Origin: Enterospora canceri
Taxonomy: Eukaryota > Microsporidia > Enterocytozoonidae
Assembly (NCBI GenBank): GCA_002087915.1
Contig: LWDP01000002.1
Coordinates: forward strand, 1-64,000
Reading direction: 5' to 3'
DNA length: 64,000 nt
Shown here: one piece after another, positions 1 to 64,000 of the stretch
Position numbering within the stretch: position 1 is the first letter of the stretch
Layout of the letters: every line of letters begins with the position of its first letter
The notes under the pieces: generated by a model
Databases searched by the model: none
The model's input: the letters and a program-made list of their open reading frames with translations, nothing else
What the model was told of the DNA's origin: nothing
Translations under genes and position numbers: made by a program

Positions 1-672
1 AAGTCAATGCCAGAGGCAATCAGGTCATCAAGAACATGATCTCGTAATAATGAAATATATTTCATTGTGTTCATGTTCCCTTCAATAGGATAGACCTTGA
101 TTTTACCTGTACCTGAAATATACCCCCAAACCATTAAACCCCCGCCTCCGAATTTAAGAGTGCGAATGATTCGATGTTGTGGTGCAGATGCATCAACATG
201 CTTGTAGTACGTCTGGCCGCCCACGGCCCCAAAAATCCTAAATGTGCTTTCATCTGTATAAATGAAATTCTTGAAATCTTGATATGTCAAATCAGAATGA
301 CTTGCATGATAAACCATACGCAACTTCAGATTCTTTTTTGATAATGCCGGTCCTTTAATTTTTTTTGTTGGATCTGAAGCCGTTTTTGATCAATAATTTC
401 CTAATAGTTGATTTTTCGATTTTTTATCGAACGATTCAGCAACATATGCTACCCCATCACTACTAACCTGTAGTAAACCAGACCCAAATTTTCGTAAAAT
501 GACATTGGTTTCTTTTTTAGATAGCACATTTGGACGTCCAGGGAGATTTTTACTTTTTTTGATTCTGAATCTTCGTACTGATTGTTCACTTAAATCTAAC
601 TTCACTGCAAGCTTTCTGTTGGATAAATGGCTGTTGCATGGTGCATTAATGAGCTCAATCTTTTCATAGAGG
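1..672 (-). pseudogene. Tc1/mariner transposase, frameshifted, C-terminus off window
   Basis: Read on the minus strand from about 672, the frame gives an N-terminal helix-turn-helix region, then an arginine/lysine-rich linker with a GRPN motif. Below about 330 it gives a DDE core with the first catalytic Asp in the context YTDESTF and the Tc1 signature GGGGLMVWG (encoded around 130-160). The frame is broken twice, near 420-426 and near 358-368. Both breaks lie in A/T homopolymer runs, so either real decay or base-calling error is possible. No ATG is seen for the N-terminus: the frame is closed by a stop just upstream of about 672. The remaining catalytic residues lie beyond position 1. Family assignment is firm; function is probably lost. 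Confidence 0.8.
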
Positions 673-714
673 GGTTTTTAATGAAAAACTATATATGGCA
701 TTTTTGCGAGGGAA

Positions 715-1192
715 AACATGGTATTATTCGATTTAATGGTTAAATGCATTGAAAAATACACCATTATGTTGTATTCGGTGTTGTTCTGAGCATTGGCGCA
801 ATTAAACCTCACCTTATAATGCTTAATAAAAATCGCACAAGACAAGTGGTATGGTAGTTTAGATCGATATGATACAAATACACTGTAACTCATACACAAT
901 ATTCCAAGAATTTTTTTCGAGGGCTTTACACGAAGATTTTTATGCTTTTCCTNAACATGGTATTATTCGATTTAATGGTTAAATGCATTGAAAAATACAC
1001 CATTATGTTGTATTCGGTGTTGTTCTGAGCATTGGCGCAATTAAACCTCACCTTATAATGCTTAATAAAAATCGCACAAGACAAGTGGTATGGTAGTTTA
1101 GATCGATATGATACAAATACACTGTAACTCATACACAATATTCCAAGAATTTTTTTCGAGGGCTTTACACGAAGATTTTTATGCTTTTCCTT
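715..1192. repeat. Exact 239-bp tandem duplication with N at the junction
   Basis: Bases 715-952 recur identically at 954-1191, an offset of exactly 239 bases, and the single ambiguous base of the window (953) marks the junction. I saw no mismatch between the copies by eye. The unit lies in the transposon's 5' untranslated part. Perfect identity plus an N suggests an assembly join where contig ends were overlapped wrongly. A true tandem duplication cannot be excluded. Confidence 0.9.
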
Positions 1193-1250
1193 AATGTTTT
1201 TATGTATTTTAGCCCTTAAAATAGTATTGGCGCAATTATTCACACCACTA

Positions 1251-1735
1251 TAGATGCCCTGATAGCATTAGACAAAGTTTGCAAAGGATACATCAGAAAT
1301 ATAGTTGAATCAAATGGATCAGAAGCATACAATGACATAGAAATAGTAACCATTGCACATCTGTTAATTCTAAATCAGGTTGGTGGCATCACATGCAGCA
1401 ATACCATCAGCAAAATACTCAGTTCAGTATTCGGAAACAGAGATCTACAGAAGCATATATCAACCAGTGCGTCACAACATGCTGAAAACATGCTATACAG
1501 AAAGATATTCATCATCAAACCAACATATGGCATTGAGGATTCTTTTGCTGAATTCTGCAAGCAGCTGAGTCTGGTCATTTCCAAATCCAATGCTAATGAT
1601 TTTGTTCTGGTAGAATACAACACTGATATTGCACCAGTGAAACTGTGTGATGCAATCTATGAGTCATTGATGACTCACCTGAATAACAACAATATTAACT
1701 ATGTGGTGAAAACAGACAAAACCAAAAATATTTAA
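1251..1735 (+). pseudogene. 3' part of a gene cut off by the transposon; function unknown
   Basis: The frame is open from 1220 through the transposon end to the TAA at 1733-1735, giving about 160 residues of normal-looking protein after the insertion point. It includes the stretches IDALIALDKVCKGY and KIFIIKPTYGIEDSF. The first ATG in frame is at 1490, far inside the conserved-looking part, so the true N-terminus must lie on the other side of the transposon. I do not recognise the family. The stop is 5 bases before the importin start, the spacing expected of a former intact neighbour. Whether a truncated product is still made is unknown. Confidence 0.6.
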
Positions 1736-1740
1736 CCCCT

Positions 1741-4305
1741 ATGAAAAAGGACCAAATTCGGAACACACTGGAAAATGTGCTGTCCCCAGATGCCACCACT
1801 CGAATGGATGCTGAGATTCAGATGAAAAGGTTCATTGCGGACGACTTCGCTACTTTCTGCGACGTATTCCTGGAGCTAGCATTTGACAGTCAGGTGAATG
1901 CACAAGCAAACACTGTTGCTTTAATAATTCTTAAAAATGCATTTAATGGGCATAACAATGAAACACTCGCAGAAAACTGGGCCAAGGCAACTGCAGAATT
2001 CCGCAACAATTTTTTACAAAAGTTGGAGAATCTGCTCATCACCAAAAACACCAATCAGCTGAAACTGCTCAGCAAAATATACGCCAATGTCATCGTAATG
2101 AACAAGTTGTATCACAAGAATGACCAGAAAACAGATGCATTTTTAGACAGATTCCTGGAGAATATTTCCAATTCAGAATACGCAATTGGAATATTGGCAT
2201 ACACAGAACAGACCATTGTTGATTTGGATACCAAGGGATACGAATTCGATCTCAAGGAAGTTCAACTAATTAAGACATTGACACTCTACTACACTGAAAA
2301 TTCAACAGGAAACACCACCATCACAATTGCCTCGCTCGATGCAATCTACGAGACAATTGACGTCTATGCCAAGCTGCTAACTGATTCTTCAATTAGGAAA
2401 ATTGTTGATGTGATTGAACAGAACATCAGTCAACCAAAGGTCACAGAACGAGGAATTGACATCTTCAATGTCTACATAGATGCAATATTCAACGATGAGA
2501 AGAGCATTGTCAACAAAGAGCACCTTGACATAACCAGTGGCATCACAGAATACACATTCAACCTGTTAAGAAGAACCAACACATCCCTGGTGGAATTCTG
2601 TGATCTGATCACTGTTTTGATTGAGATTCTGAATACAAAAAGACACTACGAATTCTTCTACAACCTGCTCGACACAAAAACAGACGATTTGATCAAAATG
2701 CTCCTTAGTGCACTCAAATTTGAATATTCCGAGGATGTCGATTACACCCCACACAAAGCAGCCTGTAAACTGCTACAGATCATCAGCAGCAACCAGCAGA
2801 TGCAATTCAAAGAGAAAGTGGTAGAGAAGCAGTTTGTGCAACAGTTCATCATCAACAAATTAACAGCTTCATCAACTGAGGAAGTTGCAACTGGAGCAAT
2901 TGCATTGGGTTGCGTAGTCACAGCCACAAACAGGCAGCTTTCTGATTTCTACCAAAAAAGTGTTGAAATCCTCATCAAATTCATCAAGGACGAAACAGCA
3001 AGCAACAATATCCTATACGCCTTATCGCGAATATGTGAAATTGACATCAATTTGATTCTGATGCATCTTGAACAAATCACAATTGAATGTGGACAGCTGA
3101 TCAACAGTCCAACAGATCAGTCTATCAATGCAATTTGGTTCTACTACAACACATTTGTGGCAGTCAGAAAGCTCCCTGTTTCTGTTGAGTATCAAGATCG
3201 GCTATCACAAATTCATTCATTGATGAGCAACTACGTCCACCACATCATTTGTGCCCTGATCACCAAATTGGATCAAACACCCTTGGATGATTCCATCACA
3301 AGAAATGCACTTGCATCTGCGCTATACGAAGCAATACAATTCCCAATGGATCAATCTTTATTGATCAATCTCACAGAGCACATTCAGAATGAATTGAACA
3401 AATCAATATTGGAAATGAATAAGACAAACTTCATTCTTCTGGAGGATAAAGTGTGTACAATGCTGATGCTACTAACTGTATCAATGTGCAATTTGAATAC
3501 AATCAATGACACTGATGGATATTTCATCACAATTGGAAAACTAATCAAAATGCCAGAGTCCCTGATTCAGGGTGAAGTATTCATGTCATTGAGCAAAATG
3601 GTCACCACAAATAGAATCGACATCAACAATGATCAAATACATCAGAATTACATTATACCTCTGGTTGATACAGCATTGGTCACAATGAACACCAACAAGG
3701 AGCCATTTTCAGCAAATGCATCCTGTTGCTTTGTTTCTGATTACATTACGCAGATCAGTAATCAGAATGAATTGATTCGGATTCTACCCAAGATCATTGA
3801 TCAGTTGCTTGGGGTGATAAAAAGGCAAGATAGTCGATTTATAGAAGCAAAGATGATTGTGATAGCGATGTTGGGTGATTTGGCACTGATCACTGGAGTG
3901 GCATTCTCTGAATACGTGAGATCAGTGGCACAGATGTATCAATTTGTGAATAACGCATTGGCTGAGTTTGAAATTGGGGAAAATGCGGAAATGTGCAGGT
4001 TGTTGAAAAGTGTGTTACAGACCGTAGATTGTGTTGTAGTGGGACTGGGTGGCAGTTCCGAATTGAAACAGAACATTTCTCAGATTGTGGGATGCATGCA
4101 TTCTACGACAAAAATAGCAATGAGACACAGGTTGGATTTATTTGATAAGCCACTGCTTAATTTAATCAAAGACATTTACAAGAGATACAGGGTAAAGGAC
4201 TTGAAGTCACAGTGGAGTTACGAATTTCTGAGATTCGTGTTGTTGAAGAATGAAGACAACAGTGAATGTGCCAGTACAATAATCAACATGCTAACACAGG
4301 AATAA
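1741..4305 (+). CDS. KAP95: Importin subunit beta-1 (karyopherin Kap95-like)
   Basis: This 854-residue, all-helical protein matches the length of importin beta (about 860). It has the N-terminal signature of the family: LENVLSPDATTRMDAE, then a Leu/Ile-rich HEAT array to the end. Importin beta carries importin-alpha/NLS cargo through nuclear pores under Ran control. The start follows CCCCT directly, only 5 bases after the truncated upstream gene. The stop overlaps an AATAAA-type poly(A) signal (GGAATAAATAG), and the gene converges on the formin with a 7-base gap. No exact alignment was possible, so a sister karyopherin beta remains conceivable. Confidence 0.8.
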   Translation: MKKDQIRNTLENVLSPDATTRMDAEIQMKRFIADDFATFCDVFLELAFDSQVNAQANTVALIILKNAFNGHNNETLAENWAKATAEFRNNFLQKLENLLITKNTNQLKLLSKIYANVIVMNKLYHKNDQKTDAFLDRFLENISNSEYAIGILAYTEQTIVDLDTKGYEFDLKEVQLIKTLTLYYTENSTGNTTITIASLDAIYETIDVYAKLLTDSSIRKIVDVIEQNISQPKVTERGIDIFNVYIDAIFNDEKSIVNKEHLDITSGITEYTFNLLRRTNTSLVEFCDLITVLIEILNTKRHYEFFYNLLDTKTDDLIKMLLSALKFEYSEDVDYTPHKAACKLLQIISSNQQMQFKEKVVEKQFVQQFIINKLTASSTEEVATGAIALGCVVTATNRQLSDFYQKSVEILIKFIKDETASNNILYALSRICEIDINLILMHLEQITIECGQLINSPTDQSINAIWFYYNTFVAVRKLPVSVEYQDRLSQIHSLMSNYVHHIICALITKLDQTPLDDSITRNALASALYEAIQFPMDQSLLINLTEHIQNELNKSILEMNKTNFILLEDKVCTMLMLLTVSMCNLNTINDTDGYFITIGKLIKMPESLIQGEVFMSLSKMVTTNRIDINNDQIHQNYIIPLVDTALVTMNTNKEPFSANASCCFVSDYITQISNQNELIRILPKIIDQLLGVIKRQDSRFIEAKMIVIAMLGDLALITGVAFSEYVRSVAQMYQFVNNALAEFEIGENAEMCRLLKSVLQTVDCVVVGLGGSSELKQNISQIVGCMHSTTKIAMRHRLDLFDKPLLNLIKDIYKRYRVKDLKSQWSYEFLRFVLLKNEDNSECASTIINMLTQE

Positions 4306-4312
4306 ATAGTGT

Positions 4313-6724
4313 TTAATCATTTTGCTTTAATACAGTGATGAAATCATCCAATACACCGAATAAATCAGACAATTCTGTGAGATTGTTCTCACCAAAATAT
4401 CTCTTGAATTTGATACTGTTTTCAGTCGTGTTCTTATACAATTCAACAGTTTTATGAAGCTGCACTTGGGTGTAGTTAAAGAATGATTGGTATTTGATCT
4501 TGGTTTCATCAGGTAGCTGGTTGAATGCTTTCTTATTCTCTTTGTACATCACGATCTTCTCATTTACTGCTGTTTTGATGCCACACAAATCTACATTCTT
4601 GTATTTGGTTATATCAATATTGATCTTATCAATAGATATGTCATTCTCATCTATTATTTCCCGAATGAATCTGATTAATGTGTTGTTGTTGATTCTGTAT
4701 TGACTGAATATACTGATCGATGACAGCCTAAATCCAATAACGTGTTTCTTTTGTGTAGAATATTCATAATTGATTGTATTGCATATTTCCAATAGTATTC
4801 CAAACACTGATCGTATTGAAGCATTTCCCATTATTTCCATAAGTGTGTTGTTTAGTCCATTTAAGTGTCTTTTAATGCTCTCACTTTCTTCTATGAACAA
4901 TCTTTGAAACAGCAGAATGTCTAGCTCTATTTTCAGCTGCTTATTGCTTCCTAATTTGTGCATGATGGTTTCTATTGGATTCAGGTTGTTTAGGTTGCGT
5001 ATCAACAGTTCCATTTCTGATTGAATTGGGAATATTCTGCAGATGTTATGGATGTTTTCTACAGTTAAATGGTTTCCAGAGGTGTTAACTGCTTCCTTGA
5101 TGCCAGTGAGGGTAGTTGCTATTTTACTGTTCTCAAGATGTTTCAACGCCAATGATATAAAGAACAGTCTCCTAGAATCCACAATTGTCTCATTCTGTTT
5201 GACAGTATTACTCTTAGAAATTCTATCGTATTTTGACTCACAGAATTGATCTTCAAACCTATAGAAATCAATAATGATCTCTTTGTGTTTTAGATCAAAT
5301 ACGGTTCCATTAACTTGTTTGATTGGATTGATTCGAAGTGGTTTCTTGGCTATGAATTCACCCGTGTGTTCTATGGCTTTCTCATTCTTAATAAATTTCA
5401 ATTTTTTTGGCTTTACAGGTAGGGGTTGTTCTCTTTCCTTTATTACCTCGACTTCTTTTATGTCCTGATCATCCACTACTCTGTATTTATTGCTTATTTC
5501 AACCAAAACATCCTTAAAATCTCGTTCTACATCTTCCTGATCTATATTTGTACTGCTTATATTATCTTTTGTAGATGTTTTTACATTTTTATATCCTTTT
5601 AGCTTTAGTTTTTTGCTGATTTCACACATTTCTTCTGTTTTATATTCCATTATTGAACCAATCTTAGCAATATGCTCATTATATCCCATATTAATATACT
5701 TTTCATAAATTGCTTGTGTCTTTTTGGTACTGATTCCATTACAAAATAACCTGATATTCTCCACAGCTACCAAATTCATGTTAAGCAATGATTCTACAAT
5801 CGTGTTATTCTCTATAATTACAACATCAAAGTAGAAATCACTTGGAATAGTGATATGTGATTGCTCAACCTCAATGTCCTCGCACGTGAAACGTACCAGT
5901 CCCTGACAGTAGAAATGGGCATCAATATCCAGTTTGAATAAGACTGTCTTCTTGTTGTTTTTAGTGTAGAACACCCTGAATCGAGTTTCTCCTCTTATGA
6001 TCTTATTTACATTTGCAAATACAATTGATTCAGATCCAATTTCATAGTTCATATCGGTGAACACTTCAATTTTACCGTTGGATTCAACTTGAAGATGTGG
6101 CACAAATGGCTCATTGAATTCTGTAGGCATTGATGTGAGAATGATCTGAGACATTATCAACTGATTGGATTGTTCCAAATTACCAACCTGATCAAAATAG
6201 TTGCAATACCTGATCAGTTTGGGCGATGCTTCAAGTTGCATATCTGGTATTTGATTTAAATCAGTGAATGCACTGATGGCATTATCCGAATATTTCATAG
6301 TTGAAATCAGGCAACTCAAATAGTAAATAATGATTTCCCTGTGTCTGTAACTATATTCCATGATAATTCTATTTCCATGATCAATATTGAACCAACTTGT
6401 GATTCCTTTGACAAATTCAACTGCATTTGAAAGAGACAGCTCTTTCTTTATCTTTTTATACCTGAATATTTCGTGAAGAATGGGCTGTTCTTTGAAACTG
6501 CAAACCACTGTCTGTTTCCTCTTGAAAAGATTGGCCAGTTTTTGTCTGGTTTCTAATTCAGACCCAAAAACAACGTAAATTCTATCATTGAGTCTAAGAA
6601 TGTCAGCAGTGCAGTACTCTATCTGTCTAGTGCCTATCTTGAATTGCAGAAATGTTCTTTCAGCTATTCTCTTCAGCTTCGTCATAAATCCAATAGATTC
6701 TTCGCAATTTGGCATCTGATTCAT
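4313..6724 (-). CDS. Formin with N-terminal PTEN/tensin-like and C2 domains
   Basis: An actin nucleator/elongator of 803 residues. The C-terminal part (about 465-800) reads as an FH2 domain, including the core ICNTINYEYSTQKKHVIGFR, which corresponds to the GN-x-(M/L)N...GF motif. Residues about 1-310 resemble the PTEN phosphatase-C2 pair: a helical phosphatase-like fold, then a beta-rich C2 around 210-310. At the catalytic loop position (about 119-130) the HCxxGxxR motif is absent, so this is a pseudophosphatase. This arrangement recalls plant class II formins. There is almost no FH1 proline tract (only PLPVKP near 440). The start is uncertain: the ATG at 6724 lacks a CCC signal, and a second ATG lies at 6715. 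Confidence 0.75.
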   Translation of the reverse strand: MNQMPNCEESIGFMTKLKRIAERTFLQFKIGTRQIEYCTADILRLNDRIYVVFGSELETRQKLANLFKRKQTVVCSFKEQPILHEIFRYKKIKKELSLSNAVEFVKGITSWFNIDHGNRIIMEYSYRHREIIIYYLSCLISTMKYSDNAISAFTDLNQIPDMQLEASPKLIRYCNYFDQVGNLEQSNQLIMSQIILTSMPTEFNEPFVPHLQVESNGKIEVFTDMNYEIGSESIVFANVNKIIRGETRFRVFYTKNNKKTVLFKLDIDAHFYCQGLVRFTCEDIEVEQSHITIPSDFYFDVVIIENNTIVESLLNMNLVAVENIRLFCNGISTKKTQAIYEKYINMGYNEHIAKIGSIMEYKTEEMCEISKKLKLKGYKNVKTSTKDNISSTNIDQEDVERDFKDVLVEISNKYRVVDDQDIKEVEVIKEREQPLPVKPKKLKFIKNEKAIEHTGEFIAKKPLRINPIKQVNGTVFDLKHKEIIIDFYRFEDQFCESKYDRISKSNTVKQNETIVDSRRLFFISLALKHLENSKIATTLTGIKEAVNTSGNHLTVENIHNICRIFPIQSEMELLIRNLNNLNPIETIMHKLGSNKQLKIELDILLFQRLFIEESESIKRHLNGLNNTLMEIMGNASIRSVFGILLEICNTINYEYSTQKKHVIGFRLSSISIFSQYRINNNTLIRFIREIIDENDISIDKINIDITKYKNVDLCGIKTAVNEKIVMYKENKKAFNQLPDETKIKYQSFFNYTQVQLHKTVELYKNTTENSIKFKRYFGENNLTELSDLFGVLDDFITVLKQND

Positions 6725-6879
6725 TCAGAGTCATCAAGTTCTATATAGACGTGTTACAGAATTAGCCAATGATTTATTGATTAAAATATTGAGGTGATAG
6801 CACCTGCTGTATGATATTGCCTTGAACATCCACTCATAAGAAGGATGTCTTCGAAGCAATGGGGCAAAATTTTATAATT

Positions 6880-7893
6880 TCATAAAAACAGCCTGATGTA
6901 GAACATCAAACATAGCACTGCCGCCACATGCTCTATTTTGGTTCCCAAACGCAACTCCAGAACCATATGCCTTTTTTGATCGTATGAATTCGTACGTTTC
7001 AGCATTTCAATAAATTCCGCCTTGCTTTTGAATTCTCCTGTTTTCTTCATCTCTTTCAGTACCACATCCTTCTTCTTAAATGATTTCTCATAATACTCGT
7101 GGTCTTCAGCCTTATCTGATTCATCATTCAATATAAAGTTGATCGATAGTCTATCAGACCAATACATCATGTAATCGAACTTGACTTTCATAGGACTGAT
7201 GTCAATGGCCCATGGATTAAAGAACAGCGTTGAATCAACAAATGTGATGTGTTGTTCCGCTGCATATTTCTGTATCACGGATGGGCCACCCTTTTTTGGA
7301 ATCAGGCACCAGGTGTTTGGTTTGAGTCCTTTTTCCTTAGCAAATTCACAATTTCTTTTGTAAATTGGCGTAGTCCAAATGGTTCCTTCTGGAAAGATGA
7401 TCACTACGAACTTATCCCAGTTTTTGATGCGTCTGATGTCATTCTCAAATACAGTTAGTGCATTTGGATCATTCCTATCCACTCCTATAAAACCACAGAT
7501 TTTGCACATGTCTCCGAATATCGGAATGCTGAATAATTCCTTCTTCAACACGAACATAATGTTTTTGGTTGAATTAGTTTCATACAGAATCCTGATCATG
7601 AAAATGAAATCAAATTCAGAGAGGTGATTTGAGGTGAGGAACATCCGATTGTTCTTATCTATATTTCTATCAACACAGGCGTAGAATGGTCTCCTGTTTA
7701 GAATATAGAATGTTTCGGTAACAATTGATAGAAATATATCACGTATAGTGTTATAGCACCACCTCTGTACGTATCTTGGAGTAAATGCCTCATTCATCAG
7801 AAGCATCAGGTACACAACGGGCAGACACGTCAGGAAGTAAATTGCAGCTACTGCAAATTTTACTACGTTCATTGCTTCCTTGACATTTATCAT
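6880..7893 (-). CDS. 1-acyl-glycerol-3-phosphate acyltransferase (PlsC family), copy 1
   Basis: A membrane acyltransferase of 337 residues that transfers acyl chains to lysophospholipid, probably making phosphatidic acid in the ER. An N-terminal hydrophobic segment spans about 10-33. The catalytic motif is NHLSEFD (His90...Asp95), and the substrate motif FPEGT lies at 167-171. A C-terminal hydrophobic stretch closes the protein. The start ATG directly follows GCCC. It lies downstream of, and on the same strand as, a related gene (7964-9055), so the two arose by tandem duplication. The lysophospholipid substrate cannot be told from sequence. Confidence 0.88.
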   Translation of the reverse strand: MINVKEAMNVVKFAVAAIYFLTCLPVVYLMLLMNEAFTPRYVQRWCYNTIRDIFLSIVTETFYILNRRPFYACVDRNIDKNNRMFLTSNHLSEFDFIFMIRILYETNSTKNIMFVLKKELFSIPIFGDMCKICGFIGVDRNDPNALTVFENDIRRIKNWDKFVVIIFPEGTIWTTPIYKRNCEFAKEKGLKPNTWCLIPKKGGPSVIQKYAAEQHITFVDSTLFFNPWAIDISPMKVKFDYMMYWSDRLSINFILNDESDKAEDHEYYEKSFKKKDVVLKEMKKTGEFKSKAEFIEMLKRTNSYDQKRHMVLELRLGTKIEHVAAVLCLMFYIRLFL

Positions 7894-7963
7894 GGGCGAC
7901 TAAATTGTTGATTTGGTCAAAGACACCGAATAACTGAAATTCTGATTGTGATTGGTGCACTAT

Positions 7964-9055
7964 TTACTTCTGTGTTTCAAACAGTTTGCGGAGGATCCTT
8001 GCGAGACAAGAAGTTGCCTTATAAGCACCACATCCAACAGACAGATACATTATTGCCGTGAACAGGAATATTACGTGCCTGTATTTTGATTTGACCCAAA
8101 GCTGCTTGATATCCAATCGATCATCTTCCAGAACATCAGACATGATTGCCTTAGTCTCCTCATACGTTAGTAGAGTATTGGGACACCTAGTAACCATCTC
8201 TTTGTATCTCTCAATCATCTTTTCCTTGGTGTAGAATGACTTATAGACGAAATCATCCGCCAGATCCTCATTTCTAACCTCTTGGATCAGAATAATCGGT
8301 GATATCGGCAGCCTCTCTTTAAAGAAATACTGTACGTGTGTTTGTTCGTTATCTGGCATGAAATAGTATGGATTGTTGAATATGGTACCGTCTATGATGT
8401 ATTTGACTTCTAAGTTTGTTTTAATTGTGTTGAATCCACCAACTTTTGGAACCAGAACATTCTTAGGAAGAAATGGTTCATTGTTAACTGATAGCTCCGA
8501 CTTCTTTGCGAACTCTTGTCCATTTCGACATGACTCTGTGGTTGGAATCGTGCCCTCTGGGAATATGAACATGGTGTATTCCTTATGTTTCTTGATACCG
8601 TCAATATCCCTTTTGATCTTTTCTTTATCGCCCGAATTCTTTTCTCTGTTTACGAAGAGATGATTGTGTTGTAAGATGATGTATCCTAGCACCGGAATCT
8701 TCTTTAGTTCCATCTTCATCAATATAAATAACTTTTCATACATCTCCAATTGATAATATATCATCAAAATATAAATCCAGTCATATTCAGAACAGTGGTT
8801 GAATATTGCGATATTCTTCTCATTCTTAACGTGTCTGGTTCTATTTATGAAGTAGAACGGCCTGGTGAATAGCAATCCCATGAATGCGATGATGACGTGA
8901 TAGCACCAGAATTTCAGAAACTTCTCCAAAATCCCTCTTTTTAGTCTGGTCACTTTGAGCAGTTTATAAATCAAATTAAACAGCAGAATGTTCATTGCTG
9001 TCCCCATAATCAGACAGATGAAACAGATGAATCTCGTAATATAGCTCATCTTCAT
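7964..9055 (-). CDS. 1-acyl-glycerol-3-phosphate acyltransferase (PlsC family), copy 2
   Basis: A 363-residue paralogue of the neighbouring acyltransferase. Hydrophobic N-terminal segments lie at about 8-32 and 50-64, the catalytic motif is NHCSEYD (His87...Asp92), FPEGT lies at 165-169, and one C-terminal membrane stretch follows. The start ATG is preceded by CCCCCTTA. Its stop is about 70 bases upstream of copy 1. The copies differ along most of their length, so the duplication is old and the two enzymes may differ in acyl-chain or headgroup preference (inference). Confidence 0.88.
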   Translation of the reverse strand: MKMSYITRFICFICLIMGTAMNILLFNLIYKLLKVTRLKRGILEKFLKFWCYHVIIAFMGLLFTRPFYFINRTRHVKNEKNIAIFNHCSEYDWIYILMIYYQLEMYEKLFILMKMELKKIPVLGYIILQHNHLFVNREKNSGDKEKIKRDIDGIKKHKEYTMFIFPEGTIPTTESCRNGQEFAKKSELSVNNEPFLPKNVLVPKVGGFNTIKTNLEVKYIIDGTIFNNPYYFMPDNEQTHVQYFFKERLPISPIILIQEVRNEDLADDFVYKSFYTKEKMIERYKEMVTRCPNTLLTYEETKAIMSDVLEDDRLDIKQLWVKSKYRHVIFLFTAIMYLSVGCGAYKATSCLARILRKLFETQK

Positions 9056-9554
9056 TAAGGGGGTTAATAATTTTCTTTATTATTATTTGTTGTGATAGCA
9101 CATTGAACGATCATGTTTGGTGTCATTTTATTCAATTGAATAACAATGCCTTTTGTAAGGGGGAACAACTCATATCCTTTACTCAAGATCTCTGAAGCTT
9201 TCTTGTAGCCTTTCATATACCACGAGGGGTGAAAACACTTAGTAAACGCTTAAAAAGTCAGTTGTAGTTTTACTACAGACTACACCTTATGTTGTTCTCT
9301 GACCACTCGGTATAATCTAATGGTTTAACAGTCTCTTTTGTTAACATTTTTACTGTTTCTCCTTGTTTATTGTTCTCTAGGTGTAAGACAAACAGTAAGC
9401 GTCATACCTTACTCTTAATACCATAGTGTTGGTAGATCTACTACGACTATACGACGTATAAAGGAGAAATTAATTGAAGAGGTCAAATAAGAATAAAGTG
9501 CTATTCAATTTGATGCAGATGCAAAATGATACCTGTTTATCATCTGATGAAATG
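9056..9554. other. Gene-free spacer, about 500 bases
   Basis: I find no convincing reading frame, tRNA or known small RNA here. It is AT-rich with several short G or T runs. A TATAAA-like element at about 9457 (CGTATAAAGG) faces the plus strand, but no gene follows closely. It may hold an unrecognised noncoding RNA or the remains of a lost gene. Confidence 0.5.
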
Positions 9555-10130
9555 TCAGAACAGAAATTTAAGAAATATCATCAGAAGCACCACAAATCCT
9601 AGCAACCCATAGAATAGTGTCTTGTCTCCCAGTGTTCTTGCTTCAATGTTCTTCAACATCTCCTCACTCAATCCCAACCTGATGAATGTTGATTTTATTT
9701 TTCCATTGATTGAATCAAGCAAATCATCCTGTCTTTTCAAACTTGCGAGGGAATCAAGTCCTCGATTCAGCACCGTAGTCAATTTGTTGTTCTGTTGTCC
9801 ATAGAATTCATCATCGTTCATAGAATGTTGCGTCTGTGTCAGTTCATCAATTCGTTGTATTGTTAGATTTGATTCAGTCATTTCTCGCTGTAACTTTGCT
9901 CTTTGCTTTGCCCTGTTACTCGTAATTTGTTTGTATGCGTTCTTTATGCGATTTAACTCAGAATTGTAGAATGTTTGCTCTTCTGGTGTTAGGTTTGTGC
10001 TATCCAACAAGCTTTGAAATGATTTGATTCGGATATTCAGCGCACCAATTATATTTGGATTCGTCTTACACTGTTCCAAATCCGCCTTAATTTTGTCCAG
10101 TATTTTATTGAACTCAGAGTTTCCTTTCAT
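9555..10130 (-). CDS. BOS1: Qb-SNARE of the Bos1/membrin (GOSR2) type
   Basis: A 191-residue tail-anchored protein. Coiled-coil helices occupy the first 110 residues. A SNARE motif follows at about 110-170 (LDSLASLKRQDDLL...), then LGLSEEMLKNIEARTLGDK, which matches the end of the membrin/Bos1 SNARE motif, and finally a C-terminal membrane helix. Bos1 works in ER-to-Golgi vesicle fusion. The longest frame would begin with a TTG at 10160, but the ATG at 10130 carries the CCCC signal and is chosen. That also removes an overlap with the upstream dihydrouridine synthase gene. Confidence 0.75.
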   Translation of the reverse strand: MKGNSEFNKILDKIKADLEQCKTNPNIIGALNIRIKSFQSLLDSTNLTPEEQTFYNSELNRIKNAYKQITSNRAKQRAKLQREMTESNLTIQRIDELTQTQHSMNDDEFYGQQNNKLTTVLNRGLDSLASLKRQDDLLDSINGKIKSTFIRLGLSEEMLKNIEARTLGDKTLFYGLLGFVVLLMIFLKFLF

Positions 10131-10143
10131 GGGGTAAAAACAA

Positions 10144-11148
10144 TCATTCTTTATGCTCAAAATAGCACTTTCTGAGATTGGGTCGCAATTCCAACACTTT
10201 TTTGTCCACGTTCATCCCCTTTATTCTTTCAATAAACTCGAAATAATCACTTAATTCATACAGGTCGTTCACTCCATCTCTTAATTCTGGATATTCATCT
10301 AGAAGAGGCTTTAGCATTTTGAATGTATGCGACCTGATATTTTTGTTATCAGCTGATCCTTTTTTCTTATCAATGATTGTGATGTATTCTTCAAATATCT
10401 CCAAATTCGTTTTGTGAACATCAGTGAATATCGTAGGAATGAACAGAATTGGCTCTGCAATCATCACACCATCACATCCTGTCTCTTTAATCGCAATTGG
10501 AATATCATCATTGGTCAATACTCCACCATTTGATATGACTGGAATTGTCAGCGCATCTTTGACTGCTTTAATGTGTTTATAGGAAACATATCCCGCATTT
10601 GCACCTCTTTGTTCTCTTTTTCTGCCATGTACAGCAAGCAATGCACATCCATTTCTTTCAAATATTTTGGCGTATTCCACCGTCTTATCAATTGATTCAA
10701 ACACGCGTATCTTGCAAAATAGCGGCACATTAATATTTGATGAGAGTGTACGGACAATATTCGTGATCAATTCCCAGTCTTCCATCAGAAATGAGCCATA
10801 TTTCCCCTTTCTTGCTATTTCTTGTGGACATCCGAAATTTATATCAATTGCATCACAGTGATCTTGTATTTTTAAGGCTGTTTTCAGCATTTCTTCGGGA
10901 TCATTTCCACAAATTTGTATAACAAGTGGTCTATCTTTTGCTGATGTTGTATACCAGTAATTTGATTCTGGTTTTGCTCTAGACTGGTTGAAAATCCTAC
11001 TATGTACCATTTCAGTGTAGCACAAATCTGCTCCGTATCTTCTAACAAGTGTTCTGAATGCTTCTTCTGAATTTGTTACCATAGGAGCCAGTATCATCCA
11101 CGGTCTCTTGATATTCTGTAGGAATTTTGGTATTTTCTGATTTTCCAT
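10144..11148 (-). CDS. DUS1: tRNA-dihydrouridine(16/17) synthase
   Basis: An FMN-dependent reductase of 334 residues that converts uridine to dihydrouridine in the tRNA D-loop. The TIM-barrel landmarks are present: LAPMVTNSE near 20, the catalytic cysteine in FGCPQEIARKGKYGS, VHGRKREQRG, ISNGG and DGVMIAEP. The GCPQ-IA-KGKYGSFL pattern is characteristic of the Dus1 branch. The start is preceded by ACCCAAAA. It lies head-to-tail with the SNARE gene 13 bases downstream. Confidence 0.92.
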   Translation of the reverse strand: MENQKIPKFLQNIKRPWMILAPMVTNSEEAFRTLVRRYGADLCYTEMVHSRIFNQSRAKPESNYWYTTSAKDRPLVIQICGNDPEEMLKTALKIQDHCDAIDINFGCPQEIARKGKYGSFLMEDWELITNIVRTLSSNINVPLFCKIRVFESIDKTVEYAKIFERNGCALLAVHGRKREQRGANAGYVSYKHIKAVKDALTIPVISNGGVLTNDDIPIAIKETGCDGVMIAEPILFIPTIFTDVHKTNLEIFEEYITIIDKKKGSADNKNIRSHTFKMLKPLLDEYPELRDGVNDLYELSDYFEFIERIKGMNVDKKVLELRPNLRKCYFEHKE

Positions 11149-11171
11149 TTTTGGGTTATTTTCTGGTCAAT

Positions 11172-12374
11172 TTATTCAAGGCTTCTCAGTGTCTTACGCT
11201 CATTAATGTTTCTTGTGTAGATTATTTTGGCAATTGTCGCAAGTGTAAAGAATATTCCAAAGCAGAGTACGCCCTTTCCAACATGATTGTGGTGTTTTGT
11301 ATGCGATGTATGCAAGTTGTTGAGTTCCATACGCATGTTTTTGATTACTCTGTATATTTCGTGCATATCGTCTTCGATTTTGTTCAGTTTCTCGTCAGTT
11401 TCGTCATCGGAATCCTCGTTTGATGTTTTTGATGCATCTTCAATTACGTTATCCGCCTTGTTCGATAGCTCCTTTAGGTCATCTTTAAATGAAATGACCA
11501 TTTTTTGCAACGTGGAATGACCCAATCCACCTAATGCCACTGTCAGGTAGTTCAGGAAATGTGCTACGTTTGCCGTTGCCTCTACCACGGTGTGTTGACT
11601 CTCTGTCCTTTTGTGCGTGTTATGGATGGTATGCATGTCCATATTATTGTATTCTTCTCCTTCATTTCTCTCAAATACTTCAATTCCTTTTAGTTCAAGA
11701 AGTATTTCTGACTTTGCATCCTCGTAGTAAGATGTCATTCCCAGGTTGTATTCACTTGCGTCCATTTTGACTAATTCGGGATCATTGATCTTGAATGTGT
11801 CCGTAAGAAGCCTCTCACCATCATACAATTCAAATTTGATGTTGCTTTCTGTATGAATCAGTTTGAGTGTTAATACAGGCACAGCCTCTAATTTAGATGC
11901 GTCAATCTTGTCATAGAGTATCGTGTAATGTTGTGTATCCTTATAGTCTTCTCCATGATTGTATGAGAACACAAATCTCGCCTTGTAGTGACTGAATTCT
12001 ATTCCACCCATAAATCCCTTGAAAACAGATGGTCCATTTTTTATAGTGCCTGCTTTCAATTTGTCTTCTGTGAACCAGACATAAACGCCTGATACTTCTG
12101 AATCTTTGAGCACCATGTGATCTAACTTGAGTTTGATTGAGAAATTGTGCGTCTTGAGCTTATTGTTAAAATTGATCAGGCTGCCCTTGTTGTGCTTCGT
12201 GTTTGCTAGAACAATGTCTCCATCTTCCTCAGTCACATTCTCAAAGGTGGCATGCTTCTTGAATTCTTTTACACTGTTGATTGATGTGAGAAGGGTTTCG
12301 GTGACATGCTGATCATGTTTTGGTTGATCACCAATAAAAGCATGTCCAAAGAGCATATGGACTATCAATTGCAT
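11172..12374 (-). CDS. L-type (leguminous-like) lectin, ERGIC-53/VIP36/Emp47 family
   Basis: A 400-residue type I membrane protein that probably escorts glycoproteins between ER and Golgi. It has a short signal-peptide-like N-terminus. The beta-rich lectin domain (about 40-240) shows the family pattern SGVYVWFTED followed by GPSVFKGFMGGIEF. A charged coiled stalk covers about 250-360 and includes an acidic SNEDSDDETDE patch. A membrane helix lies at 366-385, with a short basic tail. Metal and sugar residues were not verified one by one. The related ER-Golgi genes for Bos1, Rer1 and zeta-COP are also in this window. Confidence 0.75.
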   Translation of the reverse strand: MQLIVHMLFGHAFIGDQPKHDQHVTETLLTSINSVKEFKKHATFENVTEEDGDIVLANTKHNKGSLINFNNKLKTHNFSIKLKLDHMVLKDSEVSGVYVWFTEDKLKAGTIKNGPSVFKGFMGGIEFSHYKARFVFSYNHGEDYKDTQHYTILYDKIDASKLEAVPVLTLKLIHTESNIKFELYDGERLLTDTFKINDPELVKMDASEYNLGMTSYYEDAKSEILLELKGIEVFERNEGEEYNNMDMHTIHNTHKRTESQHTVVEATANVAHFLNYLTVALGGLGHSTLQKMVISFKDDLKELSNKADNVIEDASKTSNEDSDDETDEKLNKIEDDMHEIYRVIKNMRMELNNLHTSHTKHHNHVGKGVLCFGIFFTLATIAKIIYTRNINERKTLRSLE

Positions 12375-12578
12375 ATTTATGTATTGTGTTTCCGTTTAAA
12401 TAGCATTGTTTCACATTGTTTATTGTTTATTAACAGAAGAGGAATATTTTTAGTCTAATCAGTAACTGATGTTACTCTATAATACTGCTGTTATTATTAA
12501 GAAGGGCATTCTGCTATTACTGAATGTTTATTATGATAAACAACCAACAATGTATTATTTACAAACAGTAACCCATTC

Positions 12579-12992
12579 ATGCACCTGATCATATTGATAT
12601 CATTTATTACTGCTGCATTGAGAAAGAGTAGTAGAATTAAAAATAAGAAAAGTGGGGTTAAAACAACTACAAGCAAAACTAATCCCGCTATCACACCCAA
12701 TGATTCTAAAGAAACCAACAAAAAACCTGACGGTTCAAAAGATTTGATTCAAGCACAACTCAAAAAGGAAGAAGAAACAACTGTGTACGATAGCATTGAG
12801 TTTAAAGTCATTGCAGCAGTATTGTGCTTCATGGGAATGTTCCTGGTTGGCATTATCATTGGCGTATTCAATAAGTTCTCATTCTTGGAGATACTTGGTG
12901 CTGCCTTGGGAATGGGAATTATTGGTGTATTCATGGGAATCTTCATAGGTTCAGTTTTCTATGAGGTGTTTGCTCAAAACAATGATATGTAA
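12579..12992 (+). CDS. Small membrane protein of unknown function
   Basis: A 137-residue protein. A hydrophobic N-terminus (about 2-14) is followed by a Lys/Thr/Ser-rich, probably disordered stretch (15-67) and two adjacent Gly-rich membrane helices at about 75-98 and 100-125 (LGAALGMGIIGVFMGIF). The start ATG follows ACCCATTC. I do not recognise a family. The frame looks real because it fills the gap between well-supported genes, has a CCC-type start and has ordinary codon use. Confidence 0.6.
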   Translation: MHLIILISFITAALRKSSRIKNKKSGVKTTTSKTNPAITPNDSKETNKKPDGSKDLIQAQLKKEEETTVYDSIEFKVIAAVLCFMGMFLVGIIIGVFNKFSFLEILGAALGMGIIGVFMGIFIGSVFYEVFAQNNDM

Positions 12993-13033
12993 ATTCAATC
13001 AATTCATCAGTGTTTGTTCAAAGAGACCCCAAT

Positions 13034-14920
13034 ATGAAAAATTTACAGCTTTCACAGGTCAAAGGAGACACATTCAACTTAGTATCGATCGTGGAAGACT
13101 GCATTGAAATAAATCCATCAGATTGCAAGGATGTTGGAGAGAAATTACAAAATCTGCTTGTTGAATTGGAAGGATTGAATGAGGCACTCTTTTTCAAGAA
13201 GGAAAAACTGGGCTACCAAAATGCCACAGAAGATGAACAGAAACAGGCTGATCTTGTCAACGACATCCAGAATAAGCTGAGAAGAATCAAACTAGAACCA
13301 CTCGGCGACTCAAAGAGCATTTTAGAGAAAAACAAACAAATCCTGGAATTGAAGACAATGCAGAAGCTGCTTAGATACTCAATTGAAGTGGATGAGAATG
13401 CTGAGAAGGTGTTGAGCACCTTGTTACACAGTGATGTAGCCGAGGACTGGCAATTCCTATGTCTCCTACTCAATTACAGCCTGAAATACAACAAAACCAC
13501 TAAACATGAGACACTACAAATTTATGCTAAGAAAACAGAAGAAAAACTCAAAGAAATCTTCAGAAACAACATGCAATCGAAGAATGCACCAATTTTGAAG
13601 GCGTGTTTTGAGGCATTGAAGCAAATGGAAAAACACACCTTGGTTTATGAAATATACGTCTACGGATTCAGCCTGATAAATGAGCCATTGAACGTCTATC
13701 CACCAAATCCACCGAAGATCAACATCACTGATTTTGTGCTAAGAGAAAACAAATTCAGTGACATTATGAATAGGATAATTGAAACATGCAATGAGACCAA
13801 TGATTATGATTACAGCATATTTGGTAACACCTTGGAATACAACGAGTATCTGTATGACAGAATATACAGAGTACTGGTTTACAAGGCACTTGAATTCTTC
13901 CTAGGAATCAGAGACCCAGTGCTCTTTCTACTTTGCCTTGACTTGGCCTATGATGATGTCTGTAAGTTCAACAAAGTGATAAGGAGTTTCACAACCAGAA
14001 TGAATGTAGAAACATACAAATCAGAGGCATTTGCACAATATTTGTATAAGGCAATTGAAACAGAAAAAGATGCATTTGATATGGTTTTTGGAATTCTGGT
14101 AAATGGAGACGTAGCAAACAAGAAATACATTCTCTGTGGATATGCAGTGGTGCAGCAGCAGAAAATGATCAAGGCATTTGAATTGCTGCTTGTTTTTGTT
14201 GATATGGTGGTAAAGAGAGCTGATAAAATGCATTCAGATGAGGAGAAGGACGAGTTATTGAGATACATGTTCAGAAGAATGAATATTCTGATTGATAAGT
14301 TGATTCTGGAGGCAGAAGATAAGACGAAGCTGATTGAAGGACTCAGTCGCATCTACGTCCTAGCAAAGAAGTATTTGGAGAACAAATTTGTAGTCGTAGA
14401 AGAATTTAGTAAGAAATTGAGTGAATCCATTCAGGATGCATTCGACTTCAAGATAAACTACATCAACCTGACAATCAAACGAAAGATAAATGCGCTATTC
14501 TTCGAGCACAAGAGCGACTACAAGCGACTCCTCACATTTATCAAAACTAGCATAAAAGAAGGTGAAGTATTGCAAGGAAGGAATTTCAACGTATACACCG
14601 ATAGAATCTTGGCATATACGTTCAAGAGACTCCACAAACACATTCTGACGATTCTGTACACACAAGAGCAGACTAAGAATCTGCTTCATGCCATTGATGA
14701 AATTCAGGGATTTGTGCTGTTTATAAACAGAACAGCAATGGCACACCATTACAACTATCTTAGGAACATCTGCAAGCTCATTGCGGTATCAAAGGACTCA
14801 TTTATTGAAGAATACAGCGACCTAGAGAACATTCTGACAGATAAGGATATAAAGGCCCTGATAAAATGCAGAGAGGACAAAGACGAGATTCAGACCATGA
14901 TCTACAAGAAGGCTGATTGA
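13034..14920 (+). CDS. SEC10: Putative exocyst subunit Sec10
   Basis: A 628-residue, wholly helical protein. An N-terminal coiled coil (about 30-110) is followed by helical bundles typical of multisubunit tethering (CATCHR) proteins. The C-terminal end (LLHAIDEIQGFVLFINRTAM, then a YLRNICKLIAVSKDSF stretch) resembles the Sec10 C-terminus. Exocyst tethers secretory vesicles to the plasma membrane, and Exo70 is also encoded in this window. The start at 13034 carries CCCCAAT; an extended frame from 13010 has no such signal. Another CATCHR subunit (COG, Vps) is possible. Confidence 0.5.
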   Translation: MKNLQLSQVKGDTFNLVSIVEDCIEINPSDCKDVGEKLQNLLVELEGLNEALFFKKEKLGYQNATEDEQKQADLVNDIQNKLRRIKLEPLGDSKSILEKNKQILELKTMQKLLRYSIEVDENAEKVLSTLLHSDVAEDWQFLCLLLNYSLKYNKTTKHETLQIYAKKTEEKLKEIFRNNMQSKNAPILKACFEALKQMEKHTLVYEIYVYGFSLINEPLNVYPPNPPKINITDFVLRENKFSDIMNRIIETCNETNDYDYSIFGNTLEYNEYLYDRIYRVLVYKALEFFLGIRDPVLFLLCLDLAYDDVCKFNKVIRSFTTRMNVETYKSEAFAQYLYKAIETEKDAFDMVFGILVNGDVANKKYILCGYAVVQQQKMIKAFELLLVFVDMVVKRADKMHSDEEKDELLRYMFRRMNILIDKLILEAEDKTKLIEGLSRIYVLAKKYLENKFVVVEEFSKKLSESIQDAFDFKINYINLTIKRKINALFFEHKSDYKRLLTFIKTSIKEGEVLQGRNFNVYTDRILAYTFKRLHKHILTILYTQEQTKNLLHAIDEIQGFVLFINRTAMAHHYNYLRNICKLIAVSKDSFIEEYSDLENILTDKDIKALIKCREDKDEIQTMIYKKAD

Positions 14921-14945
14921 TCAGTGAACTGTACACCAAATCAAT

Positions 14946-15776
14946 TTACTTGTAGTTGCATCCCTTTCGTTCCGTGAAGTCAGCCAAGTCCTTTATGTCT
15001 ATCAAATAGTTCTTAAGACTGATCAAATGTGTGTCATTTTGTGCACCTGAATACGCCGGTATCAGCTCTCCGTTCTTTGAATGCATTGCAAATGAATGCT
15101 CCTTGTCGTCTACAATTATTGTTCTCTTTAGGTCTCTGCCTAGAATATCCATGTTCTTCACAAACAGATCTTTGCTATGTCCATTTCTAGTCAAAACTGA
15201 ACAATATCTTCTACCCAAACAGTATTTGATACGATTGTTTGAATCTATCTTCCTCAACACTTTTAAGCCATATTGCATTATTCCAGCCGTATATAGCACC
15301 AATTCATAGTGTTTTGCCATCTCAATAAGGAAGTCATCCAGGTGTGGTCTCTTGATAAAATACATCATAAACTGCCTACCACCATAATCAATTGGAACTG
15401 AGAAATCGTGATTGGCTATGTATGTTGGTGATGGATAAACCAAGGTGTGATCAAGATCAAGCACAAGTGTTGGCTTATCATCCAGTTTCACAGGCAGTGC
15501 ATTTTTGAGGACGAATTCCTCTGGAAACGTGTCCAGGTAGTTTTCATTCACGAAATCATTTGGGTTGGTGACTTTGACTTCATCCACCATTGGAAGCACA
15601 TGAGTGTTCTTAGCCAGAAAATACGTCAGGCTGGCCAGCACAAATGGCCTCTTGTCTTCTACCAAAAGCAGTTGCTTCATCCTCGTCTTCTGATCATCCT
15701 CGTTGTTCAACAATTCGATCTTTACGTCAGTTCCACAGCAGAAAAGCTTTTTGAAAAACTCATGAACGATTGGCAT
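14946..15776 (-). CDS. FCP1/SCP-type (NIF) phosphatase
   Basis: A 276-residue haloacid-dehalogenase phosphatase. The catalytic DLDHTLVYPSP motif (DxDxT) lies near residue 105, followed by FIKRPHLDDFL, ELVLYTAG, and a motif with the later acid residues in TIIVDDKEHSF. This pattern fits small CTD phosphatases and Nem1/Dullard, which act on RNA polymerase II CTD or on lipin. No BRCT domain is present, so it is not full Fcp1. The longer frame begins with a TTG at 15791; the first ATG is at 15776 and has no CCC signal. It converges on the Sec10-like gene. Confidence 0.85.
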   Translation of the reverse strand: MPIVHEFFKKLFCCGTDVKIELLNNEDDQKTRMKQLLLVEDKRPFVLASLTYFLAKNTHVLPMVDEVKVTNPNDFVNENYLDTFPEEFVLKNALPVKLDDKPTLVLDLDHTLVYPSPTYIANHDFSVPIDYGGRQFMMYFIKRPHLDDFLIEMAKHYELVLYTAGIMQYGLKVLRKIDSNNRIKYCLGRRYCSVLTRNGHSKDLFVKNMDILGRDLKRTIIVDDKEHSFAMHSKNGELIPAYSGAQNDTHLISLKNYLIDIKDLADFTERKGCNYK

Positions 15777-15850
15777 GAATAAACACGGCAAATGAAATAA
15801 ATATTTTCATAACAACCTGAAACAAAACAACTGATAATGATTCGTGATAA

Positions 15851-17962
15851 TTATGATCTCATTGACTCATTCTCATTATGAATCAAATACTCTTCCTGAT
15901 CTGGTGGTTGAGCCATTTCTCTATAGAATTCCCGGGCAGCCCTCATTGCCATGTCAATGCTCAAACCCGTGTTACCCTTTTCAACGTCTTGTTGAATCCA
16001 TTTTGGTAGCAAATTCAAAATATCAAAAGTAGTGAATTTGGTGTCAGCCAACACCACCAGTCCGTAATCAAATGGTGAACGGATGATTTGTGATAGCGAT
16101 TGGGCAGTTTGACGCATTGCATCAAATGTCAGAAATTCAGTCTCATTTATACCACGACTTTCTTCCAGGAATTTCAGTTTTTCATTCAATATGACACAAT
16201 TGGTGGATAGAAATGGCACTCCAAAGACTACAGCGCATCTACCGTATCCTCCTGCAAACTCAATTCCATCCGAGGTTATTCCTCGTGCAACACAAAGCAG
16301 AATACCTCCTCTTCCTGAATCACAGGCTTCTTTGTATTTTCCAATTGCCATTGCTGTTTCCTGAATGTTTTGTGTTTCAGTAAAAATGGCCTTGTTGGCT
16401 GTGATTTCTTCTATTACGCCTGTGTTTGTCCAGGCTGATAGAATCTCATCCAAATAGCCTGAATTTGGGAAAAATACCAAAATGTTGTCTGGAACAGTCT
16501 TGGACAAATTGAGCAGCAAAATGCCATAGTTTCGCACTATTGCTGGATCAATATGTTTCTTTTTATCAGAAACCAACACATCATCCATCGCAAACCTGTT
16601 TGAATCAAATGGCTTGTTTTCAATTATCATCTGATCGTCTCCCTTTGTGATTATGAGTGGTGTTACCACATTTCTGTTATGAAATCGGCCTATTCTGATG
16701 GTATTGAGTTGTGTGAAATCAAGCAATTTTGAATACATTTCTGTTGAACAGAGAGCAGTGGATGTCAGCAGAACATTTCTGAATCTGCTGAAGATGTGTT
16801 TGGTACCAACTGATGGATCATTGCAACTTAACCTGAACGTGGGATTGAATGCGTGTGTTATTGCATCATATGGCTCAAAGATCACTGAAAACTCCTTTGA
16901 ATGGAGACCAAGAAAAGTGGCTACTTTAGCAACCAGTTCCAATGAACTCATTTTGTCGTGATTGAAGTTGGCCTGGCTTTTTAGCACAGAAAGACGCTGT
17001 GAACAAAATCGTAGTTGCTTCCTTTCTATGCACACTACGTCTTCTATTTTATCAAGAAACGCATCTACGGTATCAATTGCAACGTGACTTGACTTCAACT
17101 TAGTCTTCAGGAACTCAATGAACCTTTTTATTGCACCTATCACATGCATTGGGCTTCTCATGTTTCCTGGTGTTGATTCATAGACTTCTTCATTTTTCAT
17201 CTTATTGAAATAGTATGGAATACACTCATCAACAACTCTCTCCATTCTTTCTGATCTGTACAAGTTGGATTTGTCTTTAATTCGATCTTCAAATATTTTC
17301 AAGGCACTTCTTGCTTCTTCCAATACTCTACGTGTGATTTGTATGCTCATTGACTCCACACACTTGTTATCTATGTTTTGTGCCTGATCAAATATTACTA
17401 TGCTATCTTCTTGTAATTTGCATGATATTAGTGAATATATTCCTATATCAATCAAACAATCGGATGTGAATATAATACAATCACACACTTCTAGAACACT
17501 TTGCATCATTGTTGAATTGATTTGTTCATTTTTGTGTTTGTTATTTTTCAGGTCACAGAAATTGTAGATCCCGTGTGATATTTCCTGATTGCTCTCTGTC
17601 TCATTGTGCTTGTATTTCCTCATTGCATCTCCATCAGCACACATTCCCGTGAAGTTTGTTTCTATAAATTGATCCATATACTCAATTTGCCTTTTTATCG
17701 ACTTATAAACATCATCCAATTCCACCTTGGAATTCAAACAGTAAATGATTTTACGATTCTTATTCTGCTTTTTCTGCCAAATTGCATATGAAACTGTACA
17801 GGCAATTAATGCATCTGTCTTACCAGTACTTGGTGGTATTTCAATAAGCGTGTGTCCTGGATTTTCTATTGAATTGAGTATTCCTTCCATGTATTGCCTC
17901 TGTTCTGGTTGTATTTTATCAAATGGGAAATAGATCGGGGTGTTTTTGATTTCACAAATCAT
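15851..17962 (-). CDS. RAD3: XPD/Rad3-family TFIIH subunit with degenerate helicase motifs
   Basis: A 703-residue protein, close to XPD in length and colinear with it: IPPSTGKT at 42-49, HGIYNFCDLK, FDQAQNID at 191-198, SVEVARG-like CVARGITSDGIEFAGGYGR, and DYGLVVLADTKF. Key residues are changed. The DEAH box reads DQAQ. Motif VI, normally QxxGRxIR, reads QSLSQIIR. The region that should hold the four iron-sulfur cysteines has few of them. In TFIIH, XPD's ATPase/helicase is needed for nucleotide excision repair but its structural role suffices for transcription, so this copy may be structural only. The ATG at 17962 follows GGCCCCA. It shares a 9-base promoter gap with the next gene. Confidence 0.85.
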   Translation of the reverse strand: MICEIKNTPIYFPFDKIQPEQRQYMEGILNSIENPGHTLIEIPPSTGKTDALIACTVSYAIWQKKQNKNRKIIYCLNSKVELDDVYKSIKRQIEYMDQFIETNFTGMCADGDAMRKYKHNETESNQEISHGIYNFCDLKNNKHKNEQINSTMMQSVLEVCDCIIFTSDCLIDIGIYSLISCKLQEDSIVIFDQAQNIDNKCVESMSIQITRRVLEEARSALKIFEDRIKDKSNLYRSERMERVVDECIPYYFNKMKNEEVYESTPGNMRSPMHVIGAIKRFIEFLKTKLKSSHVAIDTVDAFLDKIEDVVCIERKQLRFCSQRLSVLKSQANFNHDKMSSLELVAKVATFLGLHSKEFSVIFEPYDAITHAFNPTFRLSCNDPSVGTKHIFSRFRNVLLTSTALCSTEMYSKLLDFTQLNTIRIGRFHNRNVVTPLIITKGDDQMIIENKPFDSNRFAMDDVLVSDKKKHIDPAIVRNYGILLLNLSKTVPDNILVFFPNSGYLDEILSAWTNTGVIEEITANKAIFTETQNIQETAMAIGKYKEACDSGRGGILLCVARGITSDGIEFAGGYGRCAVVFGVPFLSTNCVILNEKLKFLEESRGINETEFLTFDAMRQTAQSLSQIIRSPFDYGLVVLADTKFTTFDILNLLPKWIQQDVEKGNTGLSIDMAMRAAREFYREMAQPPDQEEYLIHNENESMRS

Positions 17963-17971
17963 TGGGGCCAA
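17963..17971. promoter_or_regulatory. Nine-base bidirectional start region between XPD and hydrolase genes
   Basis: The sequence from start codon to start codon reads CAT-TGGGGCCAA-ATG. The inner nine bases hold a GGCC core that serves as the CCC-type signal for both strands. Any promoter elements upstream of either gene must therefore lie inside the other gene's coding sequence. Confidence 0.75.
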
Positions 17972-18781
17972 ATGGACGATAAAAAATTCAACGATGAGAA
18001 CACGTTTGAGAGAGTTGAACTGAATGGGACAATCTTCAGGTACAACGATTCTGGAAACATTGCATACAGGAATAACGTTGATTCACGCAAGTGTGTGATA
18101 TTCTACGGTGGTCTTGATGGAAATATCTGTGGTCCTGGTTACATCAAAGACCTTGAAGCATTTTGTACTGAAAACAACCTGTGTTTAACCATTCCACAGT
18201 TCACAACACATCCTCACTTCACTCTGTTTCCAATCAGCAAAGACATTGAAGACCTAAAGAGACTGCTTGATGAAATAGAAGAAAAGTACGACGAATTTAT
18301 TCTAATTGGACACTCTACTGGATGCCAGGACACACTACTGTTTCTGAAAGAGCACTATTGTAGCAAAATCAAGGGAGCTGTTTTACAGGCGCCTGTTAGT
18401 GATGTAGAAGGACAAGAACATTTTGTACCTGATTTGCATAAATACATTGAAGAGGCCAGAACAAACAAATTCATCGAATTTGATGGCATTGTTTATGCAT
18501 CTGAAAGATTTCTAAGTTTGTATACGAGACACGACACAGAAGATCTGTTTAGTAGCTGGATTGAGGATGCCAAGTACAAAGAGTTCTCCAAATACTGTCC
18601 AATTGTCAGTTTCATCTCTGGTGCAGATAAATACTGCTTTGTATCAGTGCAGGACAAACTAAAGCTATTTGGTGACGTCATAGTAATTGATGAAGCAGGT
18701 CATTCCATCAAGGAGTCAGAACACCGTACCATATTCATCAATGAGCTTGGAAAATGGATGCGTAAAATTGGCTTTCTTTAG
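17972..18781 (+). CDS. DUF1749 / UPF0613 alpha/beta-hydrolase
   Basis: A 269-residue serine hydrolase. The nucleophile elbow reads ILIGHSTGCQDTLLF and is followed by GAVLQAPVSDVEG, the distinctive signature of the fungal UPF0613/DUF1749 family. FYGGLDGNI near residue 45 fits the oxyanion strand, and DEAGHSI near the C-terminus supplies the catalytic His. Some fungal members (SidJ) hydrolyse siderophore esters; the substrate here is unknown. The ATG at 17972 lies 9 bases from the divergent XPD start. A longer frame from 17894 would run through the XPD coding sequence and is not supported. Confidence 0.82.
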   Translation: MDDKKFNDENTFERVELNGTIFRYNDSGNIAYRNNVDSRKCVIFYGGLDGNICGPGYIKDLEAFCTENNLCLTIPQFTTHPHFTLFPISKDIEDLKRLLDEIEEKYDEFILIGHSTGCQDTLLFLKEHYCSKIKGAVLQAPVSDVEGQEHFVPDLHKYIEEARTNKFIEFDGIVYASERFLSLYTRHDTEDLFSSWIEDAKYKEFSKYCPIVSFISGADKYCFVSVQDKLKLFGDVIVIDEAGHSIKESEHRTIFINELGKWMRKIGFL

Positions 18782-18820
18782 CCTGAGAACTCCCAATGAG
18801 TTTTCTAAAATTTTACCCCA

Positions 18821-19135
18821 ATGGTGAATGTTCCTAAGGAAAAGAAACACTACTGCAGAACGTGCAATACACACACAAGCAACAAGATCTCACTCTACAA
18901 GAAAAGCAGGGACAATCCACAGAGAGAAGGAAACAGAAGATACCGCCTCAAGCAGAAGGGATTTGGTGGACAAACGAAGCCAATTCTGAGACGAAAGGCC
19001 AAGAACACCAAGAAACCCGTTTTGAAGCTGAAATGCACAAAATGCCAGCACGTTCAAATGAAGCCACTGCACAGAGCAAAGCAGACGATCATCTCAAACG
19101 AGAAGAAGGTCAAAGGAGCAGCACTGACATTCTAA
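18821..19135 (+). CDS. RPL42: 60S ribosomal protein eL42 (L36a/L44)
   Basis: A 104-residue basic protein, essentially full length for the family. It has a two-Cys zinc ribbon half in HYCRTCNTH near residue 12 and the second in KCTKCQHVQMK near residue 72. The GFGGQTKPILRRKAK core is typical. It sits at the E site of the large subunit. The start follows TTTTACCCCA, a textbook microsporidian signal. No intron is present. Confidence 0.97.
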   Translation: MVNVPKEKKHYCRTCNTHTSNKISLYKKSRDNPQREGNRRYRLKQKGFGGQTKPILRRKAKNTKKPVLKLKCTKCQHVQMKPLHRAKQTIISNEKKVKGAALTF

Positions 19136-19143
19136 TGCATTTA

Positions 19144-19620
19144 TTACAAGCAATTTTCTATTATTTCGTGCAAATTGGTGTTCTCAAATGCAGCATGGAC
19201 TCGCTCCTCGTCATTGAGCTGTTTGTTGTAGATTTCTTCCTGTGAATGCGAGTTCTCTGTGATTTTCAGTCGTATCATAAATCCATCTACGTGTTTGTAC
19301 AGTTTGTAGGCCAAAGTCAGCCCTATGATTCCCACCAGACTGCAGTGTGGGACTGTTGGAGTGAATTCAACCTCAATGCATCGTGTAATCCCAATATCAT
19401 TGATCAACACCTCTCTTTCTTCATTTAGATCCACTATTCTCACTTTCTCCAAATCAACTACGTTCAACTGCTCAAGCGTGTAGGGGTGTTCTGGGTCCTT
19501 GATGTCTCTAATCAACTCAAAAATGCTCTCTTCTGTCACCTCTACCATTTTACCGTCTTTCATCCTCATTTCCACTCTCCTACTTCTCCCATCGCGAACT
19601 GTTGGATTTAAGTTGTCCAT
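19144..19620 (-). CDS. CIA2: Cytosolic iron-sulfur assembly factor Cia2 (MIP18/FAM96)
   Basis: A 158-residue protein with the MIP18 signatures IRDIKDPEHPYTLEQLNVV and VEFTPTVPHCSLVGIIGL; the latter holds the reactive cysteine of the family. Cia2 joins Cia1 and Met18 to deliver Fe-S clusters to nuclear and cytosolic apoproteins. The ATG at 19620 carries the CACCCCAA signal; an upstream GTG extension to 19635 is rejected. It converges on eL42 with an 8-base gap. Confidence 0.92.
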   Translation of the reverse strand: MDNLNPTVRDGRSRRVEMRMKDGKMVEVTEESIFELIRDIKDPEHPYTLEQLNVVDLEKVRIVDLNEEREVLINDIGITRCIEVEFTPTVPHCSLVGIIGLTLAYKLYKHVDGFMIRLKITENSHSQEEIYNKQLNDEERVHAAFENTNLHEIIENCL

Positions 19621-19816
19621 TTGGGGTGATTCCACTTGATTTCTGCAACTTAGTCAAGTCACTTCTCAACATTTTGGCACTATCCAAATTTGGTGATACG
19701 TCCATCGTGCTATTCAAGTAGCTCTTTACGTCTTCAACCAGCCTGTTACTCTCCATTATTGATTTGCGGTTTTTTCTTCCTGATGCCTTACAAAAAATCA
19801 ATCCCAAAACAAGCAT
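19580..19816 (-). CDS. Possible 78-residue protein overlapping the Cia2 start
   Basis: An ATG-initiated frame with a hydrophobic N-terminus (about 1-10) followed by a basic/polar helix-prone body (KSIMESNRLVEDVKSYL). It ends 41 bases inside the Cia2 gene on the same strand. No CCC signal precedes it, and overlaps of this kind are not otherwise seen here. No family is recognised. The rest of the 323-base gap between the Cia2 and DHHC starts is otherwise empty. Confidence 0.3.
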   Translation of the reverse strand: MLVLGLIFCKASGRKNRKSIMESNRLVEDVKSYLNSTMDVSPNLDSAKMLRSDLTKLQKSSGITPNGQLKSNSSRWEK

Positions 19817-19943
19817 ACGTGTCCCATTCTCCTCTTTTTGTCCATTAGTGAAACAGCAACAAACAAACTAGCCTGATAACATCCTAAACAGTGACACAGC
19901 TTTCAGATTTGTTTGCTAATGAAACAAATCAATTCGTACCCCA

Positions 19944-20768
19944 ATGAAATGCATAGAGAACAAAGAGAAGCTCTGTAGGCTGATTGCGTATGGAGCACTT
20001 CTCTTCATTGGAGCAATTCCATCACTCGTCTACATCAGAAAAGAGAGTGGATTCGTCTCAGAAGCAACGATGGTTGGACTGTCCATCGTGGCAGCATTTG
20101 GTGCATTCTACGCAACAATCTGCATATTCACTGATGGATTCGTAGACAGAAAAGTTCATTTCACCATTCCAAGGGAAATGGAACGAAAATGCACCATTTG
20201 CGATATCGTGAAACCAGAGAGGTCGCACCACTGCAAGATCTGTAAAAAATGTGTAGTGAAAATGGATCACCACTGCAACATTCTGAGCGTATGCATCGGC
20301 CACAGCAACCACGGCCATTTCGTTCGCTACCTCTTCTTCACGTGGCTTGGTGCCCTATGGCTCTTTCTGTACAACGCATTTCTGATATTCAACAAGATAT
20401 TTATTGCGACTGATTCAGTCACATATCCAATCAGCACATTCATCCTGTTTTCAACATTGGTTTCAATTTGCATCATTTTCATAACAACAATGCACTTGCA
20501 TTGGCAGACACAGAACATGAGGAGGAACATCACGAACATCGAACTGGTTCAGGAGCACAATGCGAAGTATCGAGACATCAAATGCGGGCCATCACCGTAC
20601 AATCAGGGATTCTACAGCAATTTCAGGGACATAATGGGATCAATCAGGTATCTGCATCTGGGGCCACCTGTTCTAGACGGCTACAACTGGCCTAAGACAT
20701 TCAAAACGTACTATTGGCCACTGATCGATGTAAATGCGATACGATCAGAATGCGACGAGAATATCTAA
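19944..20768 (+). CDS. DHHC-type protein palmitoyltransferase
   Basis: A 274-residue integral membrane enzyme that S-acylates proteins. Two membrane helices lie at about 11-30 and 41-62. The cysteine-rich domain starts at CTICDIVKPERSHHCKIC, and the catalytic DHHC is at 108-111. Two further helices lie at about 128-150 and 160-185. The usual DHHCPW...NCIG reads DHHCNILSVCIG here. A TTxE motif is not obvious. The start ATG follows GTACCCCA. tRNA-Cys lies 38 bases downstream. Confidence 0.93.
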   Translation: MKCIENKEKLCRLIAYGALLFIGAIPSLVYIRKESGFVSEATMVGLSIVAAFGAFYATICIFTDGFVDRKVHFTIPREMERKCTICDIVKPERSHHCKICKKCVVKMDHHCNILSVCIGHSNHGHFVRYLFFTWLGALWLFLYNAFLIFNKIFIATDSVTYPISTFILFSTLVSICIIFITTMHLHWQTQNMRRNITNIELVQEHNAKYRDIKCGPSPYNQGFYSNFRDIMGSIRYLHLGPPVLDGYNWPKTFKTYYWPLIDVNAIRSECDENI

Positions 20769-20806
20769 ATGCCATACAGTATAAATGGGTGTGTTCCATA
20801 CATTTC

Positions 20807-20877
20807 GGATCGTTAGCTCAATGGTAGAGCGTTCGGCTGCAAACCGATGTGTGCGCGTTCAATTCTCGCACGATCCT
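20807..20877 (+). tRNA. tRNA-Cys (GCA)
   Basis: A 71-base cloverleaf. Acceptor GGATCGT pairs fully with ACGATCC, the D-arm is GCTC-loop-GAGC, the anticodon loop CTGCAAA has anticodon GCA at 20839-20841, and the T-arm loop TTCAATT is closed by a GCGCG/CTCGC stem with one mismatch. There is no intron. The 3' 19 bases overlap the antisense coding end of the guanylate kinase gene. Confidence 0.93.
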
Positions 20878-21470
20878 CTTTTTCTCTTTTTTAGCTGGCT
20901 CAAAATTTCAAGAAGCTCGTCACGGGCAGCCTCCCGCGTCTGATCAGTGCTGATCACATGGTCGAATTCGAATTTATCTGCAAATGCCAGTTGCTCGCCC
21001 ACTGTTTCAAGTCGTCTCTTTAGCTCTGCTTCCGGTGTCCCTCTCTCCATCAGTCGGCTACGTATCGTCTCTTTCTTCGCTGTAACCTGCACAAATGTCG
21101 CATTGGGTAACATCCCATCTTTATGCAATTTAGAGAAGAATTCAATTCCAATTGTTTCCAGGTCAAAGAGAACCACTCTGTCTCCTTTGGATTCCAGAAT
21201 GTCACTATGGTTTCCTTCTTGTATCTTTGCTGTTCCATAGTAGTTTCCTTTGAATTCAACGTATTCCAGGAAGAAATCTTCTTTTATTTTTTGCTGAAAA
21301 TCATTTCTACTGATAAAATGATAGTTGTGACCATCTCTCTCGTTTGGTCGTGGCATCCTGCTCGTATACGATATGTTGAGATGGACATCTGTTAGATCAC
21401 AGCAAACGCTATTGATTATGGTGGATTTCCCACAACAAGATGCGCCAGTGATGAAGACATATTGCGTCAT
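20859..21470 (-). CDS. GUK1: Guanylate kinase
   Basis: A 203-residue enzyme phosphorylating GMP to GDP. P-loop GASCCGKST is at 9-17, the GMP-binding part reads SYTSRMPRPNERDGHNYHF, then EYVEFKGNYYGT, and the lid region has an arginine-rich RSRLMERGTPEAELKRRL. The ATG at 21470 follows ATGCCCAT and is chosen over the ATG at 21488. The basic tail (KKRKRGS) is read from the antisense of the tRNA-Cys terminator and 3' end. Its start is 23 bases from the divergent exosome gene. Confidence 0.93.
   Translation of the reverse strand: MTQYVFITGASCCGKSTIINSVCCDLTDVHLNISYTSRMPRPNERDGHNYHFISRNDFQQKIKEDFFLEYVEFKGNYYGTAKIQEGNHSDILESKGDRVVLFDLETIGIEFFSKLHKDGMLPNATFVQVTAKKETIRSRLMERGTPEAELKRRLETVGEQLAFADKFEFDHVISTDQTREAARDELLEILSQLKKRKRGSCEN
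20879..20892 (+). terminator. RNA polymerase III terminator of tRNA-Cys
   Basis: Two T runs (five at 20879-20883 and six at 20887-20892) begin two bases after the tRNA discriminator base. They lie inside the C-terminal codons of the opposite-strand guanylate kinase gene, where they encode its lysine-rich tail. Confidence 0.7.
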
Positions 21471-21493
21471 ATGGGCATAAAATATCATAGACC

Positions 21494-22120
21494 ATGAAAT
21501 ACGTTGATGAATTCATGAGCAAATTCAGAGTGGATGGAAGACTGGAATACGAGACCAGATTGATTGATGTACAGCTGTATAATGACACTGAGACTGGATA
21601 TGCAGAAATAAGACAGGGAAGGACACATGTTCGTACTCAACTCGATTCAACCACAGAAAGAAGCAAATTCAAAATGAATTTAAAATATTTACAGGCTGAT
21701 TCAGTTACAGAAAGACAGAAGTATCAAATAAAGAGCAAGATAGAGAAGATATTCAGTGACATAATGCGATCAAGTGGCACCAGTGTGACTGTGCTGGTTG
21801 TAGAAGACAATGGTGGCCTGATTGCTGCAATAATTAATTGCATAACTTTGTGTCTGACACACTGTAGCGTACCAATTGCAGACATGGCCATAGCTGTATC
21901 CTACAACACAGGCATTGATCTGTGCAAGAAAGAGGAGAATGGGCCATTTATTGCTCTACTGGTCTATTTGAGTAACACCAAAAAGGTGATATATTTTGAT
22001 GCAGCTGGCTCATTTACCAGAACATCGTTCATCGAATGCACTGAAGCAGCAAAACTGGCGTGTCAGAACATTGCATCTCAGTTCAAGACGACTCTTCTGA
22101 CTTCCAATGATTCACGATAG
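21494..22120 (+). CDS. Exosome core subunit with RNase PH fold
   Basis: A 208-residue protein. It begins with the RNase PH hallmark FRVDGRLEYETR, followed by a beta-rich core and LVVEDNGGLIAAIINCITL...SVPIADMAIAV, typical of Rrp41/Rrp46/Mtr3/Rrp42-type ring subunits. It forms part of the six-member ring that threads RNA to Rrp44/Rrp6. Which paralogue it is cannot be settled by eye. The cap subunit Rrp4 is encoded at 26865-27521. Confidence 0.78.
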   Translation: MKYVDEFMSKFRVDGRLEYETRLIDVQLYNDTETGYAEIRQGRTHVRTQLDSTTERSKFKMNLKYLQADSVTERQKYQIKSKIEKIFSDIMRSSGTSVTVLVVEDNGGLIAAIINCITLCLTHCSVPIADMAIAVSYNTGIDLCKKEENGPFIALLVYLSNTKKVIYFDAAGSFTRTSFIECTEAAKLACQNIASQFKTTLLTSNDSR

Positions 22121-22160
22121 GTTGTTTTAGTGAATTATTTTGTTGAATTTTCCTAGGCCC

Positions 22161-22871
22161 ATGGAAGTTAAAGAGAGCATTGTGTTCTTTAATGATTTAT
22201 GTGACAACTACACGATAACAGAGGTGGAGACACTCAGATCAATCTGCTTGAAGCTAAAGATGAATCAGAATACGTTATCAAATGTCATATACGCATTTTA
22301 TTACTGTAGAAACTTCCTCAGAATCGAGCCAGATGATGTCGTATTCTACACCAGCATAATTGATTTAAGTTACAAGATTTCAGAGACGAGCAAGTCACTT
22401 GAAGCAATTCTGAAGACGTGTTCGACGCATCTTCTCGTCGTTATTGATGAAAACACGCTCCTTAACCACCTCACTGTGGTAAATCAGACACAGCTTAGAA
22501 TTCTTAGATCCAATTCATGTGACCTGAATGAATTGAATTTGTACGACAAAATGAATGAAATCTGCAAGAAACACGCCCTGGATGTTCCACTCGTTGACAT
22601 GTGTTGGACACTAATCAATGACCTGGCTACATACTACCCAAGCACGCTATTCTTCACTGAGAACGAGGTCATCTACGCCGCATTCTACTTCCTGTGTCTC
22701 TATCACAATGAGAAAATATTCAAAAATGTGAGTGATAGATCATTCAGCAAATCACATGAGACTAATTTCATCAGGAAGTTTGATATTGAAGAGGACATAA
22801 CAGCAATACGATTTCTGACTAATAACCTGGTCACACTCTATGAATCATGTAACAAACAGCATAGACAGTGA
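22161..22871 (+). CDS. Cyclin-like protein
   Basis: A 236-residue helical protein. Two cyclin-box-like folds are suggested: the first around 40-90 (IYAFYYCRNFLRIEPDDVVF, then a YKISET stretch corresponding to the conserved KxxE region), the second around 115-195. The pattern is closest to transcription-type cyclins (C/H/K/T). The ATG at 22161 directly follows AGGCCC; an upstream TTG at 22140 is rejected. No destruction box was seen. Confidence 0.5.
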   Translation: MEVKESIVFFNDLCDNYTITEVETLRSICLKLKMNQNTLSNVIYAFYYCRNFLRIEPDDVVFYTSIIDLSYKISETSKSLEAILKTCSTHLLVVIDENTLLNHLTVVNQTQLRILRSNSCDLNELNLYDKMNEICKKHALDVPLVDMCWTLINDLATYYPSTLFFTENEVIYAAFYFLCLYHNEKIFKNVSDRSFSKSHETNFIRKFDIEEDITAIRFLTNNLVTLYESCNKQHRQ

Positions 22872-22898
22872 TGAATAGTTGAGATTGATCAGAATCAT

Positions 22899-23771
22899 AT
22901 GAATAATTCATCCATGGAGGAAAAGAATGGAATTTTGGAAGAAGAAAGAATTCTTGAAGTAGGCAGAATTCTCGTAGTTGGATGCGGCGGTACTGGATCA
23001 GAGGTCATTAAAATGATTTGCAATGAATCAAAAGACGTCACTGTCGTTGACGATGACCGTGTGGCATTGACTGATTTATGTAGACAATTTTATTACAGAA
23101 ATGAAGATATTGGAAAGTACAAGGCAGAAATCATAGGCAAATTACACGGTATAAAATATCACACAAAAAGAATACAGGAATTAGGTGAGTCATTTATTAA
23201 TGAATATGACATCATATTCTGCTGTGTAGATAACATTGTGACAAGAATGGACATTAACTACCTGTTCAATATCTTAGGAAGCAGATCAAATAGTAGAATT
23301 ATGATTGATTTGGGGGTAGATGGATTCCAGTGTCACGTAAAGAAGGTATCTGCCACTTCAACCTGCTTATACTGCATTAGGGAACTCTACAGAACAGAAA
23401 CCATAGGAATATGCACGTTATCAGGAACTAGCGATGTCACTGATCAAAATAGAACACGAATCCTGAAATCACTGATTCACGAATATGAGAAGGAAACAAA
23501 TCAGGAGATCAGCGATAGATTCAACAAAAAGTGCACCAGGGCTGATTTATACACCAATGAAGCAGAAATATCATTTCATAGATCCAATTCTGTCTCAAAC
23601 ACGGCCACAATCAACTCAATTTGTGCATCCATTGCAATTCAACTGATTTCTGATCCAAAACACGACTTCCTCTTCTACAACGGCAATAAACTGATCCATA
23701 TCTCAAAACACGCAATAGAAAAAAGAGCAGATTGCTTAGCCTGTCGCAATCAGAAGACCAATCAGAGTTAA
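22899..23771 (+). CDS. UBA3: E1-type ubiquitin-like activating enzyme, Uba3-like, without UFD
   Basis: A 290-residue ThiF-fold protein. The nucleotide loop is GCGGTGSE at 28-35. The candidate catalytic Cys172 is in IGICTLSG. Zinc-ligand pairs are CLYC (156-159) and CLAC (279-282). The order and spacing fit Uba3, the catalytic half of the NEDD8 E1, or Uba2. The protein ends eight residues after the last zinc pair, exactly where the E2-binding ubiquitin-fold domain should start. Start at 22899 or at the ATG at 22914. It converges on ISWI with only two bases between stops. Confidence 0.7.
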   Translation: MNNSSMEEKNGILEEERILEVGRILVVGCGGTGSEVIKMICNESKDVTVVDDDRVALTDLCRQFYYRNEDIGKYKAEIIGKLHGIKYHTKRIQELGESFINEYDIIFCCVDNIVTRMDINYLFNILGSRSNSRIMIDLGVDGFQCHVKKVSATSTCLYCIRELYRTETIGICTLSGTSDVTDQNRTRILKSLIHEYEKETNQEISDRFNKKCTRADLYTNEAEISFHRSNSVSNTATINSICASIAIQLISDPKHDFLFYNGNKLIHISKHAIEKRADCLACRNQKTNQS

Positions 23772-23773
23772 AA

Positions 23774-26224
23774 TCATTTATTCGGTCGAATTAGTTGCTG
23801 TATCAATGCATTGATGTGTTTCTGAAGCTCATGAGGTGACTTCGTCAACAGAATCCAATCCAAATTTGTCATTGGATCTGCCATCAAATCTGCCCTGACA
23901 TTTTCAATTGGATTTGGCCCATCTGCGTATTTCGCATACTTCCTAAGGATAGTTGCGTTATCCAAATAGGCCCTGTTCTTGCTGCTGACGCGCTTCTCGA
24001 TCTCGTGTGGCTCCAAGTCCTCGATGATCTCCTTCATCTGCGCCACTGCACCCAGCCTCTCCTCTGTCCTTGATAGAAGCAGTAGAATCCTGTCGCAGTC
24101 TTCGAGTTCCTCAATTCGGTCAAAGAATACGTCGTAATAGCGTGCCACGTCATTCTTGTACGCCATTGCCTTACAAACCTTAAGCTTGTCTCTCCCATAC
24201 GCTTCCAGCACAGCCAGAAATGTCTTATAGTCCTTCTTAGTCCAGTCAAATCCCTCTTTCAGTAGCCCCTCTTTTCGCTGCTGTAACTCAGCAGATAGCG
24301 GCATCCCCTTCCCGTGGAAATCGGCCTCTGCTTCCTGAATGCTAAAGAACTCCTTAGGGTAGAATTGGTAGGGTGGGAAGTTCATAGGGCGAAATGAGGT
24401 GTTTTTGAATACGCACATTCTCTTGGTCCCCGACTCAACCTGGGCCTCTGCCACAAATTGGTCGAGACGTCTCCTGCTCTGGTCTTCTCCGTCCCAGTTG
24501 AACATGTCAACTCGCTCGTTCTCCTCTGCCCCAATCCGAAACTCCTCAATCTGCTTCTCCATCAGCCGCGTCTTCTCAGCCCCCACTTTCAGAATCTCCT
24601 CAAATGAAAGTGGCTGATTCTCATTCCGCTCATTCTCAATCGCATCGAGCCCAGTCGCAAGAAGATGCATCATCTCCTTCTGCGACAGTGCCCCGCCGTG
24701 TCGTCTTCCGTCCTTCTTCAACAGCACCTCGTCCAACTTCAGCTTCTTCTGTGCCCGTAGAACAATGTTCTCTTCGATCGAATTTTCCACCACAAGTCGG
24801 AAGACCTGCACCTGCCTCGTCTGCCCAATGCGATGCGCCCTGTCCTGCGCCTGCAAATCCGCATACGGGTTCCAGTCCGAGTCGTACAGTATCACCGTGT
24901 CAGCGGTGTACAGGTTGATTCCTAGTCCTCCTGCCCTGGTGGTTAATATGAATATGAAATACTCGCTTTCTGGTGCGTTGTATTCCTCGATGTATTTGTT
25001 ACGGAGAGACCCCTCCGTGTTTCCGTCTATTCGCCTGTATCGGTAGCCACGCATCACCAGGTAGTCTTCCAGGATGTCAAGGACGCGAGACATCTGCGAA
25101 AAGAGGAGCACCCTCGATCCGCTACTTCTCAGGTTCGCAAGCATCGTGTCGAGCACGCGCATCTTCCCAGACGCATCGACGAGGTCCTCTCCAGTGCACT
25201 CCGTGTCGGCCTCAGCCCCCTCAAAAAGGTACGGGTGGTTGCACACCTTTCGCAGCTGCATCAGAATGTTCAGCAGCCCCGTCTTGTTCGCCGATCTGCC
25301 GCGAATCAGCCCGCCCAGGTCGCGATTCAGCACCGCCCTGTACCAGTCGCGTTGCATCGCACTCATCGGGCAGTAGATGTTCGTGCTCTTCTTTGGAAGA
25401 AGGGCTGTCTCAACTTCATGCTTCTCTCTGCGCAGAAAGAAGCATGAGAGCACCTGACGCAGCTTCTCGATCTTCTCCACGCTCTCGCGCTGCCCAGCCT
25501 CCTTCACCAGCTCCTCGAACTTCTCGGAGTCAGCAAACAGCTCAGGGAGAATGAAGTTCAGCAGAGACCACAGCTCGTGGATGTTGTTTTGGAGAGGTGT
25601 CCCAGTCAGAAGCAGCCTGCGCCTGAAGTGGAAGCCCCTCAGCGTCTTCGCAAGCAGCGAGTTCTCGTTCTTCAGGCGATGGCCCTCGTCCACGATCAGG
25701 TACTCGAAGTGGACGCGACGAAGCCACTTTCTGGCATTCAGGCACATCTCGTACGTCGTGATGATCGCATCGTACTTCTTCAGGGCCACGTCCTTTGCTT
25801 CCACGGCCATCGAGTCACGCGAGCACCAGAACGTACGCGTTTTGAGCCCAGGGACAAACCGCCTGAACTCGTTGCTCCAGTTTTCAAGCACCGACTTCGG
25901 CACCACAATCAGCGACTTCCTGTTCTCGTTCTTCACAAACTTGATGTATCCAAGCAGGCAGATGCTCTGCACCGTCTTTCCTAGTCCCATTTCGTCAGCC
26001 AGAATCCCGTTTATTCCGCCTTCGTGCATCTTCACCAGCCAATTCAGCCCTTCCAACTGGTAGGGCCTCAACTCGCCAACCAGGTACTTTGGGCTTGTTG
26101 GGAAAATGTACGCCTCAACCGGCTCGCTGCTCTCGGATTCAGCTCCAGCACCGGGGATGAAGTTCCGTACGAATTCATCGTCCCCAATGAACTTGGCGTA
26201 TTTCGAGTAGCTTCTCGGTGTCAT
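23774..26224 (-). CDS. ISWI-type SNF2 chromatin-remodelling ATPase
   Basis: An 816-residue nucleosome-spacing motor. The two-lobe helicase begins with RPYQLEGLNWLVKMHEGG, Walker A in ADEMGLGKTVQS, and Walker B DEGH in YLIVDEGHRLKN. Lobe 2 includes TRAGGLGINL and QDRAHRIGQ. The C-terminal part (about 600-815) reads as HAND-SANT-SLIDE: FDWTKKDYKTFLAVLEAYGRD is the SANT start. The ATG at 26224 is used; a TTG upstream at 26254 is not. The gene is unusually GC-rich for the window. The stop overlaps AATAAA. Confidence 0.95.
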   Translation of the reverse strand: MTPRSYSKYAKFIGDDEFVRNFIPGAGAESESSEPVEAYIFPTSPKYLVGELRPYQLEGLNWLVKMHEGGINGILADEMGLGKTVQSICLLGYIKFVKNENRKSLIVVPKSVLENWSNEFRRFVPGLKTRTFWCSRDSMAVEAKDVALKKYDAIITTYEMCLNARKWLRRVHFEYLIVDEGHRLKNENSLLAKTLRGFHFRRRLLLTGTPLQNNIHELWSLLNFILPELFADSEKFEELVKEAGQRESVEKIEKLRQVLSCFFLRREKHEVETALLPKKSTNIYCPMSAMQRDWYRAVLNRDLGGLIRGRSANKTGLLNILMQLRKVCNHPYLFEGAEADTECTGEDLVDASGKMRVLDTMLANLRSSGSRVLLFSQMSRVLDILEDYLVMRGYRYRRIDGNTEGSLRNKYIEEYNAPESEYFIFILTTRAGGLGINLYTADTVILYDSDWNPYADLQAQDRAHRIGQTRQVQVFRLVVENSIEENIVLRAQKKLKLDEVLLKKDGRRHGGALSQKEMMHLLATGLDAIENERNENQPLSFEEILKVGAEKTRLMEKQIEEFRIGAEENERVDMFNWDGEDQSRRRLDQFVAEAQVESGTKRMCVFKNTSFRPMNFPPYQFYPKEFFSIQEAEADFHGKGMPLSAELQQRKEGLLKEGFDWTKKDYKTFLAVLEAYGRDKLKVCKAMAYKNDVARYYDVFFDRIEELEDCDRILLLLSRTEERLGAVAQMKEIIEDLEPHEIEKRVSSKNRAYLDNATILRKYAKYADGPNPIENVRADLMADPMTNLDWILLTKSPHELQKHINALIQQLIRPNK

Positions 26225-26294
26225 AAGGCATAAAAATTTGTAATTTGATTTCAATGAAAACTGTCCAATTTAGACAGCAGACGCCTCCCGCTCT

Positions 26295-26855
26295 TTATTT
26301 AAAGGGGCGTCTGAAGATGTCGATGCACGCTGCTGCCTTGGCTGCGCCGAAGCCAGGCAGCGCAATGAGGTCGGACTGGTCCGCGTTAATGAATTCCCTA
26401 AGGGAACTGAATTCAGTTTGAACTGTTTTCTGGTTGCCTGAAGACAGAAATGGGAGATCAGCCAGAAATGAATTGGATTCCGTCTGGGTTCGTCTGGTTT
26501 CAATGGGTCTCTTGGCAGCCTGGTCGAGGCTTCTGACGTAGCTGGCGCACTCCTCGTTGTTTCTACCAAGCACAATTGTGGCTGAAACTGTTTTGTACAA
26601 ATTGAGCAGCATTTCATTGAAATCAGGCACATTCACCAGAATGATAAGAATCACCAGTTTGTGATCTCTGACTTTTCTCATTCTGCTGAAGATGTAATCA
26701 GGTTTCTCAGAATGATATTTGAGACTCAGAAACAGCACAGCTGTGGTGCCATTTACCTCAAAATCACTTCTAATGTCGTTATCATAAATCCAGTTGGTTT
26801 GACCAAGATATTTCATGACAGCATTTTTGGCCTGTCTTCTGTGTATTTTTATCAT
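26295..26855 (-). CDS. RAD10: ERCC1/Rad10, noncatalytic partner of XPF nuclease
   Basis: A 186-residue protein. The central domain shows the ERCC1 pattern: RRQAKNAVMKYLGQTNWIY, DFEVNGTTAVLFLSLKYHSE, PDYIFSRMRK. A C-terminal helix-hairpin-helix follows (LIALPGFGAAKAAACIDIF) and ends RRPFK. ERCC1 binds DNA for the XPF cut 5' to lesions. The start ATG follows TTTTGCCCT. XPF itself begins at 62891 in the same window. Confidence 0.85.
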   Translation of the reverse strand: MIKIHRRQAKNAVMKYLGQTNWIYDNDIRSDFEVNGTTAVLFLSLKYHSEKPDYIFSRMRKVRDHKLVILIILVNVPDFNEMLLNLYKTVSATIVLGRNNEECASYVRSLDQAAKRPIETRRTQTESNSFLADLPFLSSGNQKTVQTEFSSLREFINADQSDLIALPGFGAAKAAACIDIFRRPFK

Positions 26856-26864
26856 AGGGCAAAA

Positions 26865-27521
26865 TTAGCAAAATTCACCAAATATTGCACCAAAGTCAAT
26901 GACTGGGACATTGCTTCCGCCAATGACCGTCTTGAGTTTCCTGAGCAGCTCATATTGCTCAGTTTCTATCCAAATCCACCCATTTGATCCAACAATTGCC
27001 CTGAATCCATTTCCTTCAAAAAATGACTTCTCTTTTCTCACTCGTGAAAGTGCCACCTTTAACAGCATCCCATTTTCCAGTTTGCCGTACTTAGATGATC
27101 GCGTATGAAGTGCAAATGTCCCATTTCTGTTAACTTTCTGTACCTCACAGGCTACCAAGTCGTCTATTTTGTAAATTGCCCTCATTTCCATCTCATCATC
27201 AGCTCCCTTTCTTCGCTGAACTACGCCAGGAAGAAGCACCGATCCCAGTGACAGCGTGCTCTTCATTCTTCCATTGCACGTGATTCCCCATTTCTTGTTG
27301 TAGACGTCTGCAACTCTTCCTATAACAACATCTCCAACCTCAGCCTCGTACTTAAACACGTTTATTGGTTCCACAACAACCACTCTGTTGAGCTTCTTTG
27401 CTACTCCCATTAATAATGAGCCTATTTCTCTACCACTTGAGCTAGTTCCCTTTCCATACGTGAATTCCTGTTTCTCATTTTTCTCTACTTCTTCGCCTGG
27501 GAAAACAGTCTCATTCACCAT
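26865..27521 (-). CDS. RRP4: Exosome cap subunit Rrp4
   Basis: A 218-residue S1/KH protein. VFPGEE and YGKGTS in the N-terminal domain, KYEAEVGDVVIGRVADVYNK in the S1 domain, the LPGVVQRRKGADDEMEMRAI loop, HTRSSKYGKL and the late IVGSNGWIWI of the KH region are all Rrp4 hallmarks. It sits on the exosome ring entry. The start at 27521 (TTTATGCCATGG) is chosen; the longer frame to 27608 would run through the divergent nuclease gene. It lies 9 bases upstream of ERCC1 on the same strand. Confidence 0.92.
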   Translation of the reverse strand: MVNETVFPGEEVEKNEKQEFTYGKGTSSSGREIGSLLMGVAKKLNRVVVVEPINVFKYEAEVGDVVIGRVADVYNKKWGITCNGRMKSTLSLGSVLLPGVVQRRKGADDEMEMRAIYKIDDLVACEVQKVNRNGTFALHTRSSKYGKLENGMLLKVALSRVRKEKSFFEGNGFRAIVGSNGWIWIETEQYELLRKLKTVIGGSNVPVIDFGAIFGEFC

Positions 27522-27547
27522 GGCATAAAATTGGTCATTTTTGTCCC

Positions 27548-29032
27548 ATGCACATAATACCACTTGGAGCAGGCCAAGACGTTGGGAAATCGTGCATTTT
27601 GGTCTCAATTCAGGACAAAACGATCATGTTCGACTGTGGAATGCACATGGGATACCACGATAGACGCAAATTTCCTGATTTCAGCTACTTCGAGCAATTC
27701 AACAACTTCAATGCCGTTGTTGATGTCGTCATCATCTCCCATTTCCATATCGACCACTGTGGCGCACTTCCCTACTTCACAGAGGTTCTTGGCTTCGACG
27801 GGCCCATTTTCATGACGCATCCAACAAAGGCAGCACTTCCAATAATTCTGGAAGACTCAAGAAAGCTGCTTGAAATGAAGAATAGTGGTGACAAACTGCT
27901 CTTTACCACTGAACAAATCAACACGTGTCTCAAAAAGGTCATCACAGTCAACATGAATGAGACGTACGAAATAGAGGACAATTTCATTCTACGACCGTAT
28001 TACGCTGGTCACGTCATTGGTGCAGCCATGTTCTACGTAGAATACAAGGGAGAAAGTGTCGTATACACAGGTGATTTCAGCACACTTGCAGACAGACACC
28101 TTAGATCAGCCACAATTGATCGACTCTCACCCGATTTATTGATCACCGAAAGCACGTATGGAGGAGTATTAAGGGAGTGTAAGAAGGCTAAGGAGAGAAG
28201 AATGCTGCAAATAATCCAGGATACGATTGACGAAGGTGGAAAAGTGCTGATTCCGATATTCGCCCTAGGAAGAGCCCAGGAAATCTGTCTTCTAATTGAA
28301 AATTATTGGGAGAGAATGGGTCTAAAGGTGCCAATCTACTTCTCAATGGGAATCACAAGCAAAGTCAACGACGTCTACTCGCGATATTCGAACTACACGA
28401 ACCAGACGGTGCAAGAGAAGCTGGAAAAGAGAAACGTATTCGACTTCAACTTCATCAAACCATTTTACAGGGCTGTTCTTGAGTCAGACGAGCCAATGGT
28501 GATCTTTGCTACGCCAGCGATGCTCCATTCTGGTAGTTCTCTTGCCATTTTCAGGTCACTTTGTGGTGATAAAAGGAATTCAGTGATTTTGCCTGGTTTC
28601 TGTAGCAGGGGAACTGTGGGAGAGAAAATCATGAACGGTCTCAGGCGAATTGAAGTTGGTAGAAATGTCTTGGATGTGAATTTAAATGTCCATAACGTGG
28701 CATTCAGTGCACATGCTGACATGGCTGGCATTCTGAAGATCGTAGAGCAGTGTAGACCAAAGAATATTGTTCTAGTTCACGGTGACAAGAGCAGAATGCA
28801 ATCATTGAAGAATAAGATCGACGAGGAGTTGGGAATACCCGTCTATCATCCTGCAAATGGAGTGATGATTGAGATACCAAGGCAGAGGAACGTGGCTGTG
28901 CGAGTGAAGAGGGAGCTGATTGAGAAACACGTCATTTTAGATCAAAATGAGCAAGAAATTGATCTATGTCTGGAAGTGGAAAAAGAGGGAGAGAAAGTTG
29001 TAGTGAAGAGCATTCAAAGTAACAGAATGTAG
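27548..29032 (+). CDS. INTS11: Metallo-beta-lactamase/beta-CASP RNA endonuclease, Integrator-11-like
   Basis: A 494-residue nuclease of the CPSF73/INTS11 family. The zinc site HFHIDHCG is at 65-72, with AGHVIGAAMF and YTGDF following. The beta-CASP region includes IPIFALGRAQE and FSAHADM, then VHGDKS. The N-terminus (PLGAGQDVGKSCILVSI and DCGMHMGYHDRRKFPDFSY) and the short length match INTS11 better than CPSF73, whose equivalent reads GAGQEVGRSC. All catalytic His/Asp residues look intact. The start directly follows CCC, 26 bases from the divergent Rrp4 gene. Confidence 0.88.
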   Translation: MHIIPLGAGQDVGKSCILVSIQDKTIMFDCGMHMGYHDRRKFPDFSYFEQFNNFNAVVDVVIISHFHIDHCGALPYFTEVLGFDGPIFMTHPTKAALPIILEDSRKLLEMKNSGDKLLFTTEQINTCLKKVITVNMNETYEIEDNFILRPYYAGHVIGAAMFYVEYKGESVVYTGDFSTLADRHLRSATIDRLSPDLLITESTYGGVLRECKKAKERRMLQIIQDTIDEGGKVLIPIFALGRAQEICLLIENYWERMGLKVPIYFSMGITSKVNDVYSRYSNYTNQTVQEKLEKRNVFDFNFIKPFYRAVLESDEPMVIFATPAMLHSGSSLAIFRSLCGDKRNSVILPGFCSRGTVGEKIMNGLRRIEVGRNVLDVNLNVHNVAFSAHADMAGILKIVEQCRPKNIVLVHGDKSRMQSLKNKIDEELGIPVYHPANGVMIEIPRQRNVAVRVKRELIEKHVILDQNEQEIDLCLEVEKEGEKVVVKSIQSNRM

Positions 29033-29073
29033 AATTAATGAGAATGAGACTTGTTGGAAGACAGCTGCCCCTT

Positions 29074-30555
29074 CTACTCATCAGAACCAGTGTACGTCTT
29101 TTCAATTGCCTCTTTCAGGTGATTCGTTTGGCCTTCGATGGTCTTCCGGACGATGAAGTTCTCAACAGTCGTCTTCAACGCGTCCTGAATTCTGCTTCTG
29201 TGCTTCTCAGGCAGCAGATACTTCGCATGTTGAGCCAGCTCCTTGGTCAGAAACCTGTTTAAGACAAGGCCCCTGTACGACTCGAGCTTGATCTTCCACA
29301 AACCAACAATCAGCTGCCTGTCTTTGCTGATCGACTTCTCAAGCGTCAGATTCTCAAACTTATCGACGTATCCCTCGAAACACGCCTTGTTATTGATCAG
29401 ATAGACGTATTTGTCAAAATCACGAAGATGAGACGATAACTCAACCACCTTCCCAAGGCATTTGGTAGAAATGTTCGAATCAAACGACTCTGCCCCGTAG
29501 ACGCCAAATGACGGCCCAAATGAGGAGACCCAGGCCTCCTTGAGATCAGGGCTCTCGTTGAATGCGTCCAGGGCAGCAGTCGTCGTCTTGCAGCCGTCTT
29601 CTGCCTGCAGATCCCCTCTTGGCTTCTCAAGCATCTCCAAATCAGCCGTAAGTTGGATCATGCAATTCAAAATCAACTTTTTGATCTGATCTTTGAAGAC
29701 ACCGAGTTCCTCGATTTCTTTGATGGCTGTTCCATCCCGATGCATCAGATTCGCATGCAATTTGATCAGAAGTGCGATGTCACCTGCATTTGACTCCTTG
29801 TCTGCCTTGATCAGTGTGTCTGCCATCACCTTCTTCAGACTGATCACAATCAGCTGGACCAATCCAACATTGATGTTGTAGGCAGCCCGCTTCCCCAGAA
29901 TCTCAGCATTCATCTGAATCACCAGGTTGAAGTATTTGCTCAGATTGGCAGTCTGCTGGACCAGAAGACTCAGGTTGTTGTTGATGTCAATGAATCCCAG
30001 TCTCTCATACACCTTCTGCGTGTATTCACCCAGAAACTCCTTTTTGTTGCAGTTCTGAAGCAGAAAGTGGGCGTAGACGTCGATTTTGTTCACAATTTTA
30101 GGAAGGCGATTCAGCCCACTGAAAAATGACTTCTTTATGCACAGAACAACACGGTCGAAGAATTCCTCGTTGCTTCGAACTGCGTCCTGGACAATCTTCA
30201 CGTCCTTGTACTCGTCAAATGCGTGCAAATGGTCCCTGAACTCGTCCAGCATCTTCACGATGCCCAGTTCCTCGAGCTCCTTGATTTTCATAGGCCTCGT
30301 CTCAAGCCCACTCTTCTCTACACGAATTCGAGTTGCCTCAAGTGACTTCATTGTCTCGCTATACGTCCCATAGAACTCGAGAAGTAGTCGAATGTTTGCC
30401 TTTGGCCCAATATACGGCTTGAATGCCCCCATTGCCTTGTAGTCTGTGCTCCTGAGTTCCAGTAGCACACTGTGACACGTCTTGTCTATCTTGTCCGATA
30501 GCCTGAGCTGCTTTAGTAGGTTGTTTAGCCTTGTTTTGCTGTTCTGTAGATTCAT
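29074..30555 (-). CDS. EXO70: Exocyst subunit Exo70
   Basis: A 493-residue helical rod. An N-terminal coiled region is followed by stacked bundles, and the C-terminal part (VVELSSHLRDFDKYVYLINN, then LKESYRG-like KLESYRGLVLNRFL) shows the Exo70 pattern of a helix ending in Y-x-x-F/L before a basic C-terminus. Exo70 binds phosphoinositides and anchors exocyst at the plasma membrane. The ATG at 30555 follows GGACCCAT; the in-frame ATG at 30585 would overlap the divergent gene. A different CATCHR subunit is the main alternative. Confidence 0.65.
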   Translation of the reverse strand: MNLQNSKTRLNNLLKQLRLSDKIDKTCHSVLLELRSTDYKAMGAFKPYIGPKANIRLLLEFYGTYSETMKSLEATRIRVEKSGLETRPMKIKELEELGIVKMLDEFRDHLHAFDEYKDVKIVQDAVRSNEEFFDRVVLCIKKSFFSGLNRLPKIVNKIDVYAHFLLQNCNKKEFLGEYTQKVYERLGFIDINNNLSLLVQQTANLSKYFNLVIQMNAEILGKRAAYNINVGLVQLIVISLKKVMADTLIKADKESNAGDIALLIKLHANLMHRDGTAIKEIEELGVFKDQIKKLILNCMIQLTADLEMLEKPRGDLQAEDGCKTTTAALDAFNESPDLKEAWVSSFGPSFGVYGAESFDSNISTKCLGKVVELSSHLRDFDKYVYLINNKACFEGYVDKFENLTLEKSISKDRQLIVGLWKIKLESYRGLVLNRFLTKELAQHAKYLLPEKHRSRIQDALKTTVENFIVRKTIEGQTNHLKEAIEKTYTGSDE

Positions 30556-30577
30556 ATGGGTCCCATTCTGACTCAGA

Positions 30578-32341
30578 ATGACCATTCCACCCTTTTTCTC
30601 TTTTCAACCTTGTTATTTCCTTCTTCCTTCATCAACCCCATTGGCCACTGCTTCAACTACTGCAATTTGTTTGTTGATCCCCTTTATGGAAATTACTGTC
30701 TTAGGCGACGCATGCCGAATCATTGGATTTGGAACTGGTAGACCAATGCACAAGCAAACCATCTTCGTTACGTCTGATAAGCACACACTCGTGCAGTATT
30801 CCGACTTCAACAAGCACGATCAGCGATTCAAGTCAACCAGCCAGGTCTACGAGGAGGTGAACAAGGGAGACGTCCATTGCGTATTTGATGGAATTCTGAT
30901 CAATAAGAAGGAGTACGACCTGGTGGTCTACGAGACACCAACAGGTGGCTTCAGCCTGGTTCTCTTTGAGGACAGGAAGAAGAGCAAGGAGTTTGGAGAG
31001 GCATTCATTGCATCACCAATCTACTACTACGATTCAATGAGAAACAAGGGCGTGATCATTGGACAGACCAAGAAGGACGTGATTGGCTTCTACGACATCG
31101 AGCCGAGTCAGCTCGTAGCCAGAAACATGGAAATCAGAAACAAGAACCTCTTTGCGAGACACAGCAGTGCCATTGTCGACCTGTACTCGAACATGAAGCC
31201 GCTTCTTGTGCTTGAGACTGAGAGTGGTGGAAACAAGCACCTTTCTCTTTTCAGCGTGGTTGAGGAGACTGTGACTGCCATTGCGGAGTATCCGCTTGGG
31301 GCAGTGACAAGCCCAGTTCAATTCATTCGAAATCCAAAGGAAAAGTGCAAGATCGACGCGTGGTTTCTGAGAGACACTGGTGCGTCGACGAGGCTGATTC
31401 AGCTTGAGAATGCGGTTGCGCCTGTCGATGCGCTGAAGAAGGTCGATGGAGCATCGAGTGCAGATCGATTCATCAAAAAAGAGAGGCGATTTCCTGTTTC
31501 AGGAGATGCCGTTTTTCAGGCGGAAAAGGAGCACGACGTCCTTGGGGCGAAGATGCTGAAAACGGGGGCTGGGCGACTTGAGCGCTTCCACGTCGCAGAC
31601 ATCGCCTCTCGTGGCGTCCAGCAGCTCTTTTTCATCGACCAAAACAGGCGGATGGTCGTCCGTGTCCTGGACGAAAAGGGCGTCTCTGAGGAGAAGGCGG
31701 CGGCCGTGGTCTCCTTCGTGGGCAGCACCAAAAACAGCGACATCAGCGCGGTGACGTCAGCGGATCTCGGAAACGAGGGAAAGCAGTCGCTGATTCTGGG
31801 GCGGAACAGCGTCCACGACGGTGGGGAGATGCTGTATCTGCTGCGACTTGTCGTGAAATCAGGCGACAACAAGGTGGAGTTCTTCACGGCCACCAAAACA
31901 GATGGCCACCAAATTTATGTTCCAGGAGCCACTCATTTTGTGGGGCTGAACAACGGCAGCTACTGCGTGATGGCACCGCAGTCACCGCAGGCTGGGCCTG
32001 GTGCCCTCTCTCAGCGTGGATCATTCGTTGGTGTCGGATCAACCCACTTCTTTCTGACCTACTTTTACACCTCACTTCCATTCACGCCAAATGACCAGTT
32101 TGTTCTCGACTGCTCTGCCTCGATATTCCCAACGACAATCACAGAATTCACGTTTCTGGGGCAGCAACTCCACTACCGCTGCTTCTTCACGTCCCCACAT
32201 CTCCACCTGGTGATGGCAGTGCTCTTTGTGACTGCCTTCATCACCATTGCACTGATCGTATATCTCTCCTGGTTGGAACGTAGGAAGTACAAGATCAGGA
32301 CAGAAAATGACAACATTCAGAGACTCATGAAGGTTATTTAA
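30578..32341 (+). CDS. ITFG1/TIP-like FG-GAP membrane protein
   Basis: A type I membrane protein of 587 residues if begun at 30578. The lumenal part has beta-propeller-like blades. The region before the membrane helix matches the ITFG1 layout: FVGVGSTHFFLTYF, then a PN/FP loop and a TSPH segment, a helix at about 547-567, and a short basic tail. The start is ambiguous. The ATG at 30578 gives a hydrophobic leader. The ATG at 30686 has the CCCC signal but leaves no signal peptide. The 3' half of the gene is GC-rich. Yeast-type fungi mostly lack this family, so identity is moderate. Confidence 0.5.
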   Translation: MTIPPFFSFQPCYFLLPSSTPLATASTTAICLLIPFMEITVLGDACRIIGFGTGRPMHKQTIFVTSDKHTLVQYSDFNKHDQRFKSTSQVYEEVNKGDVHCVFDGILINKKEYDLVVYETPTGGFSLVLFEDRKKSKEFGEAFIASPIYYYDSMRNKGVIIGQTKKDVIGFYDIEPSQLVARNMEIRNKNLFARHSSAIVDLYSNMKPLLVLETESGGNKHLSLFSVVEETVTAIAEYPLGAVTSPVQFIRNPKEKCKIDAWFLRDTGASTRLIQLENAVAPVDALKKVDGASSADRFIKKERRFPVSGDAVFQAEKEHDVLGAKMLKTGAGRLERFHVADIASRGVQQLFFIDQNRRMVVRVLDEKGVSEEKAAAVVSFVGSTKNSDISAVTSADLGNEGKQSLILGRNSVHDGGEMLYLLRLVVKSGDNKVEFFTATKTDGHQIYVPGATHFVGLNNGSYCVMAPQSPQAGPGALSQRGSFVGVGSTHFFLTYFYTSLPFTPNDQFVLDCSASIFPTTITEFTFLGQQLHYRCFFTSPHLHLVMAVLFVTAFITIALIVYLSWLERRKYKIRTENDNIQRLMKVI

Positions 32342-32395
32342 TTGGAAGTGATCAATATTGATAAGGTTAAATTGTATTGGTAATAGTGTAATATA

Positions 32396-33637
32396 CTATA
32401 CACTGGTGTCATTCTGGTTGGTATCACCCTTGCACCTTTTTGATATTTCTGGCTCATTCAGGCCACCTCCCAGTTTCTGATTAGCCCAGATCAGTCCAAC
32501 TATTTTGTAGAGGAGGACACAGATCAGTCCACAAATGTACAATTCAGCAGCAGAGTAGTCTGGGCTGATTCGAAGAAGGAGAGAGGCAACAAGGGGGGAG
32601 ACAGTGTACGCCAGATTCAGTAGGCAGCTGATTCGACTCAGTGTCATTGGCAGTTGACTGGGAGAGACGACCTTTGGAATGCATGGCCAGTAGCAGGCCA
32701 TCATTGGGGCAGCAAGAGCAAGGGCACCAATTGAAACTGGGACACTGGCAAAGCGTAGGAGAAAGTTGGCGTGAGCAACCAGAATAAGCAATGCACTGGC
32801 AAGCACAACAAAGAGCTTGTAGCCACAGTGGTCGACGAAGAGGCCAACCAGCGACTGCAGGAAGATCGAGGATCCCTCAACGCATCCAAGGAATCTGCCA
32901 GCTTCAACCTGAGAGAAGCTGAATCGAATTTGGAGCATCAGTGGCGCAATGTTGTAGAAGGGAGCCCAAATGGCACCAAAGAGGAAGACGCACTGGTAGA
33001 CGAGGAAGAGTAGGTGACTGTCTGAGACTGGGGCAGAGACAGGGGTCTCCTCACTCTCATCTTCATCCTTAGGTGACTTGTAGGTGAAGAGTGACGTCAT
33101 CAGGGCAGCAGCAAGGCAGATGAGAACGAATCCACCTTTGCAGAGGAAGATGGCACCGTAGGAGAGGGCTGTCTGTGGGGAGAAGTAGAAAGTGAAGACA
33201 GTTCCAAGGCGACCTATCGAAAGAAAGAGCCCAGTGGCCACAGCCAGCTCGCTACCAGCGTAGTAGGCGGTGATTCTACTCTCACAGAACACGAAGAACG
33301 ATTCGAGGCCAATTCCGTAGAAGACGCGTCCTAGGGCAGCCAGGCTGATTGATTCCATCAAAATTGCGGTAGTGAAAATGGCCTGGCCCAGAAAGACGAA
33401 TGTGGCCAAAATGAACAGAATTCCATTTCTGATGAATCCGTGGAGGTGGCCGAATGCGAGTGGGCAAACTGTGTTTGGGAGGGCGTAGGCCGTGTAGAGG
33501 ACAGCAACCTGGTGAGCAGTTGCTGGTGATCCACCAAATGCGATGCTGCTGTTGATTGCAGCCGGAATGTCGTAGACGAAGTAGAGCAGAAAGAGCGCAA
33601 TGGATGCAACTGCAACAAACTGGTCTCTCTCTTTCAT
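32396..33637 (-). CDS. Major facilitator transporter, MFSD1-like
   Basis: A 413-residue protein with about 12 membrane helices. The first helix ends with YFVYDIPAAIN, a pattern characteristic of MFSD1 (a lysosomal dipeptide uniporter in animals). The central loop (about 192-212) is acidic (KSPKDEDESEET). GLFVDHCGYK fits the MFS loop between helices 8 and 9. The start ATG has no CCC signal. Substrate is unproven; amino acid or peptide uptake would suit a parasite. Confidence 0.7.
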   Translation of the reverse strand: MKERDQFVAVASIALFLLYFVYDIPAAINSSIAFGGSPATAHQVAVLYTAYALPNTVCPLAFGHLHGFIRNGILFILATFVFLGQAIFTTAILMESISLAALGRVFYGIGLESFFVFCESRITAYYAGSELAVATGLFLSIGRLGTVFTFYFSPQTALSYGAIFLCKGGFVLICLAAALMTSLFTYKSPKDEDESEETPVSAPVSDSHLLFLVYQCVFLFGAIWAPFYNIAPLMLQIRFSFSQVEAGRFLGCVEGSSIFLQSLVGLFVDHCGYKLFVVLASALLILVAHANFLLRFASVPVSIGALALAAPMMACYWPCIPKVVSPSQLPMTLSRISCLLNLAYTVSPLVASLLLRISPDYSAAELYICGLICVLLYKIVGLIWANQKLGGGLNEPEISKRCKGDTNQNDTSV

Positions 33638-33717
33638 CTGATATTTATTACAGTCATTTATTAGTGATCAATATTATTAGGGTGTTTCAGAAAGTAAACA
33701 AATGATCCATTTATTGC

Positions 33718-34908
33718 CTATGTGAAGTAGAGGATGTTTGACTTCTTCTTTGATAGCACGTCATTGATTCCATTGGCAAAGTCAACCTGTGTGATTCTGG
33801 TTCTGTTTCCTCGTATTGCACTCATCCCAGCCTCGATGCAAACTGCCTTGCATTGGGCACCGTTGAATCCCTCAGTCGAACGAGCCAGCTCCTCGAAATC
33901 AACCAGGTCGTCAACCTGCATCTTTCTGGCGTGAATCTGCATGATTCTCTTTCTTCCTGCTTCTGTTGGAAGTGGAAACTCGATCTTCCTGTCCAATCGA
34001 CCAGATCGAAGCAGGGCTGGATCCAAAATATCAACTCGATTTGTGGCTGCTATGATTTTGATATCAGACTGACTCGTGAATCCATCCAACTCATTCAGCA
34101 GCTCAAGCATCGTCCTCTGCACCTCTCTATCTCCAGTCTTGTCCGATGCACTGCGCTTTGTTCCAATTGCGTCAATTTCGTCAATGAAAATGATACAAGG
34201 CCTCTTTTCCCTTGCTAGTTGAAATGTCTCTCGTACCATTCTGGCTCCGTCACCAATGTACATTTGGACTAGCTGTGGCCCAGCCAGCTTCAGAAACGTG
34301 GCATTGGTCTTGGCTGCGCATGCTCGTGCCATGAGCGTCTTTCCTGTTCCAGGTGGCCCATACATCAATACGCCCTTTGGTGCCTGAATATTCAGTTTGC
34401 TGAATCGGTCTGGATAGAGCAGTGGTAGAACAATCGCCTCAGTCAGCTCCTCAATCTGCCTCTCCATTCCGCCTATGTCGTCGTACGTTTCAGCTGGCTT
34501 CCCATCCAACTCCATCGCAAGCACCTTTGAATCGTAGGTCGCAGGCAACTTCTCAAAAATGACATTTGTTTCCTTGTGAAGGGCAACTGAGTCACCAGGC
34601 TTCAGCTCGTCAGTGGGAACGAGTCCAAGCATTTCGAGGTAGCTCGTCTGCCTCGTTGACGAGTTCACAATTCCACTGTTTCCATCTCCGTCTTTGAATG
34701 TCTCTAACACATTTCCAACCAGATAGGGCAGATTCTTGTTTAGTTTTATTTTGTCCATGTTTTCAACAATGAATCTCGACTTGTTCATCGTATCGTTCTT
34801 CACTCTGCTTAGTTCAGCTCCAAGCATCCTTGTTTCCGCCTGTATCATCCTCGTTCTCTCGCTGATTTGCTCAGGCGAGAGGTCTTCAATTTTGTCGTAT
34901 TCAGCCAT
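33718..34908 (-). CDS. RPT5: 26S proteasome regulatory ATPase Rpt5 (PSMC3)
   Basis: A 396-residue AAA+ ATPase. An N-terminal coiled coil (10-60) and OB domain precede GPPGTGKT (184-191), Walker [13 protein letters not shown], and the arginine-finger segment [33 protein letters not shown] and the sequence before the ATPase ([23 protein letters not shown]) identify Rpt5. The C-terminus, normally HbYX, ends YFT, so the conserved Tyr is a Phe. The start follows TTAGCCC. It converges on nothing and lies head-to-tail with Gcn5. Confidence 0.95.
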
Positions 34909-34961
34909 GGGCTAAAAACACGTCTCATAAAATGGAACAAATGATGACTGATATCAGTTTG

Positions 34962-36128
34962 TTACAAATATTTGTTGATGGTGGATTTGTACTTGTTTCG
35001 GAGTGTCCTATACGACTTCTCAATGTGCTGGGCGCACTTGTGGTACTGCGTGTTAGGTCCATTGAATTTGTAGCAGTTTGTGACCATCAGAAGCACATCC
35101 TCTTCAAATTGATCAAATTCAGCATATTCCCCATTTGCATGTTTCATCTTGATCGTAGACATGTCCATGGGCTGCTTTATCACAGATCGATATTCAGGCA
35201 CGTCCTTGGATGAGACTGGATCAAAGAACGGCCAGGCTGATGGATTCGCATACAGTTCTGCTATCATGAAATCAATATAATTTCGTAGGAAGCCAATCTT
35301 AGTCTGTGGTGGCTCATTGTCCTCCATTGAATTCAAAACTGGATCATTTGTCTCCCTCACCTCGTGATACTCGTTTATCTCTCCCATTTTATCCTTGATT
35401 TTGTCGTACATTTTGATCAATAACTCATTCTGTCTCAAGTAGTTCATGTCTCCGTGTATCTTGCATTCCATTGGTGTCCCACCATCGTAGTCCTTGATGT
35501 ATCCCTTCCAGGCTGTTGACTGGATGTCAGCCGTAAACCCCTGCTTCCTGAAGAATCCAATGGCTGAGTTGTCTGCGTACGTCATAAAATACAAATTGAT
35601 CAATTCTAGGCTCTTTTTGACTTTTTTGTTGCTGTTTTGCTTCTTTGCAACTGCCTTGTTTTCAAGAAGGCTGTTGATGTCTGAGACTGTGATATTGTTG
35701 GATAAGAAGTTCCTTGGCTCCTTACAGTATTCGCTAAACTGCATTTTAACCAATTCCTTGAAACAATTCATCAGAAATCCACCGTAGCCCTTGATGTGCT
35801 TGAAGGAGTCCACCGCAAAAAAGACAATTTCAATCAGGTTTCTTTCGTAGGCGGGTCTGAAGCAAATTGCACCAATGAGCTCGTTCTTCTCGTCAACTAA
35901 CGTGCAATTGCACTGCTGTGGATCCATCACCTGTCTCATGATGTACTCTTTGGGCATTTTTGGAAGCATTCTTTGAAAGAGGATCTTTATGTCCACAAGT
36001 CGATCCAGACTGGTTAAATTGTCTCTGAAACTGACCAATTCCAGTGAATATCTGTTACTTTGGAACTCATCTATCTTCTCAGTCATCTTTTTCACTTTTG
36101 AAGATTCTTGTAATTTGAATAATTCCAT
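34962..36128 (-). CDS. GCN5: Histone acetyltransferase Gcn5
   Basis: A 388-residue SAGA-type acetyltransferase. The GNAT core has the catalytic Glu100 in NLIEIVFF and the acetyl-CoA loop HIKGYGGFLMN (111-121). MTYADNSAIGFFRKQGF follows, but separated by an unusual insert of about 55 residues. A C-terminal bromodomain (about 295-380) includes YRSVIKQPMDMSTIK and the acetyl-lysine-binding Asn in CYKFNGPN. The ATG at 36128 carries TATCCCC; a frame extending to 36365 is rejected. Confidence 0.94.
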   Translation of the reverse strand: MELFKLQESSKVKKMTEKIDEFQSNRYSLELVSFRDNLTSLDRLVDIKILFQRMLPKMPKEYIMRQVMDPQQCNCTLVDEKNELIGAICFRPAYERNLIEIVFFAVDSFKHIKGYGGFLMNCFKELVKMQFSEYCKEPRNFLSNNITVSDINSLLENKAVAKKQNSNKKVKKSLELINLYFMTYADNSAIGFFRKQGFTADIQSTAWKGYIKDYDGGTPMECKIHGDMNYLRQNELLIKMYDKIKDKMGEINEYHEVRETNDPVLNSMEDNEPPQTKIGFLRNYIDFMIAELYANPSAWPFFDPVSSKDVPEYRSVIKQPMDMSTIKMKHANGEYAEFDQFEEDVLLMVTNCYKFNGPNTQYHKCAQHIEKSYRTLRNKYKSTINKYL

Positions 36129-36137
36129 GGGGATAAA

Positions 36138-36293
36138 ATGAGTAGCGATTCTGGAAAATGCGGGGTTGAAATTGAAGGACTCTTTGAAGAAATAGGACGA
36201 GAAGTGGACGAGTGTGGTGACGAATTGAGTAAGAGAATTGCACCTGATATTCTGCCTGCTGAAATTGTGGGTGGTCTTGAGACCAAGAGGTGA
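36138..36293 (+). CDS. Possible 51-residue protein, divergent from Gcn5
   Basis: An ATG frame begins 9 bases from the Gcn5 start, behind GGGGATAAA, and stops 10 bases before the end of the proteasome gene, filling the gap exactly. The product is acidic and helical (GLFEEIGREVDECGDELS) with a proline-containing end (RIAPDILPAEIVGGLE). No family is recognised with confidence. There is faint likeness in length and pattern to small gamma-tubulin-complex proteins, but too little to name it. Confidence 0.35.
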   Translation: MSSDSGKCGVEIEGLFEEIGREVDECGDELSKRIAPDILPAEIVGGLETKR

Positions 36294-36303
36294 CTGACTC
36301 TGT

Positions 36304-36921
36304 TTATTCCATAAATACCTTGTCTCCTTCAAGCAGGTACCTTCTCGTTGTCTTATCCTTCTCAATCGTAGCCACTCGTACGACTCCTCCTGACGAGCAG
36401 TCTCTGTTTATTGCAAGCCTGACCAGTGTAGTTGCAAACTCAATGGCTTCCTTAAATGGCATATTTGGCCTATATTGCGAATCCATCATTCCGTAGATGA
36501 ATGCTGATCCAGAACCAGCAATTGTGGCATCAGTTGGGATCACTGTTCCATCCAGTGCTATTTTGTATATTTCAAAACCATTGTCTACTCCACCCATAAT
36601 GAGTGATGCTCGAAGCACGTCTTTGTTTTCGTAGATGAGTCTTCCAACAAGATTGGCTGCCTTACTAATTGAGAAGCCAGTCTTCTCGAGGTACGCCAAC
36701 TTCTTGATCTCCTTTGCTGCGTATCTTTGAAGCCATTGTGTTTGAGAGGCTACCCCACACCTGCAACAGAGGATGTTATCAGCCAGCTGCGTGATCTTAT
36801 CGCTGTAGTGGCACGCTACAAACTGCCCTCTTGTTGTGCGACTGTCTGCTGCAAACATTATTCCATCTTCGTACTTGAAAGCAAGGATCGTAGTTCCAGT
36901 AAGTTCTTGTTCCTGTTCCAT
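36304..36921 (-). CDS. PRE3: 20S proteasome subunit beta1 (Pre3)
   Basis: A 205-residue catalytic beta subunit (caspase-like activity). The propeptide is very short: the nucleophile Thr lies in ELTGTTILAF near residue 9. FAADSRTTRGQFVACHYSDKI and ILCCRCGVASQTQ identify beta1. The conserved Asp, Lys and Ser of the active site are in place (ADSRTT, SDKI, IAGSGSAFIYG). The start follows TGTAGCCC. It is head-to-tail with the Ulp1-like gene. Confidence 0.95.
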   Translation of the reverse strand: MEQEQELTGTTILAFKYEDGIMFAADSRTTRGQFVACHYSDKITQLADNILCCRCGVASQTQWLQRYAAKEIKKLAYLEKTGFSISKAANLVGRLIYENKDVLRASLIMGGVDNGFEIYKIALDGTVIPTDATIAGSGSAFIYGMMDSQYRPNMPFKEAIEFATTLVRLAINRDCSSGGVVRVATIEKDKTTRRYLLEGDKVFME

Positions 36922-36972
36922 GGGCTACAAACAATTCAAATTCTGTTGGTTCAAATCCCATGGAATAAACTT

Positions 36973-37710
36973 TTATTTATCACTAAATTTGTCTTTGAAA
37001 TACTGGAGGATTTCTCCCCGGTAACTGTTTATTTTACTTGAATCGTAATCAACTTGTTCAAACCTTTTTCTGATGTCTGCCAGCACAAATACACCGCAAT
37101 TCCAACTGTCTTTCTGTATGGAACAGTCCAACTGCTTTGTAACTGGAATCAATTCGTCTTTTTTCAGGTCTGGATTGATCCATCTGATCATTTTTCTAAT
37201 TGTAGAATGGTAGCTTGTGTTGTTGCCATAGAATGAATCAAATTCCTCAACCTCTTTCTTCTTTGAATCGTAATAGAAATATATCCAGTGGTTGCTATTC
37301 TGATTTATCAGTATCAAAATGCTATTTGTTTTAGTACAGTTGTTAGATGTCAGTATTCTACCTAGTCGTCTCATGTTCATTGGTACACGTTCAGTTGTTG
37401 CCTCATCCTGTGTGATCATTTTTTCTAAAGAAATGAAATTCAGTCCATCAATGAAACCAACGTCCAGGTGGCTCTCTAACACCAACTTTATGAATACGCA
37501 CATCACTTCATCATTCAGCCACGTTTCTTCATTGAGTGTATCAAGTGAATTTGAATCACATTTGTATTTCTTGAATCCAGCAATTACCTTTTTGTCTTTT
37601 TTGATTTGATCGATCTTCTTCTTGGTGATCTGAATAGCTTTATCTCTGGCAGCTTGCTCCAGACCCTGTTCCCGGATTGTTTTTCTTTCTTTTGTGACAT
37701 CCAATATCAA
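36973..37710 (-). CDS. ULP1: Ulp1-family SUMO protease catalytic region; no ATG in this frame
   Basis: A C48-type cysteine protease of at least 245 residues. LNDEVMCVFIKLVLE matches the substrate-binding start. Catalytic His141 is in NSNHWIYFYYD, Asp158 in EEFDSF, Gln199 in CSIQKD, and Cys205 in DSWNCGVF (numbered from 37710). The frame opens with TTG and has no ATG before the conserved region, while an adjacent frame (37640-37798) starts with a CCC-signalled ATG and encodes a membrane helix that would join it. A one-base difference in the five-T run at 37680-37684 would fuse them. It processes and removes SUMO; membrane anchoring is inferred. Confidence 0.85.
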   Translation of the reverse strand: MILDVTKERKTIREQGLEQAARDKAIQITKKKIDQIKKDKKVIAGFKKYKCDSNSLDTLNEETWLNDEVMCVFIKLVLESHLDVGFIDGLNFISLEKMITQDEATTERVPMNMRRLGRILTSNNCTKTNSILILINQNSNHWIYFYYDSKKKEVEEFDSFYGNNTSYHSTIRKMIRWINPDLKKDELIPVTKQLDCSIQKDSWNCGVFVLADIRKRFEQVDYDSSKINSYRGEILQYFKDKFSDK

Positions 37711-37798
37711 GTACCAACAGTGTTAATGGCACCCCTGCTACAACTATACAAATAATCATTACAAACAATAAAGTAACGTTCTTGTGATTCTTCATCAT
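37640..37798 (-). CDS. Short frame with membrane helix; probable N-terminus of the Ulp1 gene
   Basis: This 52-codon frame begins with two ATGs (37798, 37795). CCCCC lies ten bases upstream, as for real gene starts here. It encodes one strong membrane helix (VTLLFVMIICIVVAGVPLTL) and a basic stop-transfer stretch (CHKRKKN), then runs out of frame over the protease gene and stops. The smooth continuation into the protease frame after the A5 run suggests one gene broken by a base-call error or a true frameshift. Confidence 0.5.
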   Translation of the reverse strand: MMKNHKNVTLLFVMIICIVVAGVPLTLLVLDIGCHKRKKNNPGTGSGASCQR

Positions 37799-38141
37799 TT
37801 AAACAAGGGGGTTTCTGATTATCTACATTAAAATTATAAACTTGTGAATACTGTGATTGAAGATGTTATTGTCACACATGACATTGTTTACTTACAAGTT
37901 GATATGTTGATAAACAAAGGTATAAAAGTAAATAAACAAACGGAACCCATCCGGGAGCCATGATGAACAATCTAATAAACAGTCACACACATACATCACT
38001 CATATTGTATTACAGATCGAGACACGCCCTACCGGCCGATCATGACAGTTATAATGCCTGATACTTCTTCAGGTGACGTGAGAGATTATTCTAATCACGA
38101 TTTAACAACATCAATGAAATAGAACAGTCCTATCTCTATCT
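37799..38141. other. Gene-free spacer, about 340 bases
   Basis: No reading frame stands out. A TATAAAA box at about 37922 on the plus strand is followed by a GC-richer block (CGGAACCCATCCGGGAGCC, 37941-37960) and ATGATGA at 37960-37967. This could mark an RNA polymerase III or small-RNA gene, but no known RNA was recognised. Confidence 0.4.
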
Positions 38142-39557
38142 TTACTGTTTTGAAAGTGTTGTACTTTTAGGCTTCTCTATTTTCCCTATCTCAGAAACAG
38201 AATGATTCAACTTAGGTGGCGTATTCTTTCTGAACTGCTCCAACTCCTCCAGAATAACCTTCTCCTTCTGATCAATCTCCTTCTGAATGTCTTTTTTCTT
38301 CATTTCTTCCTGTTGAGTGTTCTTATTGGATTCTAACTTCTTAGCCTGACTCTTTTTCTTCTGTTTTGTTTCATTCTTCATTTTCTTGAGCTTATCCCGG
38401 GTGTTGTTTACGCTTCGTAACAGATCTTGTGTCATTTTAATCAGCTCCACATTGGATCGAACCAACTCCTGGTTGTCCATTCTCAATGCTCGAAGCATCA
38501 TCAACTCCTTGTTCTTCAATTCCCTGTTCTTCAGGTACTCCATCTTCTTCTGCCTCAACTTCTGCTTCTCCTTCGCAATTCTGTACATCATGGCCATCAT
38601 CTTCTTCCTCTGTATCATTTCATGTGCTCTACGCACCCTACGAATCTCTTCCCTCTTTCTTTGAGCATTCTTGAAGTCTTCTGCTATCAGTGTTCCCATA
38701 CCAACCGCATTTGGCTTCTCAGCCTTCTTCTCTACCACTGACTTCTCCCTCAACACCTTGTCAATCTTCTGCTGTGCCTTCTCGACATCTGTAGCCTGTT
38801 TTGGTGCTGGTTTCACACTCTTAAAATCAACCCCATTGACTTTTTTGAAGTCTACGCCATTTTGTGTCTCTGTTTCCTTATTTTTGTTTCCTTTCACTGC
38901 ATTTACGACTTCTTTCATCGAAACAACCTTCTTCATCGCCCCTCTTTCAAACTCAGGTCTGTTCCCGTATTTGGATACATTCTCCTTGTACTTCATGTAG
39001 GCGTCCCTGCTTGGAAACTTCCTGATTGTGATGAATGGAATATTGAAATTCACATTTGGATTCTGTGACATCATCTTGTCTACTTCCGATACATCATTTG
39101 TTCTCAGCATCTTCTCAAATATCTGCCCTGGCAACCTGCTTCCCTCTTCATTTCTTTCTGTGTTTTGTTCCACGTTTCTCTCTCCATTCAGTGGTATTTG
39201 CTTTGCTATGATTGTCATTCTCCTGGTTGTTTTCACACCAATTGGTGCATTTTGTTTGTTAATCAAGTTATTCAAATTGGATTCCCTTCTATTCATCTTC
39301 TGGTGTTCTGCTTCGTGCTGATTAAACTTCTTCGTAAGCGTGTCCACTTTCGTGTCTATTCCATGCACCGTGTTTAAGATGACATCGACCTTAGTCAGTT
39401 TCTTCTTGTTCAGGAAGACAAATCTTTCTACCTTTTGTGACAAATCCACCAACCTGCTTCTCCCAGTGCCTATGTAGATTCCGACGTCCACCATTAAAAA
39501 CATCACAGTGAGTGCTGCTATCAGCATCGCTCCATGTACTCTGTTAACGGTCTTCAT
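38142..39557 (-). CDS. Lysine-rich coiled-coil protein with N-terminal signal anchor
   Basis: A 471-residue protein. A hydrophobic helix lies at about 8-28 (GAMLIAALTVMFLMVDVGIY), then coiled coil around 45-95, a linker with a repeated NGVDFK (two copies near 235-245), and a long Lys/Glu/Met-rich coiled coil from about 290 to 450. The very high charge suggests an ER, polar-tube or wall-associated structural protein, but no known family is recognised. The start is a plain ATG without CCC. Confidence 0.7.
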   Translation of the reverse strand: MKTVNRVHGAMLIAALTVMFLMVDVGIYIGTGRSRLVDLSQKVERFVFLNKKKLTKVDVILNTVHGIDTKVDTLTKKFNQHEAEHQKMNRRESNLNNLINKQNAPIGVKTTRRMTIIAKQIPLNGERNVEQNTERNEEGSRLPGQIFEKMLRTNDVSEVDKMMSQNPNVNFNIPFITIRKFPSRDAYMKYKENVSKYGNRPEFERGAMKKVVSMKEVVNAVKGNKNKETETQNGVDFKKVNGVDFKSVKPAPKQATDVEKAQQKIDKVLREKSVVEKKAEKPNAVGMGTLIAEDFKNAQRKREEIRRVRRAHEMIQRKKMMAMMYRIAKEKQKLRQKKMEYLKNRELKNKELMMLRALRMDNQELVRSNVELIKMTQDLLRSVNNTRDKLKKMKNETKQKKKSQAKKLESNKNTQQEEMKKKDIQKEIDQKEKVILEELEQFRKNTPPKLNHSVSEIGKIEKPKSTTLSKQ

Positions 39558-39623
39558 GTATTTGGATGCTTCTCATTTTTTAAGTAAACAGAATTGAAAC
39601 AGTTTGAAGTAATAAACAACCCA

Positions 39624-41102
39624 TTAGTCATTCAGTGTATCAAGAAGAATCTTCTTTGGGTTGGTGCAATGCACGTATCCCTTTGATTCAGCCTCTATGA
39701 CCCTGTTCAGTGCAAGAAGCACCAACTTCTTGTTATTAGTTTTGCATAATTCAGGTAAAATGCGCTCTATGAAGTGGTGGAAGTACCTGTGTTTGATCAG
39801 GAACTCAAATGTCATCTCATTTGCATCTTCAATGTTTGCCACACTGTGAATGAACATGTTTCTATTGCATTTTAGAAATGGTAGTTCAATCCGGTCTGAA
39901 AACTTGCTAAAGTTGTCTACGAAATATGTGAGTGTCTCCTTATCGTAGTCAAATGTCTTAACCGAATGCTCTATCAGAAAGTTGATCAGTGTTCTGTACT
40001 CCTTTTTCTCCTGCAAATGTTTCGTATACTGGTTTATTAGGGTTTTGCAACATATTTCATTTTCAGCTGCAAATTTCACAACTTCATTTGGATTTAGGAT
40101 TTTTGTGAAGTCTGCATCTGCTGTTGTGGTATTAAAGATCACATTCTTCTGCTTTGAGAATGTGAGGAATCTGAGAGCCAGCAGTAAACTGATTTGTGAC
40201 ACCTCGTAGAATACGTTGGTTGTCTGGCTTTGAATCACCTTTGTGTTGTGGTCTACAATATGTGGATTTAGAATGCAATAGATCAGCTGCAAACTGTCTA
40301 CCATATGTTCCTTGGACTGCTTTGGATATGTTCCAGTGATCAATATTTGAATCAGGTCACACTCGTTAATCTGTTCATTAATGTTGAATTTGCTGTCATA
40401 TTTCAATTTGTAGCAGCAATATTCAATCACATTAGGGAATTCCAAATATCTGTTAGCAAATATATCATAGTATACTCCTGTTACCTTGTATGATGATGCC
40501 CATTTTGATAAATCAAAGTTGTCTTCTGCTCTACCTGATTCAAATTTCTCAACAGCTGCATGCATTTCTGGTTTGATGTCTGTGAATTCACCAAAGTTTC
40601 CACGCACCAAATTCAGAATTGGATCACCGCTACTGATTTTGAAATTGGTGTTCAGGAACTCATTGAGCTTGTCAAAGAGTGACATGTTTCGTGTGAAATG
40701 CAACTGTAGCATGTGAAGATACATGTGCAGCTGCTTCAATTGATGTGAAGTATGCTTATCTTTGCATATTTTGATTTCCAATAGTATTATGCAACGTATT
40801 TCTTCAAGAAAGTAGAGCTTTTTGTTTTCCAAGTTCTTTAGCGTGTACAAGTTCACATAACTTGGTGTGGTACTAGTTTGTGAGACTACATCTTTGTCAA
40901 GCTGTTCATCTGTCCTGTTGTTTCTTGCTGTTTCTTCTCTTATCATTCTGTCAACCTCAATGTAATTGTTTAGCTTTGTTACTGTTTCCTTCGTATTTTT
41001 TATGTTCAGGAAAATGCAAATCTGTTCGTAGAGATTGATATAGAACGACGTGCTCCATATACACACTGGCTTGTATTTCACATTACCTTTTTTACTGACC
41101 AT
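39624..41102 (-). CDS. Helical protein of unknown function (492 residues)
   Basis: The protein is soluble, Leu/Ile/Asn-rich and predicted mostly helical, with no signal peptide or membrane helix. A modest acidic segment lies near 150-190. The ATG directly follows ACACCC, supporting the start. The alpha-solenoid look would suit a nucleoporin or tethering-complex subunit, but I see no decisive motif and do not assign one. Confidence 0.7.
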   Translation of the reverse strand: MVSKKGNVKYKPVCIWSTSFYINLYEQICIFLNIKNTKETVTKLNNYIEVDRMIREETARNNRTDEQLDKDVVSQTSTTPSYVNLYTLKNLENKKLYFLEEIRCIILLEIKICKDKHTSHQLKQLHMYLHMLQLHFTRNMSLFDKLNEFLNTNFKISSGDPILNLVRGNFGEFTDIKPEMHAAVEKFESGRAEDNFDLSKWASSYKVTGVYYDIFANRYLEFPNVIEYCCYKLKYDSKFNINEQINECDLIQILITGTYPKQSKEHMVDSLQLIYCILNPHIVDHNTKVIQSQTTNVFYEVSQISLLLALRFLTFSKQKNVIFNTTTADADFTKILNPNEVVKFAAENEICCKTLINQYTKHLQEKKEYRTLINFLIEHSVKTFDYDKETLTYFVDNFSKFSDRIELPFLKCNRNMFIHSVANIEDANEMTFEFLIKHRYFHHFIERILPELCKTNNKKLVLLALNRVIEAESKGYVHCTNPKKILLDTLND

Positions 41103-41162
41103 GGGTGTTTGGGTGTCATATCAATCATTTAGAAGGAGTATTAAAATTTTGATTCCCGCAAA

Positions 41163-41324
41163 TTACATTCTATTCAGAGAGTCAACAATTTGATCCAATG
41201 AATTGATTAGGTCGTCAATTTCAACAGCAATGGCTTGTTTGCTCTCCTTTCTACTTGCTTCCGCATTGAATTTGATGAATTTTCGTCTGAAGTTGTTTAG
41301 TGAGTTCTCCAAGGTGTTTTTCAT
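41163..41324 (-). CDS. Possible 53-residue helical protein
   Basis: The ATG at 41324 lies behind TTTATGCCATTTTTAT, similar to other starts in the window. The product is a single amphipathic helix region (LENSLNNFRRKFIKFNAE, then EIDDLINSLDQIVDSLNRM) with heptad-like spacing. It could belong to a small multi-helix complex such as the kinetochore DASH complex, but this is a guess. A longer frame upstream (to 41447) begins without ATG. Confidence 0.4.
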   Translation of the reverse strand: MKNTLENSLNNFRRKFIKFNAEASRKESKQAIAVEIDDLINSLDQIVDSLNRM

Positions 41325-41655
41325 ATAAAAATGGCATAAATTTGTTAAGGAAAATACGTCTATGAGGGATAATATGTGGTGAAAATGTACTTCTAAGCTA
41401 CCTACTTGTATTCTAATGAATTGCCTACCTAAATCAGTCTCTTTCATTCTTTTCGAAGTAGATCATATCCAATGCCTAAGCCTGCTACCTGTTTCTATTT
41501 ATGGTCATCCTTGTTATCATTTCATCCATCTTGATCATGTCATCTGTCCCATCATTGCAAAAAATATTAAGATGCTTCGTTTCTTTACGGAGTTTATTAA
41601 CATAACAGACGTGTTGAATCATGATTTATTCACACATGTACTTTGGTATAGAAGA
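41325..41655. other. Gene-free spacer, about 330 bases
   Basis: AT-rich. A plus-strand frame crosses it (from 41416) but lacks a start signal, is rich in His/Phe/Ile in no recognisable order, and overlaps the better-supported minus-strand gene that follows. I see nothing else. Confidence 0.4.
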
Positions 41656-41889
41656 TCAAAGCTGTTTGCTGGGGATAGGTCCCTCATCTTTCTCCTTGTT
41701 CATGCTAATGTTTTCAATCAGTCTGTTAAACAAATCATTTACGCCAGAAATTTTCGATGATAAGTCCTTCATATTGCTGCTGTTTTGTAGACTATCGTCT
41801 AACTGCTTGTTAATCTCAGCCAATTGGCTGTATAGCTCCTCAGTCTGTTCGTGTAGCTCTCGTACTTTGGACTCAGTGATATTTTTCAT
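41656..41889 (-). CDS. Short coiled-coil protein (77 residues), possibly Dad2-like
   Basis: The ATG at 41889 follows CCATCCCCGTC, a good start signal. The chain is one coiled coil (VRELHEQTEELYSQLAEINK) followed by a second helix (SSKISGVNDLFNRLIENI) and a polar tail. The spacing recalls the DASH/Dam1-complex protein Dad2, where a coiled coil is followed by a V-x-x-L-x-x-x-W/L-x-x-I helix. Similarity over so short a length is weak. Confidence 0.5.
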   Translation of the reverse strand: MKNITESKVRELHEQTEELYSQLAEINKQLDDSLQNSSNMKDLSSKISGVNDLFNRLIENISMNKEKDEGPIPSKQL

Positions 41890-42054
41890 GACGGGGATGG
41901 GTTATTAGTGGAAATTTTTGTCAAGTTTTTAATATGTTCTAACATCATTATATTGTAATAATCCATCAAATTAGGATATTGAAACCCATATTCAGGTATT
42001 ACTCGTATAATACATAAAAATGATCATACCATAACAGGATGCCCCATTTATTGT

Positions 42055-43065
42055 CTAGAATGAGTCAAAATTGATAAAGTTTGACGATCGCTTGTTCTTT
42101 GTCGTGAGCTGATCCTTTTGCTCTGCTGATATATTGTGCGTCTTGTAGTGTGCGTTCAAGTTGTCAGATCTTGAGAATCCCCTGCTGCAGCCGGGATATT
42201 TGCAGACAAACGGCTTCTCGCCCGTATGCATCTTGTTGTGTCGTTTGAGATGCTCAAATCGCTTGAATGCGCGGTTGCATCCTGGTACTTTGCATTGGAA
42301 CGGTCTGTCTTTCTTGTCGTCGCTGTCCATCTGCTTTCCTCTTGGCTTTGAAAATGGCTTCAATATTCCCCTCATAATCATATTCTTTTGATGGTTGTGA
42401 AACTCCTTCATATCTTCCATTTTATTCTGGGGTCTCAAATTTATCTGTCCCAGCCCAAAAATGTCATTAAATTTGCTGTATGTGCTGAATATCTTCTGTG
42501 ACTTGAGCTGCATGGCCTCGCTAGCTGTGAAATATGTCTTAGGCGTCTTATAGAGCAATGCATCGTATGGATCCTCCGTCTCCTTCTTCTCCTCTTCCGC
42601 CTTAGGAGCACTCTTCTTGAGCTGCTTCGACAAGAAGTCTCCGTCCTCAAGTATCTTCTTGTACAAATCCATGTCATTGTATTTGAATGTGATTGGCTGC
42701 TTGTTCTCCTTTTTGCTTACACCACCGTTCTCCAACGCAAACTTCTTTGCTTCTTCCAGTAGTCGCCCTTCAAGGAAGTTTGTGCAAATTGCGTATTTTG
42801 CATTTTGTACGAAGCTACTTACGTCTTCAGTGTAGACCTGTTGCTGTAGCCACCCGTAGATCGCTTCTGGCATCGTGGTTTCCGTAATTTGCTCAGTCAG
42901 GAGGACGTAGCTCCGTAACGAAATATACATCAATGAGTTTATGTCGTATATTTCCATCTGCTCATTGCCTCCAGCCAGAGCGCATGCCTTGTGCTCGTTG
43001 ATCTGCTCAGTCACCTCGAATATTTTTGCATTGTACTCCTCGATCATATTTTCACAATTGGGCAT
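42055..43065 (-). CDS. C2H2 zinc-finger transcription factor
   Basis: A 336-residue protein with two adjacent C2H2 fingers near the C-terminus (about 262-318): CKVPGC...HLKRHNKMH, linker TGEKPF, then CKYPGC...NLNAHYKTH. The finger cores KRFEHLKRH and SRSDNLNAH strongly resemble the paired fingers of fungal Ste12-alpha and Msn2 factors, but no STE homeodomain-like region is seen in the N-terminal 120 residues. The middle is Lys/Glu-rich. The promoter side faces an 860-base spacer, the longest in the window. Confidence 0.85.
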   Translation of the reverse strand: MPNCENMIEEYNAKIFEVTEQINEHKACALAGGNEQMEIYDINSLMYISLRSYVLLTEQITETTMPEAIYGWLQQQVYTEDVSSFVQNAKYAICTNFLEGRLLEEAKKFALENGGVSKKENKQPITFKYNDMDLYKKILEDGDFLSKQLKKSAPKAEEEKKETEDPYDALLYKTPKTYFTASEAMQLKSQKIFSTYSKFNDIFGLGQINLRPQNKMEDMKEFHNHQKNMIMRGILKPFSKPRGKQMDSDDKKDRPFQCKVPGCNRAFKRFEHLKRHNKMHTGEKPFVCKYPGCSRGFSRSDNLNAHYKTHNISAEQKDQLTTKNKRSSNFINFDSF

Positions 43066-43924
43066 TTTTGTTTTTAGGCTTTAACTAGCCAATCAAAAAC
43101 CACTATTCATTTGTAGAGTTCTCATTGGATAAAGGGTTGAAATAAACTATGTTGTGATGTAGGGAGACAGGTATCAACAATTAAAACATACACGAGTTAA
43201 TTTGATACTGAATTTGATCCATATTTGATTATTCATTCAATATCAAAATATGATGAAAGAAGGCCAATCAGTTACATAGCAGAATGTGACATTTACTGAT
43301 ATTTGATTGGTGTAGAAGACTACAGTTACCATAACGGGCAAAAGATGACTTGATCAATTGGCTGTACTCATTAGGTAAACTGTCTCCTAATTGACTGAAT
43401 AATGTTACACAGATTATACTAAGGATCTTCATTTTCATCAATCGTAACACTTATCAGTAACGGTTTACTGGTATTTCCTGTGAGACAATGTCCATTATGT
43501 GTCTTCTAAGCTGTTATACTCCATTTATTGGTGATTATGATAATATGATCAGTTGATTCCATTTTATCAGACTAAGACAGTAACACATGCGGTGATAATT
43601 GAATATACTGTTATAAACACCATCACGACCACTATTTTCCAGTAAGGTCAAAAACATATAAAACTTTGCACTTTAAACATTAAACAAGTCAAAAACATTA
43701 AATTTAGCAGTAAAACATGTGATAACAATCCACCACTACTCATTGCACCAAAAAGTGATTTCAAAGACCTGTTTTTTCTGCTCACAATAAAATAAAATCA
43801 GTACATCAACCTAAATTATATTAATAATAAACAGTGCCACTAACAACAAATTCATAAGTTCAAAACAATATCATTTTCTTATCACCAATGGATATTAAAT
43901 TCCTTTTTAAGAGCAAAACTTTTA
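43066..43924. other. Longest spacer in the window, about 860 bases, AT-rich
   Basis: It separates the zinc-finger gene from ArgRS, both transcribed away from it. No tRNA or known RNA is recognised. It contains repeated A/T-rich words (TATTTGATT, AATATCAA around 43220-43300) and one weak minus-strand secreted-protein candidate (43268-43438). It could hold promoters, an origin or an unrecognised RNA. Confidence 0.5.
43268..43438 (-). CDS. Possible small secreted protein (56 residues)
   Basis: An ATG frame encodes a classical signal peptide (MKMKILSIICVTLFSQLGDS) followed by about 36 residues with three cysteines (NCSLL, SKCHILLCN). No CCC signal precedes it and it is short, so it could be chance. 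It is reported because it lies in an otherwise empty spacer. Confidence 0.25.
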   Translation of the reverse strand: MKMKILSIICVTLFSQLGDSLPNEYSQLIKSSFARYGNCSLLHQSNISKCHILLCN

Positions 43925-43933
43925 ATGGCCCTT

Positions 43934-45607
43934 ATGATTTCATACAGTGATATTGAGAACAAAGTTGTTGAAATCTTGTCAGTAGGTGGAAAGTACGACC
44001 GTGATCTAATCAGGAAGAGCCTGAACAAGTACATTGATGGTAACAGAAAGAACTTTGTCATATTCATGAACAAGATCAGCAGCACTCCTGAGGAGACTCT
44101 AAATGAGATGTACAAACACGTTGTTGAGAAACACGCTGACTTCATCGTGGATGTTGAGAAGCAGAACAATTCGCTGTCATTCAACATCAACAAGAAGTCA
44201 CTGTGCAAGGACATCGTGACTGCTGTTCTCAAGAAGAAGGAACAATTTGGTTCAAATGAGACTGGAAATGGCCATACGATGGTGCTTGACTATTCCAGCC
44301 CGAATATCGCCAAGATATTCCACGTAGGCCACTTCAGAACAACAATTCTGGGCAACTTCATCAAGAACATTCTGGTATTCAATGGCTACAAAACAGTCTC
44401 AATCAACTACCTCGGTGACTGGGGAAAGCAGTTTGGGCTTGTTCTGCTTGGATACGAAATGTTTGGATCTGAGGAGAAGCTGAAGGAGGACTCCTTGATG
44501 CACCTGTTCCACGTCTACGTTGAGGTGAACAAGCACAAGGAGCTGCAGCAGAAGGCACGAGACATCTTCAAGGAGATGGAAGAGGGAACAAACCAGAAGT
44601 ATCTGGACCAGTGGAAGATGTTCAGGGACATGTCGATTGTCAAGTACAAGAAACTGTACAAGAAGCTGAATATCGAGTTTGACGTCTATTCTGGGGAGTC
44701 ACTCTACAACGAGCGAGCTAAGGAATACGCCAACAAGTGCAGTTTCGCAACCAAAGACAGCGACAAGTCGATCTTCGTCGACCTTGGCCCAGAAGGCGTG
44801 ACACTGCTTCTAAAGAATGACGGAACCACCCTCTACATCACCAGGGACATTGTTGCAATTCAGGAGAGGATGGCCCAGTACAAGCCAAAGGAGATCATTT
44901 ACGTGGTTTCAAGTGAACAAGACCAGCACTTCAAGCAGCTGTTCAAAATGGCAGAGATGGATGGATACGACCAGAGCCACTTCAGGCACGTGAATTTCGG
45001 ACTGGTGAAGGGGATGTCAACTCGTGAGGGAACAGTTCACTTCATTGATGACGTCATCGATACGGCCTATGAAGTATTCTACGACTTCGTGAAGGACAAG
45101 GAGAATGTGCTGAACAAGAAGGACACTGCCCTACAACTAGCCATTTCATTCCTGTTGGTGAATGACTTTGGAGCCAAACGAATCAAGGGATACACGTTTG
45201 ACATCAAGAAGCAGGCTACGACTCAGAAGGGACAGGCGTTGGGGCCTACGATCCAGTACACGCATTGTAGGCTGGTCAGCATTGGAGAGAAGAATAGCAA
45301 CATGGCAGCACCAGTTGAGTCAATCGACTTCAGCAAAATTCAAGACCAGGAATTGTGCAACTTGGCCTACAAATTGCTCTGGTTTGAGAAGATCAACGAA
45401 ATGACTCTCTTGGACTACGAGCCATCGAGGATTGTGCTCTACCTGAAGGATCTTTGTAATACGATCAACAGTGCAATCAACAACTTCATCGTCAAGGACG
45501 AGGAGAAGTCTGTTGCTGCTGCGCGACTGGCTCTGTTCAAGGCTGCTCAGGTTGTTCTTGGTAATGGAATCAGAATACTTGGATTGCTTCCACTTAATAA
45601 AATGTAG
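43934..45607 (+). CDS. RRS1: Arginyl-tRNA synthetase, cytosolic
   Basis: A 557-residue class I synthetase. DYSSPNIAKIFHVGHFRTT holds the HIGH motif (HVGH, 130-133), INYLGDWGKQFG follows, and the KMSK equivalent reads VKGMSTREGTV, as is usual in ArgRS. The C-terminal helical anticodon-binding domain is complete. The ATG at 43934 follows GGCCCTT; the ATG at 43925 lies three codons upstream and is the alternative. AATAAA sits five bases before the stop. Confidence 0.95.
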   Translation: MISYSDIENKVVEILSVGGKYDRDLIRKSLNKYIDGNRKNFVIFMNKISSTPEETLNEMYKHVVEKHADFIVDVEKQNNSLSFNINKKSLCKDIVTAVLKKKEQFGSNETGNGHTMVLDYSSPNIAKIFHVGHFRTTILGNFIKNILVFNGYKTVSINYLGDWGKQFGLVLLGYEMFGSEEKLKEDSLMHLFHVYVEVNKHKELQQKARDIFKEMEEGTNQKYLDQWKMFRDMSIVKYKKLYKKLNIEFDVYSGESLYNERAKEYANKCSFATKDSDKSIFVDLGPEGVTLLLKNDGTTLYITRDIVAIQERMAQYKPKEIIYVVSSEQDQHFKQLFKMAEMDGYDQSHFRHVNFGLVKGMSTREGTVHFIDDVIDTAYEVFYDFVKDKENVLNKKDTALQLAISFLLVNDFGAKRIKGYTFDIKKQATTQKGQALGPTIQYTHCRLVSIGEKNSNMAAPVESIDFSKIQDQELCNLAYKLLWFEKINEMTLLDYEPSRIVLYLKDLCNTINSAINNFIVKDEEKSVAAARLALFKAAQVVLGNGIRILGLLPLNKM

Positions 45608-45634
45608 GGGAAATTATTATTATTTGCCCATAGA

Positions 45635-46150
45635 ATGGCTGTCAAAATATCACGTGGATTTGTGAAGAGATTCATGAAGGCACTGTTTACGCTAGTGCTC
45701 TGGTTCCTATCCATTCCAAAGCGGGCTGTAGAAAAGAGTTTTCCTTGTGGGATTACACTGCTTGGTCCAGATAACATCCATGTCATTGAGGAAGGAGACT
45801 GGATAATCGTATTCAACAAGCCATCAGCAATAAAATGCAAGGATTTGTTGGAGCATAAAATTGGTCTGATTCAGGTGAGTGATTTGGAGAAGGCGAAATT
45901 GGCTGCCTTGTTTCAGCCACGAGAGTATTCAGAAATAATCCACTACAAAAATGGAAGAATATCAAGCAAGCACGGAAACAGGGCCAAGTTGAGTGAGGTG
46001 TCGTATGCAACTGCATTTGATCACTACGTCTTCTTCAGGCTCAAGGACGTCCAGAAGGCATTCCTCAGCATCAATGGCCTGAAGAACATCATGATCAGTG
46101 TCAAGGGCATTGTAGAGGATTTGATCAACAATGAGATTCTCATTGTCTGA
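45635..46150 (+). CDS. Unknown protein with N-terminal membrane helix (171 residues)
   Basis: The ATG follows TTTGCCCATAGA. A basic N-terminus (KISRGFVKRFMK) leads into one hydrophobic helix (about 16-26), then a mixed alpha/beta domain with no recognised motif. The orientation rule predicts a cytosolic N-terminus. It converges on the next gene with four bases between stops. Confidence 0.6.
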   Translation: MAVKISRGFVKRFMKALFTLVLWFLSIPKRAVEKSFPCGITLLGPDNIHVIEEGDWIIVFNKPSAIKCKDLLEHKIGLIQVSDLEKAKLAALFQPREYSEIIHYKNGRISSKHGNRAKLSEVSYATAFDHYVFFRLKDVQKAFLSINGLKNIMISVKGIVEDLINNEILIV

Positions 46151-46154
46151 TTCA

Positions 46155-47810
46155 TCATTCGTAGAGTTTCTTGACTTCCTTGTACAAATTGCTGTCACAT
46201 GGCTTGTTTTCAAAGATGCATTCAAGACACTCCATTCCTTGATCAGAAACCCAAATTGCCTTATCAAAGAGACTCTTTGTCTGTTTGAAGAACTTTCTGA
46301 AATCAAGATAGTCGCACGAATCAAATCGATAGACCAGGATCACACGGTCTGTGAAGTATTCATCAATGGTATCACCAAATGCACCAGATACCTCATCGTA
46401 TTTGATACACACCTTGTAATCTTCAAGATACTTCGATGTTTTAAGCAGAAATGTTCTCTTGTTTTCTGGTGTAACGTACATGAATGAGCCAAGTTCCTTG
46501 ATGCAGCATTTGGCATCACTTTTTGTTAAATCACAAATCAGGCTCAAAACACCTCTGTTGAAACTGGTGAGTTCATTGATTGAATTTCCAAGAACGTTGT
46601 AGTTCGCCAATGTGTTGTAGTTGCATTTCACATCCAATTCCTCAGCAGCTAGAAAGTCCTTGAATTCCTCAATTTCACTAAAAATGAGACAAATGGCCTG
46701 AATTTCTTCTCTACTGATATAATTCAACTCACTTAGAAATTCCTTAGTATGCAGAATGATCAATCTGATCACGTCTTGGACATCCATACTGTGATTTAGG
46801 TACAGATATGATGCAATAAATGATATATTCTCCTTGATCAGCAGTCTATATTCTGTAAACCACTGCAAATAACTAGATTCATGAATTGTATCTAATCTGC
46901 TATGGATGTAGAGCATCTCTGTCTTTACAACGCCACTCTTTATAAATTTGTCAGGTAGATCTGTGCTGTATTCATTTTTGACTGTTTCTTTGAACCTGAA
47001 AAATGCTTTAGCAAATCCAAGAACAAATGTTCTGTTTCTGGTCAGCAACAATCTATTGAATGTTTTGGTGATTAATGAATCCGTAATTTTGATCAAAAGT
47101 GATGCCATCGCCGTAGAACTCTCCCTTGCCTCGCAGTACAGTTCCATTTGATCACTGGTTTCCTTGACTTCTTTCAGCAGAAAAGTGAATTGCCACTCTG
47201 GTCTATCGAGTCTACTGGTCTCCTTGTTCGATAGGAAGTGGAACATGAACTTGTTTTGGATTCTTTTGAAGCAAAAGTCCACAAAAAGTGGCTGCTTGAA
47301 GTAGTCCTCCAGCCTCACCAAAAATGACAGATTGTGCATTGCATCTGCGATATTCTCTGATTTCAGTGACTCAAACACATCCTTGATCATGCCATCAATT
47401 GTTTTATCAACAAACTCATTTGCCTTGTGCTTCAAATTCGGAAATTTGTCTAAATTCATTGCATAAAACCTGTCTAATTCCCTAAACAGCCCCAAATTCA
47501 TCCTGAAATCCAGGCTGTTAATTTCCATTTCCAATTCTCTAATTCTCCTGGTGTAATTCGTATGAAGAAACTCCTTTTGCTCATCTTTATAGGCCTCTAC
47601 GCTCCTCTTCAGATCCTGATACTCCACCTGTTTCTCCTTGTAGTCTTTCTTCAGCATATTTGCTATTTTTGCAATTGCGTTGTATTTAATCACCTTCTCC
47701 TCCAACTTGTTGTCCAATTCCTCCTGTTTGAGCAATGCTGCTTCCTCCTCGCGTGTTGCCACGTCCAGCTCCTTCTCAACCTGCTTCTTTGTTCTGCTCT
47801 CAAAAAACAT
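46155..47810 (-). CDS. Putative vesicle-tethering subunit (RINT1/Tip20- or exocyst-like)
   Basis: A 551-residue helical protein. An N-terminal coiled coil (about 5-100) is followed by helical bundles, a typical CATCHR-family layout. The middle has an aromatic-rich stretch (YLQWFTEYRLLIKENISFIA) reminiscent of RINT1/Tip20 of the Dsl1 ER-tethering complex. The call is tentative; exocyst Sec6/Sec15-type or COG subunits are alternatives. The start follows ACCCATAA. It is divergent from the next gene. Confidence 0.4.
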   Translation of the reverse strand: MFFESRTKKQVEKELDVATREEEAALLKQEELDNKLEEKVIKYNAIAKIANMLKKDYKEKQVEYQDLKRSVEAYKDEQKEFLHTNYTRRIRELEMEINSLDFRMNLGLFRELDRFYAMNLDKFPNLKHKANEFVDKTIDGMIKDVFESLKSENIADAMHNLSFLVRLEDYFKQPLFVDFCFKRIQNKFMFHFLSNKETSRLDRPEWQFTFLLKEVKETSDQMELYCEARESSTAMASLLIKITDSLITKTFNRLLLTRNRTFVLGFAKAFFRFKETVKNEYSTDLPDKFIKSGVVKTEMLYIHSRLDTIHESSYLQWFTEYRLLIKENISFIASYLYLNHSMDVQDVIRLIILHTKEFLSELNYISREEIQAICLIFSEIEEFKDFLAAEELDVKCNYNTLANYNVLGNSINELTSFNRGVLSLICDLTKSDAKCCIKELGSFMYVTPENKRTFLLKTSKYLEDYKVCIKYDEVSGAFGDTIDEYFTDRVILVYRFDSCDYLDFRKFFKQTKSLFDKAIWVSDQGMECLECIFENKPCDSNLYKEVKKLYE

Positions 47811-47914
47811 TTATGGGTTCATTGCACCTGTTTTACCGTGATTGTCTCATCCAACACCTTCAACTTCTCTGCCTGAATATTTCAGCTCTTTTAAAAAATG
47901 AAAATTCTAGGCCC

Positions 47915-48310
47915 ATGCCAAATCCATCAAATATTTCCAAAGAGACACTCTTCAATGATCTACCAGAAGAGATCAAGAAGCAGATTATTGAACTAAGGAA
48001 TGCAAGCCAAGGCAAATTCACATTCCCAATGTCACACCCACTGAAGGCATCTTCAAATGCAGCCATTCCAAATTGTAATAAAATGCAAGAGATGTTCGTG
48101 GAAATAGTGAGGATGACGAATGAGCTCTCAGACAACACGTCAATTGAAAAGAACTTCCTTTTGGAAACCAAGGAGTTCAGTAGATTCAGAGATCTGTACA
48201 GAAACAACATAAACAACAAGGACGTCCTGAATGAATTCAACAAAACAGTCGCAATGTTGGAGACGAAATACACCGAGATATCAAGGAGACTGAAGAAGAA
48301 AACAATTTGA
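47915..48310 (+). CDS. Helical protein, perhaps a Nup58/Nup49-type nucleoporin core
   Basis: A 131-residue protein. ATG after CTAGGCCC. LFNDLPEEIKKQIIELRN resembles the short segment that opens the helical core of FG nucleoporins such as Nup58/Nup49. The rest is two long helices (FRDLYRNNINNKDVLNEFNK and MLETKYTEISRRLKKK). FG repeats are absent. Identity is weak. A frame extending upstream to 47735 lacks a start signal. Confidence 0.4.
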   Translation: MPNPSNISKETLFNDLPEEIKKQIIELRNASQGKFTFPMSHPLKASSNAAIPNCNKMQEMFVEIVRMTNELSDNTSIEKNFLLETKEFSRFRDLYRNNINNKDVLNEFNKTVAMLETKYTEISRRLKKKTI

Positions 48311-48370
48311 CTGCCCTAACAATTTATTAATTGCTAGAGCGTGATTGATTCTCTTACATTGTGGTACAGT

Positions 48371-49120
48371 TCAACTGGAGAACCTGTCGTGTTTCTCCTT
48401 TCTGCTTCGAAATGTCGTAGATCCCGATTCAAAGGTGGTACCCCATGGTTCCAGTGATTTGACTGGCTCTCGCTTTCGCTTAAAGTTGCTTTTGATGTGG
48501 CGGATCATTTCAGGCAGTGTCTCAAACTTCGTGTGGGCTGTTTGGACTCTGCCTCCAAATTTGTTGTCAAATTTGGTTGGTTTCTTGGCTTCTTCTTTCA
48601 CCACTTCCTTCTTAGGTGTCTCTTCTGCCTTTTTTGCAACTTCCTTCTTGTTGACCAGGAATGACGTCACGAAGTTCCACATGCTCGAGGACTCCTTCGC
48701 CTTGGTCACATTCGCTTTGAGTGACTCCAGTTCCTGCTTCTTCAAGTCCTCCATTTTTTCAACTTCCTTTTCTACTGACGTCACTTCTTGTACTGGAACA
48801 GTAACATGATCCTCCTTCTCTACTGTCTTCGTGTTGGTCTCATTCTCCTTGTACAGCTCCTGTACGCGTTCCTTTGCTCTGAAATCCTTGATTTTCAGTA
48901 ATTTGTGCAACTCCTCCTGTGAGAACTTGTCTAATTTGCGTTCAATATGCGCATCAAATGATATTACGTCTTTCTTCTTGATAGTCATTTCTGCTATTGT
49001 CTTGAACGTGAACGTGCCTACTTTGACGTCCTTCAGATACAATTCATCCTGTGTGTATCCCACCAGCTCCCCCTCTACAACTCCTACGTATTTTGCTCGT
49101 AATACGACATTCGTCATCAT
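48371..49120 (-). CDS. Possible Lsm14/Scd6-like RNA-binding protein
   Basis: A 249-residue protein. The first 60 residues fit an Lsm fold of the Lsm14 kind (VVLRAKYVGVVEGELVGY, LYLKDVKVGTFTF, KKDVISFDAHIERKL). A long charged linker follows (about 70-185, Lys/Glu/Val-rich), then a C-terminal FDNKFGG and a basic Arg/Lys region that could stand for the FDF/TFG boxes. Lsm14 proteins repress translation in P-bodies. The homology is suggestive only. Start follows TTGCCCCA. Confidence 0.4.
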   Translation of the reverse strand: MMTNVVLRAKYVGVVEGELVGYTQDELYLKDVKVGTFTFKTIAEMTIKKKDVISFDAHIERKLDKFSQEELHKLLKIKDFRAKERVQELYKENETNTKTVEKEDHVTVPVQEVTSVEKEVEKMEDLKKQELESLKANVTKAKESSSMWNFVTSFLVNKKEVAKKAEETPKKEVVKEEAKKPTKFDNKFGGRVQTAHTKFETLPEMIRHIKSNFKRKREPVKSLEPWGTTFESGSTTFRSRKEKHDRFSS

Positions 49121-49162
49121 TGGGGCAATTAAAAAATATTTTAAAGAATTTGTTTACCCGTT

Positions 49163-50029
49163 TTATGTCTTCAAATTGTAAATGAATTCTATCAGTCTCT
49201 CTTTGAATGCCTCCTTCTCTTCTGTTTCTCTATATTTCTTCTCAATCTGCTTGAATAATGCTGTTTCCTCCATTACAAACTGTCCAATATCCAGCATCTG
49301 ATTTACAATAAACAATTTGAATTCAGAATTCATCATTGATTCAATACCAGTTGCAAAGTCAGGATGATCAGGTAAATCACTAGAATTGATTTCTTTGGCG
49401 TATTTGATGTAGAATAACATGGATTCGAAGTACTTATATGACAAATATGAGTCATCGTAACATATGAATTGAGGTAGAACTGGTCTGATGTTGTTGGCAA
49501 CCACGTAACAAGGGAGTGCTTGTATCTGATTAGCGTAACTTAAATTCGTATTGGAAATAACCTGTATCATTCTTTGAAGTGCATCATTTGTCAGCTTCAA
49601 GTTTGTCTCATTTCCGTAGATATCAGCCAGACAGACTCTTCTTAATACAGCCAGAATCAGGCCATCGTAAAAGTCGCCTTGTCCCATACAATTTGTTACC
49701 AGGTCAAATAGAACAATGTGATTGATGTATTTTGTTTCTCTATTCATCAAATAGTAGCAGATACACATGAATTTCAGTTTGTTTTCATCAGTATCCAGCA
49801 TTCGTATGGATTTGCTGACCTTTTGCAACTTTAATTCAAGTGCCTGATTTGGTATTCTGTTTGGTGAGGCGGAAAACACAATGAGCTTAGACCAGTCATC
49901 TACAGTCTCATAGACAATATTGCTATGTTTAAGAGCGTTGATCAGTTGTGCGTGCAATAAGTGAAATACTAATGGCTGGTCATATGCCTTTTTTAGGAGC
50001 AGAATGATTTTCTTTACTTTTGGTGTCAT
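49163..50029 (-). CDS. Helical protein of unknown function (288 residues)
   Basis: The ATG at 50029 follows ATGCCCAGT, as in several neighbours; an ATG three codons upstream is the alternative. It is soluble, mostly helical, with several Tyr and Cys residues and a charged coiled end (KYRETEEKEAFKERL). No family is recognised. It lies head-to-tail behind the condensin gene with a gap of about 20 bases. Confidence 0.65.
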   Translation of the reverse strand: MTPKVKKIILLLKKAYDQPLVFHLLHAQLINALKHSNIVYETVDDWSKLIVFSASPNRIPNQALELKLQKVSKSIRMLDTDENKLKFMCICYYLMNRETKYINHIVLFDLVTNCMGQGDFYDGLILAVLRRVCLADIYGNETNLKLTNDALQRMIQVISNTNLSYANQIQALPCYVVANNIRPVLPQFICYDDSYLSYKYFESMLFYIKYAKEINSSDLPDHPDFATGIESMMNSEFKLFIVNQMLDIGQFVMEETALFKQIEKKYRETEEKEAFKERLIEFIYNLKT

Positions 50030-50049
50030 ACTGGGCATAAAATATCAAG

Positions 50050-52116
50050 TTATTCAAATATCTCCAATATCCTGCTGTATATCTCTTTAAACTGTTCCTG
50101 TGCATCTTTTTGGAGTATTTCGAGCAAGTCTCGCATTCTTGTTTGAATCATCTTAACCTGGTCTTCAGGCCATGTTTTCCTAACATTAATCATACTCAGT
50201 GATTTGAATAAATACTTGTAGCACTCTATACTCTCATTATTGGTGATCATGTACTCCACAATGCTGTAATAAAACTCACAATAGAGCATATCAGCATCCT
50301 TTTCTACATTATTTGCAAACCAGAACAAAACCTGTTCTATGAATGCCGTACTATTGAGCAGTGCGTCTGTGTCTAAGAATGTGCATGCAAATGACTTCAA
50401 CTTCTCCGTATTATTCCTGAAATACTCAAATGCAAAGCAGTTCAGAAATGTTTCAATTTCATCATTTTTGATTGTATAAATCGCATTCACCAGAATTCCA
50501 AGGTATTGATCCAACAATTCATCTTTTTCTATCTTCCCACATAGAATTAGCTTAGATGTGTACACCATCATCATTCCATCCCTCTCATTCATTTTATCAG
50601 TCACTATACTCTCAATTTCCTGAAAATCAATAATGCCCTTCAATACCAAATCAATCAATCCATCATATTCTCCATTATGCAATGACATCTCTTTATATGC
50701 TTCTACAACTTCCCTATTCACTATATTTCCATAGAATAAATAATTGAACAGAATTCCTTTTGATTTTTCCACGTCTTTTCTAGCAATTTCCTTAAGAATC
50801 GCCTTTGTAAAGCATTTTGATAGATTTCTTCCTTTTTTGAGTATTTTCTCACTGACTGTAATCAGGAACTCTGTTTCTCTTGTTCTCTGGATCAGTGCAC
50901 CAAATATCAGTTCCTTTTCGTTGTAACAGACTCTGTCAATCAGTACAACACACTCTTCAATCAACAAATCACTCCCTATCTTATCCAAGTTATTGAAGAA
51001 TTTCTTGACAATCGAAATTATCAGGTTCCTTAGACTGTCTTCAAAGATGTCGTAGAATTCTAGAAACTTAAACAGCTTCTGAACCACAATCAATTCGTTC
51101 TCTATTCCATCTGTTGACTCATTTAGCAGCACCTTTGCTTTCTCATAAAACACATTCAGAAATTCGTACAAATCCATGAGATTCAATGCATCTCTTCCTT
51201 CTGTTTCCTCTATGAATTTGTAGAATATGTACAGGAAACTCACATATTTCTTGTCAAACTTATCCAAGACGAATTCTCTTTCATCCATTCGCATCAGATA
51301 CATCTTCACCACCTCCTCAAACTCCTTCTCTTCGCAATAAAAATAATCAATGAACTCAAACATCGTCATTTCAGTCATAAATGCCAGAAAATGCTTCTGT
51401 GCATCGAATTCTTTCTCAACGAATGCTCGTTTCAACAGAAATATCCTCTTTCTTAGTTCCATCTCCTTCAGGTTGAATTTGTGATAGTGTTTCGTCCAGA
51501 AGTGCTCCCTGATTTTTCTATCTGTGTCAATTGCTCTTTCCAGTATCGCATTCTGTGTGAGCTCATTCAACTCAATATTCTCGAATACCAATCTACGCAA
51601 ATCCTTACTGGTATCGTATCTCATCACATCCTTAAGCAGATCTGGTACATCCGTATTCTCTTGAATCTGCCTAGCCTGATATTTCAAACAAATCTTGATT
51701 GCCTCTCTTCGAACACTCTTCTCCTTATCAAAGAGTCTCTCGCATATCTTATCCATCAATTCGATATCTAACAACTCATCAGGATTATTCTCTACAATGA
51801 TATTGATAATTTTCAAGGAGTGTCTTCTGGCATTAACACTCTTTGATGAAATGAACTGGTATAAATAGTTGATGTCAGAAAAGAGTGATTCAGCACCTTC
51901 TTCGTAGTAGATTCGCTGAAATAACTTCGTAATAAAGAGTGTTACCTTGGGCGGGAAAGTTGCTTTTTTATAGGCAAGTAGCTTGTTGAATATCTTCCAT
52001 AGCACTGTATCATCTTTATAATGTTCAAATACGAAGGTTAAGCTGCTTTTAAACTCTGCCACAGTACAGTTCTGTATTTTGTTGAATAATTCTACAAATT
52101 CAGATAGGTTTGTCAT
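50050..52116 (-). CDS. YCG1: Condensin HEAT subunit CAP-G (Ycg1/Cnd3)
   Basis: A 688-residue HEAT-repeat protein. The N-terminal part shows the CAP-G pattern: SVNARRHSLKIINIIVEN, KSVRREAIKICLKYQ, then RYDTSKDLRRLVFENIELN and ILERAIDTDRKIREHFW. CAP-G binds DNA with the kleisin Brn1 and promotes loop extrusion in mitosis. It is shorter than yeast Ycg1 (about 1000), typical of microsporidian reduction. Start follows ACCCTGA. The divergent coiled-coil gene begins 21 bases away. Confidence 0.8.
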   Translation of the reverse strand: MTNLSEFVELFNKIQNCTVAEFKSSLTFVFEHYKDDTVLWKIFNKLLAYKKATFPPKVTLFITKLFQRIYYEEGAESLFSDINYLYQFISSKSVNARRHSLKIINIIVENNPDELLDIELMDKICERLFDKEKSVRREAIKICLKYQARQIQENTDVPDLLKDVMRYDTSKDLRRLVFENIELNELTQNAILERAIDTDRKIREHFWTKHYHKFNLKEMELRKRIFLLKRAFVEKEFDAQKHFLAFMTEMTMFEFIDYFYCEEKEFEEVVKMYLMRMDEREFVLDKFDKKYVSFLYIFYKFIEETEGRDALNLMDLYEFLNVFYEKAKVLLNESTDGIENELIVVQKLFKFLEFYDIFEDSLRNLIISIVKKFFNNLDKIGSDLLIEECVVLIDRVCYNEKELIFGALIQRTRETEFLITVSEKILKKGRNLSKCFTKAILKEIARKDVEKSKGILFNYLFYGNIVNREVVEAYKEMSLHNGEYDGLIDLVLKGIIDFQEIESIVTDKMNERDGMMMVYTSKLILCGKIEKDELLDQYLGILVNAIYTIKNDEIETFLNCFAFEYFRNNTEKLKSFACTFLDTDALLNSTAFIEQVLFWFANNVEKDADMLYCEFYYSIVEYMITNNESIECYKYLFKSLSMINVRKTWPEDQVKMIQTRMRDLLEILQKDAQEQFKEIYSRILEIFE

Positions 52117-52137
52117 TCAGGGTAAAAGAACCCCAAA

Positions 52138-53838
52138 ATGAGAAAGATCCGAGTTAGAATGTACACGATAAGACAAGGATTAAAGAGAGTGGAGCATAGG
52201 GAAAGATGCAATGAGAATGTGAAGAATTGTAAGGAGAAAGAGGATGAGTTACCATATGATAAGATATTTGACAGGAATGATGGAGATGTTATGCATGTAA
52301 ATGAGCATGAAAACACTATCAAAAATGAACCAATTTCATTCGCATTTGAGGAAGAAACAAAACAAGAAGAAAGAAATTTGCCTGAAGAAAACACAGGGGT
52401 TGATGAGACCATTAAAAGTGTTGATTTGGAAAAAGAAGATGATGCTGTACTAGAACACAAAGAATTGATTGTTAATGAATCAGTGATAAAGCAGCCTGAG
52501 ACAATTCAGGTACCAAATGAGAGTGTTGTAGAGGAAGAGAGCATCAAGAGATTGAAAGTGTATGAAGTTGATCAAATCGTAGATTCATTTGTGCTTGACA
52601 AAGTGGATGATGAGAATGACGTGGTAGATGAAGAGTTGAAACTCAAAAATGAGATCAATAAAAATCAGGCACTGACTAATAAGTTGGAACACATAAAAGA
52701 TGTTATTACTGAAGCAAAGCACAATTTAGGAGATCTAAGCCTGGTCAAACTCAATAGCAGTATAAATCTACTCTATGAGAAATACTTGGCTGAAATTGAT
52801 AAACAAGAGAAGAAGCAAGCAGACTTCACCAAGCAACACGAACTGATACAAAAAGTCCATACAGAAGAACTAGAAAGAATAAACAACGAGAATACTACAA
52901 AAATCAATGAGATTGAAAGGAATCACCAGATCAATAATGAAGCAATCTGCGATGAATTCAAAAGGAAGGAAGAGATAAGTAGAAAAGAGGCTGAATCACT
53001 ACAAACTGAAGTCAAAAAGACGTATGAAGAGTTGTTACTGACCAAAGAAGCGATGAAGACAAAAGACAGAGAAATCAGTGAAATACAAAATGACCTGGAT
53101 GAAAAGAAGGGTGATATTGAAGATCTCAAGCTGGAAATACACGATTTAACAAAGCAAAATGCCATTAACTGTGACAACCTTGATTTCATCAAAAGTGAAA
53201 ATGACAGTCTCAAGAAGAAAGCTCAACACGCAATGAACCTGAAGAAGGAAGCAAAGAGCAGTTTGAGAGCACTGCGTGAGAAGGTCGAGGATGTTGACAT
53301 AGGGGAATTCAAGATGGCACTGTTGAGAATCCAAGAGGACGATTCAAGGCAGATAAAACAACTAAGACAAGAAAACGGTGATTTACAAATCAAGGTCAAA
53401 CAAATGACTAGTGAATGGTCCAAGGCATCTGAATCATTTGGTATCAAAATCAAACAGCTTGATGAACAAAACAAGGAGAACAATCTAAGCCTGGAAAAGA
53501 GAACGAATGAGTTGGAGCAAGAAGTGGTGAAACTACAGGAGGAAAACACGTCTCTAAGAATAGCCAATAACAACCTGAACAACGCAAAGAACGAGTTGAA
53601 AGAGGAATTCAACATCAAAATGGAGTATGTGACTGAGTTGGATTCAGCAATGGTTGAGTTACAAAAGAGTAACAAATATTATCAGGAGCAGCTGATCAAA
53701 TCAGACAAACTGATACAGGAACTGAAGAGCAACAAAATCAGCATTGACTTCTCAACTGAACTGGAAAAGATCAAAAGAAAACACAGCAAGGAAATTGCAT
53801 TGCTCAAGTTGCAGATTGAAGAGAATGAGAACAATTGA
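52138..53838 (+). CDS. Long coiled-coil protein (566 residues)
   Basis: The ATG follows GAACCCCAAA. A basic, then acidic disordered region (1-160, many Glu and Val) precedes a nearly continuous coiled coil from about 165 to 566 with heptads rich in Leu, Lys and Glu. Such proteins act as golgins, spindle-pole or kinetochore rods. No tail motif (GRIP, TM) is visible at the C-terminus, so the role is open. It converges on SRP19. Confidence 0.75.
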   Translation: MRKIRVRMYTIRQGLKRVEHRERCNENVKNCKEKEDELPYDKIFDRNDGDVMHVNEHENTIKNEPISFAFEEETKQEERNLPEENTGVDETIKSVDLEKEDDAVLEHKELIVNESVIKQPETIQVPNESVVEEESIKRLKVYEVDQIVDSFVLDKVDDENDVVDEELKLKNEINKNQALTNKLEHIKDVITEAKHNLGDLSLVKLNSSINLLYEKYLAEIDKQEKKQADFTKQHELIQKVHTEELERINNENTTKINEIERNHQINNEAICDEFKRKEEISRKEAESLQTEVKKTYEELLLTKEAMKTKDREISEIQNDLDEKKGDIEDLKLEIHDLTKQNAINCDNLDFIKSENDSLKKKAQHAMNLKKEAKSSLRALREKVEDVDIGEFKMALLRIQEDDSRQIKQLRQENGDLQIKVKQMTSEWSKASESFGIKIKQLDEQNKENNLSLEKRTNELEQEVVKLQEENTSLRIANNNLNNAKNELKEEFNIKMEYVTELDSAMVELQKSNKYYQEQLIKSDKLIQELKSNKISIDFSTELEKIKRKHSKEIALLKLQIEENENN

Positions 53839-53857
53839 ATGAATTTGGTACACCAAT

Positions 53858-54232
53858 TTATTTCTTGCCTTTCTTTTTTGACTTCTTCTTCGCTATTAGT
53901 CCCATGGTGTTCTTCACACTGCTACTTGATGCATTCTGCTTCTCTCTATGCTCCTTCATCTTCTCAGCCACACCAGCAACCAACTCCATTCTGCCTGTGC
54001 TTCTTTTTATTGTAAATCGCCCTGGATTCAGTACATCTCGTGGATGCTTCTTATTTGGCTCAAATGTGTATTCTGCCTTGCATGCTTCTAATGCCCTCCT
54101 GATCTCCTGCGTCTTAATGCTCTCTAAACAATGCCTCTTGTTGTACTTCCTGCCTTCTGTCTTTGATTTATTTAGCTCGAAATAGACTGGATAAAGCATG
54201 AAATAGTTCTCTTTGAGCATTTCTATTCCCAT
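53858..54232 (-). CDS. SRP19: Signal recognition particle 19 kDa protein (SRP19/Sec65)
   Basis: A 124-residue basic protein. LYPVYFELNKSKTEGRKYNK and DVLNPGRFTIKR are the SRP19 signatures, and the C-terminus is lysine-rich (KKKSKKKGKK). It binds SRP RNA helices 6 and 8 so that SRP54 can join. It implies a standard SRP in this species. The start follows ACCCTAATAATAAA. It is head-to-tail with eL20. Confidence 0.93.
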   Translation of the reverse strand: MGIEMLKENYFMLYPVYFELNKSKTEGRKYNKRHCLESIKTQEIRRALEACKAEYTFEPNKKHPRDVLNPGRFTIKRSTGRMELVAGVAEKMKEHREKQNASSSSVKNTMGLIAKKKSKKKGKK

Positions 54233-54280
54233 TTTATTATTAGGGTAAATAAATAGAATACCTGTTGGATACGATGGAAT

Positions 54281-54823
54281 TTAGTTGAAAATGTCAGTGT
54301 CAATTGGAACATACTTAGCACTGGTGTTTGGGATCTTCTTGAAGATTGGGAACTTCACTCCTTCTGCTGAATAAGTCAGACACTTTGCCTTGGTTGCTTC
54401 TTCCGCCTTAAACTCCTCAACTGTTGAGATGTAAATATCCTCATGTCTCACCTTGTGCCTTGATCCAAACTCCTGAAACATCGTGGAGACAGCACATGCC
54501 TTATTGACGTGCCTAATCTCCTTGTATGCATTCTGGAATCCAGTTCGTGTCCTATAGACAAATGTAATGCGATAGTTCTTGACTACGAAGTCACTTGCTT
54601 GCTTCACCTCTATGCATCTCAATACCACTGCATCTCTTCTCTTGATTTTGTACTGTTTGTTCAGCTGCTTGAAGTAGAGTGACTTGGCCACCACTGGGTT
54701 ACTGGCAAAGAGAGTCGACTCAAAGACAGTTGGAACTGGCTCCTCCTTCGATTGGATCTTTGAGCCACTGATTCTGTATTCCTTGACATTGATATTGAAG
54801 TAGTCGATCTTACTGAATTTCAT
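54281..54823 (-). CDS. RPL20: 60S ribosomal protein eL20 (L18a)
   Basis: A 180-residue protein of normal family length. EYRISGSKIQSKEEPVPTVF, SNPVVAKSLYFKQLNKQYKIK and RTRTGFQNAYKEIRHVNK are typical. It lies on the solvent side of the large subunit. The start directly follows TTTTACCCT. No intron. Confidence 0.95.
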   Translation of the reverse strand: MKFSKIDYFNINVKEYRISGSKIQSKEEPVPTVFESTLFASNPVVAKSLYFKQLNKQYKIKRRDAVVLRCIEVKQASDFVVKNYRITFVYRTRTGFQNAYKEIRHVNKACAVSTMFQEFGSRHKVRHEDIYISTVEEFKAEEATKAKCLTYSAEGVKFPIFKKIPNTSAKYVPIDTDIFN

Positions 54824-54843
54824 AGGGTAAAATTTGTGAAAAT

Positions 54844-55350
54844 TTACTTGTTGAGTGTGAAGGAGTTCTTGACGCTCTTAGCTGCCTTGTTGAGCATCGA
54901 GGCAAGTCCCTTGTTGACTTTGATTCCACCAATGCTCTCAAATGTGCGTTTAGGAAGTTTTTTGTGTAACACATCCAGGTTATCCTCAAGAATGATTCCG
55001 TTGAAGACGAATTCGTTGAACAGGAAGATTATCATGTCGTATTTGGTTTCAACTCGCTCAACAGTCCAACCATTCTTCATTATTTTGTCTAATTCAGCAA
55101 CCAGCGTGTTGAATGAATCCTTAACAAATATTTCATTGCTTTCCTTGTTTGCTAGCAGAATAACATGAATGTTCAATGGGCCATTTGTTTGTTTAGTTTC
55201 ACAGAAGAGCACCTGATCATTCACAAGGGCCACACTGTCGTACACGTGTTTGAATAACTCATTTCTATCAACATTTCCGAAGTTTAGGTCGTAGAATACA
55301 CGTTTTGATGAGTCAAGAATTCCAAGATACGAAACATCCTTGAGATCCAT
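54844..55350 (-). CDS. RET3: Coatomer subunit zeta (zeta-COP/Ret3)
   Basis: A 168-residue small longin/adaptor subunit of the COPI coat. YLGILDSSKRVFYDLNF gives the first strand pair, and the diagnostic segment FNEFVFNGIILEDNLDVLHK corresponds to the D-E-x-x-D-G-G-I-I-L-E block of zeta-COP. The C-terminal helix (SMLNKAAKSVKNSFTL) also fits. COPI retrieves Golgi membrane to the ER, alongside Rer1 encoded nearby. Start follows CAACCC. Confidence 0.82.
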   Translation of the reverse strand: MDLKDVSYLGILDSSKRVFYDLNFGNVDRNELFKHVYDSVALVNDQVLFCETKQTNGPLNIHVILLANKESNEIFVKDSFNTLVAELDKIMKNGWTVERVETKYDMIIFLFNEFVFNGIILEDNLDVLHKKLPKRTFESIGGIKVNKGLASMLNKAAKSVKNSFTLNK

Positions 55351-55371
55351 GGGTTGAATTTACGAAATATT

Positions 55372-56307
55372 TTATTTGGAATCAGGCAAGTCATCTACTT
55401 CAATTCGCTTGTTGTTTGTTACTTTGTACAGTCTAAATATATTCTTCTCGTCTATGATTCCATTGTAAAGCATGCTGTTGTACTCGCCAGTGAAATTCTT
55501 AAAATGCCCCTGTGTATTCTTAAGCTTATTGAATGTCTCATGCGATTTAACCTTATTGTCATAGAATACCACAAACTCAACAATCTTCCTTATAAGAGAT
55601 TGTTTGAGATCACAGAATGTCTGATAGAGAACACTATCAGCAGCTGTGCTATTCGTATTCACAGAAACAAGTTGCCAGTACGAATTCCCTATGTCTCCTG
55701 CCATTTTTATTACGAATTCGATATTCTTCGACTTCAGAAACAATCTTCCGCCCAATACCTCTGCTTTGATGTGTTCTCTGTTTATATTCTCATTCAACAG
55801 CTCTATCTTCATGTATCTCTCTATTTCAGCCGTAGTTGAACTTATTTCTTCATTTTGTTCATTCAGATTTATGCTATTTTTTAAGGTGACTTGTAGTGCT
55901 TTGGTGATGTCTGATTCTGGCATGAATCCCGTCTTCATATTCTGGTAAATTACACTAAGATAGTCAGCCATTCCAATAATGTTCTTGTGATAGTTGAAAT
56001 ATTCTAGCTTTATTTTTGTAAATAACTTGATTTCCCTGTAATAGACCAGAGACTTGCATATCAAATAGAATCTACTCAGGTCATTGATCTTCTTATCACA
56101 CAATTCAATGAACTTGGCTCTATTTGTATACTCCTGTACTGCGTGATACTCCCCAAACACACCCATTTCATTGAAGAATGCATTGAAATATCTCACAATA
56201 AAGTCATTTACTGACTCCATATTCTGTAGGTAGTTTGGATCCTGAACTCTCAGGCGTATTTTAAATCTGAATTTCCCCTGTGCAATTTGTTCAAAAATTT
56301 TCAGCAT
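55372..56307 (-). CDS. MED14: Mediator subunit 14 (Rgr1), N-terminal scaffold
   Basis: A 311-residue protein. The first 120 residues are helical with a long FIELCDKKINDLSRFYLICK helix matching the MED14 start. The segment GRLFLKSKNIEFVIKMAGD, followed by SYWQLVSVN, is the MED14 beta-hairpin with its W-x-L. Fungal MED14 is over 1000 residues; here only the N-terminal scaffold that joins Mediator head and middle remains. Start follows GCCCTGGAA. Moderate confidence. Confidence 0.6.
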   Translation of the reverse strand: MLKIFEQIAQGKFRFKIRLRVQDPNYLQNMESVNDFIVRYFNAFFNEMGVFGEYHAVQEYTNRAKFIELCDKKINDLSRFYLICKSLVYYREIKLFTKIKLEYFNYHKNIIGMADYLSVIYQNMKTGFMPESDITKALQVTLKNSINLNEQNEEISSTTAEIERYMKIELLNENINREHIKAEVLGGRLFLKSKNIEFVIKMAGDIGNSYWQLVSVNTNSTAADSVLYQTFCDLKQSLIRKIVEFVVFYDNKVKSHETFNKLKNTQGHFKNFTGEYNSMLYNGIIDEKNIFRLYKVTNNKRIEVDDLPDSK

Positions 56308-56345
56308 TTCCAGGGCACTTTCTACAAATCAGTTGAAACTGCCAT

Positions 56346-56849
56346 TTAATACCCGTCCTTCTTGAATGAGCTAATTGACTTCCATGGATTGTATTTGTAT
56401 AGTTTCTGGTGTTGGTTCAGCTTGTAGATCGTAGCCATAACCATCATGATGAAATATATTACCAGAAGTGGTACAAACACCGGTATATCCAGGAAGTTGA
56501 AGAAGGTGAGAATGAAGGAGACTGAGACAACCTTCATGTAGAAGAGCCAGAAGTCGTACTCAGGCAGGTTTCGAACAAATGGCCCGTCAAATGATCGCTG
56601 CTCTTCCTGGATTTGCTCCTCCGTCAGTGTCTCAAATGGATCTGTTGCATTCTTCATCTTTGGTGTTGCGAAGAATATGAATCCTTGTACCAAATATATC
56701 CCAACCGCATACGTAATTATATAGTGTGAGTTCTTAACCAATACACGTAGAATATAGAGACCAAGTACCACTCCAAACACAGTCCACCTACCTCGTACCT
56801 CATGTGCGTACTTATCCTTAATTATTTGGTTCAAGTTTGCCAGTGACAT
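56346..56849 (-). CDS. RER1: Rer1 ER-retention receptor
   Basis: A 167-residue membrane protein with four helices in two hairpins. GPFVRNLPEYDFWLFYMK and FLDIPVFVPLLVIYFIM are the family hallmarks, and KLNQHQKLYKYNPW fits the C-terminal part (usually K-R-Q-I-x-H-M-I-K-Y-x-Y-x-P). Rer1 returns escaped ER membrane proteins in COPI vesicles. Start follows AACCCCC. Confidence 0.95.
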   Translation of the reverse strand: MSLANLNQIIKDKYAHEVRGRWTVFGVVLGLYILRVLVKNSHYIITYAVGIYLVQGFIFFATPKMKNATDPFETLTEEQIQEEQRSFDGPFVRNLPEYDFWLFYMKVVSVSFILTFFNFLDIPVFVPLLVIYFIMMVMATIYKLNQHQKLYKYNPWKSISSFKKDGY

Positions 56850-57151
56850 GGGGGTTACAAATGCATAAATTTACATGAAACAAATTCCATGCAAAACAAG
56901 CTTAAATTCCTGTAGAATGTGACTCATTTGCATAAAATTGGAGTAAAATGGATCCAGCATTTCATTGCTCGTTTTACAAGGGTGAAATATCCAATGACAG
57001 CCAATCACGTGTTGATTGAATTTGATGTCACATTCTTGCTTATCACTGTATGAATTACATTGTACTGACCAAATATGCTGTTCACTCACTTCTTTCTCCA
57101 GAAATCACCAACTATTTTGTTGTATTTAAAAAGTGATATTTTTGAGCCCTA
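56850..57151. other. Gene-free spacer, about 300 bases
   Basis: A minus-strand frame within it has no ATG and no start signal, and I see no RNA gene. The last bases (TTGAGCCCTA) are the start signal of the permease that follows. Confidence 0.5.
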
Positions 57152-58327
57152 ATGCCCAATATTTTCAAAAATAGGTTCAGTACTCTTGATCTAGTGAAGT
57201 ACGCCATAATATGTTCAATTGGAACTGGTATGATATACGGTCCCGTACAATACAGTTGTATTTCTGGTAAGAATTCATACACCGTAAACATCGCCCTATT
57301 CATTGCATCAATATTTGAACAGTTAATTGCACAGTGTTACGCTGAGTTGAAGTGTATTCTGCCACAAGAAGGCGGTGACTTCCTGTACATTGAGCAGTTC
57401 TTCTCTGGTTCTGCTGGAACAGCCTATGCCCTTGTGATGCTAATAGTTTATACGACTGGTGCCAATTCATTCACAATCAATCTGCTACTCGATGTCTTCA
57501 AAATATCCAACAATCGGGCCATTTGGAGTCTGCTGCTTTCGCTAATCATCATTCCAATCACACTCATCCCAGTCTACGCCAGAAAGAGGGTGATGCGGCT
57601 CATTTCAATTCTCCAATTTGCTGCTGTATTTCTGATTCTACTATCCCTGCCACTTGCAGTTGGATTCAAGAAAGAAAACAGGCTGATTTCAACCACAAAA
57701 CACGTTGTTAGGGCGCCAGTGACTCTGAAGACGCTTCTGCTGGTATTTGCCAAAATGCATTACACTTTCTGTGGAATATTCTCATGCAACAGCCTTCATA
57801 AAGATGTGACTGGTAATTTGTATTTGCCATATCTCATTTCAGCCTCCACAATTTACGTTCTTTACGTCGTGGTAACGAATTCACTCTTCCACATCTACAG
57901 AAATGAAACAGGCGAAATCGACTACGAAAACGTGCTTGGATTCCTACCAGGCAAATCCAATACAGTTGCATGCATGGGAATATGCTTTGCGCTCTATTTC
58001 GGTGGGTTCTTTGCTAACGGATTCACGGCCACTGACAACTTGAACTATTTGATCAAAAAGTACAAAATGAGAAAGAACACGAATTACGCAGCAGCAGTGG
58101 CATCTGCTGGCATCGCATTCTCATTCTCATTCATCGAACTGAACAGAGTGATGGCAGTGCTATCGATGCTGCTGATTCTCTCCACTACGCTCTCAATCAC
58201 GGGGATAATCATTCACAGTAGGAGGAATCCAACTTACAGAATCAAAGTGCCCAAGTTTCTGATCTATTCTGCAATAGCAGGGTGTATAGTGACACTGGTT
58301 GCTAATGGTTTCGCATTGGTTAGTTAA
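57152..58327 (+). CDS. Amino-acid permease (APC superfamily), copy 1
   Basis: A 391-residue transporter with about 11 membrane helices. It begins LVKYAIICSIGTGMIYGPVQ, whose G-T-G-x-x-x-G-P resembles the substrate-binding break in helix 1 of LAT/APC transporters. PQEGGDFLYIEQFFSGSAGT matches the helix 3 region. The closest family is LAT-like exchangers, so import of host amino acids is plausible. Start follows TGAGCCCTA. A paralogue follows directly. Confidence 0.88.
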   Translation: MPNIFKNRFSTLDLVKYAIICSIGTGMIYGPVQYSCISGKNSYTVNIALFIASIFEQLIAQCYAELKCILPQEGGDFLYIEQFFSGSAGTAYALVMLIVYTTGANSFTINLLLDVFKISNNRAIWSLLLSLIIIPITLIPVYARKRVMRLISILQFAAVFLILLSLPLAVGFKKENRLISTTKHVVRAPVTLKTLLLVFAKMHYTFCGIFSCNSLHKDVTGNLYLPYLISASTIYVLYVVVTNSLFHIYRNETGEIDYENVLGFLPGKSNTVACMGICFALYFGGFFANGFTATDNLNYLIKKYKMRKNTNYAAAVASAGIAFSFSFIELNRVMAVLSMLLILSTTLSITGIIIHSRRNPTYRIKVPKFLIYSAIAGCIVTLVANGFALVS

Positions 58328-58645
58328 ATAGACAAATAGTGTTCAGGTTCACCCTCCCTTACATTTTGATCACTGGATATTTCTCAAAAGTGATGTCATT
58401 CGTATCAACAGTGATCAGACACTGCCCCATCACCAAAATGATGTGGTGACTTCTAAACCCATTTTGGTGATATATCAAATGTTGACGTTATACGTCAAAT
58501 TTTGATCAAAAATATCAGTTGGTTTGGAAGCAGACTGGAGCAGTAGTTGCCTTGTTCTACTCCATCAGTCCCATTACGCTGTCAAATGTGACGTGATTGA
58601 TGTTGCCCAAAAGTGATGTTTAAATTTGTTGAATCACTGCCCCTA
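58328..58645. other. Palindrome-rich spacer between permease genes, 318 bases
   Basis: The region holds three nearby perfect dyads listed separately, plus repeats of TTGATCA-like words (58364, 58412, 58502). It ends with the CCCCTA signal of the second permease. No reading frame of note. Confidence 0.6.
58429..58511. promoter_or_regulatory. Three dyad-symmetric elements upstream of permease copy 2
   Basis: ATCACCAAAATG (58429-58440) is inverted at 58460-58471 with a 19-base loop. TTGACGT-TAT-ACGTCAA spans 58482-58498, and TTTTGATCAAAA spans 58500-58511; all are perfect. TGACGT/ACGTCA halves are the recognition site of bZIP factors of the CREB/ATF type. Whether they act as protein sites, a terminator or RNA hairpins is unknown. 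Confidence 0.5.
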
Positions 58646-59845
58646 ATGGGAGTTGACTTAAAGCATAAATACAGCACGTTTGACTTGTTCAAGTACGTTG
58701 TGATTTGTACAGTGGGATCTGGCGTACTCTTTGGGCCAAAGTCATTTTACAACATGGCTGGAAAGAACCCCTTAACGGTGAACTTGGCTCTCCTTGTGGC
58801 AACAGTTGTGGTTGAACTCATGGCCCAGTGCTTTGCTGAGCTAAAGCGGATGATTCCACAGGAAGGAGGAGACTTCCTCTACATCGAGGAGTTCTTCTCA
58901 AGTGCAGCTGGAACAGCCTACACCGTCGCAATACTCGGAATCAGTGTCCCAGGAGTGAACTCGTTCTTCGCGAATCTCCTGCTGGATGTCTACGGAATCA
59001 AGAAGAATAGGGCTCTTTTCAGCCTGCTTCTATGCATCGTTATTGCACCAATTGCACTCATCCCAGTCAGTGGACGAAAGAAAGTGAGCAAAGTGATCTC
59101 GTTGCTGCAGCAGGTGACCATGGTGCTCATCTTTGCGTCATTGCCCCTTTCCATTTTCCTAGCAAGCAAAAACAGCCTGATTTCCACCACGAAAACAGTG
59201 GAGAGGACTCCAATTGGGGCCAACACGTTTTTCCTGACATTCTCAAACATCTATTTCATATTCTGTGGATTCTATGAGTGCAATGGTCTCCACAAGGATG
59301 TGACTGGTAACCTCTACTACCCGTACATGGTTTCAACCACCTCACTTTACGCCATCTACGCCGTGATACTGAATCTTTTCTTCTACATCTACAGAAATGA
59401 GACGGATGAGATCGACTACGAGAAAGTGCTTGGGTTTCTGCCTGGTAAGAGCAACAGGGCTGTCTACGTGATACTCTGTTCAGTGCTGTTTGTGGCCCCA
59501 TTCTTTGGAAATGGATTCATGCAAACAAATAACGCCAATTATTTGATCAATAAGTACAAATTGAAGGGCACTACAATCTACGGCATCATTGGTGTTGTTA
59601 GCGCAATATCATTTGGATTCACGTTCATTGGGTTGGGGATGATCATGGCCATATTGTCAGTGTTGCTGATTCTTTCTAGCACATTTTCAATAATGGGAAT
59701 ATTCGTGTTTTGTAGACGGAATCCAAGTTACAAAAGGCGGATTCCAACTGCAGCCATCTACACGGCACTGATTGGATCGATTACGATGATGGGAACCAAC
59801 GTATTCTACATTGGGAAGAATCTGATTGATAAGATCAATAAATAA
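58646..59845 (+). CDS. Amino-acid permease (APC superfamily), copy 2
   Basis: A 399-residue paralogue of copy 1, colinear throughout: FKYVVICTVGSGVLFGPKSF, PQEGGDFLYIEEFFSSAAGT, and NETDEIDYEKVLGFLPGKSN, which is nearly identical in both copies. The chosen ATG at 58646 has CCCCTA and gives the same N-terminal length as copy 1; the upstream in-frame ATG at 58616 is the alternative. Its codon use is more GC-rich than copy 1. The stop lies in AATAAATAA. Confidence 0.88.
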   Translation: MGVDLKHKYSTFDLFKYVVICTVGSGVLFGPKSFYNMAGKNPLTVNLALLVATVVVELMAQCFAELKRMIPQEGGDFLYIEEFFSSAAGTAYTVAILGISVPGVNSFFANLLLDVYGIKKNRALFSLLLCIVIAPIALIPVSGRKKVSKVISLLQQVTMVLIFASLPLSIFLASKNSLISTTKTVERTPIGANTFFLTFSNIYFIFCGFYECNGLHKDVTGNLYYPYMVSTTSLYAIYAVILNLFFYIYRNETDEIDYEKVLGFLPGKSNRAVYVILCSVLFVAPFFGNGFMQTNNANYLINKYKLKGTTIYGIIGVVSAISFGFTFIGLGMIMAILSVLLILSSTFSIMGIFVFCRRNPSYKRRIPTAAIYTALIGSITMMGTNVFYIGKNLIDKINK

Positions 59846-59865
59846 GTTATCGATCTGTTTACTCC

Positions 59866-60816
59866 TTAAAGCAGACACACAGCCACGAATACGCCTGCTA
59901 CAAATGCATTTTCGATAACACTTTCAGTTCCATTCTTCTTCCCTTGCTTCTTTGAAGATGAGCTGCTTGAAGTTGATTTAGAGGAGGAAGACGACGTGTT
60001 TGAGGACGTCGTGCTGCCATTTGTGGATGATGCAGCTGAATCAGGCACCTGCTGGGAATCTGATTTGTCTTGTGATGGGGAAGAAGGCTGATTGTTAGTT
60101 GTGACAGCTGGTAGAATTGGCGCAGGTGAAGGTGATGATGTTGGAGGTGTTGATGGTGTTTGTGATGGAATTGGTTGATTTTGTGGTGCACAAGGCGATG
60201 TCTGTGTTGCTCCTGGCTGTTTTTGTTGTACTGGCTGTCGTAGTTGTACTGGCTGTGCTGGCTGTCGTGGTTGTCCTTGCTGTACTGGACAAGGAATTCG
60301 TTTTCTGGCTACTTCTGCTAATTCCTTCATAAAATGCTGATTTTCTGGTTTTCGAGGTGGGCAGTAGCCTTGTTCCTGTGGATAAAACTGTTTCGTTGAA
60401 TAGAGGCAGGGTGGCTCAGGTGAATAAACTACACTTTGATGTTGCTGTCTTGGTGGCACCAAACACTCTCTGGATCCGCCATAGTCGGTTTCAAGAGTGG
60501 GATACGTTACAACTGGTCTGCTTTGCGCACATTCCTGGTAGTTAGTGACCAGTCTTGGATTTTCAGTGCAATGGCTCTTGGCTTCCTCAAAGAGATTCGT
60601 CAGGCTTTCGTGTCCAACACTTTCAGTTTCATTCAACTGGACTGTGTTTGAAGCTGGGGAGACTGCATTTGAAAGCAGGTTGTTTGAGATATCTCTGGTG
60701 GCATCTGTTAGAAATACACTGTCTTCTGCTCGTACGGCATTCGAATTGACTAGTTCGAACTCGTCTACAGTCTCAGCACCAAATGCTATTGCAATTTGTA
60801 ACACAATACTGTACAT
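59866..60816 (-). CDS. Ser/Pro/Gln-rich secreted protein, probably GPI-anchored
   Basis: A 316-residue protein. Signal peptide (about 1-14, SIVLQIAIAFGAET). The ectodomain has seven cysteines between about 80 and 210. A QP-rich repeat stretch lies near 178-205 (QPRQPAQPVQLRQPVQQKQP). A Ser/Thr/Pro-rich stalk ending in poly-Ser follows (about 215-290), then a hydrophobic tail (NAFVAGVFVAVCLL) after a small-residue region, as in GPI-anchor signals. This layout fits spore-wall or exposed surface proteins of microsporidia. No homologue is named. The start has no CCC signal. Confidence 0.8.
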   Translation of the reverse strand: MYSIVLQIAIAFGAETVDEFELVNSNAVRAEDSVFLTDATRDISNNLLSNAVSPASNTVQLNETESVGHESLTNLFEEAKSHCTENPRLVTNYQECAQSRPVVTYPTLETDYGGSRECLVPPRQQHQSVVYSPEPPCLYSTKQFYPQEQGYCPPRKPENQHFMKELAEVARKRIPCPVQQGQPRQPAQPVQLRQPVQQKQPGATQTSPCAPQNQPIPSQTPSTPPTSSPSPAPILPAVTTNNQPSSPSQDKSDSQQVPDSAASSTNGSTTSSNTSSSSSKSTSSSSSSKKQGKKNGTESVIENAFVAGVFVAVCLL

Positions 60817-60863
60817 AAAGCATTGATGTGAAATTGTTTTTATGGCTCATACGAACAAATTAC

Positions 60864-61688
60864 TCAAATGGATTTGTCCAGGTATTTCTTGAAGATGTGC
60901 AGCTGATATACGCCGGCATACTGGCCAAACATCTCAATCCATTGCTTCTGTACTGTCTTGTATCTTCTAGGAGTCAGTTTATCATCAGGTAAATTAAATA
61001 GCTTTTTGGAATGTCTATGGATATGGACATCGAGTGGCACTACGTCAAAGTACTCAAGTGATATGAGACAGACGCAATCAGCCACTTTTCTACCTATTCC
61101 TGTTATTTTGGTCAGCTCTGTAACAGCTCGTTCGTAGTTCTGTTGCATGAATTCTTTTGTGAAAATGTCTCTGTTTTTGGTGATGTGTTTGGCTGCTGCC
61201 GTAATGTATCGCGATCTGTATCCGAATCCATTTGCCTGTAACTCTTCTTCTATGTTGGTTAATTTTGATACATCTGGGAATTTGTATATTTTGAGTCCTT
61301 GATATTCTGTATAAGTCCCCTTGCTATGCAAATATTGTACCATTTTTGTGATTCGCCTTACATTGTTATTCTGGGAGCAAATGAACGTGAAAACTGTTGC
61401 AATGAAGTCATTTGTGAGGAATTTTAGGCCATTAATATGGTGTTCTCCTACATCCACATGATGATCTAAGTTGAAGAAGATACGTGCTGCCCTTTCTACA
61501 TTTTCATTGATTTTTTTGCAATAAATCCTGTTATCAATCTGTTTTAGTATCAGGAGAACTTCTCCTACAAACCCACAATGCTCGTTGTCTGTTGTTTTTA
61601 TGAAGTTGAATACTTGTCCACTTTGCAGTGTCACGTCCAAATCTATTTCATCACTTATTTCAATCCAGTTGCATTTTTCCTGATACAT
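60864..61688 (-). CDS. OGG1: 8-oxoguanine DNA glycosylase/AP lyase (OGG1)
   Basis: A 274-residue base-excision-repair enzyme. LQSGQVFNF opens the N-terminal domain, FTFICSQNNNVRRI follows, then GFGYRSRYI. The helix-hairpin-helix ITGIGRKVADCVCLIS holds catalytic Lys201 (canonical K249), and the catalytic Asp220 lies in VVPLDVHIHRH. All active-site residues are present. It is shorter than human OGG1 (345) with the N-terminus trimmed. Confidence 0.93.
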   Translation of the reverse strand: MYQEKCNWIEISDEIDLDVTLQSGQVFNFIKTTDNEHCGFVGEVLLILKQIDNRIYCKKINENVERAARIFFNLDHHVDVGEHHINGLKFLTNDFIATVFTFICSQNNNVRRITKMVQYLHSKGTYTEYQGLKIYKFPDVSKLTNIEEELQANGFGYRSRYITAAAKHITKNRDIFTKEFMQQNYERAVTELTKITGIGRKVADCVCLISLEYFDVVPLDVHIHRHSKKLFNLPDDKLTPRRYKTVQKQWIEMFGQYAGVYQLHIFKKYLDKSI

Positions 61689-61736
61689 TTTGGAATTCTA
61701 CGGTATTTTAAGAAATAATTTTATAAAAAATATCCC

Positions 61737-62273
61737 ATGGGCTCTGATTACATTGATGAAGAGACGTGCTGCGAGTATATCTGTGGCTGCTGTCTACGAG
61801 AGGAGTTTGTAGCAAATGATATCACAGGAAGATGCGAGAAGACACACAATACCACTCTCAGAGAGCGATATTGTGAGAACAAAATGAACAAGGATTTCAG
61901 GGAGTGCGTTTTGAAGGCATCGCTTTCGTACGAGGAGGTCGTCTACGAAACAAATAAGAAAATAGAAGACCACGTACGCCTGGTGAAGCCAAAGATCAAC
62001 AAAAGTGTTCTGGATGCATTGGAGCATGTCAAGAACCTCATTGACAACCAAAACGTAGATAACTTTGCAGATTCACACTCGCTGCTCAAAGTGCATGGCC
62101 AACTCATCCAAATGGCCCAGAATACGATGCCATCTCAGGCATTCACAGTCTGTGAGAACTGCAGTGCTTTCAAGAAGACAGAAGATTGTACGCATAAATT
62201 CTGTAAAGTCTACAGGAAAATCAGAAGCCTGGCCAAGGAGTGCAAGAAGACCCTCAACACAGCCAAATTGTAG
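61737..62273 (+). CDS. LUC7: Luc7-like U1 snRNP splicing protein
   Basis: A 178-residue protein with two zinc-finger regions. The first (CEYICGCCLREEFVAND, then GRCEKTHNTTL) matches the CCCH-type Luc7 finger (C-x-x-x-x-C...D-L-G-x-C-x-K-x-H). The second (TVCENCSAFKKTEDC) begins like the Luc7 C2H2 finger (VCEVCGAF) but is shorter. Coiled coil lies between. It implies 5' splice-site selection, hence some introns remain in this genome. Start follows TATCCC. Confidence 0.72.
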   Translation: MGSDYIDEETCCEYICGCCLREEFVANDITGRCEKTHNTTLRERYCENKMNKDFRECVLKASLSYEEVVYETNKKIEDHVRLVKPKINKSVLDALEHVKNLIDNQNVDNFADSHSLLKVHGQLIQMAQNTMPSQAFTVCENCSAFKKTEDCTHKFCKVYRKIRSLAKECKKTLNTAKL

Positions 62274-62297
62274 TAGAAGAACCATTTGGTAAATAGT

Positions 62298-62648
62298 TTA
62301 TACACAGGTTGTCTCTTTTATCTTGCAAATGGCTGTTTCTATTATGTCCTGGTTGAATCTTGAGAGCGTGGGTATGAGTAATCTTGCTTCGTGAGCAGTT
62401 AGCGGGAGGATAGTTAGAAAGAGCGCCTTCTCCTCGTCATTCATACCAAGACCCGTCAGAAAGCCATTCAGCATCTCTATTGTGTTTTTATCGCTTATCT
62501 TGCTGAATTTCTCTGTATATTCGTATGTGTTGTGAAATATCTCATGCGACTTCGTTCTCGCATTCGAATATCGTTCTTTAACGCCTTTCATCAAAATATT
62601 CGCTTCGCTGACAGATACAGGCCTGCTGGTGTCACGCTTCTCTTTCAT
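62298..62648 (-). CDS. RPB4: RNA polymerase II subunit Rpb4
   Basis: A 116-residue helical protein. SVSEANILMKG opens the HRDC-like fold, followed by NTYEYTEKFSKI, LPLTAHEARLLIPTLSRF and a final helix. This pattern matches Rpb4 (the E-A-x-x-L-I-P-S-L motif), which pairs with Rpb7 on the stalk. RNA polymerase III subunit Rpc17 is the alternative. The ATG at 62648 is the first in frame; codons upstream start from TTG. It is 242 bases from the divergent XPF gene. Confidence 0.75.
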   Translation of the reverse strand: MKEKRDTSRPVSVSEANILMKGVKERYSNARTKSHEIFHNTYEYTEKFSKISDKNTIEMLNGFLTGLGMNDEEKALFLTILPLTAHEARLLIPTLSRFNQDIIETAICKIKETTCV

Positions 62649-62890
62649 TCGACGGTGATAAAATTTTACAAAATTTTGACTGCAGAAAGACGCACTGGTG
62701 GCCTGAAGATGTTTGTGGAAATTAGACCAAAGGACATTGCAAGATGCACTGGAAGGGTTCAGGTAGATTATTTTGGTAGGTAGATTATTAAGGGTCAAAT
62801 ATCCAGTGGCAATAACAAAAGTAATTGAAGAATTTCAGTTGAAATGTTGGTTAATTTGGCTCATTATCAGGCCCATATTCAAATTACCCT

Positions 62891-64000
62891 ATGCCACATT
62901 TTTTAGAGTATGAACGAACCATTTTAGAGGAAATTAATGAAAAATCAACAGTAGTAGTCTGTGCACGTGGCATTTCAACAGATAACGTAGTTGGCGAGTT
63001 GCTGAATATGTACGCAGATGACTTCTCGCTCTGTCTGGTTCTTAATTGTGATAGAACTGAAATAAACCACTTTAAAAACACAGTATTGTCAAAAAAGAAG
63101 TTTTATGACATCACAAGGACGCAGATACATCGTAGAAAGAAGGAATATAAAGGTGGAGGTGTGTTCTTTGGGACAGCACGCTGCTTCTTGACTGATTTTG
63201 TCAACAAAAACATTCAGGTAGACAAAATTAGTACAATTTTCATTATGAATGCTCATAAAGTACGGGAACATTCATCCATTGCGTTTATACTACACATATT
63301 CAGAGAATATAACGCATTGCATCTTGTAAAAGCATTTGTAACATCTCCCTTGCAACTAACGCAGTCCATTTCTGATTTGTGTTACACGCTGCAATGCCAA
63401 ACTGTCAAGTTCTTGCCCAGGTTCAAAGAGTGTTTTAATGAATTCAAAGAGTTCAATTTTGAACACATTGGACTAAATCAGAGTACACAACTACATAGGA
63501 TTGCTGATTTAATCACAGACATGATTGATATACTCCTTCAGATTGAATTCAAATCATTACCACGAGACCTGATACCAAATTATAAGGATGCTGTCATCTG
63601 TTTGAAATATAGAGACAACAGCGACATCAGAAACTTCATTTGCTTGCTCAATTTATTGTATAACGTAGATCCACTGACATTGTACATTTTCTATGGCAAG
63701 ATGCTTTATGCACAAAATGATTTGGGCGAAAAAGGAAGCTGGGGATTCTCAGAAGTAGCCCACGAAATATTCGAAGAAATCACAAATTATGCAGAAAATG
63801 AATTCATTGACTTGAAGGACGTTAAATTCAACACGGAAGTGGATGAGGGTACATACACCTGTTCTAGCACTAATGAAGGCGAATCAGATAGAGAACATAT
63901 TCAGATTGAAGATTATTTAAGTGTTGTGGAGACACAATTCGACAAGAACAATAAATTGGAGACACTCAGAAGATTGGTACAAGAAAATAGAGAAAAAAGG
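62891..64000 (+). CDS. RAD1: XPF/Rad1 repair endonuclease, N-terminal 370 residues (runs off window)
   Basis: The partial product covers the helicase-like N-terminal part of XPF: HFLEYERTILEEINEK, STVVVCARGISTDNVVGELL, GGGVFFGTARCFLTDFV, and IMNAHKVREHSSIAFIL, all colinear with human XPF (LEYERQL, VVCARGLGADRLL, GGVIFATSR, and AHRIIESCQEAFIL). As in other XPFs, the ATPase motifs are lost. The nuclease and HhH domains are beyond 64000. Start follows ATTACCCT. Its partner ERCC1 lies at 26295-26855. Confidence 0.9.
   Translation, partial: MPHFLEYERTILEEINEKSTVVVCARGISTDNVVGELLNMYADDFSLCLVLNCDRTEINHFKNTVLSKKKFYDITRTQIHRRKKEYKGGGVFFGTARCFLTDFVNKNIQVDKISTIFIMNAHKVREHSSIAFILHIFREYNALHLVKAFVTSPLQLTQSISDLCYTLQCQTVKFLPRFKECFNEFKEFNFEHIGLNQSTQLHRIADLITDMIDILLQIEFKSLPRDLIPNYKDAVICLKYRDNSDIRNFICLLNLLYNVDPLTLYIFYGKMLYAQNDLGEKGSWGFSEVAHEIFEEITNYAENEFIDLKDVKFNTEVDEGTYTCSSTNEGESDREHIQIEDYLSVVETQFDKNNKLETLRRLVQENREKR

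Follow-up and report, generated by a model that had tools for sequence, protein, structure and literature searches.

A predicted enzyme-dead XPD in an enterocytozoonid-like microsporidian, a candidate TFIIH scaffold after probable loss of nucleotide excision repair

The XPD locus and its altered motifs

The window, i.e. the whole stretch of 64,000 nucleotides that was analysed (GC content 40.3%), is part of an assembly of 2.24 Mb in 75 contigs. On its minus strand it harbours an ATG-initiated open reading frame encoding a 703 aa orthologue of XPD/Rad3 (Table 1), at exactly the coordinates given in an earlier sequence-only reading of this DNA, which had described the protein as colinear with XPD over its length and altered in its helicase motifs. 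The neighbourhood of the gene is gene-dense and ordinary, with genes for a CTD-type phosphatase, an alpha/beta hydrolase, ribosomal protein L44 and others. Among PDB sequences human XPD was found to be the best match of the window protein (phmmer E 9.1e-125; query residues 7-97 and 128-693), with which it is indeed colinear, while FANCJ was a far weaker match (E 4.6e-22). PDB chain 8rev_A carries CHL1 as molecule name and XPD in its entry title. Pfam domains Helicase_C_2, DEAD_2 and HBB were recognized, the HBB/Arch family PF06777 with E 1.4e-7 and 31.8 bits at a cut-off of 30. The protein scored 752 bits against an XPD profile built from 50 intact XPDs, and in a tree with the other Rad3-family genes of the genome it falls among the XPDs. 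Its length is ~700 aa, compared to ~745 aa in the other microsporidian XPDs listed.

Table 1 Features of the window discussed in the text
Feature	Position	Strand	Basis
XPD/Rad3 orthologue, 703 aa, predicted enzyme-dead	15851..17962	-	ORF; PDB and Pfam matches; tree position inside XPD
Walker A (motif I), PPSTGKT, with S44P and G45S; K and T retained	17816..17836	-	column states
Shortened Fe-S domain remnant (~aa 100-160) with one aligned Cys of four	17485..17665	-	alignment, column states; model of low confidence over aa 111-130 and 141-150
Walker B (motif II), DQAQ for DEAH, aa 192-195 (GAT CAG GCA CAA)	17378..17389	-	column states
Motif III, LTSTALC, changed	16748..16768	-	column states
Motif VI, QSLSQIIR for QxxGRxxR, aa 621-628	16079..16102	-	column states
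CIA2-like Fe-S assembly gene	19147..19620	-	weak PF01883 match, 20.9 bits, below cut-off 23.5
ERCC1/Rad10, 186 aa, XPF partner	26295..26855	-	PF03834 E 1.2e-28; ORF
OGG1-like glycosylase	60864..61688	-	
XPF gene, 5' part, first 370 codons in window	62891..64000	+	one in-frame TAG, nuclease domain, outside window

Residues were compared in an alignment of 55 XPDs, using S. arboricola Rad3 numbering. The intact set comprises 50 rows and leaves out three XPDs predicted to be dead (see below), P0037, which is truncated, and P0045, which carries DESH. K48, D235, E236, H238, the four Fe-S cysteines and G667 and R668 of motif VI are present in all 50 intact XPDs. In the window protein, changes were found in Walker B (E236Q, H238Q), motif VI (G667S, R668Q), motif III (G461T, T462A, S464C, P465S) and motif Ia (R74N, T75S), and one of the four Fe-S cysteines is aligned. 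K48 and T49 of Walker A (GxGKT) are retained, the first Gly being Ser. The altered motifs, the missing cysteines and the conserved Lys-Thr had all been pointed out in the sequence-only reading, and the comparison with the 50 intact XPDs bears this out. It is predicted from these residues that the protein has no ATPase or other enzymatic activity and binds no Fe-S cluster. As judged from its sequence it is an XPD by descent, similar to XPD/Rad3/ERCC2 of TFIIH in whole-length colinearity, domain order, predicted fold and the Arg equivalent to human R722, but without Walker B, motifs Ia, III and VI and the Fe-S site. Walker B, motif VI and the four Fe-S cysteines are among the defining features of an active Rad3-family Fe-S helicase.

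At a threshold of 96% of the 50 intact rows, 175 columns count as conserved, of which the window protein has 60 changed and 115 unchanged. The same columns are changed 0, 4, 7, 8 and 12 times in five divergent complete intact XPDs, so that the motif changes in the window protein are not attributable to chance; P0037 has 30 changed columns, 25 of which are gaps from its missing N-terminus. The alignment indicates that the decay is not random but is concentrated in helicase and Fe-S columns. Among columns invariant in 50/50 rows, 29 of 57 motif/Fe-S columns were changed versus 14 of 73 others (Fisher p 0.00017, all Fisher p values taking columns as independent), and without the Fe-S columns 23 of 50 motif columns (p 0.0024). 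At the 96% cut the numbers were 33/67 versus 27/108 (p 0.0017). The motif excess without Fe-S columns was modest at looser cuts (p 0.022 at 96%, 0.036 at 90%), and non-motif columns of HD1 were also heavily altered (7/13 at the 96% cut). The motif limits used here were set by us after general definitions. Changed columns of the divergent intact XPDs P0044, P0106 and P0040 showed no motif excess.

Relatives, evolutionary rate and predicted fold

Two homologue searches, each giving the best 120 of 256 matches, resulted in a collection of 130 XPD homologues. Canonical Walker A, Walker B and motif VI were found in 125 of these, with Walker B being DEAH in 123 and DESH in two. Two of the five non-canonical sequences are fragments, P0037 carrying DEAH and motif VI and P0067 motif VI only; the remaining three are P0059, P0121 and the window protein. 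Among the matches listed the XPDs predicted to be dead are three: the window protein, P0059 (730 aa) and P0121 (728 aa). The latter two are full-length frames that are 79% identical to each other, have 60 of 80 derived states in common and show 34% identity to the window protein. Like the window protein they have lost the Fe-S cysteines, Walker B and motif VI; unlike the window protein they have lost Walker A as well (K48R). Their changes in invariant columns are likewise most frequent in motif/Fe-S columns, amounting to 40/57 versus 19/73 others in P0059 (p 5.6e-7) and 38/57 versus 19/73 in P0121 (p 6.3e-6). All three keep 74 of the 175 conserved columns, and all three carry Arg at the position of human R722. 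The cluster represented by P0121 holds 42 member sequences; its organism seems to be often sequenced.

Replacement of the Walker B Glu by Gln is a classic ATP-trapping change. The combination of E236Q with retained K48 and T49 might indicate that the window XPD binds ATP without hydrolysis and has acquired a changed active role, as a nucleotide-locked clamp or a regulator of TFIIH. However, S44P, G45S, R668Q and the motif III changes would also weaken binding, and K48 is R in P0059 and P0121, so the group does not keep nucleotide binding. We regard such a role as improbable.

The sequence-only reading had argued that close relatives with a normal DEAH would point to a paralogue or a sequencing artefact. 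Such relatives were indeed found, since the nearest ones, P0002 and P0003 (45 and 43% identity to the window protein), are intact. A paralogous origin of the window XPD does not follow, as the assembly yielded no other XPD and the dead P0059 and P0121 fall into one group with it. In the XPD tree the window protein, P0059 and P0121 are joined (95/81) beside P0002 and P0003, all adjoining Nucleospora. Judging from this tree the dead XPDs may stem from one shared loss or from two: the joining support is 95/81, but the branches are long and the alternatives, in which either the window protein (p-AU 0.156) or P0059 and P0121 (p-AU 0.063) are placed with P0002 and P0003, are not firmly rejected. When either dead branch was left out, the remaining one was still placed next to P0002/P0003. 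The changed columns of the dead XPDs overlap in 41 of 175 columns versus 27.4 expected, an overlap that does not settle the number of losses since the new state is identical in only 8 of these 41.

A second XPD, also suggested earlier, was rejected for this assembly. A protein search of the assembly revealed only two other Rad3-family genes, L002 and L003, which score 204 and 180 bits on the XPD profile versus 752 for the window protein and form a clade of their own (100/100), separate from 13 XPDs. That one of these enzymes has replaced the XPD helicase in TFIIH is very unlikely in our judgement. Both do keep DEAH, GTGK, a QxxGRxxR motif VI and cysteines upstream of DEAH, and L003 is ambiguous by its PDB matches, which are about equal for FANCJ (2.3e-31) and Rad3 (5.6e-31). 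Furthermore, the available text of an E. cuniculi survey applies the name 'XPD', on grounds of structural homology, to two additional members of the Rad3 family (PMC9053307). However, L002 is much closer to FANCJ (1.1e-86) than to XPD (2.4e-33), neither paralogue matches PF06777, the XPD HBB/Arch family, and E. cuniculi, according to the same text, holds such paralogues alongside an intact XPD (PMC9053307). A loss of the Fe-S supply in the organism was considered as well and is unlikely, as both paralogues keep the cysteines upstream of DEAH and a CIA2-like gene lies nearby. The weak PF01883 match of this gene places a candidate Fe-S assembly factor near the Fe-S-less XPD (Table 1).

In an XPB tree the window organism groups (100/99) with Ecytonucleospora hepatopenaei, P0131 and P0133, and this group adjoins Nucleospora (100/99); the organism is therefore taken to be an enterocytozoonid-like microsporidian. 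With the topology of 11 microsporidia kept fixed, the window organism and Nucleospora had XPD tip lengths of 1.35 and 0.31 and XPB tip lengths of 0.33 and 0.17, respectively. The resulting XPD/XPB ratio of 4.06 compares to 0.85-2.17 in the 10 other microsporidia, and without motif columns the ratio is 3.48 versus 0.91-2.41. It follows from these ratios that of the two proteins XPD alone has accelerated, and that the acceleration extends to non-motif columns.

The long branch and the 60 changed conserved columns could be expected from a dispensable pseudogene in decay. However, the gene has an open frame of 703 codons that starts and ends as in homologues and has stayed stop-free on a branch of ~1.3-1.9 changes per site, random codons of the same composition having a probability of 5.7e-22 of containing no stop. 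The 115 conserved columns kept, the presence of other TFIIH genes (see below) and the full-length, closely similar frames of P0059 and P0121 with their common derived states also argue against a pseudogene, and we give this explanation very little credence. An assembly error or contamination as the source of the odd motifs is more improbable still. Nothing direct speaks for it, and the in-frame TAG of the XPF gene on the same contig (see below) makes single-base errors conceivable. The XPD gene, however, shows dozens of in-frame replacements with no frameshift or stop, the independent relatives P0059 and P0121 have decayed in the same way, and the XPD and XPB trees agree in placing the organism beside Nucleospora.

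An AlphaFold2 model of the window protein was obtained with pLDDT 82.0 and pTM 0.84, confidence being low around the Fe-S remnant. Its best Foldseek matches were XPD chains in TFIIH, pre-initiation and repair complexes (the seven best with TMq 0.80-0.85), and matches of the same kind were found with a model of P0059 (pLDDT 80.8, pTM 0.81). The window model shows compatibility with the XPD fold and is not proof of it, the fold being partly expected from an input alignment of mostly intact XPDs.

TFIIH subunits and repair genes in the assembly

XPB, for which a search had been proposed in the sequence-only reading, is encoded in the assembly (contig C35, E 3.7e-113), and so are p44 (C1, E 6.3e-19), p8 (C2, E 1.0e-11) and MAT1 (C1, E 1.2e-10). 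For p52 a match was found (C40, E 6.3e-16) that is spread over two open frames. The p52 matches (L009-L011, C40:13422-14245) lie in frames of 259 and 145 aa, possibly owing to a frameshift, an intron or an assembly error. A separate p34 gene was not detected in the assembly, where PF03850 matched only the p44 gene (L007/L013, C1:29506-30162). The window XPD is predicted to be incorporated into TFIIH.

In the sequence-only reading, intact XPF and ERCC1 were thought to work outside classical repair. ERCC1 is present in the window, but the intactness of XPF is doubtful. The window contains only the first 370 codons of its gene, the remainder lying beyond it. This gene (L014, contig C14), which is the only ERCC4-domain match in the assembly, keeps the ERK nuclease motif and has a single in-frame TAG between the ERK motif and the HhH part. 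The TAG may be a sequence error or a real loss.

The search for XPG that had been proposed together with that for XPB gave no XPG match in the assembly. XPG_I (PF00867) matched only a FEN1-like gene (L005), which from its sequence we take to be FEN1, and, weakly, a gene of 485 aa (L006). The latter lacks the EAEA glutamates and shows Rad2 as best match among PDB sequences (4e-4) and a weak match to MKT1_N (E 0.098); its start is presumably Mkt1-like. From these matches L006 may be a decayed XPG. XPC and XPA gave no match in the assembly at E up to 1, nor did they in prokaryotic control genomes, which makes these negatives weaker than that for XPG. In E. cuniculi, XPG, XPC and XPA are all given as present in Table 1 of PMC1851970, and XPC of this species is detectable by Pfam according to Table 2 of PMC9053307, as far as the available parts of these papers go. 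EXO1 and MUS81 were not found in the assembly either, XPG_I matching only the two genes mentioned (FEN1-like and Mkt1-like) and ERCC4 only one; both enzymes have been reported in E. cuniculi in the available text of PMC1851970. An OGG1-like glycosylase gene in the window (Table 1) indicates that parts of base excision repair persist.

With no XPG, and with no match for XPC or XPA (for which the prokaryotic control genomes gave none either), this gene content makes loss of the repair pathway better supported than an XPF-ERCC1 working outside repair, and nucleotide excision repair (NER) has probably been lost in the cell. A comparable case is the enterocytozoonid microsporidian Enterospora, for which the available text of Wiredu-Boakye et al. 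(2025; PMC12134460) describes absence of all core NER proteins as probable genuine loss and urges follow-up. ERCC2/XPD does not occur in its main text (0 occurrences; PMC12134460). The presence of genes for p8, known best for its part in repair, and for ERCC1 speaks against NER loss in the window organism, and the assembly may be incomplete.

XPD as a candidate scaffold for transcription

The role of XPD in TFIIH has been dissected with engineered mutants. XPD variants K48R and C134S were found to fail in repair while supporting transcription, whereas R722W, which breaks p44 binding, abolished both repair and transcription; it was concluded that XPD serves as a scaffold in transcription (Kuper et al. 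2014; PMC4182028, available text). With motor and Fe-S site gone and frame and R722 kept, the window protein fits this split between repair and transcription (Kuper et al. 2014). As in the engineered K48R and C134S proteins, helicase activity is predicted to be absent and TFIIH would still transcribe, but the window case is natural and fixed in a genome, with many sites altered together.

We propose, with a probability of roughly three in four, that the only XPD detected in this organism is an enzyme-dead, Fe-S-free scaffold of TFIIH that serves transcription after loss of NER. That an enzyme-dead XPD is retained as a structural part of TFIIH had been put forward in the sequence-only reading, and it remains the supported reading, predicted from sequence. 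The proposed course of events would start with the loss of NER in the lineage, XPG and other repair factors having gone. Selection on the helicase motifs and the Fe-S domain would then have stopped, and both would have decayed. The binding frame would have stayed under selection, since TFIIH would need XPD physically for transcription initiation. In this scaffold the Arch domain and helicase domain 2 would join p44 and MAT1/kinase, and initiation would run on the XPB translocase. A point on the other side is the presence of K48 and T49, with which ATP binding may persist.

A wider version of this proposal, which we favour with less confidence, extends it to an enterocytozoonid clade. NER would have been lost in this clade and TFIIH would be a transcription-only complex containing an Fe-S-free pseudohelicase XPD. 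The window protein, with Walker A kept, would then represent an early stage of decay, and P0059 and P0121, with Walker A gone, a late one.

Searches of the openly licensed full-text literature, judged mostly from listings, gave no earlier description of an XPD that is enzyme-dead in nature. The key motor residues are invariant in 50/50 intact XPDs, and work with laboratory mutants points to repair as the sole task of the motor. If the proposal is true, a natural lineage without the motor but with the scaffold would confirm, under selection, the scaffold role of XPD in transcription, and would constitute a natural test over evolutionary time that no enzymatic activity of XPD is needed for transcription. 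It would also reveal the XPD surfaces on which TFIIH truly depends and would link the decay of XPD to the loss of NER in a parasite group. Structural work would gain a minimal TFIIH, and a dead XPD could serve as a marker for further repair-less eukaryotes.
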